Assembly (NCBI RefSeq): GCF_036967205.1
Contig: NZ_CP146022.1
Span: 1,922,001 to 1,986,000, forward strand
Direction of reading: 5' to 3'
DNA length: 64,000 nt
Source of the DNA: Streptomyces sp. Q6
Lineage (GTDB): Bacteria; Actinomycetota; Actinomycetes; Streptomycetales; Streptomycetaceae
Part shown: in pieces, positions 1-64,000 of the stretch
Numbering within the stretch: the first letter of the stretch is position 1
Layout of the letters: the number at the start of each line of letters is the position of its first letter
Program-made: the position numbers and the translations under genes
Notes under the pieces: model-generated
Told to the model about the DNA's origin: nothing
What the model saw: the letters and a program-made list of their open reading frames with translations, nothing else
Databases searched by the model: none

Positions 1-1452
1 GCGTCCGCGCTCGTCGTGGTGCCCGACGCCGTCGCGGCCGACGCGCCCGTCGCGACGGACGGACCGCTGCTGAGCTACGTCGTCAACGTCGCACCCGGGC
101 ACGGGACTTCGTCGTCCGTGCGGCGGGAGATCGCGGCGGCGGGCGGCAGCGTCGTCATCGCGTACGACAAGATCGGCGTCATCGTCGCCCACTCCAAGAA
201 CCCGGACTTCGGGACGACGATCCGCGGTGCGCGCGGGGTGCGGAGCGCGGGCGCGACCCGTACCGCGCCGCTCGCCGCGTCGGCCACGGACGAGACGGGC
301 ACGACGCAGGCGCTGACCGGCGCGCAGGTCGCGAAGGCCGGTGCGCGGGCCGCCGCGACGCAGGAGCCGCTGGAGCCCAACCAGTGGGACATGCGGCTGA
401 TCGGCGCCGACAGGGCGAACGCGATCGAGGACGGCAGCCGCACCGTGACGGTCGGTGTCATCGACACCGGCGTCGACGACACCCACCCCGACCTCGCGCC
501 GAACTTCTCCGCCTCCCAGTCCGCGAACTGCGTGGGCGGCAAGCCGGACGCGTCGTTCGGCGCGTGGCGCCCGTACGAGGCCGCCGCCGACCACGGGACA
601 CACGTGGCGGGCACGATCGCCGCCGCCCGCAACGGGGTCGGCGTCGCGGGTGTCGCGCCGGGCGTGAAGGTCGCCGCGATCAAGGTGGCCGACCCGGGCA
701 CGCAGCTCTTCTACACGGAGTCCGTGGTCTGCGGGTTCGTGTGGGCCGCCGACCACGGCATCGACATCACCAACAACAGCTACTACTCCGACCCCTGGTA
801 CATGAACTGCGTGACCGACGCCGATCAGAAGGCTCTGGTCGACTCGATCTCGCGGGCCATCCGCTACGCGCGGGACAAGGGCGTCACGAGCGTGGCGAGC
901 GCCCACAACTTCAACGACGACCTGGCGTCGGACTCGGTGACCGACACGTCGAGTCCGGACGACGGCACTCCTGTCGAGCGCACCGTCGACCCGTCCGAGT
1001 GCCCGATCGCCCCGGAGATGCTGCCGGGGATCGTGACGGTGTCGTCGGTGGGTGTCACCAAGGAGAAGGCGTACTACTCCAACTACGGCAACGGCGTCAT
1101 CGACGTCTCCGCGCCGGGTGGGGACGGCCGCAAGCCGGCCGACACCCCGGACAGGAACGGCCGTGTCCTGTCGACGCTGCCGGGCGGCGGCTGGGGCTAC
1201 AAGCAGGGCACGTCGATGGCGGCCCCGCACGTGTCCGGCGTGCTCGCGCTGCTCAAGTCCACGCATCCGAAGGCGACTCCGGGCCAGTTGGAGTCGCTCC
1301 TGAAGAAGCAGGCCGACGAGCAGGCGTGCCCGAGCGACCCGTACGACAGTGACGGCGACGGTGTCGTCGACGCGGTCTGCGAGGGCGTCGCGCAGCACAA
1401 CGGCTTCTACGGCCACGGAATCGTCGACGCGCTCAAGGCCGTCACGAAGTAG
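1..1452 (+). CDS. S8 family serine peptidase (subtilase), 5' end outside window
   Basis: Secreted subtilisin-like protease. The frame is open from base 1 and reads ASALVVVPDAVAADAP, which aligns with residues just before the mature part of the downstream paralog, so the start and signal peptide lie left of the window and an internal GTG at 16 is not the true start. Catalytic triad is visible: Asp in DTGVDDTHPD, His in HGTHVAGT, Ser in GTSMAAPHVSG. The oxyanion Asn region reads ASAHN where the paralog has AAAGN, an unusual change. The stop lies inside a 15-bp tandem repeat. About 70% similar to its neighbour by eye, so a tandem duplication. Confidence 0.93.
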   Translation, partial: ASALVVVPDAVAADAPVATDGPLLSYVVNVAPGHGTSSSVRREIAAAGGSVVIAYDKIGVIVAHSKNPDFGTTIRGARGVRSAGATRTAPLAASATDETGTTQALTGAQVAKAGARAAATQEPLEPNQWDMRLIGADRANAIEDGSRTVTVGVIDTGVDDTHPDLAPNFSASQSANCVGGKPDASFGAWRPYEAAADHGTHVAGTIAAARNGVGVAGVAPGVKVAAIKVADPGTQLFYTESVVCGFVWAADHGIDITNNSYYSDPWYMNCVTDADQKALVDSISRAIRYARDKGVTSVASAHNFNDDLASDSVTDTSSPDDGTPVERTVDPSECPIAPEMLPGIVTVSSVGVTKEKAYYSNYGNGVIDVSAPGGDGRKPADTPDRNGRVLSTLPGGGWGYKQGTSMAAPHVSGVLALLKSTHPKATPGQLESLLKKQADEQACPSDPYDSDGDGVVDAVCEGVAQHNGFYGHGIVDALKAVTK

Positions 1453-1500
1453 CTCGTCACGGAGTAGCTCGTCATGGAGTAGCTCGTCACGACGTAAGGG
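1441..1500. repeat. 15-bp tandem repeat, four units, over the stop codon
   Basis: Four back-to-back 15-bp units (1441-1455, 1456-1470, 1471-1485, 1486-1500) of consensus GTCACGGAGTAGCTC. Unit 1 contains the last codons and stop of the first subtilase (Val-Thr-Lys-stop). Units 2 and 3 repeat a Val-Thr/Met-Glu-stop in the same frame. Unit 4 diverges into the leader of the next subtilase. Because the unit length is a multiple of three, each repeat adds another in-frame stop. Confidence 0.9.
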
Positions 1501-1512
1501 ATTCCATCACCC

Positions 1513-3018
1513 ATGAAATCGCGTCTCATACGGACCCTGGCGCTTCCGGCGGGGCTCGCCACGGCGGCGGCGCTCGCCGTCGTCCCGAACGCGGTGGCCT
1601 CGCAGGCACCGGTCGCCGCGGACGGGCCGCGGCTCAGCTATGTCGTCAACGTCCGCCCGGGGCACGGCGGTTCCGCCTCCGTGCGACAGGCCATCGCGGC
1701 GGCCGGCGGTTCCGTCGTCATCACGTACGACTCGATCGGTGTCGTCGTCGTCCACTCGAAGAACCCGGACTTCGCACGCACGGTCCGGGCCGCGCGGGGC
1801 ATCGAGTCGGCCGGTGCCACGCGCACCGCGCCGCTGGCCGCGCAGTCCAGTGACGACCTCGCCACCGAGCAGGTGCTGACGGCCGACGAGGTCAAGAAGG
1901 CCGCCGCAACGGCGAGTTCGGGCCAGGACCCGCTGGAGCCCCTGCAGTGGGACCTGCCCGCCATCAACGCGGACCAGGCGCACCAGAAGTCGCTGGGCAG
2001 CCCGCGGGTCACCGTCGGCGTGCTCGACTCGGGCGTCGACGACACCCACCCGGACATCGCGCCGAACTTCGACAAGGAGGCGTCGGCCAACTGTCTGGGC
2101 GGCGTCCCCGTGCAGAAGGACCACGCGTGGCGTCCGGTGGCGGGCGAGTCCAACCACGGCATGCACGTGGCGGGCACGATCGCCGCCGCGAAGAACGGCG
2201 TCGGCGTCACCGGCGTCGCGCCGGGCGTGAAGGTCGCGAGCCTGAAGGTGGCCGAGCCGGCCACCGGCATGTACTACACGGAAGCCGTGGTCTGCGGCTT
2301 CATGTGGGCGGCCGACCACGGCGTCGATGTCACCAACTCCAGCTACTACACCGACCCTTGGCTTTTCAACTGCACGACGGACGCCGACCAGAAGGCGCTC
2401 GTCACGGCCGTCACGCGGGCCACGCGGTACGCCGAGCACAAGGGCGCGGTGAACGTGGCGGCGGCGGGCAACGCGGCGACGGACCTCGCGCAGGACCAGA
2501 TCGTCGACGACACGTCGCCCGACGACACCACTCCGGTGCCGCGGACGATCGACACGAAGGACTGCTTCGACATCCCGTCGCAGCTTCCGGGTGTCGTCAC
2601 CGTCTCGGCGACGGGCGCCAAGGGCATCAAGGCGTCGTACTCGAACTGGGGCAAGAACGTCGTCGACATCGCGGCGCCGGGCGGCGACAGCACCAAGTAC
2701 CAGACGCCCGCTCCCCCGGCGGTCGACGGCCGGATCCTGTCGACCCTGCCGGGCGGCGCGTACGGCTACAAGGCCGGTACGTCGATGGCGTCGCCGCATG
2801 TCGCGGGCGTCGCCGCGCTCATCAAGTCGACGCACCCGCGCGCCTCGGCGGCGCAGGTGAAGGCCCTTCTGTACGGGGAGGCCGACGCGACCGCGTGCAC
2901 CGACCCGTACGACATCGACGGCGACGGTACGGTCGACGCGGTGTGCGAGGGAAGCAAGAACAGGAACAGCTTCTACGGTGCCGGTACGGCGGACGCGCTG
3001 GACGCCGTGACCAAGTAG
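1513..3018 (+). CDS. S8 family serine peptidase (subtilase), secreted
   Basis: Full-length secreted subtilase of 501 residues. The N-terminus MKSRLIRTLALPAGLATAAA is a Sec-type signal peptide with a likely cleavage site near ANA/VASQA. A propeptide-like stretch follows to about residue 130, then the catalytic domain: Asp in DSGVDDTHPD, His in HGMHVAGT, oxyanion Asn in AAAGN, nucleophile Ser in GTSMASPHVAG. The ATG is 12 bases after the 15-bp repeat; AAGGGATT (about 1496-1503) can serve as ribosome binding site. Tandem paralog of the gene ending at 1452; substrate unknown. Confidence 0.95.
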   Translation: MKSRLIRTLALPAGLATAAALAVVPNAVASQAPVAADGPRLSYVVNVRPGHGGSASVRQAIAAAGGSVVITYDSIGVVVVHSKNPDFARTVRAARGIESAGATRTAPLAAQSSDDLATEQVLTADEVKKAAATASSGQDPLEPLQWDLPAINADQAHQKSLGSPRVTVGVLDSGVDDTHPDIAPNFDKEASANCLGGVPVQKDHAWRPVAGESNHGMHVAGTIAAAKNGVGVTGVAPGVKVASLKVAEPATGMYYTEAVVCGFMWAADHGVDVTNSSYYTDPWLFNCTTDADQKALVTAVTRATRYAEHKGAVNVAAAGNAATDLAQDQIVDDTSPDDTTPVPRTIDTKDCFDIPSQLPGVVTVSATGAKGIKASYSNWGKNVVDIAAPGGDSTKYQTPAPPAVDGRILSTLPGGAYGYKAGTSMASPHVAGVAALIKSTHPRASAAQVKALLYGEADATACTDPYDIDGDGTVDAVCEGSKNRNSFYGAGTADALDAVTK

Positions 3019-3027
3019 GGGCGATCC

Positions 3028-3063
3028 GGTGGGTGCGGGGTCCGGCCGGATCCCGCACCCACC
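3028..3063 (+). terminator. Hairpin terminator after the subtilase pair
   Basis: Perfect 12-bp inverted repeat GGTGGGTGCGGG (3028-3039) and CCCGCACCCACC (3052-3063) with a 12-base loop that is itself self-complementary, ten bases after the stop at 3018. There is no U-run, as is usual in Streptomyces. Confidence 0.7.
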
Positions 3064-3082
3064 GCTCCTGGATAGTTCTCGT

Positions 3083-4441
3083 ATGACCTACGCAGTCGAC
3101 ACCTCAGTCGCCTGGGACGCGCTGGGCGGCGACCCGGCCCTGCTGTCCCGCATCTCGCACCTCACGCGCGCGGGCGCGCTGCCCGCCCGCCTCCCCGTAC
3201 GCGCGCTGGCCGGCGCCTGCGTCGGTGCCTGCTCGCTCGCGGCGGCGGAATTCGCCGCCACGCGCGCGGGGCGGCCCGTCGACGACATACAGGTGCGGGT
3301 CGACGACGGCGCGGTGGCGACCTCCTTCATCAGCGAGCGGCATCTGCTCATCGACGGGCGCGCGCCGGTCAACTTCGCGCCCCTGTCGCGCTTCTGGCAC
3401 ACCAAGGAGGGCCGGCTGCGCACCCACGCCAACTACCCGCACCACCGCGCGCGGCTGTGCGCGGCGCTCGGCGTCGCCGAGGACGCCACGGTCGACGAGG
3501 TGGCGGCGCTGCTCGCCGGACGGTCGGCGTACGAGGTCGAGGAGAGCGTGTACGCGGCCGGGGGCCTGGCCGTCGCGCTGCGCACGCCCGAGGAGTGGGC
3601 GGCCCATCCGCAGGGCGCCGCGGTGGCGGCCCGTCCGCTGCTGACCCGGGAGCGGGTCGACGAGGCGCCGCCGCGCCCGGCGGATCGGCCGGTACGGGTC
3701 CTCGACCTCACCCGGGTCATCGCGGGCCCGGTCGCGACGCGCACGCTGGCGCTGCTCGGGGCGGACGTGCTGCGGGTGGACGCGCCGCAGCTGCGGGAAG
3801 ACCCGGACGCGCACGCCGACACCGGTTTCGGGAAGCGCTCGACGCGGCTCGACCTGGGCGACGGAGCGGACCGGCGCACGTTCGACGAGTTGCTGTCCGG
3901 CGCCGATGTGGTGGTCACGGGGTACCGCCCCGGCGCGCTCGACCGGTTCGGGCTCGACGCCGAGACGCTCGTGGAGCGGCGTCCCGGGCTCGTGGTGGCG
4001 TCGCTGTCGGCGTGGGGCGCGTACGGGCCGTGGGGCGGGCGGCGCGGCTTCGACAGCCTCGTCCAGGTGGCGACGGGCATCGCGGCGGTGGAGGGTTCGC
4101 CCGACGCTCCGGGCGCGCTGCCGGCGCAGGCGCTCGACCACGGCACGGGGTATCTGATCGCGGCGGGGGTGCTGCGCTCGCTCACCGAGCAGGCGCGGGA
4201 CGGCGGTTCACGGGTGCTGCGGTTCGCGCTCGCGCAGACGGCGCACTGGCTGCTCGGCGGCGAACGGGACGAGCGGGGCGTCCCGGCCGAGGGGCGGGCT
4301 CTCGCCCCCGTGCTCGCGGAGCGCGACAGCCCGGTGGGGCGGCTGCGGTACGCGCCGCCGCCGGTGTCGTTCGCCGGTGGCCCCACCGACTGGGCGCGTC
4401 CGCCGGGGGTCTGGGGAACCGACGTCCCCGCGTGGGTCTGA
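3083..4441 (+). CDS. CaiB/BaiF (family III) CoA transferase
   Basis: A 452-residue family III CoA-transferase-like protein. The second half carries the family core RVLDLTRVIAGPVATRTLALLGADVLRVD (described here by its start, residues about 208-236) followed by GFGKRSTRLDLGD and a region ADVVVTGYRPGALDRFGLD typical of CaiB/BaiF proteins, where the conserved Asp acts as CoA carrier. The N-terminal 200 residues form a less typical domain also seen in actinobacterial CoA-transferase-like proteins. The ATG at 3083 was chosen over an upstream GTG because the upstream part lies inside the terminator hairpin. Acyl substrate unknown. Confidence 0.82.
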   Translation: MTYAVDTSVAWDALGGDPALLSRISHLTRAGALPARLPVRALAGACVGACSLAAAEFAATRAGRPVDDIQVRVDDGAVATSFISERHLLIDGRAPVNFAPLSRFWHTKEGRLRTHANYPHHRARLCAALGVAEDATVDEVAALLAGRSAYEVEESVYAAGGLAVALRTPEEWAAHPQGAAVAARPLLTRERVDEAPPRPADRPVRVLDLTRVIAGPVATRTLALLGADVLRVDAPQLREDPDAHADTGFGKRSTRLDLGDGADRRTFDELLSGADVVVTGYRPGALDRFGLDAETLVERRPGLVVASLSAWGAYGPWGGRRGFDSLVQVATGIAAVEGSPDAPGALPAQALDHGTGYLIAAGVLRSLTEQARDGGSRVLRFALAQTAHWLLGGERDERGVPAEGRALAPVLAERDSPVGRLRYAPPPVSFAGGPTDWARPPGVWGTDVPAWV

Positions 4442-4594
4442 GCGCCTGCCGGCGAACGGGGCCACGCTGAGCGGGTCCGCGAGGTGGGCGGGGAGCGGGG
4501 CTGGGGGCATCAGGCGGGCGAACGTCCGGATCGCTTTGCTCCAGTTGTCCCTGTGCACTTGCCCTGATCTGCCCGCACTGGCGAAGATCCAACC

Positions 4595-5607
4595 GTGAGT
4601 TCGATTCCACCGACCACCGAGATGTCCGTTCCGGCGGACGTGCCCGTGCGCAGACCCGGCGCCGGGCGCGCCGTCGCCGTCGTCGTGCTCGTCGCCGCCG
4701 CGGCCCTGATCCCGATGTTCGGGCCGCGGGCCGCGCTCGACGGCACGGGCGAGGCCTCGGCGCCCGGCGTGGGCGGGATCGCGCTGCTGCGGACCGTGCT
4801 GTTCGCCGCGCTGTGCGTGCAGTTGGGCGAGGTGTTCGCCGGGTTCCTCGCCCGCAAGGTCGACCCGCTGGCCCCCGGCCCCGCCGCTGGTCGCGGTACG
4901 CGCCCTGGGCGGGGTTCGCCGCGGCGCTCGGGCTCGCCTCCGTGGTGGCCTCCGGGAATCTCGTCCCGCACAGCGTCGCGGCCCTGGACATCGGCGGCCT
5001 GTACGGGACGCGCGACGGCACCCTCGCCCTCGTCGAGGTGAACGCGTTCCTGGTGGCGGCCCTGTGCGCCCGTTCGCGCCGTCCGGGCACCGCGGTGCTG
5101 CCGCTGGCCGCCGTGGTGGTCGCGGAGGCGCTGCGGGCCCACCCGCCGGTCGAGGACACCCCGCTCGTCGGCTCCGGACTCACCCTGGTCCATCTGACGA
5201 GCGCCGCCCTGTGGGTGGGCGGGCTCCTGTACGTCCTGCGCACCACGCACGCGTGGCGGACGCGCGCCCCCGAGGCCGGCACGGGGCTGCTCGGGCTCTA
5301 CGCGCGCGTGGCCGCGCTCCTGCTCGCCGCCATCACGGCGACGGGGGTGTGCAGCACGCTGCGCCGGATGCCGCCGAGCACGGTCGTCGACCAGCTCACG
5401 ACGACGGCGTACGGGCGCACCCTCCTCGCGAAGGTGCTGCTCGTGGTGGTCGTCGCCGGGCTCGCGCTGGTGGCGCGGCTGCGGCTGCGCGGCGCGCGGG
5501 ACCGTACACGGGCGTACGTTCCCGCGCGCGCGGAGGTCGCGGTGCTCGCCGTCGTGGTGGCGGTGTCCGCGGTCCTGACCGCGCTGCCGCTGCCGATCCG
5601 CTGGTGA
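4595..5607 (+). pseudogene. CopD-domain membrane protein, frameshifted (one base lost near 4880)
   Basis: Multi-pass membrane protein resembling the CopD copper-resistance domain. The first frame from GTG 4595 encodes two membrane segments (RAVAVVVLVAAAALIPMFG and LLRTVLFAALCVQLGEVFAG) and breaks after LARKVDPLAPGP. The continuation is in the -1 frame from about 4882 (RRWSRYAPWAGFAAALGLAS) and runs to 5607 with several more membrane segments and the typical TLVHLTSAALWVGGLLYVL and VVDQLTTTAYGRTLLAKV. Restoring one C in the run at 4878-4881 yields a continuous 337-residue protein, a normal length for the family. I judge the break a likely sequencing error. Confidence 0.78.
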
Positions 5608-5626
5608 GCGACCGGTGCGGTCGCTC
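5606..5626. terminator. Bidirectional hairpin between convergent genes
   Basis: Inverted repeat GAGCGACCG (5606-5614), GTG loop (5615-5617), CGGTCGCTC (5618-5626), directly at the end of the CopD-like gene and before the convergent dehydrogenase ending at 5639. Confidence 0.6.
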
Positions 5627-5638
5627 GGCCGATGACGG

Positions 5639-6681
5639 TCAGTTGGTGACGAGGACCTTCAGGGCGGTGCGCTCGTCCATCGCCTTGTAGCCGCCGGGCA
5701 CGCCTTCGATGTCGACCGTCATGTCGAAGACGGGCGACGGGTCGATCGTGCCGTCCAGGACGTCGGGCAGCAGCTCGGGGATGTAGCTGCGGACGGGGGC
5801 GACACCGCCGCGCAGCGCGATGTTCCGGTCGAACATGACGCCCAGGTCGAGGCCGGTGCCGCTGCCGTGCGGAACGCCGACGAAGCCGATGGCGCCGCCG
5901 TCGCGGGTGATGTTCACGGCCGTCTTCATGGACTGCTCGGTGCCGACGGCCTCGATCACGGCGTGCGCGCCCTGGCCGCGGGTGAGTTCGCGGATCGCCT
6001 CGACGGCCGCGTCGCCGCGCTCGGCGACGACGTCCGTGGCGCCGAAGCGCCGCGCGATGTCCGTACGGGCCTGGTGGCGGCCGAGCGCGATGATCCGCTC
6101 GGCGCCGAGCCGCTTGGCCGCGAGGACGCCGCACAGGCCCACCGCGCCGTCCCCCACGACGGCGACCGTGGCCCCTTGCGCACGCCCGCGCCGAGGGCCG
6201 CGTGGTGGCCGGTGCCCATCACGTCGGAGAGCGTCAGGAGGGCGGACAGCAGGTGGTCGTCGGAGGCGGCGTCGGCCGGCAGCTGCACGAGGGTGCCGTC
6301 GGCGTACGGGACGCGCACGGCCTCGCCCTGGCCGCCGTCGTGGCCGACCGCGCCCCAGAAGCCGCCGTGCTCGCACGAGGTGGTCAGGCCCTCGCGGCAG
6401 TAGTCGCACACACCGTCCGACCACATGAACGGCGCGACGACGAGGTCGCCGCGCCGGACGCCGGTCACCTCGGTGCCGGTCTCCTCCACGATGCCGAGGA
6501 ACTCGTGCCCGATCCGCTGGCCCGGCCGGCGCGCCGCCTCGCCCCGGTAGGCCCACAGGTCGCTGCCGCAGATGCACGCGCGCAGGACTCGTACGACCGC
6601 GTCGGTGGGGAGCTGGACGACGGGCTCCGGGACGTCCTCGACCCGCATGTCGAACGGGGCGTGAATGGTGGTGGCGCGCAT
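5639..6681 (-). pseudogene. Zinc-dependent alcohol dehydrogenase, frameshifted (one base lost near 6173)
   Basis: Medium-chain NAD(P)-dependent dehydrogenase. The 5' part from ATG 6681 (strong AAGGA site just upstream) shows the catalytic zinc site CICGSDLWAYRG and GHEFLG and the structural zinc cysteines CDYCREGLTTSCEHGG. It changes frame after ALGAGVRKG. The 3' part supplies the Rossmann fold VAVVGDGAVGLCG and ends PGGYKAMDERTALKVLVTN. One G added to the run at 6172-6175 (CCCC on the plus strand) restores a 347-residue protein of normal length with all metal ligands. Substrate unknown. Confidence 0.85.
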
Positions 6682-6759
6682 ACGGGGTGTTCCTTCGTGC
6701 GGATCAGTGCCGTGCCGATCGGGAGCAGGTCGATGCGGATCGGCACAGGTCGGTGCAGG

Positions 6760-7437
6760 TCAGTGAGGCGTGCGCCGGGTTTCGGCGCGCTCCTCATCAC
6801 GGTACGCCGCTCCGCCCGCGCCGCGCGCATCGAGGACCCCGCGGGCCAGCAGGTACTGCGCCGCCACGTAGGTGAGCATGATCCAGAAGTCCTGCTGCCA
6901 GACTTCCGGCCACTCGGCGACGCCCAGGGCGATGAGCGAGTCCGAGAGCAGGAACAGCGCGCCGCCGATGCCCGCCGTGCGGCCGAGCCGGGACGCGCCG
7001 AACGCCATGGCGGTCAGCAGCACGCTGTACACGGCGACGGGCACCCGCATGTCGGCCGGCAGATCGGGCCAGAGCGCGGCGACGGTGTTGGACAGGACGA
7101 CGACGTACACGATCCCGAGCATCGATCCGCGCGCGCGTGGCGTCCCGTACCGCTTGAAGAGCACGAGGTAGCAGATGTGCCCGGCGGCGAAGCAGCCCAT
7201 CCCGGCGAGGAACGCGGCGTCCTGGTCGAACAGCAGGAGCACGTCGCCGCCCCAGCCCAGGAGCAGCGCGCCGCACAGCGGTCGGGGCCCGCCGCGCGCG
7301 ACGACGTACGCCACGAGGGCGGGCATGAGCAGCGGCTTGAGGACGGTGTGCGCGGTGTCGAGGCCGGCGAGCAGCGCGGCGAGGTCCGCGGCGCACACGG
7401 CGAAGAAGCCGATCCGCAGCGCCTCGGTACGGCTCAC
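6760..7437 (-). CDS. YhhN-family (lysoplasmalogenase-like) membrane protein
   Basis: A 225-residue integral membrane protein with about eight hydrophobic segments. Family marks include LKPLLMPALVAYVV, LLGWGGDVLLLF and GALFLLSDSLIAL, as in YhhN/TMEM86 proteins, some of which cleave the vinyl-ether bond of lysoplasmalogens. GTG 7437 is chosen because it overlaps the stop of the upstream sterol-desaturase gene (GTGA), implying translational coupling. The C-terminus is hydrophilic (YRDEERAETRRTPH). Confidence 0.75.
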   Translation of the reverse strand: MSRTEALRIGFFAVCAADLAALLAGLDTAHTVLKPLLMPALVAYVVARGGPRPLCGALLLGWGGDVLLLFDQDAAFLAGMGCFAAGHICYLVLFKRYGTPRARGSMLGIVYVVVLSNTVAALWPDLPADMRVPVAVYSVLLTAMAFGASRLGRTAGIGGALFLLSDSLIALGVAEWPEVWQQDFWIMLTYVAAQYLLARGVLDARGAGGAAYRDEERAETRRTPH

Positions 7438-8318
7438 GCGGCGCCCTCGGTGACCTTCCGCGGGGCGCTGGGCACGCGTGCGGGCGCGGGCTGCCAGCCG
7501 GGCCCGCGGAAGACCCGTCCGGCCCGCTCGCGCCAACTGTCCGCCGCCTTGAGGTCCCTGGCGATGGCCACGTACTCGTGCGTGGCCACCCGCAGCGGGT
7601 TGTAGGTGCTGATGTTCTTGGTGAGCCCGAACACCGGACGCTCGGCCTCCGCCGTCCACGAGCCGAAGAGGCGGTCCCAGACGATCAGGATCCCCCCGAA
7701 GTTCCGGTCCAGGTAGCCGCCTTGGGAGGCGTGGTGCACGCGGTGGTGGGAGGGCGTGTTGAAGACGTACTCGAAGGGGCGCCACATCCTGTCGATGCGC
7801 TCGGTGTGGATCCAGAACTGGTAGACGAGGTTGGCCGACGAGCAGAACGCGAGCGCCGCCGGGTGCACGCCGCACGCGATGAGCGGCAGGTAGAACGGCC
7901 ACACGGTGAGGCTCGTCCAGGGCTGGCGCAGCGCTGTCGAGAGGTTGAACTTGCGGCTGGAGTGGTGCACCACGTGGCACGCCCACAGGATGCGGATGAC
8001 GTGGTGCCCGCGGTGGGACCAGTAGTAGAAGAAGTCCTGTCCGAGCAGCATCAGCGGGATCGTCCACCACAGGACGGGCACGCGCAGCGGCGTCAGTTCG
8101 TAGACCGCCGTGTAGATGGCGACGATCGGTATCTTCCACAGGAAGTCGAAGACGAGGCTGCCCAGGCCCATGGTGATGCTGGTCGCCGCGTCCTTGGTCG
8201 CGTATCCGGCGGCGTCCTCGTCGGGATGGACGCGGACGCTCACGATCTCGACGACGGTGAGCAGCACGAAGGCGGGGATCGACCACAGCACGACATCGGG
8301 CAGGTTCGGGGACGGCAT
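7434..8318 (-). CDS. Sterol desaturase / fatty acid hydroxylase family protein
   Basis: A 294-residue membrane di-iron oxygenase-type protein. The three His clusters of the superfamily are present in order: HRGHH (about residue 102), HVVHHSS (about 117) and HHRVHH (about 193). Four hydrophobic segments surround them. It probably inserts a hydroxyl or double bond into a lipid substrate at the membrane. Forms a two-gene unit with the overlapping YhhN-like gene, hinting at lipid modification; the real substrate is not deducible. Confidence 0.85.
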   Translation of the reverse strand: MPSPNLPDVVLWSIPAFVLLTVVEIVSVRVHPDEDAAGYATKDAATSITMGLGSLVFDFLWKIPIVAIYTAVYELTPLRVPVLWWTIPLMLLGQDFFYYWSHRGHHVIRILWACHVVHHSSRKFNLSTALRQPWTSLTVWPFYLPLIACGVHPAALAFCSSANLVYQFWIHTERIDRMWRPFEYVFNTPSHHRVHHASQGGYLDRNFGGILIVWDRLFGSWTAEAERPVFGLTKNISTYNPLRVATHEYVAIARDLKAADSWRERAGRVFRGPGWQPAPARVPSAPRKVTEGAA

Positions 8319-8390
8319 GCGTGCACCGTAAAGGCCCGGACCGAGCCTCGGCTAGAGGTGGTTACTGACAAGTATTACCCGCGGTAGGGG

Positions 8391-9113
8391 TCAGACTCCG
8401 GCGGCTCCCAACAAAGATCCCGCCGCGTAGGTGACCGCCATCGCCAGCGCTCCGCCGCCCACGTTGCGCCACACGGCGGGCCGGGGCTCGGCGCTGCCCG
8501 TGCGGGCGCTGAACCAGCCCGTGATCGCGAGGCCCGCCAGGACCGAGACGACCGTGACGGGCAGCCGCAGGCCCGAGGGCGGCAGCACGATGGCGAGCAG
8601 CGGGAGCAGGGCGCCCGCGGTGAACGCGAGGAAGCTGGCCCACGCCGCGTGCCAGGGGTTCGTGAGGTCGTCGGGGTCGATACCGAGCTCCACGCGCGCG
8701 TGGGCGGCCAGCGCGTCCCGCGCGGTGAGCTGTTCGGCGGCCTCACGGGCCACCTCGCGGCTGAGCCCGCGCTCCTCCAGCAGGCCGGTCAGCTCGTCGA
8801 GTTCGGCTTCCGGCCGCTCCTTCAGCTCGCGTCGCTCCATGGCGATCGCGGCCTCCTCCGAGTCCCGCTGCGTGGACACGGAGACGTACTCGCCGACGGC
8901 CATCGACATGGATCCGGCGAAGAGGCCGGCGAGCCCCGCCGTGAGCAGCGCGGAGCGGTCGTCGGTGGCCCCGGCCACGCCGACGACGAGGCCCGCGGTG
9001 GAGACCACGCCGTCGTTGGCGCCGAGCACGGCGGCGCGCAGCCAGTTGAGCCGTGAGCCGAGCGCGCCGCCGTGGGCCTCGTCATGCGTGGGTGGTGTCC
9101 CGGATTCCGTCAC
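8391..9113 (-). CDS. VIT1/CCC1-family metal transporter
   Basis: A 240-residue protein of the vacuolar iron transporter family. The first segment contains the family signature ANDGVVSTAGLVVGVAGA and AGLFAGSMSMAVGEYVSVSTQRDSE. A charged cytoplasmic region (about residues 90-145, Glu-rich and able to bind metal in relatives) is followed by three C-terminal membrane segments. Likely exports or stores Fe(II)/Mn(II). Starts at GTG 9113; 25 bases separate it from the end of the amidohydrolase gene upstream. Confidence 0.88.
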   Translation of the reverse strand: MTESGTPPTHDEAHGGALGSRLNWLRAAVLGANDGVVSTAGLVVGVAGATDDRSALLTAGLAGLFAGSMSMAVGEYVSVSTQRDSEEAAIAMERRELKERPEAELDELTGLLEERGLSREVAREAAEQLTARDALAAHARVELGIDPDDLTNPWHAAWASFLAFTAGALLPLLAIVLPPSGLRLPVTVVSVLAGLAITGWFSARTGSAEPRPAVWRNVGGGALAMAVTYAAGSLLGAAGV

Positions 9114-9138
9114 GGACCGAGGATGGCACCCCGCACCG

Positions 9139-10389
9139 TCACCAGACCCGTACCGACGCTCCTGTCGCGAACACCGGGCTCGTCGCGTCCGCGGGCGGCT
9201 CCTTCAGGGGCTCGTCGATCTCCGCGACGGTGGGGCCCACGCGGGCCGCGATCGGGTCGAGGAAGGCGAGGTCGAAGCCGTAGACGCGGGCGGTGTTGCC
9301 TCCGACCATGGCGGCGATCTCGTCGTGCGGCAGGCCCGCGTAGGCGATGCGCAGACCTTCGCGGGTGTAGGGGTAGGTGCCCTCGTCGTGCGGGTAGTCG
9401 CTGCCCCACATGATCTTGTCGAGGCCGATGCGGTCCCGCAGGGGCACTTCGTGGGGGCGCATGAAACTCGCGCCCACGTAGCAGTTCTCACGCCATACCG
9501 TGGAAGGGCCCTTGCCCATCGAATCGGCGAGCCCCGCGCCGAACTTGGACTCCGCGGTCCGCGCCGTCGCGGCCGCCGCCTTGCTCGCGGCCGCCACGAG
9601 ACGCCCGTGGTAGTAGTCCAGCATGTCGAGCACGCCGGGGATCCAGCCCGAGCCCTGTTCGGTGAGGACGAGCTTCAGGTCCGGGTGCTTGCGGAACGCG
9701 CCGCCGAAGACGAGGTGCCACAGGGCGCGGTGCGAGAACCAGGTCGTCTCGACCATGAAGACCGCGCGTGCGGCGGGTTCGTCGCCGAGCGGCGGGGACG
9801 CGGAGCCCGCGTGGTGGTTGACGGGGACGCCGAGTTCGGCGCAGACCCGCCAGATCGGGTCGTACGTCGACGAGTAGAGCTCGGGGAGTCCGGAGCCGGG
9901 CGGTGTGCCGGGCAGCAACAGGCCGCCCTTCAGGCCCGCCGCGGCCGCCCAGCGGATCTCCTTCACGGCCTCCTCGACGTCGTTCAGGAGGATCTGGAAG
10001 ACGCCCGCCCGGCGCCCGGGAGCCGCGGCGCAGAAGTCCGCGAGCCACCGGTTGTGGGCCCGCAGGCCGGCCCAGCGCCGCTCGAACTCCCCGGGTGTGG
10101 GCGCCGGTGCCATGAGGGACGCCGACGGGAAGAACGGCGGGATGGTGTTGGGGAAGACGACCTCGGCGACGATGCCGTCGCGCTCCAGCTCGGCGACGCG
10201 ACGGTCGGAGTTCCAGTTGCGGTCGGCGGTGTCGGCGAGGAGGTCCTCGTACGGGTTCACGTAGGTGGCCGCCCACGCGTCGAAGGCGTCGTGGTGACGG
10301 GCCTCCAGGTACGGCTTGTAGTCGAGGAGATCGGCGCCCGCGTGGCAGTCCGCGGAGATCACGGTGTAGCGCTCGTCCGGTGTGCTCAT
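9139..10389 (-). CDS. Amidohydrolase-2 family protein, second gene of a tandem pair
   Basis: A 416-residue TIM-barrel amidohydrolase of the ACMSD-like class (metal-dependent decarboxylase/hydrolase). It starts MSTPDERYTVISADCHAG, shows VNHHAGSASPP in mid-barrel and IMWGSDYPHDEGTYPY with the metal/catalytic Asp near the end. The start overlaps the stop of the upstream paralog by four bases (ATGA at 10386-10389). Last gene of the operon 13372 to 9139; presumably acts on a cyclic or beta-keto intermediate. Confidence 0.85.
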   Translation of the reverse strand: MSTPDERYTVISADCHAGADLLDYKPYLEARHHDAFDAWAATYVNPYEDLLADTADRNWNSDRRVAELERDGIVAEVVFPNTIPPFFPSASLMAPAPTPGEFERRWAGLRAHNRWLADFCAAAPGRRAGVFQILLNDVEEAVKEIRWAAAAGLKGGLLLPGTPPGSGLPELYSSTYDPIWRVCAELGVPVNHHAGSASPPLGDEPAARAVFMVETTWFSHRALWHLVFGGAFRKHPDLKLVLTEQGSGWIPGVLDMLDYYHGRLVAAASKAAAATARTAESKFGAGLADSMGKGPSTVWRENCYVGASFMRPHEVPLRDRIGLDKIMWGSDYPHDEGTYPYTREGLRIAYAGLPHDEIAAMVGGNTARVYGFDLAFLDPIAARVGPTVAEIDEPLKEPPADATSPVFATGASVRVW

Positions 10390-11669
10390 GGGGTCACCCC
10401 GAGGGTCGGGAAGTCGTGGTCGGTCAGCCAGTGCCTGCCCACGTCGCGCGAGCGCGCCCAGGACGCCTCGACGGCGCTCTGGTCGGCGTCCTGGCCGAGG
10501 TCGGCCGGGGTCGGTCCGATGCGCCGGGCGAGCGGGGCGAGCTTCTCGGTGTCGAAGCCGAACACCTCGGCGGCCGCCAGGCCCAGCATGCGGCGGGTCT
10601 CCGCGACGGGGATGTCGTGGAAGGTCTTCTTCAGCCACGCGCGCGTGTCCGGCCAGGTCCCTTCGGGGTGGGGGAAGTCGCTGCCCCACAGGATGTTGTC
10701 GACGCCGATCTCGTAGCGCTGCGCCAGTTCGCGGCGCTTGGTGTTGGTGGCGCAGACGAAGATCTGCCGGTCGAGGTACTCGTGCGGCGCGCGCTTCAGC
10801 TCGGCGAACGGGGACAGCTTCTTGCCGCCGTGGGCGCCCAGGTAGAGGCGGTCCATGAACCACAGCAGGTTGGGCAGCCACCAGCAGCCCGACTCGGCGA
10901 CGCCGAACCTCAGCCCCGGATGCCGCTCGAAGACGCCGGACCAGAGCAGGAACCACAGGGGACGGGCCGGCCACCACGTCACTTCGCTCACGTAGATGCC
11001 GAGATGGTCGCCGTACTCGTGGCGGGGCGCGGCGCCCGAATGCGTCACGACCGGCATCTGGCACTCGGCCGCGGCCGCCCACACCGGGTCGTAACGGCTC
11101 GCGTGGTACGGGTCCTTGTCGACCCACATGGAGGGGATCATCAGGGCGCCGAGCCCCGACTCCTTGGCGCGGTGCACCTCGGCGACGACCTTGTCCGGGT
11201 CGGCGGTGATCGGCAGCAGGGCGACCCCGCAGTGCCGTTCGGGGTTCTGCGCGACGAACTCGGCGAGCCAGCGGTTGTGCGCCTGCGCGCCCGCCATGCC
11301 GAGCTCGGGGTCCTGGTCGCCGGAGAGGCCGAGCCCGACGCCGAAGGGTGCCGCCGTCTGGCTGTCCACGGCGTCCGCGTCGGGGAAGACGACCTCGGCG
11401 GCCACCCCGTCGCCGTCGAGCTCCTTGAGGCGCTGTGCGGAGTCCCAGCCGCCGCGCAGGCCCTCCTCGTTGTCCTGGAACCACTTCGCGGCGAACGCGT
11501 CGTTGCGGATGCCGAGCCGCGTCGCCTCCTCGCGGCGCTTGTCCCGCTCACCGAGGAACTCGTCGAAGGCGCGGTGGAAGCGGCTGTCCAGGTAGGGGCG
11601 GTACTCCTCCGTCGGCAGTCCGGCGTGGCAGTCGGAGGAGATGATCAGGTAGGGGTCCTGGTTGCTCAT
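10386..11669 (-). CDS. Amidohydrolase-2 family protein, first gene of a tandem pair
   Basis: A 427-residue paralog of the downstream gene. N-terminus SNQDPYLIISSDCHAGLPTEE, mid-barrel His in VVTHSGAAPRHEY and HPGLRFGVAESGCWW, and the C-terminal ILWGSDFPHPEGTWPD. Both proteins share the DCHAG opening in place of the usual HxH of the superfamily, so metal binding may differ. It lies 21 bases after the SDR gene and is coupled to the next gene. Known relatives include decarboxylases of aromatic acids; no substrate can be assigned. Confidence 0.85.
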   Translation of the reverse strand: MSNQDPYLIISSDCHAGLPTEEYRPYLDSRFHRAFDEFLGERDKRREEATRLGIRNDAFAAKWFQDNEEGLRGGWDSAQRLKELDGDGVAAEVVFPDADAVDSQTAAPFGVGLGLSGDQDPELGMAGAQAHNRWLAEFVAQNPERHCGVALLPITADPDKVVAEVHRAKESGLGALMIPSMWVDKDPYHASRYDPVWAAAAECQMPVVTHSGAAPRHEYGDHLGIYVSEVTWWPARPLWFLLWSGVFERHPGLRFGVAESGCWWLPNLLWFMDRLYLGAHGGKKLSPFAELKRAPHEYLDRQIFVCATNTKRRELAQRYEIGVDNILWGSDFPHPEGTWPDTRAWLKKTFHDIPVAETRRMLGLAAAEVFGFDTEKLAPLARRIGPTPADLGQDADQSAVEASWARSRDVGRHWLTDHDFPTLGVTP

Positions 11670-11690
11670 CGTGCGTCCCTCCTCGGAGGA

Positions 11691-12575
11691 TCAGTCGAGA
11701 ATGAAGCTCTCCAGGTACGCCGGGTTCGCCCGGTCCAGCATCGAGCGTGAGCGGGCCCGGATCTGCCGGTCGCTGTGCTCGCTGTCGGGAAGCAGCCAGA
11801 ACCGGTCCGCCGCGATGCCCTGCGCGACGAAGTCCGCCACTTCCTCGACGGGCGTGAACTCGACCTGCTTGCCCGCCTCCTTCATGGCGGCCTCCCACTG
11901 GTCGAGGCTGCGGTAGGGCGTCTTGCGGGGGCGCTCCTTCGCGAACCGGTCGGGCCGGTTGCGGTGCGACTCCCACAGGCCCGTACGCAGCATGTGGGGG
12001 CCGGGGAAGAGCACCGAGGCGCCCACGCGCGCGTGCTCCGCCCTCAGGTGCGCGTACAGCGACTCGGTCATCGTGACCACGGCCGCCTTCGTGACCGCGT
12101 ACACGGAGGCGGTCGGCAGCGGCGCGATGCCGCCGTCACCGGAGGACGTGTTGACGACGTGCCCCGGCTCACCGGCCGCGAGCATGCGGGGCACGAACGC
12201 CTGGATGCCGTGGAAGACGCCCCACACGTTGACGTCGAACGCCCACTTCCAGTCGTTGGGTTCGTGCTCCCACATGCGGCCTTCCGCGCCCGAGCCGACG
12301 CCCGCGTTGTTGCACAGCACATGGCAGGCGCCGAACGTCGCGTACGTGTCCTCGGCGAGCGCCTTCATCTGCTCGCGCTCGCCGACGTCGACCACGCGCG
12401 CGTGCACCGTCGCCCCGTCCGCCCGCAGGTCGGCGGCCGCGCTCTCCAGGGCGCCCTTCTCGACGTCGGCGAGCACCACCTTCAGGCCGTCCGCCGCGAA
12501 CCGGCGGGCCAGCGCGAGGCCGATGCCGCTCGCCGCGCCCGTGACGACGGCGACCTGTCCCGCCTCCAGGCGCAT
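11691..12575 (-). CDS. Short-chain dehydrogenase/reductase
   Basis: A 294-residue classical SDR: cofactor motif TGAASGIG (about residues 12-19), NNAGVG, catalytic Ser in VVNTSSGDGG and the Tyr/Lys pair in YAVTKAAV. The C-terminal 80 residues are longer than in the shortest family members. Start ATG 12575 shares its A with the stop of the acetoacetate-decarboxylase-like gene (TGATG), so the two are co-translated. Likely oxidises or reduces an intermediate of the same pathway. Confidence 0.9.
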   Translation of the reverse strand: MRLEAGQVAVVTGAASGIGLALARRFAADGLKVVLADVEKGALESAAADLRADGATVHARVVDVGEREQMKALAEDTYATFGACHVLCNNAGVGSGAEGRMWEHEPNDWKWAFDVNVWGVFHGIQAFVPRMLAAGEPGHVVNTSSGDGGIAPLPTASVYAVTKAAVVTMTESLYAHLRAEHARVGASVLFPGPHMLRTGLWESHRNRPDRFAKERPRKTPYRSLDQWEAAMKEAGKQVEFTPVEEVADFVAQGIAADRFWLLPDSEHSDRQIRARSRSMLDRANPAYLESFILD

Positions 12576-13372
12576 CAGACGCTCCCCTCGGGCGGCCCGT
12601 CGAGGATCTGCTGCGGGTCGTCGTAGCGCTGGTGGATGTACGGCAGGAGGGCCTGGGCGCTGACCCGCTCGACGACCTTGCCCCGCTGGTCGGTGGTCTT
12701 CTCGCCGAGGGTGATCTCGACCAGGGTGCGCACCGGCAGGTCGGCCACGGGATCGAACATGGACTCCCGCAGCACGACGTCCCCGGTGACCCGCTCCAGC
12801 TTCCTGACCTTCTCGTTGCGCAGGCAGTGCACGAGGACGGGGTCCGCGTCGAAGCCCGAACCGTCCACCGCGGGGAGGAACTTGAAGTAGAAGTCCGTCT
12901 TCTGCGTGGGCTCCGGGAGCGGCAGGTCGCCGCTGACGGCGCCGCGCACCTCCACGAAGGCGATGCCGTGCCGGGCGAGCGCGGCCCGCACCACCAGGCC
13001 GTCGCGTTCGACGGTGACCTCGCCGAGCTTCTTCGGCTCGCCGAAGACCTCGCGGCCGCCGATCAGCGCCCGCTCGTGGGTCATCGGCATGACGAGCGGG
13101 TACCAGCCCTCGACGCCGCCGTGCTCGGCCGCGACCGCGACGGATCCCGCGCCCAGCGGATAGCCCGGCAGGTCGACCTTGCTGATGTTGGCGCGCACCA
13201 GGGGCCGCGCGGTGGGCTTCAGCGGGGGCGGCAGGACCGCCGCCACCGCGTCCGGGTCGGACTCCCACACGGCGACCACGCCGGTGGACCAGATGTCGGG
13301 GAGCTTGCTGCTCGCGGTGCGCGCGGCGGCGATCTCCGCCTCGCTGCGCGCTCCGTACCGTACGCGTGCCAT
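12575..13372 (-). CDS. Acetoacetate decarboxylase family protein
   Basis: A 265-residue acetoacetate-decarboxylase-fold protein. The Schiff-base lysine motif EVFGEPKKLGEV is intact, which favours a real decarboxylase or hydratase activity on a beta-keto acid. ATG 13372 has a good site (GAAGGGCGG) upstream; a further upstream ATG (MDEG) lacks one. First gene of an operon 13372 to 9139, divergent from a TetR regulator 124 bp away. Confidence 0.87.
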   Translation of the reverse strand: MARVRYGARSEAEIAAARTASSKLPDIWSTGVVAVWESDPDAVAAVLPPPLKPTARPLVRANISKVDLPGYPLGAGSVAVAAEHGGVEGWYPLVMPMTHERALIGGREVFGEPKKLGEVTVERDGLVVRAALARHGIAFVEVRGAVSGDLPLPEPTQKTDFYFKFLPAVDGSGFDADPVLVHCLRNEKVRKLERVTGDVVLRESMFDPVADLPVRTLVEITLGEKTTDQRGKVVERVSAQALLPYIHQRYDDPQQILDGPPEGSV

Positions 13373-13423
13373 GTCGTACCGCCCTTCGTCCATGACGTGA
13401 TGGGGGGTCGTTCGCGCTGCGCC

Positions 13424-13438
13424 TGTAACACAGTTACA
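13424..13438. promoter_or_regulatory. Palindrome, candidate TetR operator
   Basis: Perfect inverted repeat TGTAAC-ACA-GTTACA in the 124-bp divergent intergenic space, about 50 bp before the decarboxylase start and 59 bp before the TetR start. Autoregulating TetR proteins commonly bind one such site between divergent genes. Inferred from position and symmetry only. Confidence 0.6.
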
Positions 13439-13496
13439 CCGACGCCGATGAAGGGTAAAGACACGTGCACGTACGGGAGTCGAGGGAGGGCGCAGG

Positions 13497-14126
13497 ATGG
13501 CACGCGCACCACTCACCCGGGACGAGGTGCTCGTCGTCGCCGCGGACCTGGTCAAGCGGGACGGCCCCGAGGCGCTGACCATGCGCAAACTCGCGGCCGA
13601 ACTGGGCACGGCCGTCACGTCGATCTACTGGCACGTCGGCAACCGCGAGTCGCTGCTCGACGCCCTCGTGGAGCGCACGGTCGCCGACCTCGGCGGGATC
13701 CGGCCGCGCGGTGCCACCCCGGCCGAGCGCGTCGTCTCCGTCGCCCGCACCCTGCGCCGCCAGTTGCGTGACCATCCTCACCTGGTCGCGATGGTCCATG
13801 AGCGCGGCCTCACCGAGCGCATGTTCCTGCCCGCCCAACAGGCCCTGGTGCGCGAGGTGCACGCGGCGGGCCTGCGGGGCGCGGGCGCCGCCGACGCGGT
13901 GCGGGCCGTGCAGTTCCAGGTTGTCGGATATGTCCTTGTCGAGCGGAATCGTGAACGCGCGCCGGTGCAGCGCCCCGGCGAGGAGGAGCTGTGGGACACG
14001 GCCCTCGCGGAGGACGACGCGGCCCTGGCCCGCTCCCTCTCCCGGCCCGTCGATCAGGACCGGCTGTTCCTCACCTCCGTACGGGCCCTGGTGAAGTCGC
14101 TCCTGGAGCCCGGCAGTTGCTCCTGA
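13497..14126 (+). CDS. TetR family transcriptional regulator
   Basis: A 209-residue regulator. The N-terminal HTH (about residues 8-55, LTRDEVLVVAADLVKRDG ... LAAELGTAVTSIYWHVGNRE) is a textbook TetR domain. The C-terminal ligand domain (LRRQLRDHPHLVAMVHERG onward) has no recognisable specificity. Divergent from the decarboxylase-SDR-amidohydrolase operon, which it probably represses. ATG with GGAGGG upstream. Confidence 0.92.
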   Translation: MARAPLTRDEVLVVAADLVKRDGPEALTMRKLAAELGTAVTSIYWHVGNRESLLDALVERTVADLGGIRPRGATPAERVVSVARTLRRQLRDHPHLVAMVHERGLTERMFLPAQQALVREVHAAGLRGAGAADAVRAVQFQVVGYVLVERNRERAPVQRPGEEELWDTALAEDDAALARSLSRPVDQDRLFLTSVRALVKSLLEPGSCS

Positions 14127-14188
14127 GGGGTGGCCCACGGGGCAGGCGGCGACCGGAGTGTCAGTGCGGGCCCGTATCCTCAGGGACC

Positions 14189-15181
14189 ATGCTCGAAGAC
14201 CGCCCGACCGCAGCGTCCGCAGCCCCCTGGCCGGCCGCGTATCCGCAGGGATACGCGGTCGTCGACGTGGAGACCACCGGCCTCTCCAGGGACGACCGGA
14301 TAATCTCCGCTGCCGTCTACCGCCTGGACGCCCGGGGCGACGTCGAGGACCACTGGTACACGCTCGTCAACCCGGAGCGCGATCCGGGCCCGGTGTGGAT
14401 CCACGGTCTGACGACGGACGTCCTCGACGGGGCGCCGCTGTTCTCGGACATCGCCGAGGAGTTCGCGACGCGGCTCGACGGCCGCGTCCTCGTCGCGCAC
14501 AACGCGGTCTTCGACTGGTCGATGATCTCCCGCGAGTACGCGCGGGCGCAGCGCACCGCCCCCGTGCGGCAGCGGCTGTGCACCATCGCGCTCTCCAAGG
14601 AGCTCGGGCTGCCGCTGCCCAACCACAAGCTGGAGTCGCTGGCCGCGCACTTCGGTGTCGTACAGGAGCGCGCGCACCACGCGCTCGACGACGCGCGCGT
14701 GCTCGCGGAGGCGTTCCGGCCGAGCCTGCGGGCGGCCGCCGCCGGAGGTGTGCGGCTGCCGCTCCTGGAGTGCCGGCCGCTCACGGAGTGGTCCGACCCG
14801 GCGGTGCCGCGCCAGCCGCAGTCCTCGTACCGGGGCGGCGGTGGCGGTGGCGCGGGCAGCTGGCGGCCCTCGCGCAAGCGGCCGGCGTGCCCGTATCCGA
14901 ACCCGGGCCGCTACGAACCCGACAAGCCGCTCAAGCAGGGCATGCGCGTCGCGTTCTCCGGGGACACGTCGGTCGAGCGGGAGCTCCTGGAGGACCGGGC
15001 GGTCGAGGCGGGCCTCCATGTGGCGACGAGCCTGTCGCGGCTGACCAGCCTCCTGGTGACCAATGACCCGGACTCGTACACGTCGAAGGTCGTGAAGGCC
15101 AAGCAGTTCGGGACGCCGGTCGTGGACGAGGCGGCGTTCGGACAGCTGCTGCGGGACGTGGCCCCGGCGGACCAGGGCTGA
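14189..15181 (+). CDS. DEDDh 3'-5' exonuclease with C-terminal BRCT domain
   Basis: A 330-residue protein. The RNase T/DnaQ-type exonuclease domain (about residues 20-185) has all acidic ligands: VDVETTG, HNAVFDW and HHALDD with the catalytic His. A Gly-rich linker (about 215-225) leads to a BRCT-like domain (about 245-328: GMRVAFSGDTSVERELLED ... VTNDPDSYTSKVVKAKQFG). Relatives are DNA polymerase III epsilon-like nucleases. The start is ATG 14189, matching the conserved N-terminus and avoiding overlap with the TetR gene. Confidence 0.9.
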   Translation: MLEDRPTAASAAPWPAAYPQGYAVVDVETTGLSRDDRIISAAVYRLDARGDVEDHWYTLVNPERDPGPVWIHGLTTDVLDGAPLFSDIAEEFATRLDGRVLVAHNAVFDWSMISREYARAQRTAPVRQRLCTIALSKELGLPLPNHKLESLAAHFGVVQERAHHALDDARVLAEAFRPSLRAAAAGGVRLPLLECRPLTEWSDPAVPRQPQSSYRGGGGGGAGSWRPSRKRPACPYPNPGRYEPDKPLKQGMRVAFSGDTSVERELLEDRAVEAGLHVATSLSRLTSLLVTNDPDSYTSKVVKAKQFGTPVVDEAAFGQLLRDVAPADQG

Positions 15182-15264
15182 GCCGACCGACAGACGGGTG
15201 ATTGCGGGGCGACTCGCCCCGCGCCCGCTCGCCTGGCGGAGCCGCGGCGCTCACCCTGTGGCGC

Positions 15265-15498
15265 ATGGCACGTTGCGAGGTCTGCGGAAACGACTACGGC
15301 ATGTCCTTCGAGGTGCACGCGCAGGGCGCGGTGCACGTCTTCGACTGCTTCTCCTGCGCCATCCACCGCATGGCGCCGATCTGCGAGCACTGTCGGTGCC
15401 GCATCATCGGGCAGGGCGTCGAGGTGGACGGGCACTGGTTCTGCGGGGCGCACTGCTCCCGCGCGGAGGGGAAGGTGGGCATCGTCGACAAGGTCTGA
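15265..15498 (+). CDS. Small Cys-rich putative zinc-binding protein
   Basis: A 77-residue protein starting MARCEVCGNDYGMSFEVHAQ. Cysteines occur as CEVC, CFSC, CEHCRC and HC, a pattern of two zinc knuckles reminiscent of LIM or metallothionein-like folds. An upstream ATG at 15202 would add 21 poorly conserved-looking residues, so the ATG at 15265 is preferred. Function unknown; conserved small proteins of this look are common in Streptomyces. Confidence 0.75.
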   Translation: MARCEVCGNDYGMSFEVHAQGAVHVFDCFSCAIHRMAPICEHCRCRIIGQGVEVDGHWFCGAHCSRAEGKVGIVDKV

Positions 15499-15580
15499 CC
15501 GGCTCCGCCGAGCCTCCCCCCGCACGGACAAGCCCCGACAAGCCCCGACAAGCTCAGCGGTACCCCCCTCATGGCACCCC

Positions 15581-16399
15581 ATGGCCCGGTTGTACGGTCA
15601 TGGGGTGTACCGCTTCCTGTTGACCCGGCAGTGGGTGATCCTCACCCTGGTCGCTCTTCTCCTCATCCCCACGATGATCCGGCTGGGCATCTGGCAGATG
15701 CACCGCTACGACGAGCGCTCCGCCCGGAACCAGCTGGTCACCGACGCACTGTCCGCGAAGCCCGTGCCCGTGCAGGGCATGGACTCCGCCGGGCACACGG
15801 TCACCCGCGACGAGCGGTACCGCGCCGTGACGGCGAAGGGGCACTTCGACACCGACGACGAGGTCGTCGTCCGCCGCCGCACCAACTCCGACGACGAGGT
15901 CGGCTATCACGTCCTGACCCCGTTCGTCCTGACCAGCGGCAAGGTCCTGCTGGTCAACCGGGGCTGGATCCCCGCGAACGGCCCGAGCCAGACCGCCTTC
16001 CCGAAGATCCCCGCGCCGCCGCGCGGCGAGATCACCGTCACCGGCCGCCTGATGCCCGACGAGACGACCGAGGCGAGCGGCATCAAGGACCTCAAGGGCC
16101 TGCCCGACCGGCAGATCATGCTGATCAACAGCGCGCAGGAGGCGAAGCGGCTCGGCGAGGAGGTCCTCGGCGGCTACATCGCGCAGACCGCCCCCGAACC
16201 CAAGGGCGACAGCCCCGAGCTGGTCGGCAGGCCCGGCAAGGAGGACTCCGCGCTGAACTTCGCGTACGCCTATCAGTGGTGGCTGTTCGCCGCGGCCGTG
16301 CCGGTCGGCTGGATCATCCTGCTCCGGCGTGAGCTGCGGGACCGGCGCCGCCGGGCCGAGGCGGAGCCCGTGGACGAGGTGCCCGCCGCGGTGGGATGA
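15581..16399 (+). CDS. SURF1 family protein (cytochrome oxidase biogenesis)
   Basis: A 272-residue membrane protein with one N-terminal (about residues 17-35, QWVILTLVALLLIPTMIRLG) and one C-terminal segment (about 228-246, YQWWLFAAAVPVGWIILL), the SURF1 topology. Family motifs GIWQMHRYDERSARN, DERYRAVTAKG and LVNRGWIPANG are present. SURF1 assists haem a insertion into cytochrome c oxidase. The start may instead be the GTG at 15605, nine codons downstream. Confidence 0.88.
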   Translation: MARLYGHGVYRFLLTRQWVILTLVALLLIPTMIRLGIWQMHRYDERSARNQLVTDALSAKPVPVQGMDSAGHTVTRDERYRAVTAKGHFDTDDEVVVRRRTNSDDEVGYHVLTPFVLTSGKVLLVNRGWIPANGPSQTAFPKIPAPPRGEITVTGRLMPDETTEASGIKDLKGLPDRQIMLINSAQEAKRLGEEVLGGYIAQTAPEPKGDSPELVGRPGKEDSALNFAYAYQWWLFAAAVPVGWIILLRRELRDRRRRAEAEPVDEVPAAVG

Positions 16400-16453
16400 C
16401 ACCCGGCGCGGTTTCGATGCAGCCCCCGGCCTCTGGCGGGGCACACGTGAGAC

Positions 16454-18265
16454 GTGCATCCACGTATAGAGGACTACGCCCTCATCGGCGACCAACAGAC
16501 CGCGGCCCTGGTCGGGCGGGACGGTTCGGTGGACTGGCTCTGTCTGCCCCACTTCGACTCCCCCGCCTGTTTCGGCGCGCTGCTCGGTGACGACGAGAAC
16601 GGGCACTGGCGGCTCGCCCCGAAGAACCCAGGACCGTCACGACGCCCCGGTGAGTGCACCCGGCGCGCGTACCGCCCCGGCACGCTCGTGCTCGACACCG
16701 AGTGGGACACCGACGAGGGCAGCGTCCGTGTCACCGACTTCATGCCGCAGCGCGACCGGGCGCCGGACGTCGTCCGCATCGTCGAAGGGCTGAGCGGACG
16801 CGTCACGATGCGCGGCGCGCTGCGGCTGCGCTTCGACTACGGGTCCGTCGTGCCGTGGATGCGCCGGGTCGACGGGCACCGGGTGGCCGTCGCGGGCCCG
16901 GACTCGGCGTGGCTGCGCAGCGAGCCCGAGGTGCCCACCTGGGGCGAGTCGTTCTGCACCCACTCGGAGTTCACCGTCGAGGAGGGTGAGCGGGTCGCCT
17001 TCGTGCTGACCTGGCACCCCTCGCACGAGGAGCGCCCGCCGCTCGTCGACCCGTACGAGTCGCTGCGGCACAGCGTGGAGGACTGGCGCGCGTGGTCCGA
17101 CCGCTGCCGGTACGACGGCCCGCACAAGGAGGCCGTGCTCCGCTCCCTGCTCACCCTCAAGGCGCTCACCTTCACGCCGACCGGAGGCATCGTGGCGGCC
17201 CCGACCACGTCGCTCCCGGAAGAGATCGGCGGCGTACGGAACTGGGACTACCGGTACTGCTGGCTGCGCGACTCCACGCTCACCCTGGGCGCCCTGGTGT
17301 CGGCCGGATACCTGGAGGAGGCGCAGGCGTGGCGCGACTGGCTGCTGCGCGCGGCGGCCGGTGACCCCGCCGACCTCCAGATCATGTACGGGCTCTCGGG
17401 CGAGCGGCGGCTGCCCGAGTTCGAGCTGCCGTGGCTGGACGGCTTTCACGACTCCCGTCCCGTACGCACCGGGAACGACGCCGTGCACCAGCTGCAGCTC
17501 GATGTGTACGGGGAGGTCGTCGACTCCCTCGCGCTGGCGCGGCGCGCCGGGCTCACGTCCCAGCCCCACGCCTGGCAGGTGCAGCTGGCGCTGCTCGACT
17601 TCCTGCACGAGGCGTGGCGCCAGCCGGACGAGGGCCTGTGGGAGGTGCGCGGGCCGCGTCGGCACTTCGTCCATTCCAAGGTGATGGCCTGGGTCGCCGC
17701 CGACCGGACCGTGCGGGCCATGGAGGACGACCCGCGGCTGCCCGGCGACATCGACCGGCTGCGCAAGTTGCGGGACGCCATCCACCGCGATGTGTGCGAG
17801 TACGGCTACGACGAGGAGCGCGGCACGTTCACCCAGTTCTACGGATCCTCCGAACTCGACGCCTCACTGCTGCTCATCCCGCGCGTCGGCTTCCTGCCGC
17901 CGGACGACCCTCGGGTCGTCGGCACGGTCGACGCGGTGCGCGCCGAGCTGTCGCACCACGGCCTGTTGCGGCGCTACAGCTCGGACGCGACCGTCGTCGA
18001 CGGACTTCCCGGGCGCGAGAGCACGTTCCTCGTCTGCTCGTTCTGGCTGGCGGACGCGCTGCACATGACGGGCCGTACGAAGGAGGCGCGCGCGCTGTTC
18101 GAGCGGCTCGTGGCGCTCGGCAACGACGTGGGGCTGCTCGCCGAGGAGTACGACCCCGTGGCCGACTGCCACCTCGGCAACTTCCCGCAGGCGTTCAGCC
18201 ACATCGGCCTGGTCGGCACCGCGCTGACCCTGTTCGGCACCGCGCAGGACGGAGAGGCAGGATAG
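16454..18265 (+). CDS. Glycoside hydrolase family 15 protein (trehalase/glucoamylase-like)
   Basis: A 603-residue cytoplasmic enzyme. The N-terminal beta-sandwich begins IEDYALIGDQQTAALVGRDGSVDWLCLP, diagnostic of the bacterial GH15 trehalase/glucoamylase type. The (alpha/alpha)6 barrel carries NWDYRYCWLRDSTLTLGAL with a catalytic acid region and LLAEEYDPVADCHLGNFPQAFSH near the C-terminus with the likely general base. In mycobacteria proteins of this type hydrolyse trehalose; the substrate here is inferred. GTG start at 16454; a six-base gap to the next gene suggests co-transcription. Confidence 0.88.
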   Translation: MHPRIEDYALIGDQQTAALVGRDGSVDWLCLPHFDSPACFGALLGDDENGHWRLAPKNPGPSRRPGECTRRAYRPGTLVLDTEWDTDEGSVRVTDFMPQRDRAPDVVRIVEGLSGRVTMRGALRLRFDYGSVVPWMRRVDGHRVAVAGPDSAWLRSEPEVPTWGESFCTHSEFTVEEGERVAFVLTWHPSHEERPPLVDPYESLRHSVEDWRAWSDRCRYDGPHKEAVLRSLLTLKALTFTPTGGIVAAPTTSLPEEIGGVRNWDYRYCWLRDSTLTLGALVSAGYLEEAQAWRDWLLRAAAGDPADLQIMYGLSGERRLPEFELPWLDGFHDSRPVRTGNDAVHQLQLDVYGEVVDSLALARRAGLTSQPHAWQVQLALLDFLHEAWRQPDEGLWEVRGPRRHFVHSKVMAWVAADRTVRAMEDDPRLPGDIDRLRKLRDAIHRDVCEYGYDEERGTFTQFYGSSELDASLLLIPRVGFLPPDDPRVVGTVDAVRAELSHHGLLRRYSSDATVVDGLPGRESTFLVCSFWLADALHMTGRTKEARALFERLVALGNDVGLLAEEYDPVADCHLGNFPQAFSHIGLVGTALTLFGTAQDGEAG

Positions 18266-18270
18266 GAGCC

Positions 18271-19026
18271 ATGGATCTTGGACTGAAGGACCGTGTGTAC
18301 GTAGTCACCGGCGCCACCCGGGGCCTCGGCAACGCCGCCGCGCGTGAGCTGGTCGCCGACGGGGCGAAGGTCGTCATCACCGGGCGCGACGAGCAGAAGG
18401 TGAAGGACGCGGCGGCCGAGCTCGGCCCGAACGCGTTCGGCGTCGCGGCCGACAACGCGGACCCGCAGGTGGCGGAGCGGCTCATCGGTGTCGCGCGCGA
18501 GCAGTTCGGCGGCTTCGACGGGGTGCTGATCAGCGTGGGCGGGCCCGCGCCGGGGTTTGTCGCGGACAACACGGACGAGCAGTGGCAGTCGGCGTTCGAG
18601 TCGGTGTTCCTCGGGGCGGTGCGGCTCGCGCGGACCGCCGCCGGCGAGCTGGGCGAGGGCGGGGTCATCGGGTTCGTGCTCTCCGGTTCGGTGCATGAGC
18701 CGATCCCCGGGCTGACCATCTCGAACGGGCTGCGGCCGGGCCTCGCCGGGTTCGCCAAGTCGCTCGCGGACGAACTGGGTCCGCGCGGGATCCGGGTCGT
18801 GGGGCTGCTGCCGGCGCGCATCGACACGGACCGCGTGCGTGAGCTGGACGGGTACTCGGCCGACCCGGAGGCCACCCGGGCCGCGAACGAGTCCCGGATC
18901 CCGCTGCGGCGGTACGGGACCCCGGCGGAGTTCGGCAGGGCCGCCGCGTTCTTCCTGTCGCCGGCCGCTTCGTATCTGACCGGCGTCATGCTGCCGGTGG
19001 ACGGCGGTTACCGGCACGGTTTCTGA
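18271..19026 (+). CDS. SDR family oxidoreductase with degenerate catalytic site
   Basis: A 251-residue Rossmann protein with cofactor motif TGATRGLG and C-terminal SYLTGVMLPVDGGYRHGF typical of FabG-like SDRs. The usual Tyr-x3-Lys is replaced: the helix reads TISNGLRPGLAGFAK, with Ser for Tyr and Arg for Lys. Such variants form a recognised SDR subgroup with uncertain chemistry. AGGAG site before ATG 18271; likely in one transcript with the GH15 gene. Confidence 0.88.
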   Translation: MDLGLKDRVYVVTGATRGLGNAAARELVADGAKVVITGRDEQKVKDAAAELGPNAFGVAADNADPQVAERLIGVAREQFGGFDGVLISVGGPAPGFVADNTDEQWQSAFESVFLGAVRLARTAAGELGEGGVIGFVLSGSVHEPIPGLTISNGLRPGLAGFAKSLADELGPRGIRVVGLLPARIDTDRVRELDGYSADPEATRAANESRIPLRRYGTPAEFGRAAAFFLSPAASYLTGVMLPVDGGYRHGF

Positions 19027-19036
19027 CGGGCCCCGC

Positions 19037-19084
19037 CTCAGGGTGGAGGGCACGGGACCGGGTCCCGTGCCCTCCACCCCTGAG
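19037..19084. terminator. Strong bidirectional hairpin
   Basis: An 18-bp perfect stem (GGGTGGAGGGCACGGGAC at 19041-19058; complement 19062-19079) with a three-base loop, lengthened by CTCA/TGAG outside. It separates the SDR gene from the convergent Asp23 cluster. Confidence 0.8.
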
Positions 19085-19097
19085 TGTCTCGGGTCGC

Positions 19098-19684
19098 TCA
19101 ACTCACCCTCTCCGCGCGGTGCTTGACCGCCCGGAGCCGGACCTCCGCCGGGAGCGACGCAAGACCCGCCGAGTCCCGCGCCTGGGCCAGCGCGTCGTCG
19201 CTGAGCAGCGTCAGGGCCTGGCCGGGGGCCGCGTGGGGCTCCAGGGTGAGGTGCACGCGGGCCTCGGGGACGCGCGGCGGCCGGTCAGGGCGACGGCGGC
19301 GCGGTCCACGCCGTCCAGCGATTCGGCGCCGCTCACCAGCACACTCTCCAGGGCGCGGCCGCGCAGCAGCGCGCCCTCGCCGTCGCCGGTGTCGACGAGG
19401 ACCTCGGTGAGCCTGCGCCGCCTGAACTGCGCCACCAGCCACCACAGGGCGAGCAGGACGACGACGGCCAGGACGGCGATGACCGTCGGCCACCACCAGC
19501 CGTCGTCGTGCCACCGCTCCCGGTCCGCCTCGCTGAGCAGCACGTCGTGCCGGTCGTCGTAGATCCACCAGGACGGCGGGTCCACACCGAGCCCGACGGC
19601 GAGGACCGAGCCGCCGCCGAGGATCAGGACGAGGCCCAGGAGGCCGAGCACGATCCGGTTCACGGTCTTGCGCACGCCGCTCAT
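19098..19684 (-). pseudogene. amaP: AmaP-like alkaline-shock membrane anchor, frameshifted (one base lost near 19267)
   Basis: Membrane anchor of the Asp23 type. From ATG 19684 the first frame encodes two membrane segments (IVLGLLGLVLILGGGSVLAV and PTVIAVLAVVVLLALWWLVA), like AmaP, and reads up to VALTGRRASP. The continuation EARVHLTLEPHAAPGQALTL to VKHRAERVS lies in the other frame. One C added at the GGGG run (19266-19269 on the plus strand) gives a 195-residue protein. AmaP tethers Asp23 to the membrane in Staphylococcus. ATGA overlap with the upstream gene shows it belongs to the operon. Confidence 0.8.
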
Positions 19685-20337
19685 CCCTTCTTGCCGGGCC
19701 GCGCCACCCGCACCGAGAGCCCGGGTGCGGTACCGAGCCCCAGCTCCTTGATGCCGTCGCCCAGCGTGGTGTCCAAGTCGGCCCGTACGTCGTCGAGTTC
19801 ACGGAAGTGCGCCAGGGCCCGCACGTCCACCTTGGAGCGCTTCATGCGGACGCGTACGGACTGCACGCCCGCCACCTCCATGGCGCGGTCGCGCAGCACC
19901 ATGGCGGCGGCGTCCCGGTGCAGGCCGGCCCGGACGTCGGCGTGGGTGCGGCGCATGGGCAGGAGCGCGCGCAGGCCCGGTGTCACCGCGAGGACGAGCA
20001 GCCAGAGGCCGAGCGCGACGGCGACGCCCGCGCCGATCAGGACGGCGGTGTCGTCGAGGGGCCGCGTCGCCAGTTCGTCGGCGAGCGAGCGGCGCCACTG
20101 CATGGAGTCGTGTCCGGCGCGCACCGCGGCGATGTCGTAGAGGAGCAGCCCGGCGGCACCGAGCAGCACCAGCGCGACGAGGGCCGCGGGGATCCGCCGG
20201 GCCGACCAGAAGCGGGCGGGCTTCTCCTCACCGGCCAGGGTGGGGTGCGGTTCGTACGCCGCCGCGGACGCCGACTGGTCACCGAGGTCGCTCTGCCCGC
20301 GCTCGACGACGGGCAGGCGTTGGGTGGGCTCGCTCAT
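19681..20337 (-). CDS. DUF6286-type membrane protein of the Asp23 cluster
   Basis: A 218-residue protein with a Pro/acidic N-terminus, two membrane segments (about residues 50-70, IPAALVALVLLGAAGLLLYD, and about 100-120, AVLIGAGVAVALGLWLLVLA) and a C-terminal domain HADVRAGLHRDAAAMVLRDRAMEVAG that resembles the Asp23 fold. Its start overlaps the stop of the upstream Asp23-like gene (ATGA). Always found with Asp23/AmaP in streptomycetes as far as I recall; exact role unknown. Confidence 0.75.
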   Translation of the reverse strand: MSEPTQRLPVVERGQSDLGDQSASAAAYEPHPTLAGEEKPARFWSARRIPAALVALVLLGAAGLLLYDIAAVRAGHDSMQWRRSLADELATRPLDDTAVLIGAGVAVALGLWLLVLAVTPGLRALLPMRRTHADVRAGLHRDAAAMVLRDRAMEVAGVQSVRVRMKRSKVDVRALAHFRELDDVRADLDTTLGDGIKELGLGTAPGLSVRVARPGKKG

Positions 20338-20678
20338 CGGATCCTTCCCCGGTCCGTACCGCGCGTCTGGGCCGAGTGCAGCCGCTCCACCTGGACGGCC
20401 ACCTCCGGCACCTCCATTCCCGCCAACGCCCTTACCCGCTCGGCGACCTGACGACGCACCAGGCCGCACTGCGCGCCGATGTCCGCCGGATAGTCGAGCT
20501 CCAGGCTGATCCGGACGCGCGCCGTGTCGTGGTGCACGGAGACGGTGGCGTGTGGTGGTGCGCCGTCCTCGGGGACGGTGTCCAGCGCCTCACGTGCCGC
20601 GTACGCGGCGATCTTCGCGACGACCCGGTCGGCGATCCGGGTCGCGCCGCGCTCGGCGGGCGCGACCTGTGTCGCCAT
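20334..20678 (-). CDS. Asp23/Gls24 family envelope stress protein (short paralog)
   Basis: A 114-residue Asp23-fold protein: RIADRVVAKIAAYAAREALDTV, then beta strands ATVSVHHDTARVRISLELDYP and the typical closing helix LVRRQVAERVRALAGMEVPEVAVQVERL. Second Asp23 paralog of the operon, three bases after the small membrane protein. Cytoplasmic, probably membrane-associated through AmaP and the DUF6286 protein. Confidence 0.82.
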   Translation of the reverse strand: MATQVAPAERGATRIADRVVAKIAAYAAREALDTVPEDGAPPHATVSVHHDTARVRISLELDYPADIGAQCGLVRRQVAERVRALAGMEVPEVAVQVERLHSAQTRGTDRGRIR

Positions 20679-20681
20679 CGG

Positions 20682-20867
20682 TCACCGCCGCCGATCGCCG
20701 CGCGAACGGAAGAACTCGCCGGGTTCCAGGTCTCCCTCGAGAAACCGGCCCGCGACGAAGCCGATGGCGCCCAGCGCCGCCACCAGCAGGAAGGCCCCGA
20801 AGCCGCCGAAATATCCGGCGAACCCGAGAGCCATGCCGGCGATCATGCCGATCACGGCCAGATTCAT
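20682..20867 (-). CDS. Small two-helix membrane protein of the Asp23 cluster
   Basis: A 61-residue protein, almost entirely hydrophobic to residue 42 (VIGMIAGMALGFAGYFGGFG, FLLVAALGAIGFVAGRF) with a basic tail FFRSRGDRRR. It resembles the small DUF2273-type proteins that accompany asp23 genes. Sits between the two Asp23 paralogs with small gaps, so operon member. Confidence 0.75.
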   Translation of the reverse strand: MNLAVIGMIAGMALGFAGYFGGFGAFLLVAALGAIGFVAGRFLEGDLEPGEFFRSRGDRRR

Positions 20868-20907
20868 CGTGTGCTCCTCCTACGTCTGTCCGTTGCGGGC
20901 CCGGTGG

Positions 20908-21390
20908 TCATTGAAGCCGTGACTCCGGCTCGTCGTCCTCCTCGTCCGGCAGCTTCACGTCGCTGACGGCGATGTTCACCTCGACGACCTCGAGTCCGGT
21001 CATACGCTCCACGGCCGCGATCACGTTCTCCCGTACGGCACGCGTGGTGTCGCCGATCGACACGCCGTACTCGACGACGATCTCCAGGTCGAGCGCCGTC
21101 TGTACCTCGCCGACCTCGGCCTTCACGCCGCGCGACACGGACTTGGTGCCGCCCGGCACCCGGTCGCGGACTGCGCCGAACGTGCGCGACAGGCCGCTGC
21201 CCATCGCGTGCACACCGACCACGTCGCGGGCCGCGAGGCCGGCGATCTTCTCGACCACACCGTCGGCGATGGTGGTGCGCCCGCGGCTCCCGGGGTCTCC
21301 CCCGCCGCGCTTGGTCACACCGGTCTTCCCGGTGGGGGCCACGGTCGGGGTTCCGGGCGTCTCACCCGGCTTCTGCGAGGTGTCACTCAT
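20908..21390 (-). CDS. Asp23/Gls24 family envelope stress response protein
   Basis: A 160-residue protein: a disordered 35-residue N-terminus, then the Asp23 domain (TTIADGVVEKIAGLAARDVVGV ... DLEIVVEYGVSIGDTTRAVRENVIAAVERMTGLEVVEVNI, quoted by segments) and an acidic tail DEEDDEPESRLQ. First gene of the minus-strand cluster 21390 to 19098. Good site AGGGGAC before ATG. The divergent gene at 21491 is also Asp23-related. Confidence 0.87.
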   Translation of the reverse strand: MSDTSQKPGETPGTPTVAPTGKTGVTKRGGGDPGSRGRTTIADGVVEKIAGLAARDVVGVHAMGSGLSRTFGAVRDRVPGGTKSVSRGVKAEVGEVQTALDLEIVVEYGVSIGDTTRAVRENVIAAVERMTGLEVVEVNIAVSDVKLPDEEDDEPESRLQ

Positions 21391-21490
21391 CGGGCTGTCC
21401 CCTCTGTCTGTGAGATGGGGTGTTGCATTCTTTTGCCCACAGTAAGTGCGGTTACCCAGGACCGCGCTCGGGATGGGGCAGCCTGGGGCC

Positions 21491-22234
21491 ATGACGGTTG
21501 ACCGATGGGGACAGGCAGTACGGCAACAGCTCGGACTCGGCAGGTTGCTGCCGTTGGGCGGACCGGGTGACGGAGCGTGGATCACGGAGCCCGCGGCGCG
21601 CGCGGCGCTGACCCGGGCGGTGTCTCAGGTGCGTGGCGTGCGCCTGGGTTCGCTGCGCCTGGAGCTGGCGGACCCGGAGCACGCGGGCGAGTCCACGGTG
21701 CCCGCGCCGCCGAGCGCGCTGCCGCCGGGGCCGCTGCGGATCGTGGCGCAGTGCGCGGCGGCGGCGGAGGAACCGCTGCCGTCGGCCGCCGGGCGGCTGC
21801 GGGAGGCGCTCGCGCGGGCGGCGGACGAGGGGCTCGGCCTGGTGATCGCGGAGGTGGATCTGCAGGTCACGGCGCTGCTCGACGACGACGCGGCGCGGTC
21901 GGCGCCGGCGGATGCGTCACCGCCGGAGCCGGGAGAGCCGGGAGCCTCTGAGGACAAGGGACCCGGTGAGGGCGACGCGGGCCGGGCCGCCGAGGCGGCG
22001 CTCGCCGTACCCGGGGTGACCCGGCTGACCGGGTCCCTCGGCGGTCTCGGCCGCGCGGTGCACATCGAGTCCCGCTCCCCCGAGGCGGCCGTGTCCCTGC
22101 CGAGCCGTCATGTACGGGTGGAGCTCTCGGTGGCGCCGGAGGCGCGCGCCCTGGACGTGACGCGGGCCGTCCGGGAGGCGGTGACGACGGCGCTCCCCGA
22201 CGGCCCTACGGTCGCGGTCCTGGTCACGCAGTAG
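21491..22234 (+). CDS. Asp23-cluster associated protein of unknown function
   Basis: A 247-residue hydrophilic protein. It contains two Asp23-like halves: residues about 35-120 (ITEPAARAALTRAVSQVRGV ... EVDLQVTALLDDDA) and about 160-247 (GRAAEAALAVPGVTRLTGSLGG ... VREAVTTALPDGPTVAVLV), joined by an acidic Pro-rich linker. Some pipelines label such proteins nucleopolyhedrovirus P10 family, a name without functional meaning. Divergent from the Asp23 operon, 100 bp apart. Confidence 0.7.
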   Translation: MTVDRWGQAVRQQLGLGRLLPLGGPGDGAWITEPAARAALTRAVSQVRGVRLGSLRLELADPEHAGESTVPAPPSALPPGPLRIVAQCAAAAEEPLPSAAGRLREALARAADEGLGLVIAEVDLQVTALLDDDAARSAPADASPPEPGEPGASEDKGPGEGDAGRAAEAALAVPGVTRLTGSLGGLGRAVHIESRSPEAAVSLPSRHVRVELSVAPEARALDVTRAVREAVTTALPDGPTVAVLVTQ

Positions 22235-22287
22235 GTACCGGCGACAGAGTCCGTCGGGGGGAACGGCGTGGGCCGAACGGGTGGGGG

Positions 22288-23079
22288 TCAGTCGCCGATG
22301 CCCGCGAGGTCCCGCAGCCGGCGGCCCTGCGCGGCGCGTTCGGCCGTGCGCTGCTCGTCGAGCGTGCGGCCGCTCACGCCCTGGAGCAGCGCCTTCGTCT
22401 CGATGACGGCGTCCCGGGGCGCGGCGACGAGCGCCGCGACCAGGTCCTGCGTCGCGGCGTCCAACTGCTCGGCGGGCACGGACACATTGGCGAGGCCACT
22501 GGCGACGGCCTCGTCGGCGTGGATGTAGCGCCCGGTGACGCAGATCTCCAGGGCGCGCGCGTAGCCGACCAGGGAGACGAGCGGGTGCGTGCCCGTCAGG
22601 TCCGGCACCAGGCCCAGGCTGGTCTCGCGCATGGAGAACTGCACGTCGTCGGCGACGACGCGCAGGTCACAGGCGAGGGCGAGCTGGAAACCGGCGCCGA
22701 TCGCATGACCCTGGACAGCGGCGACCGACAGGATGTCGCTGCGCCGCAGCCAGGTGAAACCGTTCTGGTACTCGGCGATCGTCGCGTCGAGGACGTCGTC
22801 GGAGCCGCGTGCCAGGTCGATGAAGGACGGCTCGCCGTCGAACCCTTCGGGCGTGAACGCCTGACGGTCCAGGCCGGCGGAGAAGGACTTGCCCTCGCCG
22901 CGCAGCACGACCACCCGCACAGAACCCGGCAGGATACGTCCGGCCTCGGTCAACGCCCGCCACAGCGCGGGACTTTGGGCGTTGCGCTTGTCCGGATGGG
23001 TCAGGGTCACCGTGGCGATCGCGTCGTCAACGGTGAGCCGGACACCGTCCTGGTCGAGCAGCGGTGCGGGCATGGTCAT
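22288..23079 (-). CDS. Enoyl-CoA hydratase/isomerase family protein
   Basis: A 263-residue crotonase-fold protein. The oxyanion-hole regions FSAGLD and GHAIGAGFQLALACD are present. Of the two catalytic glutamates of classic hydratases, the second is kept (FSMRETSLGLVPD) but the first is Gln (GFQLAL in place of GCELA), so it may be an isomerase or other crotonase rather than a standard hydratase. Monocistronic. Confidence 0.88.
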   Translation of the reverse strand: MTMPAPLLDQDGVRLTVDDAIATVTLTHPDKRNAQSPALWRALTEAGRILPGSVRVVVLRGEGKSFSAGLDRQAFTPEGFDGEPSFIDLARGSDDVLDATIAEYQNGFTWLRRSDILSVAAVQGHAIGAGFQLALACDLRVVADDVQFSMRETSLGLVPDLTGTHPLVSLVGYARALEICVTGRYIHADEAVASGLANVSVPAEQLDAATQDLVAALVAAPRDAVIETKALLQGVSGRTLDEQRTAERAAQGRRLRDLAGIGD

Positions 23080-23212
23080 CTGGACCTCCGGGTCTGCGCA
23101 GTCGTACGCAACGCACGAGCGTAAGTGACTGCACAGTAACCACCCGGCCGATCAGAGAACCGACCGGGTGGTCACCGCCGGAGCCAGTGAGCAGAACGAG
23201 CCGTGGAGAGCG

Positions 23213-23434
23213 TCAGCTCGCCGCGGCCTTCTTGCCTCGCGTGGCCCCGCCGCGACCTCGCAGCGTGACCCCGGACTCGCTGAGCATCCGGTGGACGAAG
23301 CCATACGAGCGGCCGGTCTCCTCGGCCAGCGCCCGGATGCTCGCACCGGAGTCGTACTTCTTCTTCAGGTCTGCCGCGAGCTTGTCGCGCGCGGCGCCGG
23401 TTACCCGGCTGCCCTTCTTCAGAGTCTCGGCCAC
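23213..23434 (-). CDS. gbn: Gbn-like small HTH nucleoid-associated protein
   Basis: A 73-residue basic protein MAETLKKGSRVTGAARDKLA ... with a central HTH (about residues 32-55: GASIRALAEETGRSYGFVHR) and a basic tail RGRGGATRGKKAAAS. It matches what I remember of S. coelicolor SCO1839 (Gbn), a nucleoid protein that binds GATC-containing sites and affects sporulation and antibiotic production. GTG 23434 is preferred because a GAGGAGG site lies six bases upstream; an in-frame ATG at 23473 would place that site inside the gene. The upstream 370 bp are unusually rich in GATC. Confidence 0.85.
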   Translation of the reverse strand: MAETLKKGSRVTGAARDKLAADLKKKYDSGASIRALAEETGRSYGFVHRMLSESGVTLRGRGGATRGKKAAAS

Positions 23435-23636
23435 CCGTGCCTCCTCATGGGAAGTGCGCTCTGGATTTCCCATGATCACCCCTTGCGGGCTTCCTGGCCA
23501 CCCATTCGGCAAGGTCCGTAGGCCGGGAATTCCGGACGGGAAGGCGATCCACACGAGTGGAATTAAGGATTCCGGTGACCTTTCCCGACCAGGGGAAAGG
23601 CCCCCGTGAAAGAACCGGCAGGTCAGCGACTCCCCA

Positions 23637-23659
23637 GGCGCCACAAGGGCTGTGGCGCC
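23637..23659. repeat. Perfect 9-bp inverted repeat upstream of gbn
   Basis: GGCGCCACA (23637-23645), five-base loop, TGTGGCGCC (23651-23659), about 200 bp upstream of the gbn start. It could be a regulator site or a leader hairpin; no further support. Confidence 0.5.
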
Positions 23660-23703
23660 CGGGGTGCCGCCGGATGCGTGTAGGACACACCGCGGTACGA
23701 GGC

Positions 23704-23771
23704 GATCTCACTCAGATGAAGGATCACGGATCGGCCGAATGATCCATACGGAGTGGATCAGTCATTCGATC
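23704..23771. promoter_or_regulatory. Cluster of six GATC sites between gbn and the ABC-F gene
   Basis: GATC occurs at 23704, 23722, 23729, 23741, 23756 and 23768, six times in 68 bp, plus 23474 and 23546. In DNA of about 72% G+C a GATC is expected roughly once per 400 bp. As Gbn proteins are reported to bind GATC, this is a candidate autoregulatory or nucleoid-binding region. The rest of 23435-23807 holds no gene. Confidence 0.55.
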
Positions 23772-23780
23772 AAGCCGTGC

Positions 23781-23810
23781 TGACGCCCCGGGACGGCCGT
23801 CCCGGGGTCA
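23781..23810 (-). terminator. Terminator of the ABC-F gene
   Basis: Long palindrome TGAC-G-CCCCGGGACGG / CCGTCCCGGGG-TCA centred at 23796, overlapping the stop codon (23808-23810). Confidence 0.65.
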
Positions 23811-25406
23811 GGCGAGGGCGACGAGGTCCGCGTACCCCTGGCCCCACAGGTCCTCGACACCGTCCGGGAGCAGGATGATCCGCTCCGGCTGGAGCGCGTC
23901 GACGGCGCCCTCGTCGTGCGTGACGAGGACGACGGCGCCCTTGTAGGTGCGCAGCGCGCCGAGGATCTCCTCGCGGCTGGCCGGGTCGAGGTTGTTCGTG
24001 GGCTCGTCGAGGAGGAGGACGTTCGCGGAGGAGACCACGAGGGTCGCGAGCGCGAGACGGGTCTTCTCGCCACCGGAGAGGACCCCGGCCGGCTTGTCGA
24101 CGTCGTCGCCGGAGAACAGGAACGAGCCGAGCGTCTTGCGGACCTCGACCAGGTCGAGGTCGGGGGCCGCGGAGCGCATGTTCTCCAGGACCGTGCGCTC
24201 GGGGTCGAGGGTCTCGTGCTCCTGGGCGTAGTAGCCGAGCTTGAGGCCGTGGCCCGGCACGACCTCGCCGGTGTCGGGCTGCTCGGTGCCGGCCAGGAGC
24301 CTCAGCAGGGTCGTCTTGCCCGCGCCGTTGAGACCGAGGATGACGACGCGCGAGCCCTTGTCGATGGCCAGGTCGACGTCGGTGAAGATCTCCAGGGAGC
24401 CGTACGACTTCGACAGGCCCTCGGCCATCAGCGGGGTCTTGCCGCAGGGGGCGGGCTCGGGGAAGCGCAGCTTGGCGACCTTGTCGCTCTGGCGCACCGC
24501 CTCCAGGCCCGCGAGGAGCTTGTCGGCGCGCTTGGCCATGTTCTGCGCGGCGACCGTCTTCGTCGCCTTGGCGCGCATCTTGTCGGCCTGCGCGTTGAGC
24601 GAGGCGGCCTTCTTCTCGGCGTTCTGCCGCTCGCGCTTGCGGCGCTTCTCGTCGGCCTCGCGCTGCTGCTGGTAGAGCTTCCAGCCCATGTTGTAGACGT
24701 CGATCTGCGAGCGGTTGGCGTCCAGGTAGAACACCTTGTTGACGACCGTCTCGACCAGGTCGACGTCGTGGGAGATCACGATGAAGCCGCCGCTGTACGT
24801 CTTCAGGTAGTCGCGCAGCCAGACGATCGAGTCCGCGTCCAGGTGGTTCGTGGGCTCGTCGAGCAGCAGCGTGTCCGCGTCGGAGAAGAGGATCCGGGCC
24901 AGCTCGATACGGCGGCGCTGACCACCGGAGAGCGTGTGCAGGGGCTGGCCGAGCACACGGTCGGGGAGGTTCAGCGCGGCGGCGATGGTGGCGGCCTCGG
25001 CCTCGGCGGCGTACCCGCCCTTGGTGAGGAACTCCGTCTCCTGGCGCTCGTACTGCTTGAGGGCCTTGGTCTGCGTGGCGCCCGTGCCGTTCGCGATGCG
25101 CTGCTCGTTCTCGCGCATCTTGCGGATCAGGGTGTCCAGGCCGCGGGCGGAGAGGATACGGTCGCGGGCCAGCACGTCCAGGTCGCCGGTGCGCGGGTCC
25201 TGCGGGAGGTAGCCGACCTCGCCGGAGCGGCTGATGGTGCCGCCGGCCGGGACGCCCTCACCGGCCAGGCACTTGGTCAGCGTCGTCTTGCCGGCGCCGT
25301 TGCGGCCGACGAGGCCGATGCGGTCGCCCTTGGCGACACGGAAGGTGGCGTTCTCGATGAGGATGCGGGCGCCGGCGCGCAGTTCGATGCCGGATGCGGT
25401 GATCAC
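23808..25406 (-). CDS. ABC-F family ATPase (duplicated ABC domains)
   Basis: A 532-residue soluble protein with two ABC cassettes and no membrane segments. Cassette 1: Walker A GRNGAGKTT, signature LSGGQ, Walker B LLLDEPTNHLD. Linker (about residues 250-320) rich in Lys/Arg/Glu, coiled. Cassette 2: GLNGAGKTT, LSGGE, LLLDEPTNNLD. ABC-F proteins act on ribosomes, in translation control or antibiotic protection; this looks like the housekeeping actinobacterial type rather than a resistance protein, but that is inference. GTG start with CTGGAG upstream. Confidence 0.92.
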   Translation of the reverse strand: MITASGIELRAGARILIENATFRVAKGDRIGLVGRNGAGKTTLTKCLAGEGVPAGGTISRSGEVGYLPQDPRTGDLDVLARDRILSARGLDTLIRKMRENEQRIANGTGATQTKALKQYERQETEFLTKGGYAAEAEAATIAAALNLPDRVLGQPLHTLSGGQRRRIELARILFSDADTLLLDEPTNHLDADSIVWLRDYLKTYSGGFIVISHDVDLVETVVNKVFYLDANRSQIDVYNMGWKLYQQQREADEKRRKRERQNAEKKAASLNAQADKMRAKATKTVAAQNMAKRADKLLAGLEAVRQSDKVAKLRFPEPAPCGKTPLMAEGLSKSYGSLEIFTDVDLAIDKGSRVVILGLNGAGKTTLLRLLAGTEQPDTGEVVPGHGLKLGYYAQEHETLDPERTVLENMRSAAPDLDLVEVRKTLGSFLFSGDDVDKPAGVLSGGEKTRLALATLVVSSANVLLLDEPTNNLDPASREEILGALRTYKGAVVLVTHDEGAVDALQPERIILLPDGVEDLWGQGYADLVALA

Positions 25407-25511
25407 GAAGACTCCAGGACAGGATTAACGGCTTACTGACGAGCAAGGGCCAGGGCGAGGGCCGGTCGGCGCCGCTAATGCACCCAGAGAAGAAACGTCA
25501 TACGAGCCAGT

Positions 25512-26335
25512 TTAACGGTGGGATGCAAACGGATTTCCCCCGCGTCCCGGGTGCCGGGACGCGGGCAGCTCGTTGCCCAGGGGCGTGCGGCGGGGAACGA
25601 TCCGGCCGAGGCTGTCCACGGCCACGATCCGCTCGGTCCACGGCACGGAGGACTCCGTGCAGGGCTGCGCGATGAGCACCGCTTTTCCCCGTCGTACGTA
25701 GTCGGCCGGTGCGAAGGCGCAGCCCGCGCGCGCGGGCAGCACCCAGCGCAGGTCGCCGTCCGCCGTGCGGTAGGCGGCGATGCGCCGGGGCGTCACCACC
25801 GCGATCATCCGGGCCTCGGGGTCCAGCGGCTGGAGGACTCCCGCGCCGCCGCGCGCCCCGGCGTGCGCAGCCAGGGCGCCGCGTCCGGGAGGGCGCGGTG
25901 CCAGCGCACGCCCTGGGCCCCGGCTCGTTCGGTGTCGGTGACCAGGCCGTCGCTCCAGAGGGCGAGGGCCTGTCCGGGAGCGGCGAGGACGGCGAGCGGC
26001 CGCCGTCCGTCGCGGGTGTGCCGCCAGTGGACGGCGGTGCCGTCGTACGCCTCGACCGCCCCGCCGCGCGTACGCAGCAGGGGCTCGGGCCCCGCGGGGT
26101 CCACGGCGGCGCGCGCGTACCGCGTGAGGTGGTCGCCGTAGGGGGCGGAGCGGGTCTGGTGGGCGGCGGCGAGCAGCGGGAGCGCGAGCAGGGCCCCGAC
26201 GACCGGCAGGAGCAGGGCGGCGCGGAGTCGGCGGCGCGGCGCGGGCGGCGGTGGCGTGAACAGGGCGAGGGAGGCGGGGTGAGCGGGCCGCGCGGGGCTC
26301 TCCTCCGTGGTCACGTCGAGCGGAACGACCGCCAC
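25512..26335 (-). pseudogene. Membrane-anchored beta-propeller-like protein, frameshifted (one base lost near 25857)
   Basis: From GTG 26335 (GAAGGGGGAG site) the first frame gives an N-terminal cytoplasmic part, one membrane segment (about residues 31-50, RAALLLPVVGALLALPLLAA) and an extracellular part with short strand repeats (AVEAYDGTAVHWRHTRDGRR, QALALWSDGLVTDT). It changes frame after LRTPG; the remainder (GVLQPLDPEARMIAVVTPRR ... LGNELPASRHPGRGG) is in the next frame. One base restored at the CCCC run 25856-25859 gives 274 residues. WxxR-type repeats suggest a PQQ/BamB-like propeller fragment. Function unknown. Confidence 0.7.
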
Positions 26336-26551
26336 TGCCCCTCCCCCTTCTGCACCCTCTCCGTCACCTTCGGCCACGGATCCGGCGCAGAGCGTAGCCG
26401 CGGGGCGCGCGGCACGGACCCCGGCGCGTGACGACACGGCGTGCACGACGGCGCGCGTTCCCCCGTTCGGCCCCCGGATCGGGCCCGCACCTGAGGCGCG
26501 TAACAGGATGAAAAGGTCGATTCCCGGCTCCTGGCGAGAAAGCGGTGCGGC

Positions 26552-27439
26552 ATGCAGTTCGACGACGACGCGAATCTGGACACCTCGGAGGTCCAGGACG
26601 TACGGGGCAGCCGGGTCCCGGGCGGGAAGGCGACCATCGGGGGCGGTCTCGCCGGACTGATCGCGCTGTTCTTCGGGCTGTTCTTCGGCACGAACGAGTT
26701 CGGGCTCTCGTCCGACGACACCGGCACCCCCGCGACCACCGTCTCCAGCGCGGCGCAGGTGCAGCAGCACTGCCGTACGGGATCGGACGCCAACACCAAG
26801 GACGACTGCCGGATCGTCGCGGTGGTCAACAGCGTGCAGGACTACTGGCGGCCGGAGTTCCGGCGCAGGAGCGGCACCTACACGCCCGCGTCGACCGTCT
26901 TCTTCACCCACCAGGTGTCCACGGCGTGCGGCGCGGCGACCTCGGCGGTCGGGCCCTTCTACTGCCCCGGCGACCGCAAGGTCTATCTGGACCTCGGCTT
27001 CTTCGACGAACTGCGCACCAAGTTCGGCTCCAGCGGCGGGCCGTTCGCCCAGGCGTACGTGGTGGCGCACGAGTACGGGCACCACGTACAGAACCTCATG
27101 GGCACCCTGAAGCGCTCGCAGGACGGGCGCACCGGGCAGAACAGCAACGCGGTCAAGGTCGAGTTGCAGGCCGACTGCTACGCGGGCGTCTGGGCCCGCA
27201 ACGCCACACGGACACCCGACGAGTCGACCGGCAGGCCGCTCATCACGAACCTGACCGACGCCGACATCCGCGACGGCCTGGACGCCGCCGCGGCGGTCGG
27301 CGACGACCGGATCCAGGAGCGGTTCCAGGGCCGGGTGACGCCCGAGTCATGGACGCACGGCTCGGCGCAGCAGCGGCAGCAGTGGTTCTACCAGGGCTAC
27401 AGGAGCGGGGACATGGCGCAGTGCAACACCTTCCGGTGA
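26552..27439 (+). CDS. Neutral zinc metallopeptidase (YpfJ-like)
   Basis: A 295-residue protein. One membrane segment at about residues 32-52 (IGGGLAGLIALFFGLFFGT) anchors an outside domain whose zinc site is VAHEYGHHVQNL (HExxH). LQADCYAGVWARNA supplies the downstream Glu/Asp ligand region of the family. Start ATG 26552 preceded by GAGAAAG. The divergent upstream gene is the propeller-like membrane protein. Physiological substrate unknown. Confidence 0.9.
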   Translation: MQFDDDANLDTSEVQDVRGSRVPGGKATIGGGLAGLIALFFGLFFGTNEFGLSSDDTGTPATTVSSAAQVQQHCRTGSDANTKDDCRIVAVVNSVQDYWRPEFRRRSGTYTPASTVFFTHQVSTACGAATSAVGPFYCPGDRKVYLDLGFFDELRTKFGSSGGPFAQAYVVAHEYGHHVQNLMGTLKRSQDGRTGQNSNAVKVELQADCYAGVWARNATRTPDESTGRPLITNLTDADIRDGLDAAAAVGDDRIQERFQGRVTPESWTHGSAQQRQQWFYQGYRSGDMAQCNTFR

Positions 27440-27451
27440 ACCGCTGACGTC

Positions 27452-28842
27452 CTAGGCCCCGCCGGTGTGCACCTGGAAGGCCGCGCGGCGGACCGCCTTC
27501 GCGAGCGCCGGGTCCGGGTGGGCGGCGGCGAGGGCGACCAGGACCTGGACCGTACGGGGGTGCCCGACGGCGCGGACCTCCTCGATCAGCGCGGGCACCG
27601 TGGGCTGCACCGCGGACTCCAAGTGCCGCACCAGCAGCGGGGCTTCACCGTGGTCGGCGACGGCGGCGGCGGTGTCGACCCACAGCCACGTCGCCTCCTC
27701 GCGGGTGAGCACCGTGTGGACGTCCTCGGGGTCCGCGCCCTCGTACTCGGCGAGCCACAGCAGGGCGTAGGGGCGCAGGCCCGGGTCGTCGGCGGCGCGG
27801 CGGACCTCGGGTTCGGCGGGGGCGCCGACGACCCGCAACGCCTCGAAGGCGAGGCCGCGCAGCAGGGCGTCCTCACCGCCGGCCGCGTCGACGAGTTCGG
27901 TGACGGCGGTACCGACGTCACGGGCGGCGAGCCAGGCACGGTACTCGGAGCGGGCCGCGTTCGGCCGCAGCCGCGCGCAGCCGCGCAGCATGTCCTCGGC
28001 GGACACCTCGATGTTCCCGGCCGGGGACTGGGCGGCGACACAGATCTGCTCCAGCTTGACCCAGACCGCCCAACTGCCCAGCGGAGTCAGCGTGGCGTGC
28101 CCTTCGGCGTACGTGAGCGCGCTGACCGAGGCGAGGCCGTTCAGCGCCCAGTCGAGGAGCGGGAGGAGCGGGGTGTCCTGCGGCGGTACCGGTTCCGGCT
28201 GCGGTCCGAAGGGGATCTCGCAGCGCTCCGTGCGGAGTTCGGCGACGCGCTGGTCCAGCAGGTCCAGCAGCTGGCTGACCGCGACCGGACCCGCCATCAG
28301 CTGGAGGAAGGACAGCAACTGCGGTACGGCTTCCACGACTTCGGCCACCGCGGCGGGCTCCAGCGAGTCCGGCGCGGGGTGCACGAGGGACCAGGCGTCG
28401 AACAGGGCGACCCAGCCGCGCAGCACGGCCGTGTCGTCGCGGTCCCAGGCGCGCAGGCGCCAGCCGGGGCGCGCGCTGTCGCCGTGCACCTCGACGAGGC
28501 CCGCCAGGCGCGCGGTGTCCCAGTCGGCGCGGACCTGGGCCACCGTGAGGGCGAGGTCGTCGGCGGCGCGGCGCGCGGTGGCGTCGGAAAGGGTGCCGAG
28601 CCCGTCCCCGGCGGCCATGTTGTTGCCGGGGCTCAGGGCGGCGTCGGCCCAGCGGGCGACGCGGACGGCGGCCGCCAGACACCGGCGGGCGGTGCCGGCC
28701 AGCTCCGACGGGGGCGGGGTGCCCTCGGGCGGGCGGGGCGCGGGGCGACGCTGGGCCGCGGGCCTGGGGCCGGGGCCGCCAGGGGCTGGCGGCGCGGGCG
28801 GACAAGTCGGAGCCTGGAGTCGCGCGGAGTACGGGACGTCAC
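27452..28842 (-). pseudogene. Hypothetical actinobacterial protein, frameshifted near its 5' end
   Basis: The main frame (27452-28618 from an internal ATG) encodes a helical, Ala/Leu-rich protein that looks conserved (e.g. LLSFLQLMAGPVAVSQLLD, YALLWLAEYEGADPEDVHTV) with repeat-like helices of the HEAT kind. The same frame stays open upstream through GTPPPSELAGTARRCLAAAV but has no start. The basic, Pro-rich N-terminus TSRTPRDSRLRLVRPRRQP with a GTG at 28842 and a GGAG site lies in another frame. One base added around 28725-28745 joins them into 463 residues. Function unknown. Confidence 0.6.
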
Positions 28843-28954
28843 CGGAGCAGTCTCCAGGGTGACCCCGTGAATTCCCAAACGCGGCCCTGTGTTCGGGGTT
28901 CGGCTCGCGGTTCGTGGCACTTCCCGCACCACGAGCCGACCGCTCTCACGAGGC

Positions 28955-30184
28955 TCACATCAGGGGGGTCAGGAAGCGCCGCAGCGCCTCTTCGTAGCCC
29001 TCCGGGTCCGCGTTCCACATCGCGCCGTGCGGGGCACCGTCGACGGTGTGCAGGCTGATCGACTGCGGGCGCCGCTCGGCGAGCCTGCGGGAGAGCGCCC
29101 AGGGCGCCACCTCGTCGTCGGGGCCGTGCACGAGGAGCGTGGGGACGCCGAGGGCGGCCGGGTCGGCGGCCTCGGCGAAGCTGCCGACGCCGAGTGCGGT
29201 GCGGCCCTGGGCGGCACGGACCGCGAGCGGGAGCAGCGCCGAAGGGGTGCGGCGGGCGCCGGCCAGGGCGCGCAGCGTCGCCTCCCAGCTGAGCACCGGG
29301 GAGTCGAGGACCAGGCCCTTGATGCGGTCGCGCAGCGCGGAGTGCGCCGCGGCGTGCAGGGCCATGGCGGCGCCGGTGGACCAGCCGTGCAGGATGACGT
29401 GGCGAGCCCCGTAACGCACGGCATAACGGATCGCCGCGTCCAGGTCGCGCCACTCTGTCGCGCCGAGATGGCCGAGGCCGTCCGGGGAGCGGGGCGCGCC
29501 CAGGTCGCCGCGGTAGGCGACGTCGAGCACCGGGAAACGGTGATGGTGCAGGAACCCCATGAGGTTCATGGGGTGCTCACGGGTGGTGCCGAGGCCGTGG
29601 ACGGTGATCACCCAGGTGTCGCGGACGCCCGGCAGGAACCAGGCGGGCAGCGCCCCGAGTTCACCGGGGACGTCCACGTCGGCGTGGTCGAGGCCGAGCG
29701 CGGACTTGGGGTCGCCGATGTGCAGCTGAGGCGTGAACCAGGCCTTCGCGCCGGGTTCCAGGGTGCCGTGGGTGACCCGCTCCAGGCGGCGCACGACGGT
29801 GTCCGCGGCGTGCGGGGCCGACTCGATGACGGGTCCGACCACCGCGTGGTAGCCGTCGCCCGCGAGCCCGTACGTGCCGGGGCGCTGCGAGGCCAGGTCG
29901 CGGGTCAGGGTGATCTGGCCCGCGGCGGTGGCGTGGACGGTGAGTCGGGGTTCGGTGGGCAGGGGGCGTCCAGCGGGCGCCTTGAGCGCGGCGTCGCTGG
30001 CCAGCCGGCCGGCGGCGATCGCGGCGGCCGAGGCCCCTAGGACGGCGGTGACGGCAGCGGCCGTCGCTCTGGCGGTGCGCACCCGTCCAGTGTCGTGGGC
30101 CCGGCGCGCCGCGGCCAGCGGGACGGAGGATGCGAGTGACGCCCGTGCAGGGCGGGGTGCGATTGCCGTACGGGTTCTTCTCAC
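28955..30184 (-). CDS. Alpha/beta hydrolase, probably membrane-anchored
   Basis: A 409-residue protein starting at GTG 30184 with an excellent GAGGAGG site. An N-terminal basic stretch precedes a hydrophobic segment (about residues 42-62, ATAAAVTAVLGASAAAIAAG). The hydrolase domain has the oxyanion HGLGTTREH, nucleophile elbow HGWSTGA, catalytic Asp in VHGPDDEVAP and His in GAPHGAMW. Likely an extracytoplasmic esterase or peptidase-like hydrolase. Confidence 0.88.
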   Translation of the reverse strand: MRRTRTAIAPRPARASLASSVPLAAARRAHDTGRVRTARATAAAVTAVLGASAAAIAAGRLASDAALKAPAGRPLPTEPRLTVHATAAGQITLTRDLASQRPGTYGLAGDGYHAVVGPVIESAPHAADTVVRRLERVTHGTLEPGAKAWFTPQLHIGDPKSALGLDHADVDVPGELGALPAWFLPGVRDTWVITVHGLGTTREHPMNLMGFLHHHRFPVLDVAYRGDLGAPRSPDGLGHLGATEWRDLDAAIRYAVRYGARHVILHGWSTGAAMALHAAAHSALRDRIKGLVLDSPVLSWEATLRALAGARRTPSALLPLAVRAAQGRTALGVGSFAEAADPAALGVPTLLVHGPDDEVAPWALSRRLAERRPQSISLHTVDGAPHGAMWNADPEGYEEALRRFLTPLM

Positions 30185-30256
30185 GGGGCCTCCTCGCGGC
30201 GGACGGGTCCCCGTACGGGTGCTCGGGAAGGCCCCTCGTACGCCTCCGGGCCCGGA

Positions 30257-30937
30257 TCAGCTCGGCGGGGCCTGCTGCCCGTATCCGCGCAACCGCTCCC
30301 CCACCTCGTCCAGCTGCTCGCCGGTGAGGAGGGAGGGGGTGAGGCCGGGGACGGAGTGGGCGGTGAGCCACAGGCGGCACATCCACTCCAGCTGGGCGGT
30401 GCGGTCGTAGGCCTGGGAGAGAGTGTTTCCGTATGTGACCGTGCCGTGGTTCTGAAGGAGACAACCTGTGCGGTCGGCGAGCGCCGTGAGCATGTTCTCG
30501 GCCAACTCCTCGGTGCCGTAGGTCGCGTACGGGGCGACGCGGACGATGCCGCCGAGGGCCGCGGTCATGTAGTGGACGGGCGGGAGCTCGGGGACGAGCG
30601 TGGAAACGGCCGTGGCGTGCACGGCATGGGTGTGCACGACGGCGCGGGCGTCCGTGTTCCGGTAGATCGCGAGGTGCATCGGCAGCTCGCTGGTGGGGGC
30701 GAGGGACCCGGCGTGGCGCGTGCCGTCGAGGTCGACGGCGACGACATCGCGCGGGCCGAGCCGTTCATAGGGGACACCGCTCGGCGTCACCAGGACGATG
30801 TCTTCGCCGACGCGAACGGAGACGTTGCCCGAGGTGCCGACGACCAGACCGTCGGCGACCGTGCGGCGGGCCGTCGCGACCAGTTCCTGCCATGCCCGGT
30901 CGAGCGACTGAGCCAGCGCCTGCCCCTGTTCCTTCAT
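30257..30937 (-). CDS. Class II aldolase/adducin family protein
   Basis: A 226-residue zinc aldolase-like protein: GTSGNVSVR and TPSGVPYERLG (phosphate pocket), zinc ligands VVHTHAVHAT and LLQNHGTVTYG. This set fits L-fuculose-phosphate aldolase or methylthioribulose-phosphate dehydratase families; I cannot choose. ATG 30937 is preferred for its AGGA site; ATG 30946 three codons upstream is an alternative. Confidence 0.88.
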   Translation of the reverse strand: MKEQGQALAQSLDRAWQELVATARRTVADGLVVGTSGNVSVRVGEDIVLVTPSGVPYERLGPRDVVAVDLDGTRHAGSLAPTSELPMHLAIYRNTDARAVVHTHAVHATAVSTLVPELPPVHYMTAALGGIVRVAPYATYGTEELAENMLTALADRTGCLLQNHGTVTYGNTLSQAYDRTAQLEWMCRLWLTAHSVPGLTPSLLTGEQLDEVGERLRGYGQQAPPS

Positions 30938-31126
30938 GGCCCGCATCCTGCCAGCCGCGGGGCCTCGCGGACCGGGGCAGGTTAGTGCGGAGGCCAGGCG
31001 TCCGGGAGTGCACATATGGGCATAGATCCCCCTTCGGCAACGATTGGCTTGGGGGTGACGGGCACATTCTGATCTTCCAGTACTCTCTGGGTGATTTGTC
31101 ATGCACGTCGCCATCCGGGGGGAAAT

Positions 31127-31870
31127 ATGGCTCGTGACAACAAACCGCCGCATCGCCGCGCCCGCATCGCCGCGGCGGCGTCCGTGGCCGCGCTGGCCCT
31201 GGGGGGCACCGCGCTCGCGGAACTACCGGCGCAGGCGGCGGGAAAGCCGAGGGGGCACGACGTCTCCTCGCACCAGAAGAACGTCGACTGGAGCAAGGCC
31301 CGGAGCAAGGGGGCCCGGTTCGTCTACGTGAAGGCGACCGAGTCGACGACCTACAAGAACCCGTACTTCGCGCAGCAGTACAACGGCGCGCGGCGGGCCG
31401 GCGTCATCCGCGGCGCCTACCACTTCGCCCTGCCCCACCAGTCGTCGGGCAGGACCCAGGCCTCGTACTTCGTGCGCAACGGCGGGGCCTGGTCGCGGGA
31501 CGGCTGGACGCTGCCGCCCGCGCTCGACATCGAGTACAACCCGTACGGCTCGAAGAAGTGCTACGGCATGAGCAGGGGCAGGCTCGTGTCGTGGATCAAG
31601 TCCTTCAGCGACGAGGTGAAGCGCAGGACCGGGCGGCGCCCGGTGATCTACACGAACTACCACTGGTGGGCGAAGTGCACCGGCAACAGCCGGGCCTTCG
31701 CCGCCGACCACGCCCTGTGGCTCGCGCGCTACGACGAGAGCGCGGGGGCGCTGCCTGCGGGGTGGGGGTACTGGACGTTCTGGCAGTACGACAACGGCGG
31801 ACGTCTGCCGGGTGATCAGAATCTCTTCAACGGGTCCCTCGCGCAGCTCAGGAAGTTCGCCCGGGGGTAG
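31127..31870 (+). CDS. Secreted GH25 lysozyme (N,O-diacetylmuramidase)
   Basis: A 247-residue protein with a signal peptide (RRARIAAAASVAALALGGTA, cleavage near AQA/AGK) and a GH25 domain: GHDVSSHQKNVDW at the start, catalytic acidic residues in PALDIEYNPYG, and YWTFWQYDNGG at the end. Cleaves peptidoglycan glycan strands. ATG 31127 has a GGGGGGAAA site. The 3' end overlaps by 55 bases the opposite-strand read-through tail of the integrase. Confidence 0.93.
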   Translation: MARDNKPPHRRARIAAAASVAALALGGTALAELPAQAAGKPRGHDVSSHQKNVDWSKARSKGARFVYVKATESTTYKNPYFAQQYNGARRAGVIRGAYHFALPHQSSGRTQASYFVRNGGAWSRDGWTLPPALDIEYNPYGSKKCYGMSRGRLVSWIKSFSDEVKRRTGRRPVIYTNYHWWAKCTGNSRAFAADHALWLARYDESAGALPAGWGYWTFWQYDNGGRLPGDQNLFNGSLAQLRKFARG

Positions 31871-33753
31871 TCCCGAAGGGGGTCGCAAGGCCCGGCCGAA
31901 GGTCCCTGGAGCCCAGGATTCCGGGGATCGGGCCGGGCCGTCGCCGCGCCGAAACGGAGGCTGTCCGGCCACCTCCTGTCAAGCGGAGCACAGGCGCTCC
32001 GGATCGGGTCACCAAGGCGCCCGCCCCAGTTCATCTTTCGTTCCGTAAGGAGCCTCGGTTCCAGCTTCCCGCCGATCTCGTACTCGGGCAGTGAGGCAGG
32101 CCGCCCCCGATGGGTCTTCTCGGGTGTCGACTTCAAGTACACCCGGACATCGAGAAGTTCGATCAGGCGGGCCTTCTTGGGCTCGCTCAGCTTCTCCAGG
32201 CGGTTGCTCGCAGCCGCAGCCAGCGCCTGGAGGTCGCGGGCTCGTTCGGTCGCCGCCTCAGTCTCAGCCTGCCAGGCCAGCACCTCGGCCCTCTGCTTCT
32301 CCAGCACGGCCAGCTCTTCATTCAGTGGCTTCACGGTGCGCTCGGCGGCCTCGGCCGCCTCTGCTCCCTTGAGCCCGCGCTTGGTCGCCTGTCGGGCCGC
32401 TACGACGAGTGTCGTGTCGATCGTGTCGCTCAACTCGTCAATCTGGCGGGACAGTTCGTTGATCCGGTCAACATGGTTGACCTTGCTGTTCATGGCGACG
32501 CCCACCCACTCCTCGGCGAGCTTCTTCAACTTCTCCGCGTCCCCCAGCATCCCGACCAGGTCGTCCCAGACGGCCTTCTCGATCAGGTCTGCGTTCACCT
32601 GTGCACACGAGCAGATGCCCGCGCCGGCATACTTCGGCTGCTTTCCCGAACAGCGGTAACCGCGCAGATCCTTGGCCTTCACGTGGAAGCCCGAATAGTG
32701 CTTCCCGCAGGCGCCGAAGATGCGCTTCGAGTACGGATAGGACGGGGCTCCGGCAGCGTCCCGCTTCACCGAGCCGCGGGCCAGGGCCTCGTTCAGCTTC
32801 TTCAGCTGCTGCTCGTTGAAGGTGGGCTCCAGCGGGATAACCACCGACTTGCCGTAGACGGGGTTTCCGTCTCGGTCCAGCTTCGCCTTCTTCGGCTTGC
32901 GGAAGGTCACCTGTGCCTTCTGCACGGCTTCAGACTTCAGCTTGTTCAGTACGTTCTTGTTGGTCCAGCGCTTACCTTCGCGGGTCCACGCGGATTCCGC
33001 GTTCAGAACCAGGGCCACCTGTTCGCAGTCCTTGCCCTGCTCCGCGACGAGTTCGAGCATCCGGCAGAGAATGCCGTGCTCGTGCGGGTCACGGGCCAGC
33101 CGGGACAGCCCCCGCTGCCCCTTGTTCTCGATCATGTAGCCGTACGGCGGCCGCCCGCCGGTCCATCCGCCCTCTTCGGCCTTCTCCTGAAGGCCGCCCT
33201 GTGTGCGGTCGCGGATGTTCTCGCGCTCTTCCTCGGCATAGTCGGCGTCCTTGCGCATCTGACTGCGCCCGGCCGAAGTCGAGTTGTCGTAGTTCTTCTT
33301 GACCACGTGCACGTAGATGCCAAGGTCTTCCAGCTCCCACACCCAGCGCCAGAATGCCCTGCCAACGCGGCCGATCACCCGGCCCTCATTGACGCCCACC
33401 ATGTCGAACGGACGGGGTACCTGGCGCGCATCCTCCATCAGACGCTTGAGATCCGGCCTGTCCTCCGCCTCCAGGCTGCCGCTCAGCCCTTCATCGGCGT
33501 AGACACCGACGAACGCCCACCCCCTCTCGGCGATGCGCCGCACCACGCGCTTGCCGGAGTAATCGATGCCGTAGCCCTTCAGTTGCTCCTCCGTCGACAC
33601 CCGGAGGTAGGCGACAGCGCGGAGTTGACCGGGCCCGGCCACCTGGAGCACAGCACCGATGGACTGAAGAAGGGCCGCGCGCCTGACTCCGTCGTTCGTG
33701 GCCTTGGGCAGTCCCGTGTCCACGGCAACAGCCCTCGTGAGATCCTGCTTCAT
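31816..33753 (-). CDS. Large serine recombinase (integrase), reading through into flanking DNA
   Basis: A 645-residue protein as read. N-terminal resolvase domain (about residues 45-190) with nucleophile Ser in YLRVSTEEQ and arginines in NEGRVIGRVGRAFWR; recombinase domain (GRPPYGYM ...); zinc-ribbon domain with FGACGKHYSGFH, YRCSGKQ and GICSCAQV; then a long coiled coil (about 430-520). After RLLTERKMN (codon 575) the frame crosses the att core and adds 70 residues of atypical composition encoded by chromosomal DNA. At the other element end the same peptide ends ERKVN-stop, so the excised form would encode about 575 residues. ATG with AAGGGA site. Confidence 0.9.
   Translation of the reverse strand: MKQDLTRAVAVDTGLPKATNDGVRRAALLQSIGAVLQVAGPGQLRAVAYLRVSTEEQLKGYGIDYSGKRVVRRIAERGWAFVGVYADEGLSGSLEAEDRPDLKRLMEDARQVPRPFDMVGVNEGRVIGRVGRAFWRWVWELEDLGIYVHVVKKNYDNSTSAGRSQMRKDADYAEEERENIRDRTQGGLQEKAEEGGWTGGRPPYGYMIENKGQRGLSRLARDPHEHGILCRMLELVAEQGKDCEQVALVLNAESAWTREGKRWTNKNVLNKLKSEAVQKAQVTFRKPKKAKLDRDGNPVYGKSVVIPLEPTFNEQQLKKLNEALARGSVKRDAAGAPSYPYSKRIFGACGKHYSGFHVKAKDLRGYRCSGKQPKYAGAGICSCAQVNADLIEKAVWDDLVGMLGDAEKLKKLAEEWVGVAMNSKVNHVDRINELSRQIDELSDTIDTTLVVAARQATKRGLKGAEAAEAAERTVKPLNEELAVLEKQRAEVLAWQAETEAATERARDLQALAAAASNRLEKLSEPKKARLIELLDVRVYLKSTPEKTHRGRPASLPEYEIGGKLEPRLLTERKMNWGGRLGDPIRSACAPLDRRWPDSLRFGAATARPDPRNPGLQGPSAGPCDPLRDYPRANFLSCARDPLKRF
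32027..32043. other. Candidate attL core
   Basis: CAGTTCATCTTTCGTTC, inside the 3' part of the integrase frame. Left of it the DNA is chromosomal, right of it the integrase gene. Matches the right-end repeat at 15 of 17 positions. Confidence 0.65.
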
Positions 33754-33796
33754 GTCAGTCCCTTTCCGACTGGCCGGTCAGCCTTGGCTGTCCGGG

Positions 33797-33824
33797 CCCC
33801 GGGCGTGTTCGCAGCACCCCGGGG
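33797..33824 (-). terminator. Hairpin between small-gene chain and integrase
   Basis: CCCCGGG (33797-33803) and CCCGGGG (33818-33824) enclose a 14-base loop in the 88-bp space upstream of the integrase. It may end the upstream transcript or attenuate integrase expression. Confidence 0.45.
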
Positions 33825-33841
33825 TCACTCAAGTGGCCGTA

Positions 33842-34020
33842 TTATGCCGCCATTTCACTCTCGTCCGGGCCGAAAAAGATGGAGAGTACTTCGCGGAATG
33901 CCGCGTCGTCGGACTCAGTGATCTCCCACTCGATACTCACCCGGGGCCGCGGGTCGTCCTTGAAGTGCTCCCGCAGCCACTCCCCGCTTCGTCCCCCCGG
34001 GTCCTCGCGTCGTCCTGCAT
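33842..34020 (-). pseudogene. Small element protein, frameshifted at a C6 run
   Basis: ATG 34020 follows a clear AAGGGAG site and starts MQDDARTRG. The frame then breaks at the CCCCCC run 33993-33998. The next frame continues SGEWLREHFKDDPRPRVSIE and EWEITESDDAAFREVLSIFF to GPDESEMAA and TAA at 33842. One base restored gives a 59-residue protein. Small acidic proteins of this look precede integrases in several actinobacterial elements as I recall; an excisionase-like or regulatory role is possible but unproven. Confidence 0.6.
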
Positions 34021-34043
34021 GCCGTGCTCCCTTACTGGCCCGT

Positions 34044-34582
34044 CTACTCCTCGGCCCGCAGGCCGGGCTTCCACCGGGCTATGGATTCGGTGATGGGCAC
34101 GTCGATCTTGAAGACCTGCGGCCAGTCCGTGGGCCGCGGCTGTTCTGCTGACCACCGGCCGGAGGGGGCGACGGGAAGCCCGGGTTGCCCTGGAAGCCAG
34201 GGGCTCCCGGCACGGAGACGTTCGGGCCGAACGGCGGAGGGGTCACCGCGCCTGGTACCGGCGGGGCCTGAGGGACAGCAGGGGCGACCGGGGGAACCGG
34301 GCTGGCCCCGAGGCCCGAGGCGACGGCCGCAGCTGCCTTGATGGACGCCCAGAAGTTGCCCATGGCTGCGCCGGCCGCGGCCTCGTCCAGTTCCTGGAAG
34401 CCGGCGATGATCTCGCCCGCGATGTTGCCGCGGACCACGACCATCGGGCCGCGTCCGTCGAAGCTGATCGTGAAGCGGTGGTTGTGCGGGTTGCTCGGCA
34501 TCTCCGGGTACGCCGTGGAGTGGTCGCCCCAACCCTCCGCCTCGGCGTAGGGGGCCACGGTCTCGGTGGTGACGTCAGTCAT
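34044..34582 (-). pseudogene. Element-encoded hypothetical protein, frameshifted near 34132
   Basis: From ATG 34582 the frame encodes WGDHSTAYPEMPSNPHNHRF and FDGRGPMVVVRGNIAGEIIA, a helical region, then a low-complexity Pro/Gly linker (PPVPGAVTPPPFGPNVSVPG). It breaks after NSRGP. The other frame continues TDWPQVFKIDVPITESIARW and ends LRAEE at 34044. With one base added at 34131-34133 the protein is 179 residues. The layout (N-terminal fold, Pro-rich linker, VFKIDVP tail) recalls hypothetical proteins common on streptomycete integrative elements. Its start overlaps the previous gene. Confidence 0.6.
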
Positions 34583-34679
34583 CTGATCCCTTGTCTACGT
34601 TCTCGAAACGGATGCAGCCCGGGTAGTGGCCGCAGAACTCACAGCAGGTGCCGCAGTCGCAGTTGGGGAGGTAGGTCAC
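34575..34679 (-). CDS. Tiny Cys-rich element protein
   Basis: A 34-residue protein: GTG 34679, MTYLPNCDCGTCCEFCGHYP then GCIRFENVDKGSDD. Six cysteines in 17 residues (CDCGTCCEFC...GC) suggest a zinc-binding knuckle. Its GTG overlaps the corrected stop of the upstream gene (GTGA) and its own stop overlaps the start of the gene at 34582, so it sits in a tightly coupled chain. Confidence 0.6.
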   Translation of the reverse strand: MTYLPNCDCGTCCEFCGHYPGCIRFENVDKGSDD

Positions 34680-34806
34680 TGCTCGCCGTGGACGGCCCGG
34701 GAATGGGCCGCCCCTCGGCCTCGGACTCGAACGGAGCGCCACAGAAACAGAAGCGGCAGTGGTACGTGGCCAGCTCGGCCAGGCGGTGAATCAGGGTGCG
34801 GATCAT
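34676..34806 (-). pseudogene. Small CxxC element protein, possible frameshift near 34698
   Basis: ATG 34806 overlaps the stop of the WhiB-like gene (ATGA). It encodes IRTLIHRLAELATYHCRFCF then CGAPFESEAEGRPIPG, a knuckle HCRFCFCG. As read the frame runs on to a stop at 34639 (55 residues) over the next gene. Adding one base at 34696-34701 moves the stop to 34676 and creates a GTGA overlap with the downstream gene, giving 43 residues. The coupling makes the corrected version more likely. Confidence 0.5.
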
Positions 34807-35380
34807 GACTCCTCAATCAGGGGTGCGGGGAAGCCCGGGGCGTCCGGGTCGTGGCGGCGGCCCGGCCGGTCCGGGAACGGGCGCAGGGCCCGCGGTGACA
34901 GCTCGGGAAGAGGAAGACCGACGATCCCCGCGGCTCGCTCGTGCGCGGCCCTCTCGCGGTCCTTCTCGGCCTCATCGATCAGCTTCGACGCCAGGGAGGG
35001 CAGGACGTCGGACAGCGTCATGACCTCCCGGAGGGACGCCCCCCCCGGTCGCGGAGCTTTAGCAGCTCCCGGCCCCACATCAGCCAGGTCTCGGTGGTCC
35101 AGTGCTTGGCCCTCTTCGTCAGGGCCCGACGTGCCAGGTAGCGCTGGTACTGGTCCAGTCCGCCCCACACCCCGAACTCTTCGCCCGTGGTGTCGCGGCG
35201 GCACTGCATCAGGACCGGGCACCCGGCGCAGATCTCCTTGGCCTGGTCCCGCTTGGCCTGTGTCTTGGTCGCCGGTCGGCGGTTGGCCATGCCTCCCCCG
35301 GCGAAGAAGAGGGGAAGGTCTTCCTCCTGGCATGCGTGCTGCGGCCACCAGGGCCGCCGCACGTCGAAGAGGACGTTCAC
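34803..35380 (-). pseudogene. WhiB-like transcriptional regulator, frameshifted at a C8 run
   Basis: GTG 35380, MNVLFDVRRPWWPQHACQ. The four Fe-S cysteines are at about residues 17, 51, 54 and 60 (HAC; ICAGCPVLMQC) followed by FGVWGG, the WhiB turn. The frame stops early (GGRPSGRS) at 35018 directly after eight Cs on the plus strand (35039-35046). One more base leads into REVMTLSDVLPSLASKLIDE and a basic tail ending APLIEES at 34803, whose stop overlaps the next ATG. The corrected protein is 192 residues, long for WhiB but normal for element-borne ones. Confidence 0.75.
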
Positions 35381-35502
35381 GCCCGGCCCCACAGGGCCCC
35401 CGCCAGAACTCCGATGCCGGCGCCGACGGCGACCAGCGCCGTGTGCCACCAGTTCCAGCGGAACAGTTCCAGGCGGATGCGGTCGGCGATCTCCTCGCCC
35501 AT
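35377..35502 (-). CDS. Small membrane protein of the element
   Basis: A 41-residue protein: MGEEIADRIRLELFRWNWWH then a hydrophobic segment TALVAVGAGIGVLAGALWGRA. One amphipathic and one transmembrane helix. Its stop overlaps the WhiB GTG (GTGA), so the two are coupled. No known family. Confidence 0.55.
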   Translation of the reverse strand: MGEEIADRIRLELFRWNWWHTALVAVGAGIGVLAGALWGRA

Positions 35503-35505
35503 GTC

Positions 35506-35586
35506 TCACCTCCAGTGCGGCACCCCGCACATGACGAAGGCCGCCACGAGGGCGGCCAGAATGATCAGTTTCTGAGGTCTGTTCAC
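35506..35586 (-). CDS. 26-residue hydrophobic peptide of the element
   Basis: GTG 35586 encodes MNRPQKLIILAALVAAFVMC then GVPHWR: basic start, one hydrophobic helix. The stop is three bases before the next ATG. It has a plausible GAGGCGAC site. Very short, so support is mainly position in the chain and clean membrane-helix pattern. Confidence 0.4.
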   Translation of the reverse strand: MNRPQKLIILAALVAAFVMCGVPHWR

Positions 35587-35592
35587 GTCGCC

Positions 35593-35649
35593 TCAGTGCT
35601 TGAGGCAGGGATACGGATCACCGCAGATCGGGCACCTGTCGTCCTTCAC
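35593..35649 (-). CDS. 18-residue Cys-knuckle peptide of the element
   Basis: GTG 35649 encodes MKDDRCPICGDPYPCLKH with a CPICG...C...H pattern. A GAGGAG site is just upstream and the GTG overlaps the stop of the preceding frame (GTGA). Too short to identify. Confidence 0.35.
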   Translation of the reverse strand: MKDDRCPICGDPYPCLKH

Positions 35650-35867
35650 GGCTCCTCGCTCTCGTAGCGCGCCAGCTCCTTGCGCAGGCGCTCGTTCTCC
35701 TTCGTCAGCCGGTAACCAGCCTGGCTCCGGCCGGCCTTCAGTCCGGCCTCATAGGCCGTAGTGACATGCCTCTCAAAGGCGCCCTACGCGCACTGCTTCA
35801 CGAAGTCGTTGCCCTGCACCCAGTTGCTCACGGACTGCAACAGAGCGGCCTTCCAGCCCGGTGTGGC
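35646..35867 (-). pseudogene. Element protein remnant with in-frame amber codon
   Basis: An open frame GWKAALLQSVSNWVQGNDFV then KQCA ends at TAG (35784-35786) and resumes at once as GAFERHVTTAYEAGLKAGRS, QAGYRLTKENERLRKELARY, ESEEP to the TGA at 35646. Both halves look like one helical/coiled-coil protein in one frame, so a single base change produced the stop. No good start is seen upstream; a TAG at 35868 limits it. Confidence 0.45.
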
Positions 35868-35961
35868 CTAGGGGTCTCCTGACGCAAAGAGACCCCCGCC
35901 GTGACAGGGGTATGTGTGATCACACGATCGCTCTCCGTGCAGGTTGCTTGGGGTCCCCCGT

Positions 35962-35978
35962 CAGTTCACCTTCCGTTC
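35962..35978. other. Candidate attR core
   Basis: CAGTTCACCTTCCGTTC, direct repeat of the left end with two mismatches. On the minus strand it reads ...ERKVN-stop (stop at 35961-35963), the likely true end of the integrase in the excised circle. DNA to the right is chromosomal (pit leader). The rest of 35868-36062 holds no gene. Confidence 0.65.
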
Positions 35979-36062
35979 ACTGAGCAGCCGTACGTTCACG
36001 AAGGCTTCGGCAATCTGCCGTGGCCAGCGCCTCCGTACGCAACCTGAAACGGATACCCGGAT

Positions 36063-37358
36063 ATGGCACTTGATGCCACGCTCCTGCTTGCGATCGTGAT
36101 CGTTACCGCGCTGGTTTTTGATTTCACCAACGGTTTCCACGACACCGCCAACGCGATGGCGACGACCATCTCGACAGGCGCCCTCAAGCCGAAGACGGCG
36201 GTGGCCATGTCCGCCGTGCTGAACCTGGTCGGAGCGTTTCTCTCCGTCGAGGTCGCGAAGACCATCTCCGGCGGCATCATCAATGAGGACGGCCTCAAGA
36301 CCGAGGTCATATTCGCGGCGCTCGTAGGCGCCATCCTCTGGAATCTGCTGACCTGGCTGGTCGGCCTCCCCTCCAGTTCCTCGCACGCCCTGTTCGGCGG
36401 CCTCATCGGCGCCGCGGTCATGTCGATGGGCTGGTCGTCGGTGAACGGCGGCACCGTCGTCACCAAGGTGCTGCTGCCCGCGGTCGCCGCGCCGATCGTC
36501 GCCGGCCTCGCCGCGATGCTCGCCACGCGTCTGACCTACCGCATCAGCAAGAAGACCGACCAGAAGGCGACCGCCAAGGGCTACCGCGCCGGGCAGATCG
36601 CCTCGGCCGGCCTCGTCTCCCTCGCGCACGGCACGAACGACGCGCAGAAGACGATGGGCATCATCACCCTCGCCCTGATCACCGGCGGCGTCCTGAACCC
36701 CGGCGCCAACCCGCCCCTGTGGGTCATCGTCTCGGCCGGTGTGGCCATCGCGATGGGCACGTACCTGGGCGGCTGGCGGATCATCCGCACCATGGGCAAG
36801 GGCCTCACCGACCTCGCCCCGCAGCAGGGCTTCGCCGCGCAGACCAGTGCCGCGACGGCGATCCTCGCCTCCTCGCACATCGGCTTCTCGCTCTCCACGA
36901 CCCAGGTCTGCTCCGGCGCCGTGATGGGCTCGGGCCTCGGCCGCAAGGGCGGCGTGGTCCGCTGGTCGACCGCGACCCGGATGTTCGTCGCCTGGGGTCT
37001 GACGCTGCCGGCCGCCGGTCTGGTGGGCGCGGGCGCCGAGTTCCTCACCAAGCAGGGTCCGTGGGGCATCGGCCTCACCGCCGCACTGCTGGTGATCGGC
37101 TCCGGCATCATCTGGAAGCTGTCGCGCCGCAACTCCATCGACCACACGAACGTCACCGACGACGAGATCCGCGGTGCCGGGCCCGTCTCCGGTGCCGTCG
37201 AGGAGCCCGCGGGTGTCGTGACGACCGCGATCGCCGCGGTCACGCCGCCGCCGGTGGGCACGCTCGCCACCGGGGAGTCCTCCGAGGTGAAGAGCACGAT
37301 CCCCGCTCCGGCCCCGGCCGTTGCCGACCCCGCGCGCCCGGCCGGCGCCACGCTGTAA
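36063..37358 (+). CDS. pit: Inorganic phosphate transporter, PiT family
   Basis: A 431-residue low-affinity phosphate permease. The two inverted PiT signatures are present: FDFTNGFHDTANAMATTIST near the N-terminus (about residues 20-39) and GLVSLAHGTNDAQKTMGIIT (about 182-201). About ten membrane segments; the C-terminal 70 residues are a Pro/Ala-rich cytoplasmic tail. ATG 36063. A small membrane protein follows 16 bases later. The integrated element lies just upstream and may have displaced its native promoter. Confidence 0.95.
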   Translation: MALDATLLLAIVIVTALVFDFTNGFHDTANAMATTISTGALKPKTAVAMSAVLNLVGAFLSVEVAKTISGGIINEDGLKTEVIFAALVGAILWNLLTWLVGLPSSSSHALFGGLIGAAVMSMGWSSVNGGTVVTKVLLPAVAAPIVAGLAAMLATRLTYRISKKTDQKATAKGYRAGQIASAGLVSLAHGTNDAQKTMGIITLALITGGVLNPGANPPLWVIVSAGVAIAMGTYLGGWRIIRTMGKGLTDLAPQQGFAAQTSAATAILASSHIGFSLSTTQVCSGAVMGSGLGRKGGVVRWSTATRMFVAWGLTLPAAGLVGAGAEFLTKQGPWGIGLTAALLVIGSGIIWKLSRRNSIDHTNVTDDEIRGAGPVSGAVEEPAGVVTTAIAAVTPPPVGTLATGESSEVKSTIPAPAPAVADPARPAGATL

Positions 37359-37374
37359 GGAAGCAGGACCAGCT

Positions 37375-37596
37375 ATGAAGATCGACTGGGCAGCCCTCGG
37401 CTCCGTCTTCGGCGTCAGCCTCGTGGTCACCGTGGCCCTGGTGGGCCTGTTCACCCTGGGCATCGTCGGCCTCACCAAGAAGGAGTCGGCGGCGCGGCAG
37501 GGTGGCTCGGCCGCCCTCGCCACGTCCGGTGCGTACGCGTGCTTCGCGGCGTGTGCGGCGGCTGTGGCGTACGGGATCTTTCTGATCGTGGCGTGA
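37375..37596 (+). CDS. Small membrane protein downstream of pit
   Basis: A 73-residue protein with two hydrophobic helices: SVFGVSLVVTVALVGLFTLG and YACFAACAAAVAYGIFLIVA, separated by a charged loop (LTKKESAARQGG). AGGACCAGCT precedes the ATG; 16 bases after pit, so co-transcribed. Probably an accessory of the transporter; not identified. Confidence 0.75.
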   Translation: MKIDWAALGSVFGVSLVVTVALVGLFTLGIVGLTKKESAARQGGSAALATSGAYACFAACAAAVAYGIFLIVA

Positions 37597-37624
37597 CCGC
37601 GGCCCCACCGCCGCGCGTGTTCCT

Positions 37625-37666
37625 GAACCGCCCTGTGCCTGCCTACCCGGAGGCGCAGGGCGGTTC
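37625..37666 (+). terminator. Terminator of the pit operon
   Basis: GAACCGCCCTG (37625-37635) pairs with CAGGGCGGTTC (37656-37666); an inner GCCT/AGGC extends the stem. 28 bp after the last gene. The DNA between here and the riboswitch (37667-37984) shows no convincing gene. Confidence 0.75.
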
Positions 37667-37984
37667 CGTGTGTGCGTCGCGCGGTGGTGCGACGTCCGGG
37701 GGCAGGAGGACGCGGAGGCTGTCGGCCGGGTAGCGGCGAGGGAGCTCGCACAGGGCTGTGTCGGCGGCGCGGGCGGCGGGCCTGGCCACCCGGCGGGTGG
37801 TCGCCGGAGGGGCGCCGGACACATTCCGGAGGGCCGTCTGCCCGTCGAGTGCAGCGGCCGCGGGAGCGTGATCGCAAGCGCCGCCCCGGTCGTGGGTCCC
37901 GTACGGACGAACCGGGCGGAGGGACCCGCCGTGGGCGCGTTCTTCGTGGTAGGCGGTGTGGGGCTGCGCACACTCTCCCGCTCC

Positions 37985-38145
37985 TGGTCAACAGCAGTTG
38001 ACTGCCGTTCGCGGGGCGTGATGGACTTCCCCCGCCATTTACGGCAGCAGTTGAGGAAGCCGGTGCGAATCCGGCGCGGTCCCGCCACTGTGAGTCCTGC
38101 TTCGGCAGGGCCAGCCAGGAACTCTCTCTGCCGGTCTCGTCGAAC
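37985..38145 (+). promoter_or_regulatory. Cobalamin (AdoCbl) riboswitch
   Basis: Hallmarks in order: GAGGAAGCCGGTGCGAATCC (about 38053-38072), CGCGGTCCCGCCACTGTGA (about 38075-38093), a small hairpin CCTGCTTCGGCAGG, then the B12 box GCCAGGAACTCTCTCTGCCG (about 38113-38132). Located 50 bp before cobD. The short distance to the GAGTGAGG site of cobD suggests that ligand binding blocks translation start. Boundaries are approximate. Confidence 0.9.
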
Positions 38146-38182
38146 CAGGGCGTGGACACCCTGAGTGAGGACAACTACCGCC

Positions 38183-39141
38183 ATGTTCGCCCTGCGTGGG
38201 GCCGGGCGGTCCGAGCGCGTTTTCGCGTACGGGGCCGCCATCGGGCTGTTGAGCGACCTTCTGGTCGGAGATCCGCGTCGTGGGCATCCCGTCGCCGGGT
38301 TCGGGCGGGTGGCGGGCGCCGTCGAGCGTCGGCTGTGGCGGGACCATCGCGGGTGGGGCGCGCTGCACACGGTAGTGTGCGCCGGTGGTGCCGCCGCTGT
38401 GGGCGCCGCCGCCTCCCGTGCCGTACGCCGCTCCCCGTCGCGTCCGTCGCGCTGACCGCCGCCGCCACCTGGGCCGTGGTGGGCGGGACGTCGCTGGGCC
38501 GTGAGGCGCGGGCCGTCGGGTCCGCTCTGGAGGCCGGGGACGTGGAGCTGGCGCGGGAGTTGCTGCCGCGGCTGTGCGGGCGCGATCCGCAGGGGCTCGA
38601 CGCCGACGGGATCGCCCGGGGCGTCGTGGAGTCCGTCGCCGAGAACACGTCCGACGCCGTGGTGGGCGCGCTGGTGTGGGGCGCCGTGGGCGGCGTCCCC
38701 GGGCTGCTCGCCTTCCGTGCCGTGAACACGCTGGACGCGATGGTCGGGCACAAGTCCGCGCGGTACCGACGGTTCGGCTGGGCCTCGGCGCGGCTCGACG
38801 ATGTCGCCGGATGGCCGGGGGCTCGCCTGACGGGCGCTCTCGCGGTACTGGCCGGGGGGCGTCCGCGCGATGCCGTACGGGCGTGGCGAGCGGACGCGGG
38901 GCGGCATCCGAGCCCCAACGCCGGGGTCGTCGAGGCCGCGTTCGCGGGGGCGCTCGGGGTGCGGCTCGGGGGCACGTTGTCGTACGGGGGCAGGGTCGAG
39001 CACCGGCCTGTCCTGAACGCGCCGGGGCGTCCGGTCGAGGTGCGTGATGTGGAACGCGCCGCGCGTCTTTCGCGGCGGGTCGGTCTGGCTGCTTGGGGAG
39101 TCTGTGTGGGTGTTCGGGTGCTGTCGCGGGGTCGGCGATGA
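38183..39141 (+). pseudogene. cobD: Adenosylcobinamide-phosphate synthase CobD, frameshifted (one base lost near 38435)
   Basis: Membrane enzyme attaching the aminopropanol arm to the corrin f side chain. From ATG 38183: FAYGAAIGLLSDLLVGDPRR and GHPVAGFGRVAGAVERRLW; the frame breaks at the CCCC run 38433-38436. The rest continues VASVALTAAATWAVVGGTSL, SVAENTSDAVVGALVWGAVG, NTLDAMVGHKSARYRRFGWA to the TGA at 39141. Restored length 319 residues, normal. Stop overlaps the cobQ ATG. First gene under the riboswitch. Confidence 0.9.
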
Positions 39142-40658
39142 CGGGCCGACGGGGCGGAGGGCTGCTCGTCGCGGGCACGACCTCCGACGCGGGCAAGAGT
39201 GTCGTGACCGCCGGGATCTGCCGGTGGCTGGTGCGCCAGGGCGTGAAGGTCGCGCCGTTCAAGGGGCAGAACATGTCCCTCAATTCGTTCGTGACGCGCG
39301 AGGGCGCCGAGATCGGGCGCGCGCAGGCCATGCAGGCGCAGGCCGCGCGGGTCGAGCCGAGCGCGCTGATGAATCCGGTGCTGCTGAAGCCGGGCAGCGA
39401 CCGCAGCAGCCAGGTCGTGCTCATGGGCAAGCCGGTGGGCGAGATGAGCGCCCGCGGCTACCACGGGAGCCGGCAGGCGTCGCTGCTCGACACCGTCGTG
39501 GGGTGCCTGGAGGAGTTGCGGGGCAGTCATGACGCTGTGATCTGCGAGGGGGCCGGGTCGCCGGCCGAGATCAATCTGCGCCGCACCGACATCGTCAACA
39601 TGGGCATCGCGCGCGCCGCGCGGCTGCCGGTCCTCGTCGTCGGGGACATCGACCGGGGTGGCGTCTTCGCGTCGTTCTTCGGTACGACGGCGCTGCTCGC
39701 TCCCGAGGACCAGGAGCTGCTCGCCGGGTATCTGGTGAACAAGTTCCGGGGGGACGTGAGCCTTCTGGAGCCCGGTCTGGACATGCTCAAGTCCCTGACC
39801 GGGCGCCCCACTTACGGGGTGCTCCCCTTTCAGCACGGTCTCGGCATCGACGAGGAGGACGGTCTGCGTGTCTCGCTGCGGGGCACCGTGCGCGAGTCGG
39901 ACGCGCCGCCGCCGGTGGGCGAGGACGTGCTGCGGGTCGCCGTGTGCGCCGTGCCGCTGATGTCGAACTTCACCGATGTGGACGCGCTGGCCGCGGAGCC
40001 GGGGGTCGTCGTGCGGTTCGTGGACCGGGCCGAGGAGCTCGTCGACGCGGATCTGGTGGTGGTGCCGGGGACGCGCGGGACCGTGAAGGCGCTGGCGTGG
40101 CTGCGGGAGCGGGGGCTCGCGGACGCGTTGGCGCGACGGGCCGCCGAGGGGCGTCCCGTGCTCGGCATCTGCGGCGGCTTCCAGTTGCTCGGTGAGCGCA
40201 TCGAGGACGAGGTGGAGTCGCGGGCCGGGGTGGTCGACGGGCTCGGACTGCTTCCCGTACGGGTGCGGTTCGCCGTGGAGAAGACCCTCGCACGGCCGGT
40301 CGGCGCCGCGCTGGGTGAGCCCGTCGAGGGCTACGAGATCCATCACGGGGTCGCCGAGGTCCTGGGCGGGGAGAGTTTCCTGGACGGGTGCCGGGTGGGG
40401 GCGGTCTGGGGGACGCACTGGCACGGCTCCCTCGAGTCGGACGGGTTCCGGCGGGCGTTCCTGCGGGAGGTCGCCCGGGATGCCGGCCGGCGGTTCGTGC
40501 CCGCGCCGGACACGTCCTTCGAGGCGTTGCGGGAGGAGCAGCTCGACCGGCTCGGGGATCTCGTCGAGCGGTACGCCGACACGGACGCGCTGTGGCGGTT
40601 GATCGAGGAGGGCGCGCCCGCCGGGTTGCCGTTCGTTCCTCCCGGGGCGCCGTCGTGA
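39138..40658 (+). CDS. cobQ: Cobyric acid synthase
   Basis: A 506-residue glutamine amidotransferase that amidates corrin side chains b, d, e and g. N-terminal dethiobiotin-synthetase-like ATPase: [20 protein letters not shown] and [21 protein letters not shown]-terminal GATase-1 domain with nucleophile Cys in [11 protein letters not shown] and His in [18 protein letters not shown] overlap with cobD. 127 bp separate it from the chelatase gene, with no cobN between. Confidence 0.95.
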
Positions 40659-40741
40659 GCGCGGGGGCGGGGAGTCGCCCCCCGACCCCCGGTGGCCTGT
40701 TTGTACGTGTGGGTTCGGTGGGGTTGTCCGCACCGTTCCTC

Positions 40742-40759
40742 GCGCCCCTGTCGGGGCGC
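40742..40759. repeat. Inverted repeat between cobQ and the chelatase gene
   Basis: GCGCCCC (40742-40748), TGTC loop, GGGGCGC (40753-40759), 27 bp before the chelatase ATG and preceded by a G/T-rich stretch. The GCGCCCCTGTCGGGGCGC type of hairpin recurs in Streptomyces intergenic DNA. Could attenuate transcription within the cob operon. Confidence 0.5.
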
Positions 40760-40785
40760 TTCGACCCAACGGAGGATTGCCGCTG

Positions 40786-42846
40786 ATGGCCACCCCTTAT
40801 CCCTTCACCGCCGTCGTCGGTCAGGACGATCTGCGGCTCGCCCTCCTCCTGAACGCCGTGTCGCCCGCCGTGGGCGGTGTGCTCGTGCGCGGCGAGAAGG
40901 GGACCGCCAAGTCCACCGCCGTACGGGCCCTTTCGGCGCTCGTGCCCGCGGTCGACGTGGTCGCGGGGTGCCGGTTCTCCTGCGACCCCGCGGCGCCCGA
41001 CCCGCAGTGCCCCGACGGGCCGCACGCGGACACGCCCGGCGCCCGACGGGCCGCGCGCATGGTCGAGTTGCCGGTCGGCGCGTCCGAGGACCGGCTCGTC
41101 GGCGCGCTCGACATCGAGCGGGCGCTCGCCGAGGGCGTGAAGGCCTTCGAGCCGGGGCTGCTGGCCGACGCCCACCGCGGGATCCTGTACGTGGACGAGG
41201 TCAACCTCCTCCACGACCACCTGGTCGACCTGCTGCTCGACGCGGCCGCCATGGGCGCCTCCTATGTGGAGCGCGAGGGCGTCTCCGTACGGCACGCCGC
41301 CCGTTTCCTGCTCGTCGGGACGATGAACCCCGAGGAGGGCGAGCTGCGGCCGCAGTTGCTGGACCGGTTCGGTCTGACCGTGGAGGTCGCCGCGTCGCGG
41401 GAGCCCGCGCAGCGCGTCGAGGTCGTCAAGCGACGGCTCGCGTACGACGACGACCCCGAGGGCTTCGTCGCCCGGTGGGCCGGCGAGGAGGACGACGTAC
41501 GGGCCCGGATCGTCGCCGCGCGGAAGCTGCTCCCCCAGGTGCGGCTCGGCGACGGGGCGTTGACGCAGATCGCCGCGACCTGCGCCGCGTTCGAGGTCGA
41601 CGGGATGCGGGCCGACATCGTGATGGCCCGTACCGCGACCGCGCTGGCCGCGTGGGCGGGGCGCACGGACGTGCTCGCGCAGGACGTGCGGCAGGCGGCG
41701 CTGCTCGCGCTGCCGCACCGCAGGCGGCGCAACCCCTTCGACGCGCCGGGGCTCGACGAGGACAAGCTCGACGAGACGCTGGACGAGTTCGGGCCGGACG
41801 ACGAGCCCGATCCCGAGCCGGACGGTCCCGACGGTCCCGACGACGGTGGTTCCGGTCCTGACGGCGGGGGCGGCGGGCTGCCTCCGCAGGCCGGGCCGGA
41901 GCAGGGTCCCGAGCGCCCCGACGGCGCCGACGGTCCCGAGGAGGCGCCCGAGCCCGAGGAGGCGCCCGCGGGCGCGCCCGCGTCCGCCGGGGCCGGGGAG
42001 CAGCGGGCGGTCTCCGCCGGTGAGCCGTTCCGTACGAAGATGCTGAGCGTTCCGGGTCTCGGCGAGGGTGCGGCGGGGCGGCGCTCCCGGGCCCGTACCG
42101 CGCACGGACGCACGACGGGCGCCACCCGCCCGCGAGGTGCCCTGACCAAGCTGCATCTGGCGGCGACCGTGCATGCCGCGGCGCCGCACCAGCGGGCGCG
42201 CGGTCGGTCGGGTCCCGGGCTCGTGGTGCGCCGCGACGACCTGCGGCAGGCGACCCGCGAGGGGCGCGAGGGCAACCTCGTCCTGTTCGTGGTCGACGCG
42301 TCGGGGTCGATGGCGGCGCGGCAGCGGATGGGTGCCGTGAAGGGCGCCGTCCTGTCGCTGCTGCTCGATGCCTACCAGCGGCGCGACAAGGTGGGGCTCG
42401 TGACGTTCCGGGGCACGGCGGCCGAGGTCGCGCTGCCGCCGACGTCGAGCGTGGAGGCGGCCGCTTCCCGCCTGGAGACGCTGCCGACCGGCGGGCGTAC
42501 GCCGCTGGCGGCCGGGCTGCTCACGGCGCACGAGGTGCTGCGGGTGGAGCGGCTGCGGGACCCGGCGCGCAGGCCGCTGATGGTCGTCGTGACCGACGGG
42601 CGCGCCACCGGTGGCCCCGAGCCGGTCAGGCTGGCCGGGCGGGCGGCCGGGCTGCACGCCGCCGAGGGCATCGCCTCCGTGGTCGTCGACTGCGAGAGCG
42701 GCATGGTGCGGCTCGGCCTCGCCGGGCAGCTCGCCACCCATCTCGGGGGCACGGCGGTGACGTTGGACGAGCTGCGGGCGGACGCCATCGCCGGTCTCGT
42801 CAAGGACGTACAGGGAAGTCAGCAGCACACCAGGAGGGCCGCTTAA
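40786..42846 (+). CDS. Magnesium/cobalt chelatase, fused ATPase (ChlI) and VWA (ChlD) subunits
   Basis: A 686-residue protein. AAA+ domain: Walker A RGEKGTAKST (about residues 36-45), Walker B YVDEVNLLHDHLVD, FGLTVEVAASREPAQRVEVV. Then an acidic Pro/Gly linker (about 325-405) and a C-terminal VWA domain with MIDAS motif VVDASGSMAARQ. It powers cobalt insertion together with a large CobN subunit, which is not encoded nearby. ATG 40786 has GGAGG nine bases upstream; stop overlaps cobO by one base. Confidence 0.9.
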   Translation: MATPYPFTAVVGQDDLRLALLLNAVSPAVGGVLVRGEKGTAKSTAVRALSALVPAVDVVAGCRFSCDPAAPDPQCPDGPHADTPGARRAARMVELPVGASEDRLVGALDIERALAEGVKAFEPGLLADAHRGILYVDEVNLLHDHLVDLLLDAAAMGASYVEREGVSVRHAARFLLVGTMNPEEGELRPQLLDRFGLTVEVAASREPAQRVEVVKRRLAYDDDPEGFVARWAGEEDDVRARIVAARKLLPQVRLGDGALTQIAATCAAFEVDGMRADIVMARTATALAAWAGRTDVLAQDVRQAALLALPHRRRRNPFDAPGLDEDKLDETLDEFGPDDEPDPEPDGPDGPDDGGSGPDGGGGGLPPQAGPEQGPERPDGADGPEEAPEPEEAPAGAPASAGAGEQRAVSAGEPFRTKMLSVPGLGEGAAGRRSRARTAHGRTTGATRPRGALTKLHLAATVHAAAPHQRARGRSGPGLVVRRDDLRQATREGREGNLVLFVVDASGSMAARQRMGAVKGAVLSLLLDAYQRRDKVGLVTFRGTAAEVALPPTSSVEAAASRLETLPTGGRTPLAAGLLTAHEVLRVERLRDPARRPLMVVVTDGRATGGPEPVRLAGRAAGLHAAEGIASVVVDCESGMVRLGLAGQLATHLGGTAVTLDELRADAIAGLVKDVQGSQQHTRRAA

Positions 42847-43445
42847 TGCCGCAGGGACAGCCGAGTGTCGTACCGGACGACGGGCTGACGACCCGTCAGC
42901 GCCGCAACCGTCCGCTGGTGTTCGTGCACACGGGCGTCGGCAAGGGCAAGTCGACGGCGGCCTTCGGGCTGGCGCTGCGCGCCTGGAACCAGGGATGGCC
43001 GATCGGGGTGTTCCAGTTCGTCAAGTCGGCGAAGTGGAAGGTCGGCGAGGAGAACGCGCTGAAGGTGCTCGGCGCCTCCGGCGAGGGCGGCACCGTCGAC
43101 TGGCACAAGATGGGCGAGGGCTGGTCCTGGGTGCAGCGGGACGAGCAGGCCGACAACGAGGAGAAGGCGCGCGAGGGCTGGGAGCAGGTCAAGCGCGACC
43201 TGGCGGCCGAGACGTACAAGCTGTACGTGCTCGACGAGTTCGCGTACCCGATGCACTGGGGCTGGATCGACGTCGACGAGGTCGTGCAGGTGCTGCGCGA
43301 CCGGCCGGGGACGCAGCACGTGGTCATCACGGGGCGCAACGCCCCGGAGAAACTGGTCGAGTTCGCCGATCTGGTGACCGACATGTCGAAGGTGAAGCAC
43401 CCGATGGACACGGGTCAGAAGGGCCAGCGAGGCATCGAGTGGTGA
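42846..43445 (+). CDS. cobO: Cob(I)yrinic acid a,c-diamide adenosyltransferase
   Basis: A 199-residue CobA/CobO-type ATP:corrinoid adenosyltransferase. P-loop VHTGVGKGKSTAAFGLALRA, then GVFQFVKSAKWKVGEENALK, DEFAYPMHWGWIDVDEV and a C-terminal GQKGQRGIEW. Transfers the 5'-deoxyadenosyl group to cobalt. Coupled to both neighbours (TAATG before, GTGA after). Confidence 0.95.
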   Translation: MPQGQPSVVPDDGLTTRQRRNRPLVFVHTGVGKGKSTAAFGLALRAWNQGWPIGVFQFVKSAKWKVGEENALKVLGASGEGGTVDWHKMGEGWSWVQRDEQADNEEKAREGWEQVKRDLAAETYKLYVLDEFAYPMHWGWIDVDEVVQVLRDRPGTQHVVITGRNAPEKLVEFADLVTDMSKVKHPMDTGQKGQRGIEW

Positions 43446-44817
43446 CCACCGACGTGCCCCGGCTCGTCGTCGCCGCGCCCGCGTCCGGGTCCGGCAAGAC
43501 GACCGTGGCGACGGGCCTGATGGCCGCGTTCGCCGAGCGCGGGCTCGCCGTGTCGCCGCACAAGGTCGGGCCCGACTACATCGACCCGGGCTACCACGCG
43601 CTCGCGACGGGGCGTCCCGGCCGCAATCTCGACGCGTACATGTGCGGCCCCGAGCTGGTCGCGCCGCTGTTCGCGCACGGCGCGGCCGGGTGTGAACTCG
43701 CCGTCGTGGAAGGCGTGATGGGCCTCTTCGACGGAGTGTCGGGCGAGGGTGAGCTCGCCTCGACCGCGCATGTGGCGAAGCTGCTGAAGGCGCCGGTCGT
43801 CCTCGTCGTGGACGCCTCGTCGCAGTCGCGGTCGGTGGCGGCGCTCGTGCACGGCTTCGCGTCGTTCGACCCGCAGGTGCGGCTGGCGGGCGTCATCCTG
43901 AACAAGGTGGGCTCCGAGCGGCACGAGCAGGTGCTGCGCGAGGCGCTGGAGGAGGTCGGGGTCCCGGTGTTCGGGTCGCTGCGCCGGACGCCTCAGGTGG
44001 CCACGCCGTCACGGCACTTGGGCCTCGTGCCGGTGGCGGAGCGCAGCGCGGAGGCCGTGGACTCGGTGCGGGCCGCGGCGGCGATGGTGCGCGAGGGCTG
44101 CGACCTGGAGGGCCTGCTGGCCCTGGCGAGGACGGCTCCGCCACTGGACGCGCAGCCGTGGGCGCCGGCCCCGCGGAGACGGAAGCGGAGGCGGCGGTGC
44201 CGGTCACCGCGTCGCGGCCGATCGTGGCGGTGGCGGGCGGCGCGGCCTTCACCTTCTCCTACGCCGAACACACCGAGCTCCTGCGGGCGGCGGGCGCCGA
44301 GGTGGTCCCCTTCGACCCGCTGCACGACGAACAGCTCCCGGAAGGCGCCGCGGCCCTGGTGATCGGCGGCGGCTTCCCCGAGGTCTACGCCCCCGAACTG
44401 TCGGACAACGAACAGCTCCGCAAGTCCATCGCCGCGCTGGCGGGCTCGGGCGCCCCCGTGCTGGCCGAATGCGCGGGCCTGCTCTACCTGTCCCGCTCGC
44501 TCGACGGCAAGGACATGTGCGGGGTCCTGGACGCGGACGCGACGATGTCGGGGCGCCTCACCCTGGGCTACCGGGACGCGGTCGCCCTGACCGACAGCGC
44601 GCTCGCCCCGGCCGGGGCCCGGCTGCGCGGGCACGAGTTCCACCGCACCGTCCTCGAACCGGGTGCGGGGCCGACGCCCGCGTGGGGCATGCGGCTGCCG
44701 ACGCCGCGCGTCGAGGGCTTCGTGCAGGGGGGCGTGCACGCCAGCTATCTGCACACGCACTGGGCGGCGAGGCCGGACATCGCCCGGCGCCTCGTGGACC
44801 GGTGCGGCACCCCGTGA
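43442..44817 (+). pseudogene. cobB: Cobyrinic acid a,c-diamide synthase CobB, frameshifted (one base lost near 44170)
   Basis: Amidates side chains a and c. From GTG 43442: LVVAAPASGSGKTTVATGLM, SPHKVGPDYIDPGYHALATG, VEGVMGLFDGVSGEGELAST; breaks after DAQPWAPAP at the CCCC run 44169-44172. The GATase part continues in the other frame: IVAVAGGAAFTFSYAEHTEL, nucleophile Cys in VLAECAGLLYLSRSL, RGHEFHRTVLEP, YLHTHWAARPDIA to the stop at 44817. Restored length 458 residues. Start overlaps the cobO stop. Confidence 0.92.
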
Positions 44818-44819
44818 GC

Positions 44820-45548
44820 TCAGCCGGCCAGGCCCACCACGAGCCAGATGAACGCCGCGCCCGCGACCGTGCACGCCAGTGTCGAGCGGGCCGGGTGGTC
44901 GTGGTGGGCCTCCGGCAGGATCTCCGCGGCGGCCAGATAGAGCAGCACGCCGCCGAAGAAGCCCAGATAGCCGCCGAGCAATTGCTCCGGAATGGTGAAC
45001 AGGAGCGTCGAGGCCGCGCCCACGACGGGCGCCACCGCGTCGGCGAAGAGCATCATCATCGCCTTGCGGCGGGCGTTCCCGTACAGCCGCGTGATCGTGT
45101 ACGTGTTGAAGCCGTCGGCGAAGTCGTGCGCGATCACCGCGAGCGCCACGGCGAGGCCCATGCCGCCGCCGACCTGGAACGCGGCGCCGATCGCCATGCC
45201 GTCCATCAGGCTGTGCCCGACCATCGCCGACGCCGCCGTGAGGCCCACCTCGGGGGCCCGGCCGTCGTGCTCGGCGGCGCCGTGGGCGGCCTGGCGCTGG
45301 GCGAGGAGGTGTTCGAGGACGTGGGCGGCGAGGAACCCGGCGACGAACAGCAGCAGCGCGGCGGGCACCCCGAAGACCGGGCCGCCCGCCGCTTCGAGCG
45401 CCTCAGGGAGCAGGTCGAGGCCGACCACGCCGAGCATCAGCCCGCCCGCGAGCCCGAGCACCAGATGGCGCCGGTCGGTGACCCTCCTCGCGGTCCAGCC
45501 GCCGACCAGGGTCATCACAAAGGCGCCGAGCGCCACGAACACCGCCAT
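44820..45548 (-). CDS. ZIP family metal transporter
   Basis: A 242-residue membrane protein with seven to eight segments. The metal-binding helices are clear: SAMVGHSLMDGMAIGAAFQV (helix IV) and VIAHDFADGFNTYTITRLY (helix V). Opposite in orientation to the cob genes and filling the space between cobB and cobE. Supply of Co(II) or Zn(II) is plausible by context; specificity cannot be read. It lies three bases from the cobB stop. Confidence 0.88.
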   Translation of the reverse strand: MAVFVALGAFVMTLVGGWTARRVTDRRHLVLGLAGGLMLGVVGLDLLPEALEAAGGPVFGVPAALLLFVAGFLAAHVLEHLLAQRQAAHGAAEHDGRAPEVGLTAASAMVGHSLMDGMAIGAAFQVGGGMGLAVALAVIAHDFADGFNTYTITRLYGNARRKAMMMLFADAVAPVVGAASTLLFTIPEQLLGGYLGFFGGVLLYLAAAEILPEAHHDHPARSTLACTVAGAAFIWLVVGLAG

Positions 45549-45605
45549 GGGCCCTTGCTAACGCATCCGACGGTCCCGGCGCACATCCGACACCACCCGG
45601 ACGCC

Positions 45606-45985
45606 GTGGTCGTCGGTGTCGGCGCCCGCGCCGGGGTGAGCGCCGAGGAGGTCCTCGGGCTGGTCCGTTCGGTGCTGGCCGAGGCCGGGGCGGGGCCGGG
45701 GGACGTCGTGGCGTTCGCGACGGTCGAGGGCAAGCGGCACGAGCCCGGGATCGTGCGGGCGGCGCAGCTGCTCGGTGCGCCACTGGTGGCGTTCGACGCG
45801 GCACGGCTCGTCGCCGTGCCGGTGCCGCACCCTCGGACCTGGTCCGCGCGGCCGTCGGCACCCCGTCCGTCGCCGAGGCGGCGGCGCTCGCGTTCGGGGG
45901 CGTGCTGCTCGTCCCGAAGCGGGTCTCGCCGGGGGCGGGCGGGGGGCCGGGGCGGGTGACGTGTGCGGTGGCACGGAGCGGATAG
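45606..45985 (+). pseudogene. cobE: CobE / CbiG C-terminal domain protein, frameshifted (one base lost near 45831)
   Basis: Small cobalamin-biosynthesis protein. The first frame reads VVVGVGARAGVSAEEVLGLV, ATVEGKRHEPGIVRAAQLLG, FDAARLVAVPVPHP, then breaks at CCC 45830-45832. The next frame gives SDLVRAAVGTPSVAEAAALA, FGGVLLVPKRVSPGAGGGPG to the TAG at 45983. Restored length 126 residues, right for CobE (needed for C-20 extrusion/ring contraction). Start is uncertain: GTG 45606 fits the family N-terminus, TTG 45555 is possible. Confidence 0.8.
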
Positions 45986-46020
45986 CTTCCGGCGCGGCGG
46001 CGCTTCCCGTCCGGGTTTCT

Positions 46021-46170
46021 TTCGGTTCCCCGCCCCTCTTGCCTGGCCCCTCTGTCCTCTCGGGCCCCCTCTGTCTGGTCCCTCTGTCCTCTCGGCCCCC
46101 TCTACGGGCCCCTCTGCCTGGTCCCTTGTCCGGTTCCTCTGTCCGGTCCTCTCTGTCTGGCTTCCTCCCA
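46021..46170. repeat. C/T-rich low-complexity leader before cobC
   Basis: About 150 bp of imperfect repeats of CCCCTCTGTCCTCTCGG- and CTCTGYCTGGTCC-type units, nearly purine-free in long stretches. Lies between cobE (stop 45985) and cobC (GTG 46185, site AAGGAG at 46170). Confidence 0.75.
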
Positions 46171-46184
46171 AGGAGACACGTCCT

Positions 46185-47650
46185 GTGCACACACCCGCCC
46201 CGGCCCTGCTCGCCGCCCTGGAGCAGCGGCTCGACGACGTCCTGGGCGGCGGTGGCCGTACACCGGCCGACCGGGCCGATGTGACGGTGCTGCTCGTGGG
46301 GCGCGGCGCCGCCGATCCCGCCGCGAACGCCGAACTCTGCGCCGCCGCGCGGCTGTTGTGGGAGGGCAGCGGCTTCGCGGGCGTCGAGGTCGCCTTCGTG
46401 TCGGGCGCGGCGCCCGACGTGCCGTCGGGGCTCGACCGGTGCGCGGCACTCGGCGCGCGACGGATCGTCACCCTCCCGTACGAGGCGTACGAGGCGTACG
46501 AGGCGCGCGTCGTGGACCGGGCCGCGGCGCAGGCGGAGGGGTGGAGCGCGGCGCACCCCGAGGTGGAGGTGCTCCTCGCGGCTCCCGTCGCGGCGCCGGC
46601 CCCGGTCGGCGGCCCGGATCTGCGGCACCACGGAGACGCCGAAGTACGGGACGACGGCGAGAAGTTGACGGATCTCGCGGTGAACGTGCGCACCGGCACG
46701 CCTCCGGAGTGGCTGCGCGAGCACATCGCGTCGTCGCTCGACGGGCTCGCCACCTATCCGGACGGGCGGGCGGCGCGGGCGGCGGTGGCGGCGCGGCACG
46801 GGGTGCCGGTGGAGCGGGTGCTCCTGACGTCCGGCGCGGCGGAGGCGTTCGTGCTGCTGGCGCGGGCGCTCAGGGTGCGGCGACCCGTGGTCGTGCACCC
46901 TCAGTTCACCGAGCCGGAAGCCGCGTTGGCGGACGCCGGGCACGCGGTGGGGCGGGTGCTGCTGCGGGAGGAGGACGGGTTCCGGCTCGATCCGCGACTC
47001 GTGCCGTACGACGCCGACCTGATGGTCGTGGGGAACCCGACCAATCCGACGTCCGTGCTGCATCCGGCCGGTGCGGTGGCGCGGCTCGCCCGTCCCGGGC
47101 GGGTGCTCGTGGTCGACGAGGCGTTCATGGACGCGGTGCCGGGTGAGCGGGAGTCGCTGGCCGGGCGGACGGACGTACCGGGTCTCGTGGTGCTGCGGAG
47201 CCTGACGAAGACCTGGGGTCTCGCCGGGCTGCGCATCGGGTACGTGCTGGCCGAGCCGGAGATCATCGCGGCCCTGGAGCGGGCGCAGCCGTTGTGGCCG
47301 GTGTCGTCGCCGGCGCTCGTGGCGGCGCAGGCGTGCGTGTCGGTGCGGGGAGTCGAGGAGGCCGCGGAGGCGGCCGTCTCGGTGGCGGCCGACCGGGAGT
47401 ACCTCGTCGGCCTGCTGGAGGCGTTGGGGTCGTACGGGGTGGCCGTGACCGGGCCCGCGGAGGGGCCGTTCGTGCTGGTGCGGGTGCCGGACGCGCACGC
47501 CGTGCGGGAGCGGCTGCGGGGGCGGGGTTCGCCGTGCGGCGCGGCGACACGTTCCCGGGGCTCGGGGCGGACCGGGTGCGGATCGCGGTGCGGGACCGGG
47601 CGACGAGCGAGCGGTTCGTCGGCGCCCTGGAGGCCGTCCTGCGGGGGTGA
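46185..47650 (+). pseudogene. cobC: Rv2231c-type CobC: partial CbiX domain fused to PLP aminotransferase, frameshifted near 47520
   Basis: The N-terminal 130 residues match the second domain of two-domain CbiX chelatases (LLVGRGAADPAANAELCAAA, LGARRIVTLPYEAYEAYEAR) with GRG where the catalytic His motif would be. Residues about 150-488 are a class I/II aminotransferase (VNVRTGTPPEWLREHIASSL; PNPTSV-like GNPTNPTSVL; PLP lysine in RSLTKTWGLAGLRIGY), like threonine-phosphate decarboxylase CobC. The frame breaks at the GGGGG run 47518-47522; the tail AGFAVRRGDTFPGLGADRVR to LEAVLRG lies in the next frame. Restored length 488. Confidence 0.85.
46479..46505 (+). repeat. Triple 9-bp repeat inside cobC
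   Basis: TACGAGGCG three times in tandem, coding Tyr-Glu-Ala x3, at the place where CbiX proteins usually have PYFLFTG. Confidence 0.9.
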
Positions 47651-47692
47651 GGCGTCAGGGCGGGTGAGGGGCGGCAGCCGTTCCGGATGGAT

Positions 47693-47772
47693 GCCCCTCA
47701 CCCGTGCCGGGCTGCACGCCTACCGGGGTGCGGCCCCTCACCCGTGCCGGGCTGCACGCCTACCGGGGTGCG
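47693..47772. repeat. Perfect 40-bp tandem duplication between convergent genes
   Basis: Two identical 40-bp copies, 47693-47732 and 47733-47772, beginning GCCCCTCACCCGTGCCGGGC. Copy 2 contains the stop and last codons of the globin gene (stop at 47760-47762). Each copy includes GTGCCGGGCTGCAC, a short hairpin, so the array may act as a double terminator for cobC and the globin gene. Confidence 0.92.
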
Positions 47773-48143
47773 CCCGTCACCTCGGGCTTCAGCGGGACGA
47801 GGTGTCCGGCGATCTCGGCGATCGTCGACTCCGGGACCCCCGCCTCCGCCAGGGAGCCGGCGAGGTGGGTCACCACGCGGTCGAAGTCCTCGCCCTTCAG
47901 GGACAGTTGGGCGTGCGCCTCGCGCAGCGGGCGGCCCTTGTACGCGGCGGGACCGCCCAGGGCCACCGTGATGAACGTGCGCTGGTGCGCCTTCAGGGCC
48001 ACGAGGTCCGTGTCACGGAAGTGCGGGGCCAGCGTCTCGTCCGCGAGGACCTTGTCGTAGAAGAGGTCGACCACCGTCGACACCGCGGGGGCTCCGCCGA
48101 TGGTCTCGTACAGAGAAGCCGTCGTGTCACGCGTGTTATCCAT
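47760..48143 (-). CDS. Group 1 truncated haemoglobin
   Basis: A 127-residue globin of the 2/2 fold. TLYE-type opening (SLYETIGGAPAVSTVVDLFY), FRDTDLVALKAHQRTFITVA with distal residues and GGPAAYKGRPLREAHAQLSL with proximal His. Group I proteins bind O2/NO, often for NO detoxification. ATG 48143. The last codons lie in a duplicated 40-bp repeat. Confidence 0.92.
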   Translation of the reverse strand: MDNTRDTTASLYETIGGAPAVSTVVDLFYDKVLADETLAPHFRDTDLVALKAHQRTFITVALGGPAAYKGRPLREAHAQLSLKGEDFDRVVTHLAGSLAEAGVPESTIAEIAGHLVPLKPEVTGAPR

Positions 48144-48288
48144 GAGAATCGAACGTATCTGCGGAAGCGGTCATTCAGAAGATCCGTGGAGAGCGGCTCC
48201 GCGGAGCGGTGGCCGGGAGCGGCAACGCGAAGCGGGCCGGTGCTCGTGTGCGCACCGGCCCGCTCCTCCCCCCCTCACATCAGTCGCG

Positions 48289-49254
48289 TCAGGCGCGCGA
48301 ACGGCCCCGGCGGGCCATCCCCACCGCGCCGCCGCCCGCCACGAGGAGGACGATCGCGCCCCCGGCGATGTACGGGGTGACCGAGCTGCCGCCCGTCTCC
48401 GCCAGGTCGCCCTTGGCCGCGGCCTGCTGGGCGGCGACCGGCTTGTCGGCCTTGGCGCCCTGCGGCTTCACGTCGTCGGCGGGCTTCGGGGATGCGGGCG
48501 GCACCGACGCCGCGGCCTTCGGGGCCTCACAGGTGGCACCGGCCAGCGTCACCTCGCCGTTGACCTCCGCCACGTTCAGCTTCAACGGGTTGACGGAGAC
48601 CTTCAGTTGGAGGGCGGACGCCGCGGCCGTCGTCGAGGTCGTCGACGTGTGGGAGAGGCCGAGCGTCACCTCGCCGACGCCGGGGACCTTGACCTCGGTC
48701 GTGCCGCCCGCGCTCAGCGTGACCTTCTTGCCGAGGACGGTGACGGAACCCAGCAGGTTCGACTCGGCGACCGGCTTCTTGCCCGCTTCGCACAGGGCCT
48801 TCGACGTGACCTGGTCGACCTCGATGAGGGAGAGCAGCGGCAGGCCGGGGACGTGCACCTTGGCGTGGACGAGCTGGGTGAAGCCCTCCGCCTTGTGGTC
48901 GTCGACCGTGGCCCGCGCCTTGGCCACGTCGGCCTGGAGCACGCTGAACGGCTGCCCGCCGTCCACGCCGTCCAGCTTCACGGTCAGCGCGGTCTTCTCG
49001 GCGCTCGCGGGGGCCTGCACCTCGTTCAGCGCGACCTTGAGCGGGACGTTCACGGTCTTGTTCAGGAGGGAGACGTCCAGGCCGGTGCGGAGCACGACCG
49101 CGCTGGACGTGCCGCCGTGGTCGCCGGTGGCGGCCGCCGGTCCTGCGGCGCCGAGGACGACCGGGCCCGCGGCGAGCGCGGTCGCCACGGCCGTCGCGGC
49201 GAGGCGGCGGGCGGGCGTGCGCAGGGCGGCGGCGGTGAAGGTGGAGCTGGGCAT
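48289..49254 (-). CDS. LAETG-anchored cell wall protein (SCO1860 family)
   Basis: A 321-residue surface protein: signal peptide (RRLAATAVATALAAGPVVLG, cleavage near AAA/TGDH), an extracellular beta-rich domain with two Cys (SKALCEAGKK, GATCEAPKA), an Ala/Pro/Lys spacer, then LAETG, the membrane segment YIAGGAIVLLVAGGGAVGMA and RRGRSRA tail. That is the class E sortase sorting signal of streptomycetes. I recall this family under the name SCO1860. Function at the wall unknown. Confidence 0.88.
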   Translation of the reverse strand: MPSSTFTAAALRTPARRLAATAVATALAAGPVVLGAAGPAAATGDHGGTSSAVVLRTGLDVSLLNKTVNVPLKVALNEVQAPASAEKTALTVKLDGVDGGQPFSVLQADVAKARATVDDHKAEGFTQLVHAKVHVPGLPLLSLIEVDQVTSKALCEAGKKPVAESNLLGSVTVLGKKVTLSAGGTTEVKVPGVGEVTLGLSHTSTTSTTAAASALQLKVSVNPLKLNVAEVNGEVTLAGATCEAPKAAASVPPASPKPADDVKPQGAKADKPVAAQQAAAKGDLAETGGSSVTPYIAGGAIVLLVAGGGAVGMARRGRSRA

Positions 49255-49646
49255 GCTGGTGGGACCCCCAGGAGAGGACGGGCCGGGACAGGGACCGTCG
49301 GATGAATGAGACGTACGCGATCGGCGGATGCCGCCGGACGGCCACGCCATGGGGACATCGCGCGGCGCCGCCGACAGGCATCCACCGGTCGTCAACGAGG
49401 GAATCTTTACGCACTGAGAGTGAACAGGCGGCAACCAGGCGTCAGTTCACCCCAAAGGGGGGTTTCCGCGCATCTCTTCGAATCTGTTGGCTCGCGTGTT
49501 CCCTCTCGCCCCTCTGTTGCCGCGCACGCCGGTCGACAGCGCGGGCGCAGGCGAATTGTGTGCAACGAGCAGCGATGACGCCGGGTCACGCTGCGTCAAC
49601 CCCCGTACCGCCGGGCCCGGTTCACCGCGCCCGGCGACGGGGCGCC
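49255..49646. other. Intergenic stretch without recognisable gene
   Basis: 392 bp between the LAETG protein start and the end of the convergently oriented-by-strand amidohydrolase (both minus strand). It must hold the promoter of the LAETG gene; short ORFs on either strand have random-looking composition and I support none. Confidence 0.6.
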
Positions 49647-50750
49647 TCAGCCCACCACCCTGCCCCGCAGCACGATCCGGCGCGGTGCCGCCAGTACGCC
49701 GACGTCGGTCCGGGGGTCCGCCCCGTAGACGACCAGGTCCGCCGACGCGCCCTCGTCCAGACCCGGCCGGCGCAGCCACGCCCGCGCGCCCCAGGCCGTC
49801 GCCGAGAGCGCCTCGACCGGCGGGATCCCGGCCTTCACCAGTTCGGCGACCTCCCCGGCCACCAGGCCGTGCGCCAGTGAGCCGCCCGCGTCCGTGCCCA
49901 CGTACACCGGGATACCGGCGTCATAGGCGTTGCGGACCGTCTCGTAGCGGCGCGCGTGCAGGCGTCGCATATGGGCCGACCAGCGCGGGAACTTCTCGTC
50001 GCCGCCCGCCGCGAGCTGCGGGAACGTGGCGATGTTGACCAGCGTGGGGACGATGGCGACGCCGCGCTCCGCGAAGAGCGGGATCAGGTCGTCGGTCAGG
50101 CCGGTGGCGTGCTCGACGCAGTCGATGCCCGCCTCGACGAGGTCCCGGAGTGACTCCTCGGCGAAGCAGTGGGCCGTGACGCGGGCGTCCAGCCGGTGCG
50201 CCTCGGCGATCGCCGCCTCCACTGCCCCGCGCGGCCAGCAGGCGCCCAGGTCCCCGGTGGAGCGGTCGATCCAGTCGCCGACGAGCTTGACCCAGCCGTC
50301 GCCGCGCCGGGCCTCCTGGGCGACGTACGCGACGAGGTCCTCGGGCTCGATCTCGTGGGCGAAGCCGCGGATGTAGCGGCGTGTACGGGCGATGTGCCGG
50401 CCCGCGCGGATGATGCGCGGCAGGTCCTCGCGGTCGTCGACCCAGCGGGTGTCGGAGGGCGATCCGGCGTCGCGCAGCAGCAGCGTGCCGTGGTCGCGGT
50501 CGGTCAGCGCCTGCTTCTCGGCCTCCTCGGCGGGCACGGGACCGTGGGTGCCGAGGCCGACGTGGCAGTGCGCGTCGACCAGGCCCGGCAGGGTCCAGCC
50601 CTCGACGGTGGTCACGTCGTGGCCGGCGCCCACCGGCCGGTCGTACGTGATCCGCCCGTCGACCACCCACAGTTCGTCGCGTACGTCGTCGGGCCCGGCC
50701 AGGACCCGCCCCTTCACGTGCAGCACCCCGGGCCGGCTCAGCTCAGTCAT
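49647..50750 (-). CDS. Metal-dependent amidohydrolase (imidazolonepropionase/dipeptidase-like)
   Basis: A 367-residue amidohydrolase-1 enzyme with a complete metal site: DAHCHVGLG (HxH), ARVTAHCFAE, CVEHATGL and VGTDAGGSLAHG. The N- and C-terminal strands form the small beta-sandwich (VKGRVLAGPDDVRDELWVVD; LRGRVVG). Related to imidazolonepropionase and prolidase-like amidohydrolases. Substrate unknown. 79 bp divergent from the aminotransferase at 50830. Confidence 0.88.
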   Translation of the reverse strand: MTELSRPGVLHVKGRVLAGPDDVRDELWVVDGRITYDRPVGAGHDVTTVEGWTLPGLVDAHCHVGLGTHGPVPAEEAEKQALTDRDHGTLLLRDAGSPSDTRWVDDREDLPRIIRAGRHIARTRRYIRGFAHEIEPEDLVAYVAQEARRGDGWVKLVGDWIDRSTGDLGACWPRGAVEAAIAEAHRLDARVTAHCFAEESLRDLVEAGIDCVEHATGLTDDLIPLFAERGVAIVPTLVNIATFPQLAAGGDEKFPRWSAHMRRLHARRYETVRNAYDAGIPVYVGTDAGGSLAHGLVAGEVAELVKAGIPPVEALSATAWGARAWLRRPGLDEGASADLVVYGADPRTDVGVLAAPRRIVLRGRVVG

Positions 50751-50829
50751 GGACGAAGCCTATGAGAGGGGTGGGTACGCTCGTCAGCGGCATGCCTTGA
50801 CGGGCACCTGGCGAACACCTGACGAACCC

Positions 50830-51960
50830 ATGAGTGAAGAGAGCACCACCGTGACGCATCCGTTTCTCGATCTGGCCCCGTTGAGCGCCGAGCACTTCGC
50901 CTCCATCGAGGACCGCGTGGCCCGTCTCATGGGCACCTCCGCCACGTCCCAGGACGTGGTGATCATGCAGGGCGAGGCGCTGCTGCCGCTGGAGGGCGCC
51001 ATCCGCGGGGCGGCGGGGCCCGGCACCGTCGCCCTGAACGTGATCACCGGTCCGTACGGGCAGACCTTCGGCGACTGGCTGCGCGACTGCGGTGCCACGG
51101 TGCACGACCTGGCCGTCCCGTTCCACACCGCTGTGACGGCGCAGCAGGTGCGGGAGGCGTTCGCCGAGCACCCGGAGATCGACTTCGTGTCGCTCGTGCA
51201 CGCGGAGGCCGCGACCGGCAACACCAACCCCGTCGCGGAGATCGGCGAGGTCGTGCGGGAGCACGGCGCGCTGTTCTACCTGGACGCGGTGGCCTCCGTC
51301 GCCGCCGAGCCGGTGCTGCCGGACGCGTGGGGCGTGGACCTGTGCGTCATCGGCGCGCAGAAGGCGATGGGCGGCCCGGCCGGCGTCTCGGCCGTGTCCG
51401 TGAGCGCGCGGGCGTGGGAGCGGATGGCCGCGAACCCGCAGGCGCCGCGCCACTCGTACCTGTCGCTGCTCGACTGGAAGCAGCGCTGGATCGACGGCGG
51501 CAGGAAGGCGCTGCTGCACGCCCCCGCGCAGTTGGAGATGCTCGCCCTCGAAGCGTGCGTGGACCGGATCGAGAGCGAGGGACTGGACGCGGTGATGGCG
51601 CGGCACGCGAGCGCCGCCGCGGCGACCCGCGCGGGCGCGCTCGCCCTGGGCGGCGGTCTCGAGCCGTACGTCCACGCGGCCCGGGACGCCGCGCCCGTCG
51701 CCACGACGCTGCGCGCGCCGGCCGGGACCGACGCCCGTGAGCTGGTCGCGAAGGCGCTCTCCGTGGACCCGGTGCTTCCGCTGGTCGCCGGGGGCGGGGC
51801 GCTGGCCGCGGAGATGATCCGGGTCAACCACTACGGTCCGCAGGCCACGCGCGGCGTCGTGCAGTCCTCGCTCGCCGCGCTCGGCGGCGCGCTCGCGGAG
51901 GCCGGGTTCGAGGTCGACCTGGAGGGCGCGCGCAAGGCCGTGGCGGCGGCCTGGGCGTAA
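50830..51960 (+). CDS. Class V PLP-dependent aminotransferase
   Basis: A 376-residue fold-type I enzyme: GPGTVALNVITGPYGQTFGD, LVHAEAATGNTNPVAEIGEV, FYLDAVASVAAEPV and the PLP lysine in IGAQKAMGGPAGVSAVSV, as in serine-pyruvate/alanine-glyoxylate aminotransferases. C-terminal IRVNHYGPQATRGVV. Ends upstream of a strong terminator and the ect cluster. Amino donor not deducible. Confidence 0.9.
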   Translation: MSEESTTVTHPFLDLAPLSAEHFASIEDRVARLMGTSATSQDVVIMQGEALLPLEGAIRGAAGPGTVALNVITGPYGQTFGDWLRDCGATVHDLAVPFHTAVTAQQVREAFAEHPEIDFVSLVHAEAATGNTNPVAEIGEVVREHGALFYLDAVASVAAEPVLPDAWGVDLCVIGAQKAMGGPAGVSAVSVSARAWERMAANPQAPRHSYLSLLDWKQRWIDGGRKALLHAPAQLEMLALEACVDRIESEGLDAVMARHASAAAATRAGALALGGGLEPYVHAARDAAPVATTLRAPAGTDARELVAKALSVDPVLPLVAGGGALAAEMIRVNHYGPQATRGVVQSSLAALGGALAEAGFEVDLEGARKAVAAAWA

Positions 51961-52008
51961 TCGCCCGGCCTTCCCGACTCATTCCCGAAGTTTTTCGCAC
52001 CACACAGG

Positions 52009-52040
52009 GGCGCCGTCCTTTCGAGGACGGCGCCTTTCTT
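52009..52040 (+). terminator. Rho-independent terminator after the aminotransferase
   Basis: GGCGCCGTCCT (52009-52019), TTCG loop, AGGACGGCGCC (52024-52034), then TTTCTT. One of the few classical stem plus T-run terminators in the window. Confidence 0.92.
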
Positions 52041-52350
52041 ATTCCCCAAAGAATTTCCCTATTGTTTATGAGGGGCAGCTTCCCGTATTGCTTCTGCCCG
52101 CTTTCCCGGGGCGTAAACACTAAGATTTCAACAACGGGAATCGCCGTAATTCGGACGAGTGCCGGACGGGTTACGGGCTTGTGACGTACTCCACAAGCGA
52201 CGACTTTTGCCCGTTATCTGACGTACAAAACAGGGCATATCGTGGACATCTCGCGCGCACGCTCCCGCCCGCGCGATAACACAGATCGACCGCGTACGTA
52301 ACCCCTGCCCCAGATGCAATTCCAGAAATTGCTCGGTAAATTCAATTCGC
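52041..52350 (+). promoter_or_regulatory. A+T-rich promoter region of ectABCD
   Basis: 310 bp without a gene and visibly richer in A+T than any flank (for example AAACACTAAGATTTCAACAA near 52115). Just before ectA lies GCAATT-CCAGA-AATTGC (52316-52332), a 6-bp inverted repeat. No Shine-Dalgarno sequence precedes the ectA ATG (GGTAAATTCAATTCGCATG). The osmotic-stress promoter must be here; I could not assign -35/-10 boxes with confidence. Confidence 0.6.
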
Positions 52351-52860
52351 ATGACCGCCGCACAAGCGCAATTCCAGCTCGACCATCCCGGCGTGGCCGA
52401 CGGGGCCGCGATCTGGCGTATCGCACGTGACTCGAAGGTGCTCGACCTGAACTCGTCGTACAGCTATCTGCTGTGGTGCCGCGACTTCGCGGGCACCTCG
52501 GTCGTGGCCCGCGACGAGACGGGCGAGGTCGCCGGCTTCGTCACCGGATACATCCGACCGGAGCGGCCGCACACGCTGGTCGTGTGGCAGGTCGCCGTGG
52601 ACGCCGCCCACCGCGGGCGCGGACTCGCCGGAGAACTTCTGGACGGACTGACCGCCAAGGTGCTCGGCGCCGGACGGCCGGTCAGCACCGTCGAGACGAC
52701 CATCACGCCGGACAACTCCGCCTCCCAGGCGCTGTTCCTGTCGTACGCCCGCCGGCACGGGGCCGGTGTGGAACGCACGGTCCTGTTCGACGCGGGACTG
52801 TTCCCCGACGACGGGCACCTGCCCGAGGAGCTGTACACCATCGGGCCGCTCGCGCCCTAG
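52351..52860 (+). CDS. ectA: L-2,4-diaminobutyrate acetyltransferase
   Basis: A 169-residue GNAT acetyltransferase, second step of ectoine synthesis (diaminobutyrate to N-gamma-acetyl-diaminobutyrate). Family marks: LDLNSSYSYLLWCRDFAGTS, GFVTGYIRPERPHTLVVWQV, acetyl-CoA loop AHRGRGLAGELLDGL, TIPDNSASQALF-like region. First gene of ectABCD. The ATG has no visible ribosome binding site. Confidence 0.95.
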   Translation: MTAAQAQFQLDHPGVADGAAIWRIARDSKVLDLNSSYSYLLWCRDFAGTSVVARDETGEVAGFVTGYIRPERPHTLVVWQVAVDAAHRGRGLAGELLDGLTAKVLGAGRPVSTVETTITPDNSASQALFLSYARRHGAGVERTVLFDAGLFPDDGHLPEELYTIGPLAP

Positions 52861-52924
52861 CCCAGCCCCCCACCCCCCTCTCCTTCAACCCCCCTCAACT
52901 CCCCTCCCTAGAGGAGCATTTGCT

Positions 52925-54196
52925 GTGACCATCACCCAGCCGGACCTGAGCGTCTTCGAGACCCTTGAGTCGGAGGTGCGCAGCTACTGCCGCGGCTGGC
53001 CCACCGTCTTCGACCGGGCCCAGGGCAGCCGTATGTACGACGAGGACGGCCACGAGTACCTGGACTTCTTCGCGGGCGCCGGGTCACTCAACTACGGCCA
53101 CAACAACCCCGTGCTGAAACGCGCCCTGATCGACTACCTGGAGCGCGACGGCGTCACGCACGGGCTCGACATGTCGACCTCGGCGAAGCGCAACTTCCTG
53201 GAGTCGTTCCAGAACATCATCCTGCGCCCGCGCGACCTGCCGTACAAGGTCATGTTCCCGGGCCCGACGGGCACCAACGCGGTCGAGTCCGCGCTGAAGC
53301 TGGCCCGCAAGGTCAAGGGCCGCGAGTCGATCGTGTCGTTCACGAACGCCTTCCACGGCATGTCGCTCGGCTCGCTCGCCGTCACCGGCAACGCCTTCAA
53401 GCGGGCCGGCGCCGGCATCCCGCTGGTGCACGGCACCCCGATGCCGTTCGACAACTACCTCGACGGCCGGACGCCCGACTTCATCTGGTTCGAGCGTCTC
53501 CTGGAGGACTCCGGCTCGGGTCTGAACACCCCGGCGGCCGTGATCGTCGAGACGGTCCAGGGCGAGGGCGGCATCAACGTGGCCCGCGCCGAGTGGCTGC
53601 GCAAGCTCGCCGACGTGTGCGAGCGCTGGGACATGCTCCTGATCGTCGACGACATCCAGATGGGCTGCGGCCGCACCGGTGCGTTCTTCTCCTTCGAGGA
53701 GGCGGGCATCACACCGGACATCGTGACCGTTTCGAAGTCCATCAGCGGGTATGGGCTTCCTATGTCCCTGTGCCTGTTCAAGCCGGAGCTCGACATCTGG
53801 GAGCCGGGCGAGCACAACGGCACGTTCCGCGGCAACAACCCCGCGTTCGTGACGGCCGCCGCCGCCCTGGAGACGTACTGGACCGACGGTCCGGCCATGG
53901 AGAAGCAGACCCTGGCCCGCGGCGAGCAGATCGAGGAGACCCTCGCCGCGCTGCGCGCCGAGTACTCCGAGGAGATCGTCGAGTACCGCGGCCGCGGCAT
54001 GGTCTGGGGCTTCGAGTTCCGTGACAAGGAGCGGGCGAACAAGGTCGCCAAGCGGGCCTTCGAACTCGGCCTGCTCATCGAGACCTCCGGCCCCGAGAGC
54101 GAGGTCGTCAAGCTGCTTCCGGCACTGACGATCACTCCCGACGAGCTGGAAGAGGGGCTGCGCACGCTCACCCGGGCCGTGCGCGAGACCGTCTGA
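52925..54196 (+). CDS. ectB: L-2,4-diaminobutyrate--2-oxoglutarate aminotransferase
   Basis: A 423-residue class III PLP aminotransferase converting aspartate semialdehyde and glutamate to diaminobutyrate. [60 protein letters not shown] and PLP lysine in [19 protein letters not shown] 52925 has GAGGAG upstream. 64 bp after ectA. Confidence 0.96.
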
Positions 54197-54257
54197 CGCG
54201 CCCTCACCGGCGCAGGCGGCACCCTCACGACGTAGATACGAAAGGCAGCAACTCACC

Positions 54258-54656
54258 GTGATCGTCCGTTCGTTCAAGGAGATCGAGAACACCGACCGGC
54301 ATGTGAAGTCGGCGACCGGCACCTGGGAGAGCAAGCGCATCGTCCTGGCCAAGGAGAAGGTCGGCTTCTCACTGCACGAGACGATCCTCTACGCGGGCAC
54401 GGAGACCGACATGTGGTACGCCAACCACATCGAGGCCGTGCTGTGCGTCGAGGGCGAGGCCGAGCTCGAGAACCGGGAGACCGGGGAGAAGCACTGGATC
54501 GAGCCGGGCACGATGTACCTCCTGAACGGCCACGAGCGCCACACCCTGCGCCCGAAGACCGACTTCCGCTGCGTATGCGTGTTCAACCCTCCCGTGACCG
54601 GACGGGAGGACCACGACGAGAACGGCGTCTACCCGCTGCTGACCGAGGAGGCCTGA
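54258..54656 (+). CDS. ectC: Ectoine synthase
   Basis: A 132-residue cupin that cyclises N-gamma-acetyl-diaminobutyrate to ectoine. [20 protein letters not shown], metal/active-site residues in [20 protein letters not shown]. Length matches the family. GTG 54258 preceded by GAAAGGCAG; 61 bp after ectB and five bp before ectD. Confidence 0.96.
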
Positions 54657-54661
54657 GCCTG

Positions 54662-55555
54662 ATGAGCACGGAGACACGCACCGATCTGTACCCGACCCGC
54701 GGCACCTCGGAGGTGGCGACCCCGCGGATCGACCCGGTCGTCTGGTCGCCGCCGGGCGCGCGCGGTCCGATCCGCCAGTCGGACCTCACCGCCTTCGAGC
54801 AGGACGGCTTCCTCGCGATCGAGGAGCTGATCGGTCCGGACGAGATCGGCACGTACCAGGCCGAGTTGAACCGGCTGATCACGGATCCCGCGATCAAGGC
54901 CGACGAGCGCTCGATCGTCGAGCCGACGTCCCAGGACGTGCGCTCCGTGTTCGAGGTGCACAAGATCAGCGAGGTCTTCGCGAACCTGGTCCGCGACGAG
55001 CGGATCGTGGGCCGGGCCCGGCAGATCCTCGGCTCGGACGTCTACGTCCACCAGTCGCGGATCAACGTCAAGCCGGGCTTCGGGGCCTCGGGGTTCTACT
55101 GGCACTCGGACTTCGAGACCTGGCACGCCGAAGACGGCCTGCCGAACATGCGCACGGTGTCCGTCTCCATCGCCCTGACGGAGAACTACGACACCAACGG
55201 CGGGCTCATGATCATGCCCGGCTCGCACAAGACGTTCCTCGGCTGCGCGGGCGAGACGCCGAAGGACAACTACAAGAAGTCGCTCCAGATGCAGGACGCC
55301 GGCACCCCGTCGGACGACGCCCTCACCAAGTTCGCCGACCGGCACGGCATCCGCCTCTTCACCGGCAAGGCGGGGTCGGCGACCTGGTTCGACTGCAACG
55401 CGATGCACGGCTCCGGGGACAACATCACCCCGTACCCGCGCAGCAACGTCTTCATCGTGTTCAACAGCGTGGAGAACACCGCGGTGGAGCCGTTCGCGGC
55501 GCCTGTGCGGCGGCCCGAGTTCATCGGGGCTCGGGACTTCACTCCGGTGACGTGA
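54662..55555 (+). CDS. ectD: Ectoine hydroxylase
   Basis: A 297-residue 2-oxoglutarate/Fe(II) dioxygenase making 5-hydroxyectoine. Iron ligands: HSD in GFYWHSDFETWHAEDGLPNM and the distal His in DCNAMHGSGDNITPYPRSN. The signature FVHQSRINVKPGF-like strand (VYVHQSRINVKPGF) is present. Last gene of the operon, followed by a strong hairpin. Confidence 0.96.
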   Translation: MSTETRTDLYPTRGTSEVATPRIDPVVWSPPGARGPIRQSDLTAFEQDGFLAIEELIGPDEIGTYQAELNRLITDPAIKADERSIVEPTSQDVRSVFEVHKISEVFANLVRDERIVGRARQILGSDVYVHQSRINVKPGFGASGFYWHSDFETWHAEDGLPNMRTVSVSIALTENYDTNGGLMIMPGSHKTFLGCAGETPKDNYKKSLQMQDAGTPSDDALTKFADRHGIRLFTGKAGSATWFDCNAMHGSGDNITPYPRSNVFIVFNSVENTAVEPFAAPVRRPEFIGARDFTPVT

Positions 55556-55570
55556 CGTCCGTACGTGGGT

Positions 55571-55606
55571 GACGTGGGGCGGGGCCTTGTGGCCCCGCCC
55601 CACGTC
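55571..55606. terminator. Terminator between ectD and the convergent anti-sigma gene
   Basis: Perfect 16-bp stem GACGTGGGGCGGGGCC (55571-55586), TTGT loop, complement 55591-55606, fifteen bp after ectD and four bp before the stop of the convergent gene. Confidence 0.88.
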
Positions 55607-55609
55607 TGT

Positions 55610-56641
55610 TCAGAGCCAGGCCAGGCGAGAGGCCCGGTCCAGGAACGTGCGCGCCGTCCCCTCGTCGCCCGTCGTGGTGCGGGAGACCGTCTCCGGGGCG
55701 GTGCGGCCTCCGATGAGGTAGCAGAAGTCCAGCGGGTCCAGGGCCAGTTCGGCGTGGACCGGTTCGTCCTCCGAGCCCAGGATCCACTCCGTGGTGCGCG
55801 TGGCGTCCGTGACGGTGAGGGCCACCGGCAGGGCCTGCGGGCCCAGTGCCAGGCCGAGGATGCGGATGCCCAGCCGGACCAGGCGCCACAGATGCGCCGG
55901 GGGCGGCGGCGGCACCGGGCGCTCCAGCGCGCGGCCGATGTCGTCCGCGTGGATCCATGTCTCGAAGGCGCGGACCAGGAAGTGGTCCGCGACCGGCAGC
56001 CTGGCTCCCACCAACAGCGCCGGTCGGGCCGCTCGTTCGGGGTCGTGCGCCTCGGGAGCGGTGAGGAGGGCGTTCGCCTGGGCGCGCCAGGTCGCGACCG
56101 TGTCGCCGGGGGCGCGGGCCCTTTCGTGGGCGATCACGCGCTGGGTACGGGACGCCCACGCCGTGCGCCAGCCGGTTCCCTCCGCCGGGGCCGTCGTGGG
56201 CGGGGCGTTGGCCGGCAGGCCCAGGTGCAGGGCCAGGTGCTCGTCGGCGGCGATCAGGTGGGCGACCGTGTCCTGCACCGACCAGTCGTGGATCACGGGG
56301 GTGCCCCAGGGGGCCGCCGGTCCGTCCAGTTCGCCCAGCAGCGCCTCCAGGGCGGAGACCGCGGCGGCGTACGGCTCCGCGTGCGGGGCGGTAGGGGGTA
56401 CCGGTGCGCGTCGGGCTCGCGCTCGGGCCAACAGGGCTTCGGGGGGCGCGAGTCGGGTGTCCGCGCGCTCGGTCGGTGCGGCGCCGTCCAGCATCCTCAC
56501 CGTTGCGCGCAGGCGCTCCGCCTCGGCCGCGCACTGTTCGCAGTCCGCCATGTGGTGCGGGACCAGCCGGTCTTCCTCCGGTGGCAGGGCTCGTAGTGCC
56601 CAGGGTGCCAGTAGGTCGTGGGGGTGGTCTTTCCTCGTCAT
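55610..56641 (-). CDS. Zinc-finger (anti-sigma) plus maleylpyruvate-isomerase-fold protein
   Basis: A 343-residue protein. N-terminal zinc-binding anti-sigma motif HHMADCEQCAAEAERL (H-x3-C-x2-C). After a linker comes a mycothiol-dependent maleylpyruvate isomerase-like domain (WSVQDTVAHLIAADEHLALH; AFETWIHADDIGRALERP with the His ligand) and a C-terminal domain. Its ATG overlaps the sigma gene stop (TGATG). It probably holds the sigma factor inactive and may sense thiol/mycothiol state; this is inference. Confidence 0.82.
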   Translation of the reverse strand: MTRKDHPHDLLAPWALRALPPEEDRLVPHHMADCEQCAAEAERLRATVRMLDGAAPTERADTRLAPPEALLARARARRAPVPPTAPHAEPYAAAVSALEALLGELDGPAAPWGTPVIHDWSVQDTVAHLIAADEHLALHLGLPANAPPTTAPAEGTGWRTAWASRTQRVIAHERARAPGDTVATWRAQANALLTAPEAHDPERAARPALLVGARLPVADHFLVRAFETWIHADDIGRALERPVPPPPPAHLWRLVRLGIRILGLALGPQALPVALTVTDATRTTEWILGSEDEPVHAELALDPLDFCYLIGGRTAPETVSRTTTGDEGTARTFLDRASRLAWL

Positions 56642-57306
56642 CACGCTCCCCTTTCTCGCGCCCGGGTCCCGAACGCCGGGTCCGGCGGATCCGCCAGCGT
56701 CTCGGCCAGCCGGTGCAGGGCCGTGCGCAGGCGGGTCTTCGCCGTGCCCTCGGGGATGCCCAGGTCCGCCGCCGCCTCACGGTACGTACGGCCACCGAAG
56801 TACGCCAGGTGCACCACCTCCCGCTGATGCAACGGGAGTTCGGCCAGCGCGGAGTGGAGCAGCAGGGAGCGCTCGCGGTCCACGACCCGTTCGTCGGGGC
56901 CCGGGTCCAGGTCCGGGATCGCGTGCAGCACCTCGTCGTCGGCGGTGGCCGCCTTGCGGTGGCGGGCCTCGCCGCGCACCCAGTCCACCGCACGCCGGTG
57001 GGCGAGCATGCTCAGCCACGTCCGCAGCGTGCCGCGGCGCGCGTCGAACGCGTAGGGCCGCGCCCACAGGTGGGCGAAGACCTCCTGCGCCACGTCGTCC
57101 GCCGCACTCGTGGAGCGCGTCACCCGGACGGCGACCCCGCGCACCAGGCCGCCGTAGACGTCGTACGCCTCCGTGAGCGCCGACTCGTCGCCGTAGACCA
57201 GGCGTCGGTGCAGGTCGGAGTCGGCTGCCGGGGCCCGCGCCGGGGCCGCTCCCGTCCGCGTCCGCCCGGGGTTCTGTGGGTTCGTGCGCGCCACCTGCAC
57301 CACCAC
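56641..57306 (-). CDS. ECF-type RNA polymerase sigma factor
   Basis: A 221-residue sigma-70 family factor. Region 2 LTEAYDVYGGLVRGVAVRVT, DDVAQEVFAHLWARPYAFD and LRTWLSMLAHRRAVDWVR; region 4 LPLHQREVVHLAYFGGRTYR with EAAADLGIPEGTAKTRLRTAL. Co-transcribed with its zinc-finger partner. Target promoters cannot be read from this window. Confidence 0.92.
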   Translation of the reverse strand: MVVQVARTNPQNPGRTRTGAAPARAPAADSDLHRRLVYGDESALTEAYDVYGGLVRGVAVRVTRSTSAADDVAQEVFAHLWARPYAFDARRGTLRTWLSMLAHRRAVDWVRGEARHRKAATADDEVLHAIPDLDPGPDERVVDRERSLLLHSALAELPLHQREVVHLAYFGGRTYREAAADLGIPEGTAKTRLRTALHRLAETLADPPDPAFGTRARERGA

Positions 57307-57361
57307 CTCGTATGCCTTCCTAGCGTCCGGCGGGCCCGGACGCCAGGGTTCGGCGCGCCCT

Positions 57362-58429
57362 TCAGGCGGACAAGGCGTCCAGGAGGCGGTCCACGTCGTG
57401 GGGCGTGTTGTAGAGGTGGAAGGAGGCGCGCAGGTTGCCCGCCCGGTTCGAGAGTTCGATGCCCGCCTCGTGCAACCGCTGTTGCCGCACGCCCAGTTCG
57501 GGGACCGAGACGATCGGTGATCCGGGCGACGGGATCGGCTCGTGGCCGAGCGACGCCAGGCCCGCGCGGAAGCGGTCGGCCAGGGCCAGGTCGTGGGCCC
57601 TGATGTCCTGCGGGCCCAGCTTCTCGATCAGGGCCAGGGACCGGCGTGCTCCCGCGTACGCGACGAGGCCCGGTGTCTCGTCGAAGCGCCGGGCGGAGCG
57701 GGCCAGTTCGGTGACCGGGCCGTAGCAGCTGTCCCACGGACGCTCCCCCGCGACCCAGCCGCCGAAGACCGGGGTGAGCGCCTCGAAGGACCGGTCGTCC
57801 CCCGGAGCGATGAAGAAGACCGCGCCCCGCGGGCACGTGAGCCACTTGAAGGCGACGGAGGCCACGTAGTCCGCGGCCGCCGCGTGCTCGGCCAGCGGGA
57901 ACCAGCCCGCCGCCTGCGACGCGTCGATGTAGAGGCGGGCGCCGTGGGCGCGGGTGGCCGTGCGCAGATCCGTGAGATCGGCGATCCTGCCGTCCGCCGA
58001 CTGGGCCGCGCTGACCGCCACGAGCGCCGTGCCGGGACGGACCGCCTCGGCCAGCCCCTCCAGCGGTACGGTGCGGACCTTGAGGTCGCCGCGTACGTGG
58101 AACGGGTTGATCGTGGAGCTGAACTCGCCCTCGGCCACGAGGACTTCGGCCCCTTCGGGCAGCGCCGCCGCGATCAGGCCCGTGTAGAGCGCCACGGACG
58201 CGCCCGTGGCCACGCGGGTCACCGGGACCCCCGCGATACGGGCGAAGGCCGCCCGCGCCTCCTCCACGTCGGTGAAGAGGGAGTCGATGGGGCGGCCCTC
58301 GGTCATGGCGACGATCGCGTCGCGCATCGCGTCCGCGGCTCGGGCCGGCAGCAGGCCCGAGCTCGCGGTGTTCAGGTAGGTGGTGGCGGGGGTGTACTCG
58401 GCTCGGACGAGATCGGTGTCCATGCCCAT
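57362..58429 (-). CDS. Class V aminotransferase/cysteine desulfurase-like enzyme
   Basis: A 355-residue PLP enzyme: TYLNTASSGLLPARAADAMR, ATGASVALYTGLIAAALPEG, LYIDASQAAGWFPL and PLP lysine in VASVAFKWLTCPRGAVFF. C-terminal region ELSNRAGNLRASFHLYNTPH resembles isopenicillin epimerase/SufS-like proteins. Start MGMDTDL at 58429 has GAGGCAGAG upstream; 55 bp after the sigma gene start on the same strand. Confidence 0.88.
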   Translation of the reverse strand: MGMDTDLVRAEYTPATTYLNTASSGLLPARAADAMRDAIVAMTEGRPIDSLFTDVEEARAAFARIAGVPVTRVATGASVALYTGLIAAALPEGAEVLVAEGEFSSTINPFHVRGDLKVRTVPLEGLAEAVRPGTALVAVSAAQSADGRIADLTDLRTATRAHGARLYIDASQAAGWFPLAEHAAAADYVASVAFKWLTCPRGAVFFIAPGDDRSFEALTPVFGGWVAGERPWDSCYGPVTELARSARRFDETPGLVAYAGARRSLALIEKLGPQDIRAHDLALADRFRAGLASLGHEPIPSPGSPIVSVPELGVRQQRLHEAGIELSNRAGNLRASFHLYNTPHDVDRLLDALSA

Positions 58430-58509
58430 ACTCTGCCTCGGCGCCAACTACCCGTCCATTGCGAATAGTTGAGCAGTACCTCTCAGCGACGCTTATGCGT
58501 GCCGCTCGG

Positions 58510-59232
58510 TCAGGCCTGCGGGACCGCGCAGCCGTCGGGGCCGCAGGCGTCGCCGCCCTCGCTCGTGACCGGGTCGATCACGGTCAGCGGCGAGCGGGCG
58601 TCCCATGCCTGGGTCAGGGCCTGGGTGAAGACCTCGGCGGGCTGGGCGCCGGAGACGCCGAACTTGCGGTCGAGGACGAAGAACGGGACGCCGGTCGCAC
58701 CCAGCTCGGCCGCCTCGCGCTCGTCCGCGCGGACCGCTTCCGCGTACGCGTCGGGGTCCGCGAGGACGGCTCGGACCTCGGCCTCGTCGAGGCCGGCCTC
58801 GACGGCGAGCCGGACGACGTGCTCGTCGTCGGCGAAGACGGAGCCCTCGTCCGCGAAGTTGCCTCGGTACAGGGCGTCGATCATGGCGTCCTGGAGGCCC
58901 TTCTCGTGGGCGAGGTGGAGGAGGCGGTGCAGGTCGAAGCTGTTGCCGTAGTCGCGGCCCTCGGTGAGGTAGGGCAGGCCGAGCGCCGCGGCCTGCTGAC
59001 CGAGGCCCTGCTCGTTGGCGGCCGCCTGGGACTCGCTGATGCCGTACTTCTGGGCGATCTTGGCGATGACCGGGCCGGTGTCGCCCTTCTTGATCGTGGG
59101 GTCCAGCTCGAAGGAGCGGTGCACGACCTCTACGGCGTCCTTGTGCGGGAAGGCGTCGAGGGCCTGCTCGAACCGGGACTTCCCGATGTAGCAGAACGGG
59201 CAGTTGATGTCGGTCCAGATCTCGACGCGCAT
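58510..59232 (-). CDS. DsbA family (FrnE-like) oxidoreductase
   Basis: A 240-residue thioredoxin-fold protein without signal peptide. Redox motif CPFC in IWTDINCPFCYIGKSRFEQA; insertion helical domain; cis-Pro region GATGVPFFVLDRKFGVSGAQ. FrnE-type proteins are cytoplasmic disulfide oxidoreductases or polyketide-modifying relatives. Two extra cysteines near the end (GGDACGPDGCAVPQA). Confidence 0.9.
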   Translation of the reverse strand: MRVEIWTDINCPFCYIGKSRFEQALDAFPHKDAVEVVHRSFELDPTIKKGDTGPVIAKIAQKYGISESQAAANEQGLGQQAAALGLPYLTEGRDYGNSFDLHRLLHLAHEKGLQDAMIDALYRGNFADEGSVFADDEHVVRLAVEAGLDEAEVRAVLADPDAYAEAVRADEREAAELGATGVPFFVLDRKFGVSGAQPAEVFTQALTQAWDARSPLTVIDPVTSEGGDACGPDGCAVPQA

Positions 59233-59499
59233 GGGGGTTCTCGCTCCGGGTGTGTTCTGTACGGGGCAGGAGGTGTCCTGCGGTCAGGTACAACCGGATG
59301 GAGCCTCCGGTCATTCCCGGGGCGTCGGGCCGCGTGAGGGCGGGGCGTGTGGGGGTGCCTCCTCGGCCGGATGGGCCGTGCCGTTTCCGGATGACCGATG
59401 TCGGGCCTCCCGCGCCGTGCTCCCGCGGAGTCCTGCGGGGCACCCCGACACGTCCCCTCACGTCGTGTCGCGGGTGCCCCCGTGGAGTGCCTCGGTCCG

Positions 59500-60108
59500 T
59501 CAGGAGCCGTCTCTGAGGGCCTGGGGCCAGTTCGGGCGGAATTCGATGTGGTCGTACGTGACCACGCAGCCCTCCCCTACGGGGGACTGCGCCAGGAAGC
59601 CGACCATCGCCGCCGCCGCCGACTTCTCGTCCCCCAGGGAGAAGATGCGGATGAAGGTCCACGTCTCGCCGTCGGTCGACGCGTGGAAGGCGAAGGCCGA
59701 GCCCGTGCGGCTGACGCGCAGCCACGCGGTGGAGCCGGGGACGACGAACGCGTTCGCGTCGTCGGAGTGGCCCCGGGTGACCACCGTGCAGATCGTCGGC
59801 TCGTCCGGGGAGCGCTCGAAGCAGAGCTTCGCCCACTCCCGGTCCCCGACGTGGAGGTAGAGGACACCCGCGTCGAACGCCGCCGCGAAACCGACCGTGA
59901 CCCGTGCGATCAGCTGGAAGTCGCCCTCCGGCGCCCCGAGCAGCCGGGGTGCGTCGGAGGCGGGTTCGAGGGCGTCGCCGGTCGGCGGGACGAAGCGGTC
60001 CTGCCGCGGGCCCGCCCAGCCGGTGAGCGTGCCCTTTTCGTACGACCATTGTCCGTCGGGGCCGTAGCTGCGCAGCGGGAACGGGAGCTCGGGGAGTCGA
60101 AGGTCCAT
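59500..60108 (-). CDS. DUF1349 (concanavalin-like) domain protein
   Basis: A 202-residue protein of the YesU/DUF1349 beta-jelly-roll kind: EGDFQLIARVTVGFAAAFDA, GVLYLHVGDREWAKLCFERS, GSAFAFHASTDGETWTFIRI. Probably binds sugar. It ends 267 bp from the DsbA gene start; three bases separate its ATG from the stop of the aldehyde dehydrogenase gene, so they form one operon. Confidence 0.82.
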   Translation of the reverse strand: MDLRLPELPFPLRSYGPDGQWSYEKGTLTGWAGPRQDRFVPPTGDALEPASDAPRLLGAPEGDFQLIARVTVGFAAAFDAGVLYLHVGDREWAKLCFERSPDEPTICTVVTRGHSDDANAFVVPGSTAWLRVSRTGSAFAFHASTDGETWTFIRIFSLGDEKSAAAAMVGFLAQSPVGEGCVVTYDHIEFRPNWPQALRDGS

Positions 60109-60111
60109 GGC

Positions 60112-61644
60112 TCAGATTTCCAGTCGGCCGTTGTAGCGGCGGGGCAGGCCCAGCGGGTTGTCGTCGCGCAGCTCCGGCGGGAGCAGTGCCTCCGGGGTCG
60201 TCTGGTACGAGACCGGGCGCAGCCAGCGCTCGATCGCCGTGCCGCCGACCGACGTGGAGGTGGAGGTCGTCGCCGGGTACGGGCCGCCGTGGTGCTGGGC
60301 CGGGGCCACGGCCACGCCGGTCGGCCAGCCGTTGACCAGGACGCGGCCCGCGAGCGGGGTGAGCTCCGCGAGGATCTCGGTGCCGCGGCCCTCGCCTGCG
60401 GCCTCGGTCGAGGACAGCTGGACCGTCGCCGTGAGGTTGCCGGGGAGTCGGGAGAGGACCGCCGTGATCTCGTCCGCCGTCTCGTAGCGGGCGACGACGG
60501 TGACCGGGCCGAAGCACTCCTCCAGGAGCAGGTCGTGCTCCGTGCCCTCGACGGCGAGGCGCGCCGCGGGGACCGTGAGGAAGCCGGGGCTGACCGTGTG
60601 CTCGCCGCCCGCGCCCGGCGTGACCGGCGCCTCGACGTCGGGCAGCTGGGCGCGCTCGGCGACGCCCGCGACGAAGTTGTCCCGCATGCGGTGGTCGAGC
60701 AGGACGCCCGCCGCGGTGTCGCTGACCGCCGCCGTGAGGGACTTGAGCAGGGTGTCGCCGGCCTCGCCCCGCGGCGCGAAGACCAGGCCCGGCTTCACGC
60801 AGAACTGGCCGACGCCCAGGGTCATGGAGCCCGCGAGGCCCGTACCGATCTGGTCCGGGCGCTCGGCGGCCGCCGCCTCGGTGATCACCACCGGGTTCAG
60901 CGAGCCCAGCTCGCCGTGGAACGGGATCGGGGTGGGGCGGGACGACGCCGCGTCGAACAGCGCGCGGCCGCCGCGGACCGAGCCCGTGAAGCCCGCCGCC
61001 GCGATCAGCGGGTGCTTGACCAGCTCGACGCCCGCCTCGAAGCCGTGCACCAGGCCGAGGACCGACTCCGGGATGCCGTGCTGGGTGGCCGCGCGACGGA
61101 TCACCGACGCGACCAGCTCGGACGTCGCCGGGTGGTCCGGGTGGGCCTTGACCACGACCGGGCAGCCCGCCGCGAGGGCGCTCGCCGTGTCGCCGCCGGG
61201 GACGGAGAAGGCGAACGGGAAGTTCGACGCCGAGTAGACCGCGACGACACCGAGCGGGATCTTGTAGCGGCGCAGGTCCGGGATCGGCGGCGTCGCCGTG
61301 TCGTCCGGGTGGTCGATGACGACGCCGAGGAAGGCGCCCTCGTCGACGATGGTCGCGAAGGCGCGCAACTGGAAGCAGGTGCGCGCCAGTTCACCGGTGA
61401 GGCGGACCGGGCCGAGGGCCGTCTCCGCGTCGGCCGCCTCGACCAGGTGGTCCTTGGCCTCGTCGAGCAGGTCGGCCGCCGTGCGCAGGAACGCGGCGCG
61501 GACGGTGCGGTCGGCGAGCGCGCCGCGCGCCTCGTGCGCGGCGCGGACCGCCTGGTCGACCTCCTGGGCGGTGGCCTCGGTCGCAACCTGCTCCCGCTGC
61601 TTCCCGGTTCGGGGGTCCACACTCCAGACTGGTGCTGCTGCCAC
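60112..61644 (-). CDS. Aldehyde dehydrogenase (NADP+), alpha-ketoglutaric semialdehyde type
   Basis: A 510-residue ALDH. Catalytic Cys in GVGQFCVKPGLVFAP, general base Glu in HGELGSLNPVVI, SASNFPFAFSVPGGDTASAL in the cofactor site. This variant (GxFCxKPG, SASNFPFAFS) is that of alpha-ketoglutaric semialdehyde dehydrogenases in pentose, hydroxyproline and glucarate breakdown. Divergent IclR gene supports sugar-acid-type catabolism. Confidence 0.9.
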   Translation of the reverse strand: MAAAPVWSVDPRTGKQREQVATEATAQEVDQAVRAAHEARGALADRTVRAAFLRTAADLLDEAKDHLVEAADAETALGPVRLTGELARTCFQLRAFATIVDEGAFLGVVIDHPDDTATPPIPDLRRYKIPLGVVAVYSASNFPFAFSVPGGDTASALAAGCPVVVKAHPDHPATSELVASVIRRAATQHGIPESVLGLVHGFEAGVELVKHPLIAAAGFTGSVRGGRALFDAASSRPTPIPFHGELGSLNPVVITEAAAAERPDQIGTGLAGSMTLGVGQFCVKPGLVFAPRGEAGDTLLKSLTAAVSDTAAGVLLDHRMRDNFVAGVAERAQLPDVEAPVTPGAGGEHTVSPGFLTVPAARLAVEGTEHDLLLEECFGPVTVVARYETADEITAVLSRLPGNLTATVQLSSTEAAGEGRGTEILAELTPLAGRVLVNGWPTGVAVAPAQHHGGPYPATTSTSTSVGGTAIERWLRPVSYQTTPEALLPPELRDDNPLGLPRRYNGRLEI

Positions 61645-61694
61645 GGCGAATTCCTCCAGCTTTTCTCGCGGCTCGCCGGACGAGCCCCGAGGGT

Positions 61695-61712
61695 CGTTCG
61701 ATATACTGAACG
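61695..61712. promoter_or_regulatory. Palindrome in the ALDH/iclR divergent promoter
   Basis: CGTTC-GATATACT-GAACG between divergent aldehyde dehydrogenase and IclR genes; the spacer holds TATACT, a good -10 hexamer. Such a site could be the IclR operator covering a promoter. Confidence 0.55.
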
Positions 61713-61772
61713 CTGTCTCTGATGATGAACTCTACGGAGACTATTTCTCGTCGAACGAAGGGGTCAAGGGCG

Positions 61773-62555
61773 ATGTCGGCTGGCGAGACGGGGGCCGCTG
61801 CGGGCGGTGCGCAGGTGAAGTCCGCGGTACGGACGGTGGAGTTGCTCGAGTACTTCGCCGGCCGCCCCGGAATGCACTCGCTGGCCGCGGTGCAGGAGGC
61901 CGTCGGGTATCCGAAGTCGAGCCTCTACATGCTCCTTCGTACGCTCGTCGAGCTCGGCTGGGTGGAGACCGACGCGACCGGGACGCGGTACGGGATCGGA
62001 GTGCGGGCCCTGCTCGTGGGCACCTCGTACATCGACGGCGACGAGGTCGTGGCCGCGGCCCGGCCCACCCTCGACCGGCTCTCCGACGACACCACCGAGA
62101 CCATCCACCTCGCGCGGCTCGACGGGACGAACGTCGTCTATCTCGCCACCCGGCAGTCGCAGCACTACCTGCGGCCTTTCACGCGGGTGGGACGGCGGCT
62201 GCCCGCGCACTCGACCTCGCTCGGCAAGGCGCTGCTCGCCACGCACACCGACGAGCAGGTCCGCAAGATGCTCCCCGAGACGCTCCCCGCGCTGACCGAG
62301 CACACGATCACCGACCGCGAGAAGCTCATCGAGGAGCTGCACCTCGTGCGGGAGCAGGGGTTCGCCGTGGACCGGGAGGAGAACACGCTGGGGCTGCGCT
62401 GCTTCGGAGTGGCGATCCCCTACCGGACCCCCGCCCGCGACGCCATCTCGTGCTCGGTGCCGGTGGCGCGGCTCACACCCGCGCACGAGCAGATGGTGAA
62501 GGACGCCCTGTTCGACGCCAGGGACCGGCTGACCCTCGCCACGCGTCGCCTGTAG
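61773..62555 (+). CDS. IclR family transcriptional regulator
   Basis: A 260-residue regulator. Winged HTH (about residues 15-75: VKSAVRTVELLEYFAGRPGM, YPKSSLYMLLRTLVELGWVE) and C-terminal effector domain with LPAHSTSLGKALLATHTDEQ, IAVPYR-like IPYRTPARDAISCSVP. Divergent from the ALDH-DUF1349 operon and likely its regulator. ATG 61773 fits a CAAGGG site; an upstream ATG at 61722 would add 17 residues. Confidence 0.92.
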   Translation: MSAGETGAAAGGAQVKSAVRTVELLEYFAGRPGMHSLAAVQEAVGYPKSSLYMLLRTLVELGWVETDATGTRYGIGVRALLVGTSYIDGDEVVAAARPTLDRLSDDTTETIHLARLDGTNVVYLATRQSQHYLRPFTRVGRRLPAHSTSLGKALLATHTDEQVRKMLPETLPALTEHTITDREKLIEELHLVREQGFAVDREENTLGLRCFGVAIPYRTPARDAISCSVPVARLTPAHEQMVKDALFDARDRLTLATRRL

Positions 62556-62650
62556 GACCCCTCCCCCGCCGGGCGCGGATCGTGAGAGGTTCCTGAGAAA
62601 AGCAGGACGATCGGAACGAAATGCTCCGGGCCGCTCGTCTTCTCTGCGGG

Positions 62651-64000
62651 ATGAACAAGACGATCAGGCGCGCCTCGGTCTTCACGCTGCTGCTCATACT
62701 CGTTCTGCTGGCCAGGGCGACATGGGTGCAGTTCTACGAAGGCCAGGCCCTCGCGGACAGTGACAAGAACCGGCGGAAGGCCATCGAGCAGTACGGCTAC
62801 CCGCTGGGCGACATCATCGTGGGCGGGAAGGCGGTGACAGGCTCCACGAAGACCGGGGCTTCGAGCGACCTCGCGTACAAGCGGACCTACACGGACGGCT
62901 CGCTGTACTCGGCGGTGACCGGCTACACGTCGCAGGTGTACGGCTCCACTCAGCTGGAGTCCATCTATCAGGGCGTGCTCGACGGCACGGACACCCGGCT
63001 GAAGAACCCGCTGGACACGCTCACCGGCAAGCACTCCGATCCCGGTGACGTGGTCACGACCATCGACCCGGCGGTGCAGAAGGCGGCGTACCGGGCGCTC
63101 GGCGACAAGAAGGGCGCCGCCGTCGCGATCGACCCGGACACCGGGAAGATCCTCGGCATGGTGTCGACCCCGTCGTACGACCCGTCGACGATCAGCGGCT
63201 CGGGCTCCTCGGACGCGAAGGCGTGGAAGACCCTGGCCGGGGACAAGGACGCGCCGACCACGAACCGGGCCCTGAAGCAGGCGCTGCCGCCGGGGTCGAC
63301 GTTCAAGCTGGTGGTCGCCGCGGCCGCGCTGGAGGACGGCCTGTACGCGTCGGTCGACGAGAAGACCGAGTCGCCGAACCCGTACCTGCTGCCCGGGACG
63401 AGCACGTACCTGAAGAACGAGAGCTCGACCGCGCCCTGCGAGGACGCCACGATCCGCACCGCGTTGCAGTACTCCTGCAACAACGTCTTCGGGAAGATGG
63501 CGGTCGACCTCGGCCAGGACAAGCTCAAGGCGATGGCCGAGAAGTTCGGCTTCGACGACGACGAGCTGGACATCCCGGTACGGGCCGCCGAGAGCGTGTA
63601 TCCGTCCGGCATGGACAAGGCGCAGACCGGACTCTCCGGTATCGGCCAGTTCGACGTCACGGCGACGCCGTTGCAGATGGCGATGGTGTCCGCGACGATC
63701 GCCAACGGCGGCGAGCAGGCGTCCCCGCACATGGTGTCCCAGGTGACGGACGCGGACGGCGACGCGATCAAGAGCTACGCGGACGGCGACGACACCCGTG
63801 TCGTGAGCGAGTCGACCGCCTCGCAGTTGCGGTCCGCCATGGAGACCGTGGTGTCCCAGGGCACCGGTACCAACGCCCAGATCTCCGGCGCGACGGTCGG
63901 CGGCAAGACGGGCACCGCACAGCACGGCGAGAACAACAGCCAGACGCCGTACGCCTGGTTCACGTCGTACGCGAAGGACGACGCGACCGGCAAGGAGGTC
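62651..64000 (+). CDS. Penicillin-binding protein (class B transpeptidase), 3' end outside window
   Basis: Open frame of 450 codons to the window edge. N-terminal membrane anchor (SVFTLLLILVLLARATWVQF), dimerisation domain, then the transpeptidase: nucleophile Ser-Lys in LPPGSTFKLV, SxN in YSCNN, KTG in GGKTGTAQHG. Resembles PbpA/FtsI-like class B enzymes of Streptomyces that cross-link peptidoglycan. Start ATG 62651. Confidence 0.93.
   Translation, partial: MNKTIRRASVFTLLLILVLLARATWVQFYEGQALADSDKNRRKAIEQYGYPLGDIIVGGKAVTGSTKTGASSDLAYKRTYTDGSLYSAVTGYTSQVYGSTQLESIYQGVLDGTDTRLKNPLDTLTGKHSDPGDVVTTIDPAVQKAAYRALGDKKGAAVAIDPDTGKILGMVSTPSYDPSTISGSGSSDAKAWKTLAGDKDAPTTNRALKQALPPGSTFKLVVAAAALEDGLYASVDEKTESPNPYLLPGTSTYLKNESSTAPCEDATIRTALQYSCNNVFGKMAVDLGQDKLKAMAEKFGFDDDELDIPVRAAESVYPSGMDKAQTGLSGIGQFDVTATPLQMAMVSATIANGGEQASPHMVSQVTDADGDAIKSYADGDDTRVVSESTASQLRSAMETVVSQGTGTNAQISGATVGGKTGTAQHGENNSQTPYAWFTSYAKDDATGKEV

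Follow-up and report, generated by a model that had tools for sequence, protein, structure and literature searches.

A probable prophage remnant at codon 6 of pitH2 in Streptomyces sp. Q6, with a putative phage-borne promoter and start codon

Features of the locus

The window (the whole stretch analysed, 64,000 nucleotides from Streptomyces sp. Q6, contig NZ_CP146022.1) contains a serine integrase gene, further phage-like genes and a pitH2-type gene for a low-affinity phosphate transporter. The features were assigned as follows, in window coordinates.

31091..31870, plus strand: host GH25 muramidase gene (PF01183), the left neighbour
31816..33753, minus strand: serine integrase ORF (int), 645 aa, phage-derived from 32040 to 33753
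31816..32039, minus strand: read-through part of int in host DNA, intergenic and then antisense to the 3' end of the GH25 gene
32006..32043, plus strand: original pitH2 operator region of the host chromosome, GGGTCACC followed by GTTCATCTTTC and the stump GTTC; contains the left repeat copy
32040..32043: GTTC microhomology of 4 bp, putative deletion join of host PHO box and int
32044..36077: remnant of a prophage of the L206/L341/L342 type, from gene order and matches to phages L339, L341 and L342
34079..34582, minus strand: phage ORF with homologues in L341, L342 and L208, reaching close to the internal join at its far end
35018..35530, minus strand: WhiB-like phage gene (PF02467), with homologues beyond attP in L339, L341, L342, L207 and L208
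35871..35896: inverted repeat GGGGTCTC...GAGACCCC, terminator-like, assigned by eye, between the PHO box and the phage genes
35964..35985, plus strand: phage-borne PHO box, 11-bp units GTTCACCTTCC and GTTCACTGAGC; contains the right repeat copy
35986..36062, plus strand: phage-derived pitH2 leader, in place of the shorter standard leader
35991..35996, plus strand: -10-like TACGTT, assigned by eye on alignments in which hosts and phages keep TACGTT or TACGGT
36063..36077, plus strand: phage-supplied start codon and pitH2 codons 1−5 (MALDA), differing from the ATGGA of relatives
36063..37358, plus strand: pitH2-type transporter gene, intact ORF with a chimeric start
36077..36080: CACG in pitH2 codon 6, candidate attR crossover, where phage-like sequence gives way to host-like

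The catalytic part of the integrase matched the resolvase N-terminal domain PF00239 (E 7.5e-27) and its recombinase zinc ribbon matched PF13408 (32.7 bits, cutoff 25.3), as expected of a large serine integrase; the protein also matched PHROG_95, integrase. In the remnant, two arms have been joined, that of int (to about 34098) and that on the other side of attP (from about 34179), and the remaining prophage is missing.

The initial annotation had reported an imperfect 17-bp repeat at 32027−32043 (CAGTTCATCTTTCGTTC) and 35962−35978 (CAGTTCACCTTCCGTTC). The repeat was present, with mismatches at 2 of 17 positions, and the reading frames were as described. At the left copy, the 645-residue minus-strand frame (33753 to 31816) reads RLLTERKMN-Trp and continues for 70 codons, a tail that was found to be host DNA. 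At the right copy, the strand and frame of int read ERKVN-stop, and joining the copies at CAGTTCA gave a frame of 575 residues.

Boundaries between phage-like and host-like sequence

In all 47 aligned same-genus loci, a two-unit operator of the PHO-box kind precedes pitH2 and the gene starts with AAATGGA, 53−54 nt past the PHO box; 13 of the 22 starts read encode MEHI. In S. coelicolor, pitH2 is described in PMC7866108 as PhoP-dependent, with a 64-nt PhoP footprint made of 11-nt units. The start in the window is MALDA-TLLLAIV, 83 nt past the PHO box, and the leader signature CAACCTGAAACGG was missing from 47/47 relatives' loci. The same replacement leader and start occur at the matching locus of strain KL109B (L010), where int is deleted differently; the PitH2 of this strain is 94% identical to that of the window over 374 aa.

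Three distinct phages (L206, L341 and L342) carry sequence beside attP that matches this replacement leader. Over 35986−36074, identity at aligned positions was 80/85 for KL109B, 69/85 for L342, 65/84 for L206 and 63/88 for L341, so the right junction was placed at pitH2 codon 6. From these alignments, the phage is taken to have given pitH2 its promoter, leader and first codons. Where phage-like sequence passes into host-like sequence, the tetranucleotide CACG is common to the standard host, the window and L206; the attR crossover most likely lies at this CACG (36077−36080), possibly a few bases to the right of it. In L342 the putative core is GAGATG instead of CACG, so the target of this phage may differ. 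At the place of the window's MALDA, L206 and L341 have MAHEA.

In the contigs of all three phages, a PHO box in the matching place, a -10-like TACGGTC, the leader and an ATG form one continuous stretch, bordered by int at one end and by phage genes, including the WhiB-like gene, at the other. A pattern built from the promoters of these phages and of the hosts had five matches in the viral collection, 5/5 from contigs of the same phages. In L206 and L341, another inverted repeat occupies the place of the terminator-like repeat of the window. At 35964−35985, the window has two adjacent 11-bp direct repeat units starting with GTTCA. The intact pattern GTTCAYN5GTTCA has a single occurrence in the 64-kb window (0.02 expected), before pitH2, and in KL109B too the only intact copy stands before this gene; the left repeat copy ends after GTTC. 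A search of 395 family genomes brought up the leader in the window's own genome only and yielded no intact lysogen at pitH2.

On the left side, 32006..32043 can be aligned, as far as GTTC and no further, with the region of the PHO box before pitH2 in two relatives (L048/L049), and the match of the int DNA to phage L342 runs down to 32040. The host's pitH2 operator is now separated from pitH2, which starts at 36063. Where the window integrase has ERKMN, those of KL109B, L206, L341 and L342 go on with EH; the RKMN of the window is therefore read as host DNA. The sequence around the GTTC is CTTCC-GTTC-ACCC in the host, GT-GTTC-CGTGAGG in KL109B and CTTTC-GTTC-CGTAAGG in the window. By these comparisons, the apparent left attachment site is the old PHO box of the host, fused through a 4-bp microhomology to an int that has been cut short; attL itself is deleted in the window. 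The resemblance of the two repeat copies is attributed not to chance but to their being two pitH2 PHO boxes.

Proposed history and comparison with known systems

The window probably holds a decayed phage remnant at pitH2 codon 6 with a phage-borne substitute 5' end, the repeat having been made by deletion. A temperate Streptomyces phage would have been put into codon 6 by its own serine integrase, carrying next to attP a PHO box of two units and a -10-like element, followed by a leader, a start codon and, in frame, the five opening codons. With this substitute 5' end, pitH2 would still be expressed after integration, from the phage-borne promoter and most likely with PhoP control kept; the PHO box of the host would have been stranded on the far side of the prophage. 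The alignments show the insertion boundary at pitH2, the phage origin of the leader and start, and the deletion join; promoter activity, PhoP control and a benefit from the restoration are inferred. Later deletions would have taken the greater part of the prophage together with the whole of attL and the natural int 3' end, one of them joining int to the stranded PHO box at GTTC and so producing the repeat pair and the 70-codon read-through.

Phages with insertion sites in tRNA genes commonly bring along the 3' end that the gene loses. If the proposal holds, carrying the lost 5' end of a protein gene and its regulated operator would make integration in a promoter-proximal coding region harmless to the host, and phages would be able to domesticate a host regulatory circuit.

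The integrase of HK022 is a tyrosine enzyme, whereas that of the window is a serine integrase. As in the window, where the insertion lies between pitH2 (start 36063) and its native promoter (host PHO box 32027−32043), the HK022 prophage at torS/torT of E. coli splits a gene from its regulated promoter and a phage promoter at the attachment site takes over, as recounted in PMC6814406; the counterpart in the window is promoter-like sequence. With HK022, the gene loses an IscR site and gains a phage promoter, whereas in the window it gains a phage copy of the host PHO operator with a start codon. The PhoP-regulated Streptomyces pitH2 promoter likewise has 11-nt direct repeat units upstream of the gene (PMC7866108); in the present case a second copy is on phages.

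Mycobacteriophage BPs and M. abscessus prophages resemble the window's relatives in having attP within a phage gene, with integration changing the C-terminus and stripping an -AA tag; the gene in those systems is a repressor and the integrase a tyrosine enzyme (PMC4557955, PMC8092301 and PMC9934374), whereas in the relatives it is the serine integrase gene itself. A recombination site inside a serine integrase gene is also described for streptococcal IME_Spy2096_SNF2, in a passage of PMC5357655 that mentions neither the restoring of a host gene's promoter nor an exchange of C-termini. For SSV1-type integrases (NitEve-E3, PMC6563490), the element's own integration also alters the integrase gene, but that element is archaeal and its int is split in two, whereas int in the window's relatives is re-ended.

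Integrase ends and alternative readings

The initial annotation had proposed that attP overlaps the int 3' end and that integration changes the C-terminus. This arrangement was recovered in relatives, although not by way of the window's repeat: attP and the 3' end of int overlap in nine elements, reconstructed at five further sites or attB classes (for one of them, L026, whose int frame is shifted upstream, the end was taken from the attR side), and integration therefore alters the C-terminus. For the pitH2 phages the same is predicted, with int of the integrated form expected to end in GET-stop for 5 of 6 host sites. Tails read in the relatives vary by site. The reconstructed elements provide a sequence-level test of serine integrase ends, free versus integrated, which matters because the prophage-form integrases of this family have tails encoded by the host and so differ from the enzyme that carries out integration.

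Selection for in-frame int-host fusion was considered and no bias is claimed, since both kinds of case occur. In-frame fusions were found with dprA, pnkp and an acyl-CoA synthetase gene (L027), and int of L041 is open into a transporter-like frame, presumably MFS. In L034, L040 and at sites that we take to be DUF4191-side and HtpX-side, int is out of frame or antisense to the host gene. In this survey the int frame itself may be shifted in L026 and L174/L040. A plasmid search with one relative integrase as query gave no match above 60% identity.

An ssrA-like -AA end on the free form, whose removal by integration would give the prophage enzyme a different stability or activity, is possible but on balance unlikely. 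Such ends were present on 12/16 free-form or reconstructed integrases compared with 18/419 background ORFs (integrases excluded), and comparable -AA ends are described in PMC8092301 on integrases of integration-dependent phages. However, the members are homologous rather than independent, the end is absent in 4 of the 16, and a smaller first background with integrases still included gave 15/116. The 16 omit phiHau3, whose distant integrase (27% identical) ends in TV (12/17 with it), as well as L174 (frame shifted), L209 (partial), L211 (running into host-like sequence), three relatives in which attR was not resolved (L155, L163 and L165) and those where no attR was sought. The conserved native tail (xFR...) may reflect a DNA constraint on the attP arm, as an alternative to selection on the protein.

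Somewhat better placed, though still tentative and short of an even chance, is a combined proposal in which phages copied a host two-component operator-promoter and start codon to the attP edge, leaving the inserted pitH2 whole and phosphate-controlled, while the opposite strand would encode the -AA integrase end that is cut off on integration. If so, repair of the host gene and the integrase switch would both fall to a single DNA segment.

The promoter in free L206, L341 and L342 aims antisense into the int 3' end, so the PHO box could serve the phage instead, driving PhoP-dependent antisense RNA over int in phosphate starvation with the effect on pitH2 as a by-product. This is improbable, given that in L206 and L341 the promoter leads to a start codon whose frame continues into pitH2 from codon 6, and that exactly the promoter segment is retained before an open pitH2 in two decayed copies. 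Slightly less probable again is a leader native to the host clade that phages took by faulty excision, with no restoration. The PHO box and TACGGTCCACAAG do appear host-derived, the identical letters occurring in a host (L054), but the leader also has a GVIxFR-coding segment with a counterpart in phages that have no PHO box (L207 and L225), which argues that this part moved from phage to host.

The remaining reading, with the 17-bp repeat as attachment core over the int stop and integration turning int from 575 to 645 residues, had the repeat and frames in its favour and was first accepted since the joined flanks matched many same-genus genomes contiguously, resembling an empty site, but was dropped as very improbable after the L206 contig matched the right flank and the pitH2 starts were aligned: 35986−36077, right of the repeat, is phage-like instead of standard chromosome, empty-site strains put the right junction at about 36077−36080, outside the repeat, which is the outcome that the initial annotation had named as refuting, and 645 and 575 are not two natural forms because the left copy is the host PHO box deletion-fused at GTTC.

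A palindrome centred on the core was also sought in attP of the three phages. A simple symmetry score did not single out the core, with 154 (L206), 140 (L341) and 25 (L342) of 2000 positions outscoring the best centre within 4 bases of it. In L206, ACGGAA and TTCCGT lie symmetrically about the core.

Insertion at the start of pitH2

Each feature described in the initial annotation was confirmed in the sequence: the 17-bp repeat (32027-32043 and 35962-35978), the 645-codon integrase frame, the ERKVN-stop that the right copy encodes and the joined frame of 575 residues. The integrase comprises resolvase and recombinase zinc-ribbon domains and matches PHROG_95; the element occurs once in the 8.95-Mb genome. 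Sequence joined from the two flanks (31700-32033 plus 35969-36240) served as query against 295 genus genomes and against 41 relatives; each set includes the own genome. The matches initially appeared to be empty sites supporting the repeat as attachment core; this was rejected when the right flank proved to be phage-like, both from phage contig L206 and from the alignment of pitH2 starts.

For that alignment, the 47 same-genus loci retrieved by the joined-flank searches (L048-L094) were used; they represent the best-scoring matches rather than the full set. In all 47, a phosphate transporter gene, which is pitH2-like, is preceded by an unbroken PHO-box motif. In S. coelicolor, pitH2 is reported to be PhoP-dependent, with PhoP protecting 64 nt in which 11-nt repeat units lie (PMC7866108). 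The gene start in the relatives was AAATGGA, 53-54 nt past the PHO box (47/47), and the 22 protein starts that were read comprised MEHI (13), MEHL (2), MENI (2), MENF (3) and MESF (2). The pitH2 genes of the window and of the corresponding locus in strain KL109B (L010), with transporters 94% identical, both start with ATGGCACTTGATGCCACG (MALDA-T), which in the window lies 83 nt past the PHO box; L206 has ATGGCACATGAGGCCACG (MAHEA-T) at the corresponding place. The window segment between the PHO box and the gene was unlike that of any aligned relative, and the phage-type signature was found in none of the 47 loci. The alignment therefore settles that the right-flank stretch, once taken as host DNA, is phage-like, and comparison places the insertion at the pitH2 start rather than in the repeat, which had been proposed as the attachment core. 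The junctions are:

36077-36080, CACG: right junction, switch from phage-like to host-like sequence at pitH2 codon 6
32040-32043, GTTC: left join, common to both; host homology up to 32043, int homology from 32040 (comparison with phage contig L342)

Phage and host have further letters in common just past CACG, so the crossover may lie a few bases rightward. A simple symmetry test for an attP palindrome at the core was negative.

On the left side, comparison shows a deletion in the window. Because of the GTTC join, and because L010 retains its int end as TEHAA, the natural int 3' end was lost by deletion and the 70 extra codons are read-through of an intergenic stretch, then antisense into the 3' end of a GH25 gene. 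The 4 kb of prophage still present match two separate phage arms, with an internal join between about 34098 and 34179. L010 carries the same insertion in pitH2 as the window, at the matching locus, with its own, different deletion set. No intact pitH2 lysogen was found among 395 family genomes searched.

Phages carrying a PHO box beside int

Viral contigs were scanned with an alignment of 21 integrases. Among the best 80 loci, the L206 integrase was 65% identical over residues 28-571; its gene extends beyond the point where the window's diverges, and a PHO box and then another gene start come next. In a search against the 7.6-kb L206 locus, positions 4641-4786 matched window 36097-35955 (72%, E 2e-17). 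A scan with the L206 integrase returned five contigs. Three of these, 10.9, 36.7 and 15.1 kb long, encode that very integrase. The other two are distinct phages, L341 (45.3 kb, integrase 65% identical) and L342 (18.2 kb, 68%), both with PHO box, TACGGTC, leader and ATG at the equivalent position. L206, L341 and L342 are metagenomic phages; the putative core of L342 differs from the others. Across 0.51 Mb of retrieved viral loci (both strands), the motif GTTCAYN5GTTCA had six occurrences, always at this spot, in three distinct phages. A longer promoter pattern, composed from these phages and the hosts, matched five stretches across the viral collection, all belonging to these phages. On the attP side of int, the phage contigs continue with a WhiB-like gene and further sequence that the window remnant has in common with them, so these contigs show an uninterrupted attP. 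By comparison, the leader, start codon and PHO box in the window and L010 are assigned a phage origin.

The only intact PHO motif in the window and in L010 is the phage-borne one (none other within the 12.7-kb L010 locus) and the pitH2 reading frame is intact in both, which fits a working promoter retained once the prophage had decayed. pitH2 would then be transcribed from a phage-borne promoter, presumably under PhoP control, and the lysogen might gain an advantage. Phage promoters driving host genes are already known. The HK022 prophage similarly takes over a host gene, torS, from a phage promoter (PMC6814406), and for M. abscessus attB-12 and attB-13 it is reported that host-gene transcription must begin inside the prophage (PMC8092301). 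A literature search of partial coverage found no report of a phage that carries, at attP, a copy of a regulated operator belonging to its host, nor of a Streptomyces phage with a PHO box at attP.

In L341 (5760-5960) and L342 (5750-5955) the phage-borne promoter overlaps, in antisense orientation, the final codons of int in its free form, which could put int under PhoP control as well. Assuming crossover at CACG, the predicted lysogen form of the L206/L341 integrase reads GET-stop at five of six joined host sites, losing the last 33 residues, and reads on about 20 codons at the sixth.

Integrase 3' ends in related elements

A genome contig scan gave 15 loci (12 Streptomyces, one Nocardiopsis), and 29/392 genus genomes, the own genome included, matched with an E value of at most 1e-60. 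Ends were paired in nine elements, within host genes that we take to be dprA (L171-L173), pnkp (L170, L003/L130), an acyl-CoA synthetase (L026/L129) and a permease (L169), or beside a presumed DUF4191-like gene (L166, L168). In the circle form of each, the integrase terminates across the crossover (for L026, read in the attR-side frame, the int frame being shifted upstream); in these relatives, attP and the 3' end of int therefore overlap. The initial annotation had proposed this overlap for the window, where the 70-codon tail is instead attributed to deletion and read-through. The recombination site of IME_Spy2096_SNF2 is likewise described, in one line, as within its serine integrase gene (PMC5357655).

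Read-through tails varied by insertion site. The frame enters the host gene in dprA, in pnkp and in one acyl-CoA synthetase, and not at L040 (dprA). Prophage-form integrases read in frame into the 3' portion of dprA (L038, L022, L023, L002, L036, L035, L009), pnkp (L003, L004, L006, L007, L024) and acyl-CoA synthetase (L027), giving fusions with host-encoded tails as long as several hundred residues; where dprA or pnkp ends were paired, the integrase tail was added to the host 5' half. Integrases of L022, L036 and L207 have a C-terminal DUF4096 domain (IS4/5-type transposase domain, PF13340), which a domain search did not find in the window and L206 integrases.

The 16 free-form ends comprised nine reconstructions and seven direct readings of viral contigs; twelve of the 16 were -AA (L171, L172, L173, L170, L129, L169, L207, L208, L215, L206, L341 and L342; not L003, L225, L166 or L168). 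The background was 18/419 high-GC3 ORFs with integrases removed, or 15/116 in a smaller set including integrases. As the elements are homologous, the excess is suggestive only. In mycobacterial integration-dependent immunity, -AA ends are described as degradation tags, and some integrases carry them (PMC8092301, PMC4557955).

The L166 (about 16.2-19.4 kb) and L169 (about 16.4-19.7 kb) elements are very small, about 3.3 kb, near the size of the window remnant, with an integrase plus a nearby WhiB-like match (L039, L046); each could represent a mini-element or, alternatively, a prophage reduced by deletion. The integrase frames of L040/L174 and L026 appeared shifted near the 3' end, possibly as pseudogenes or through sequence errors.
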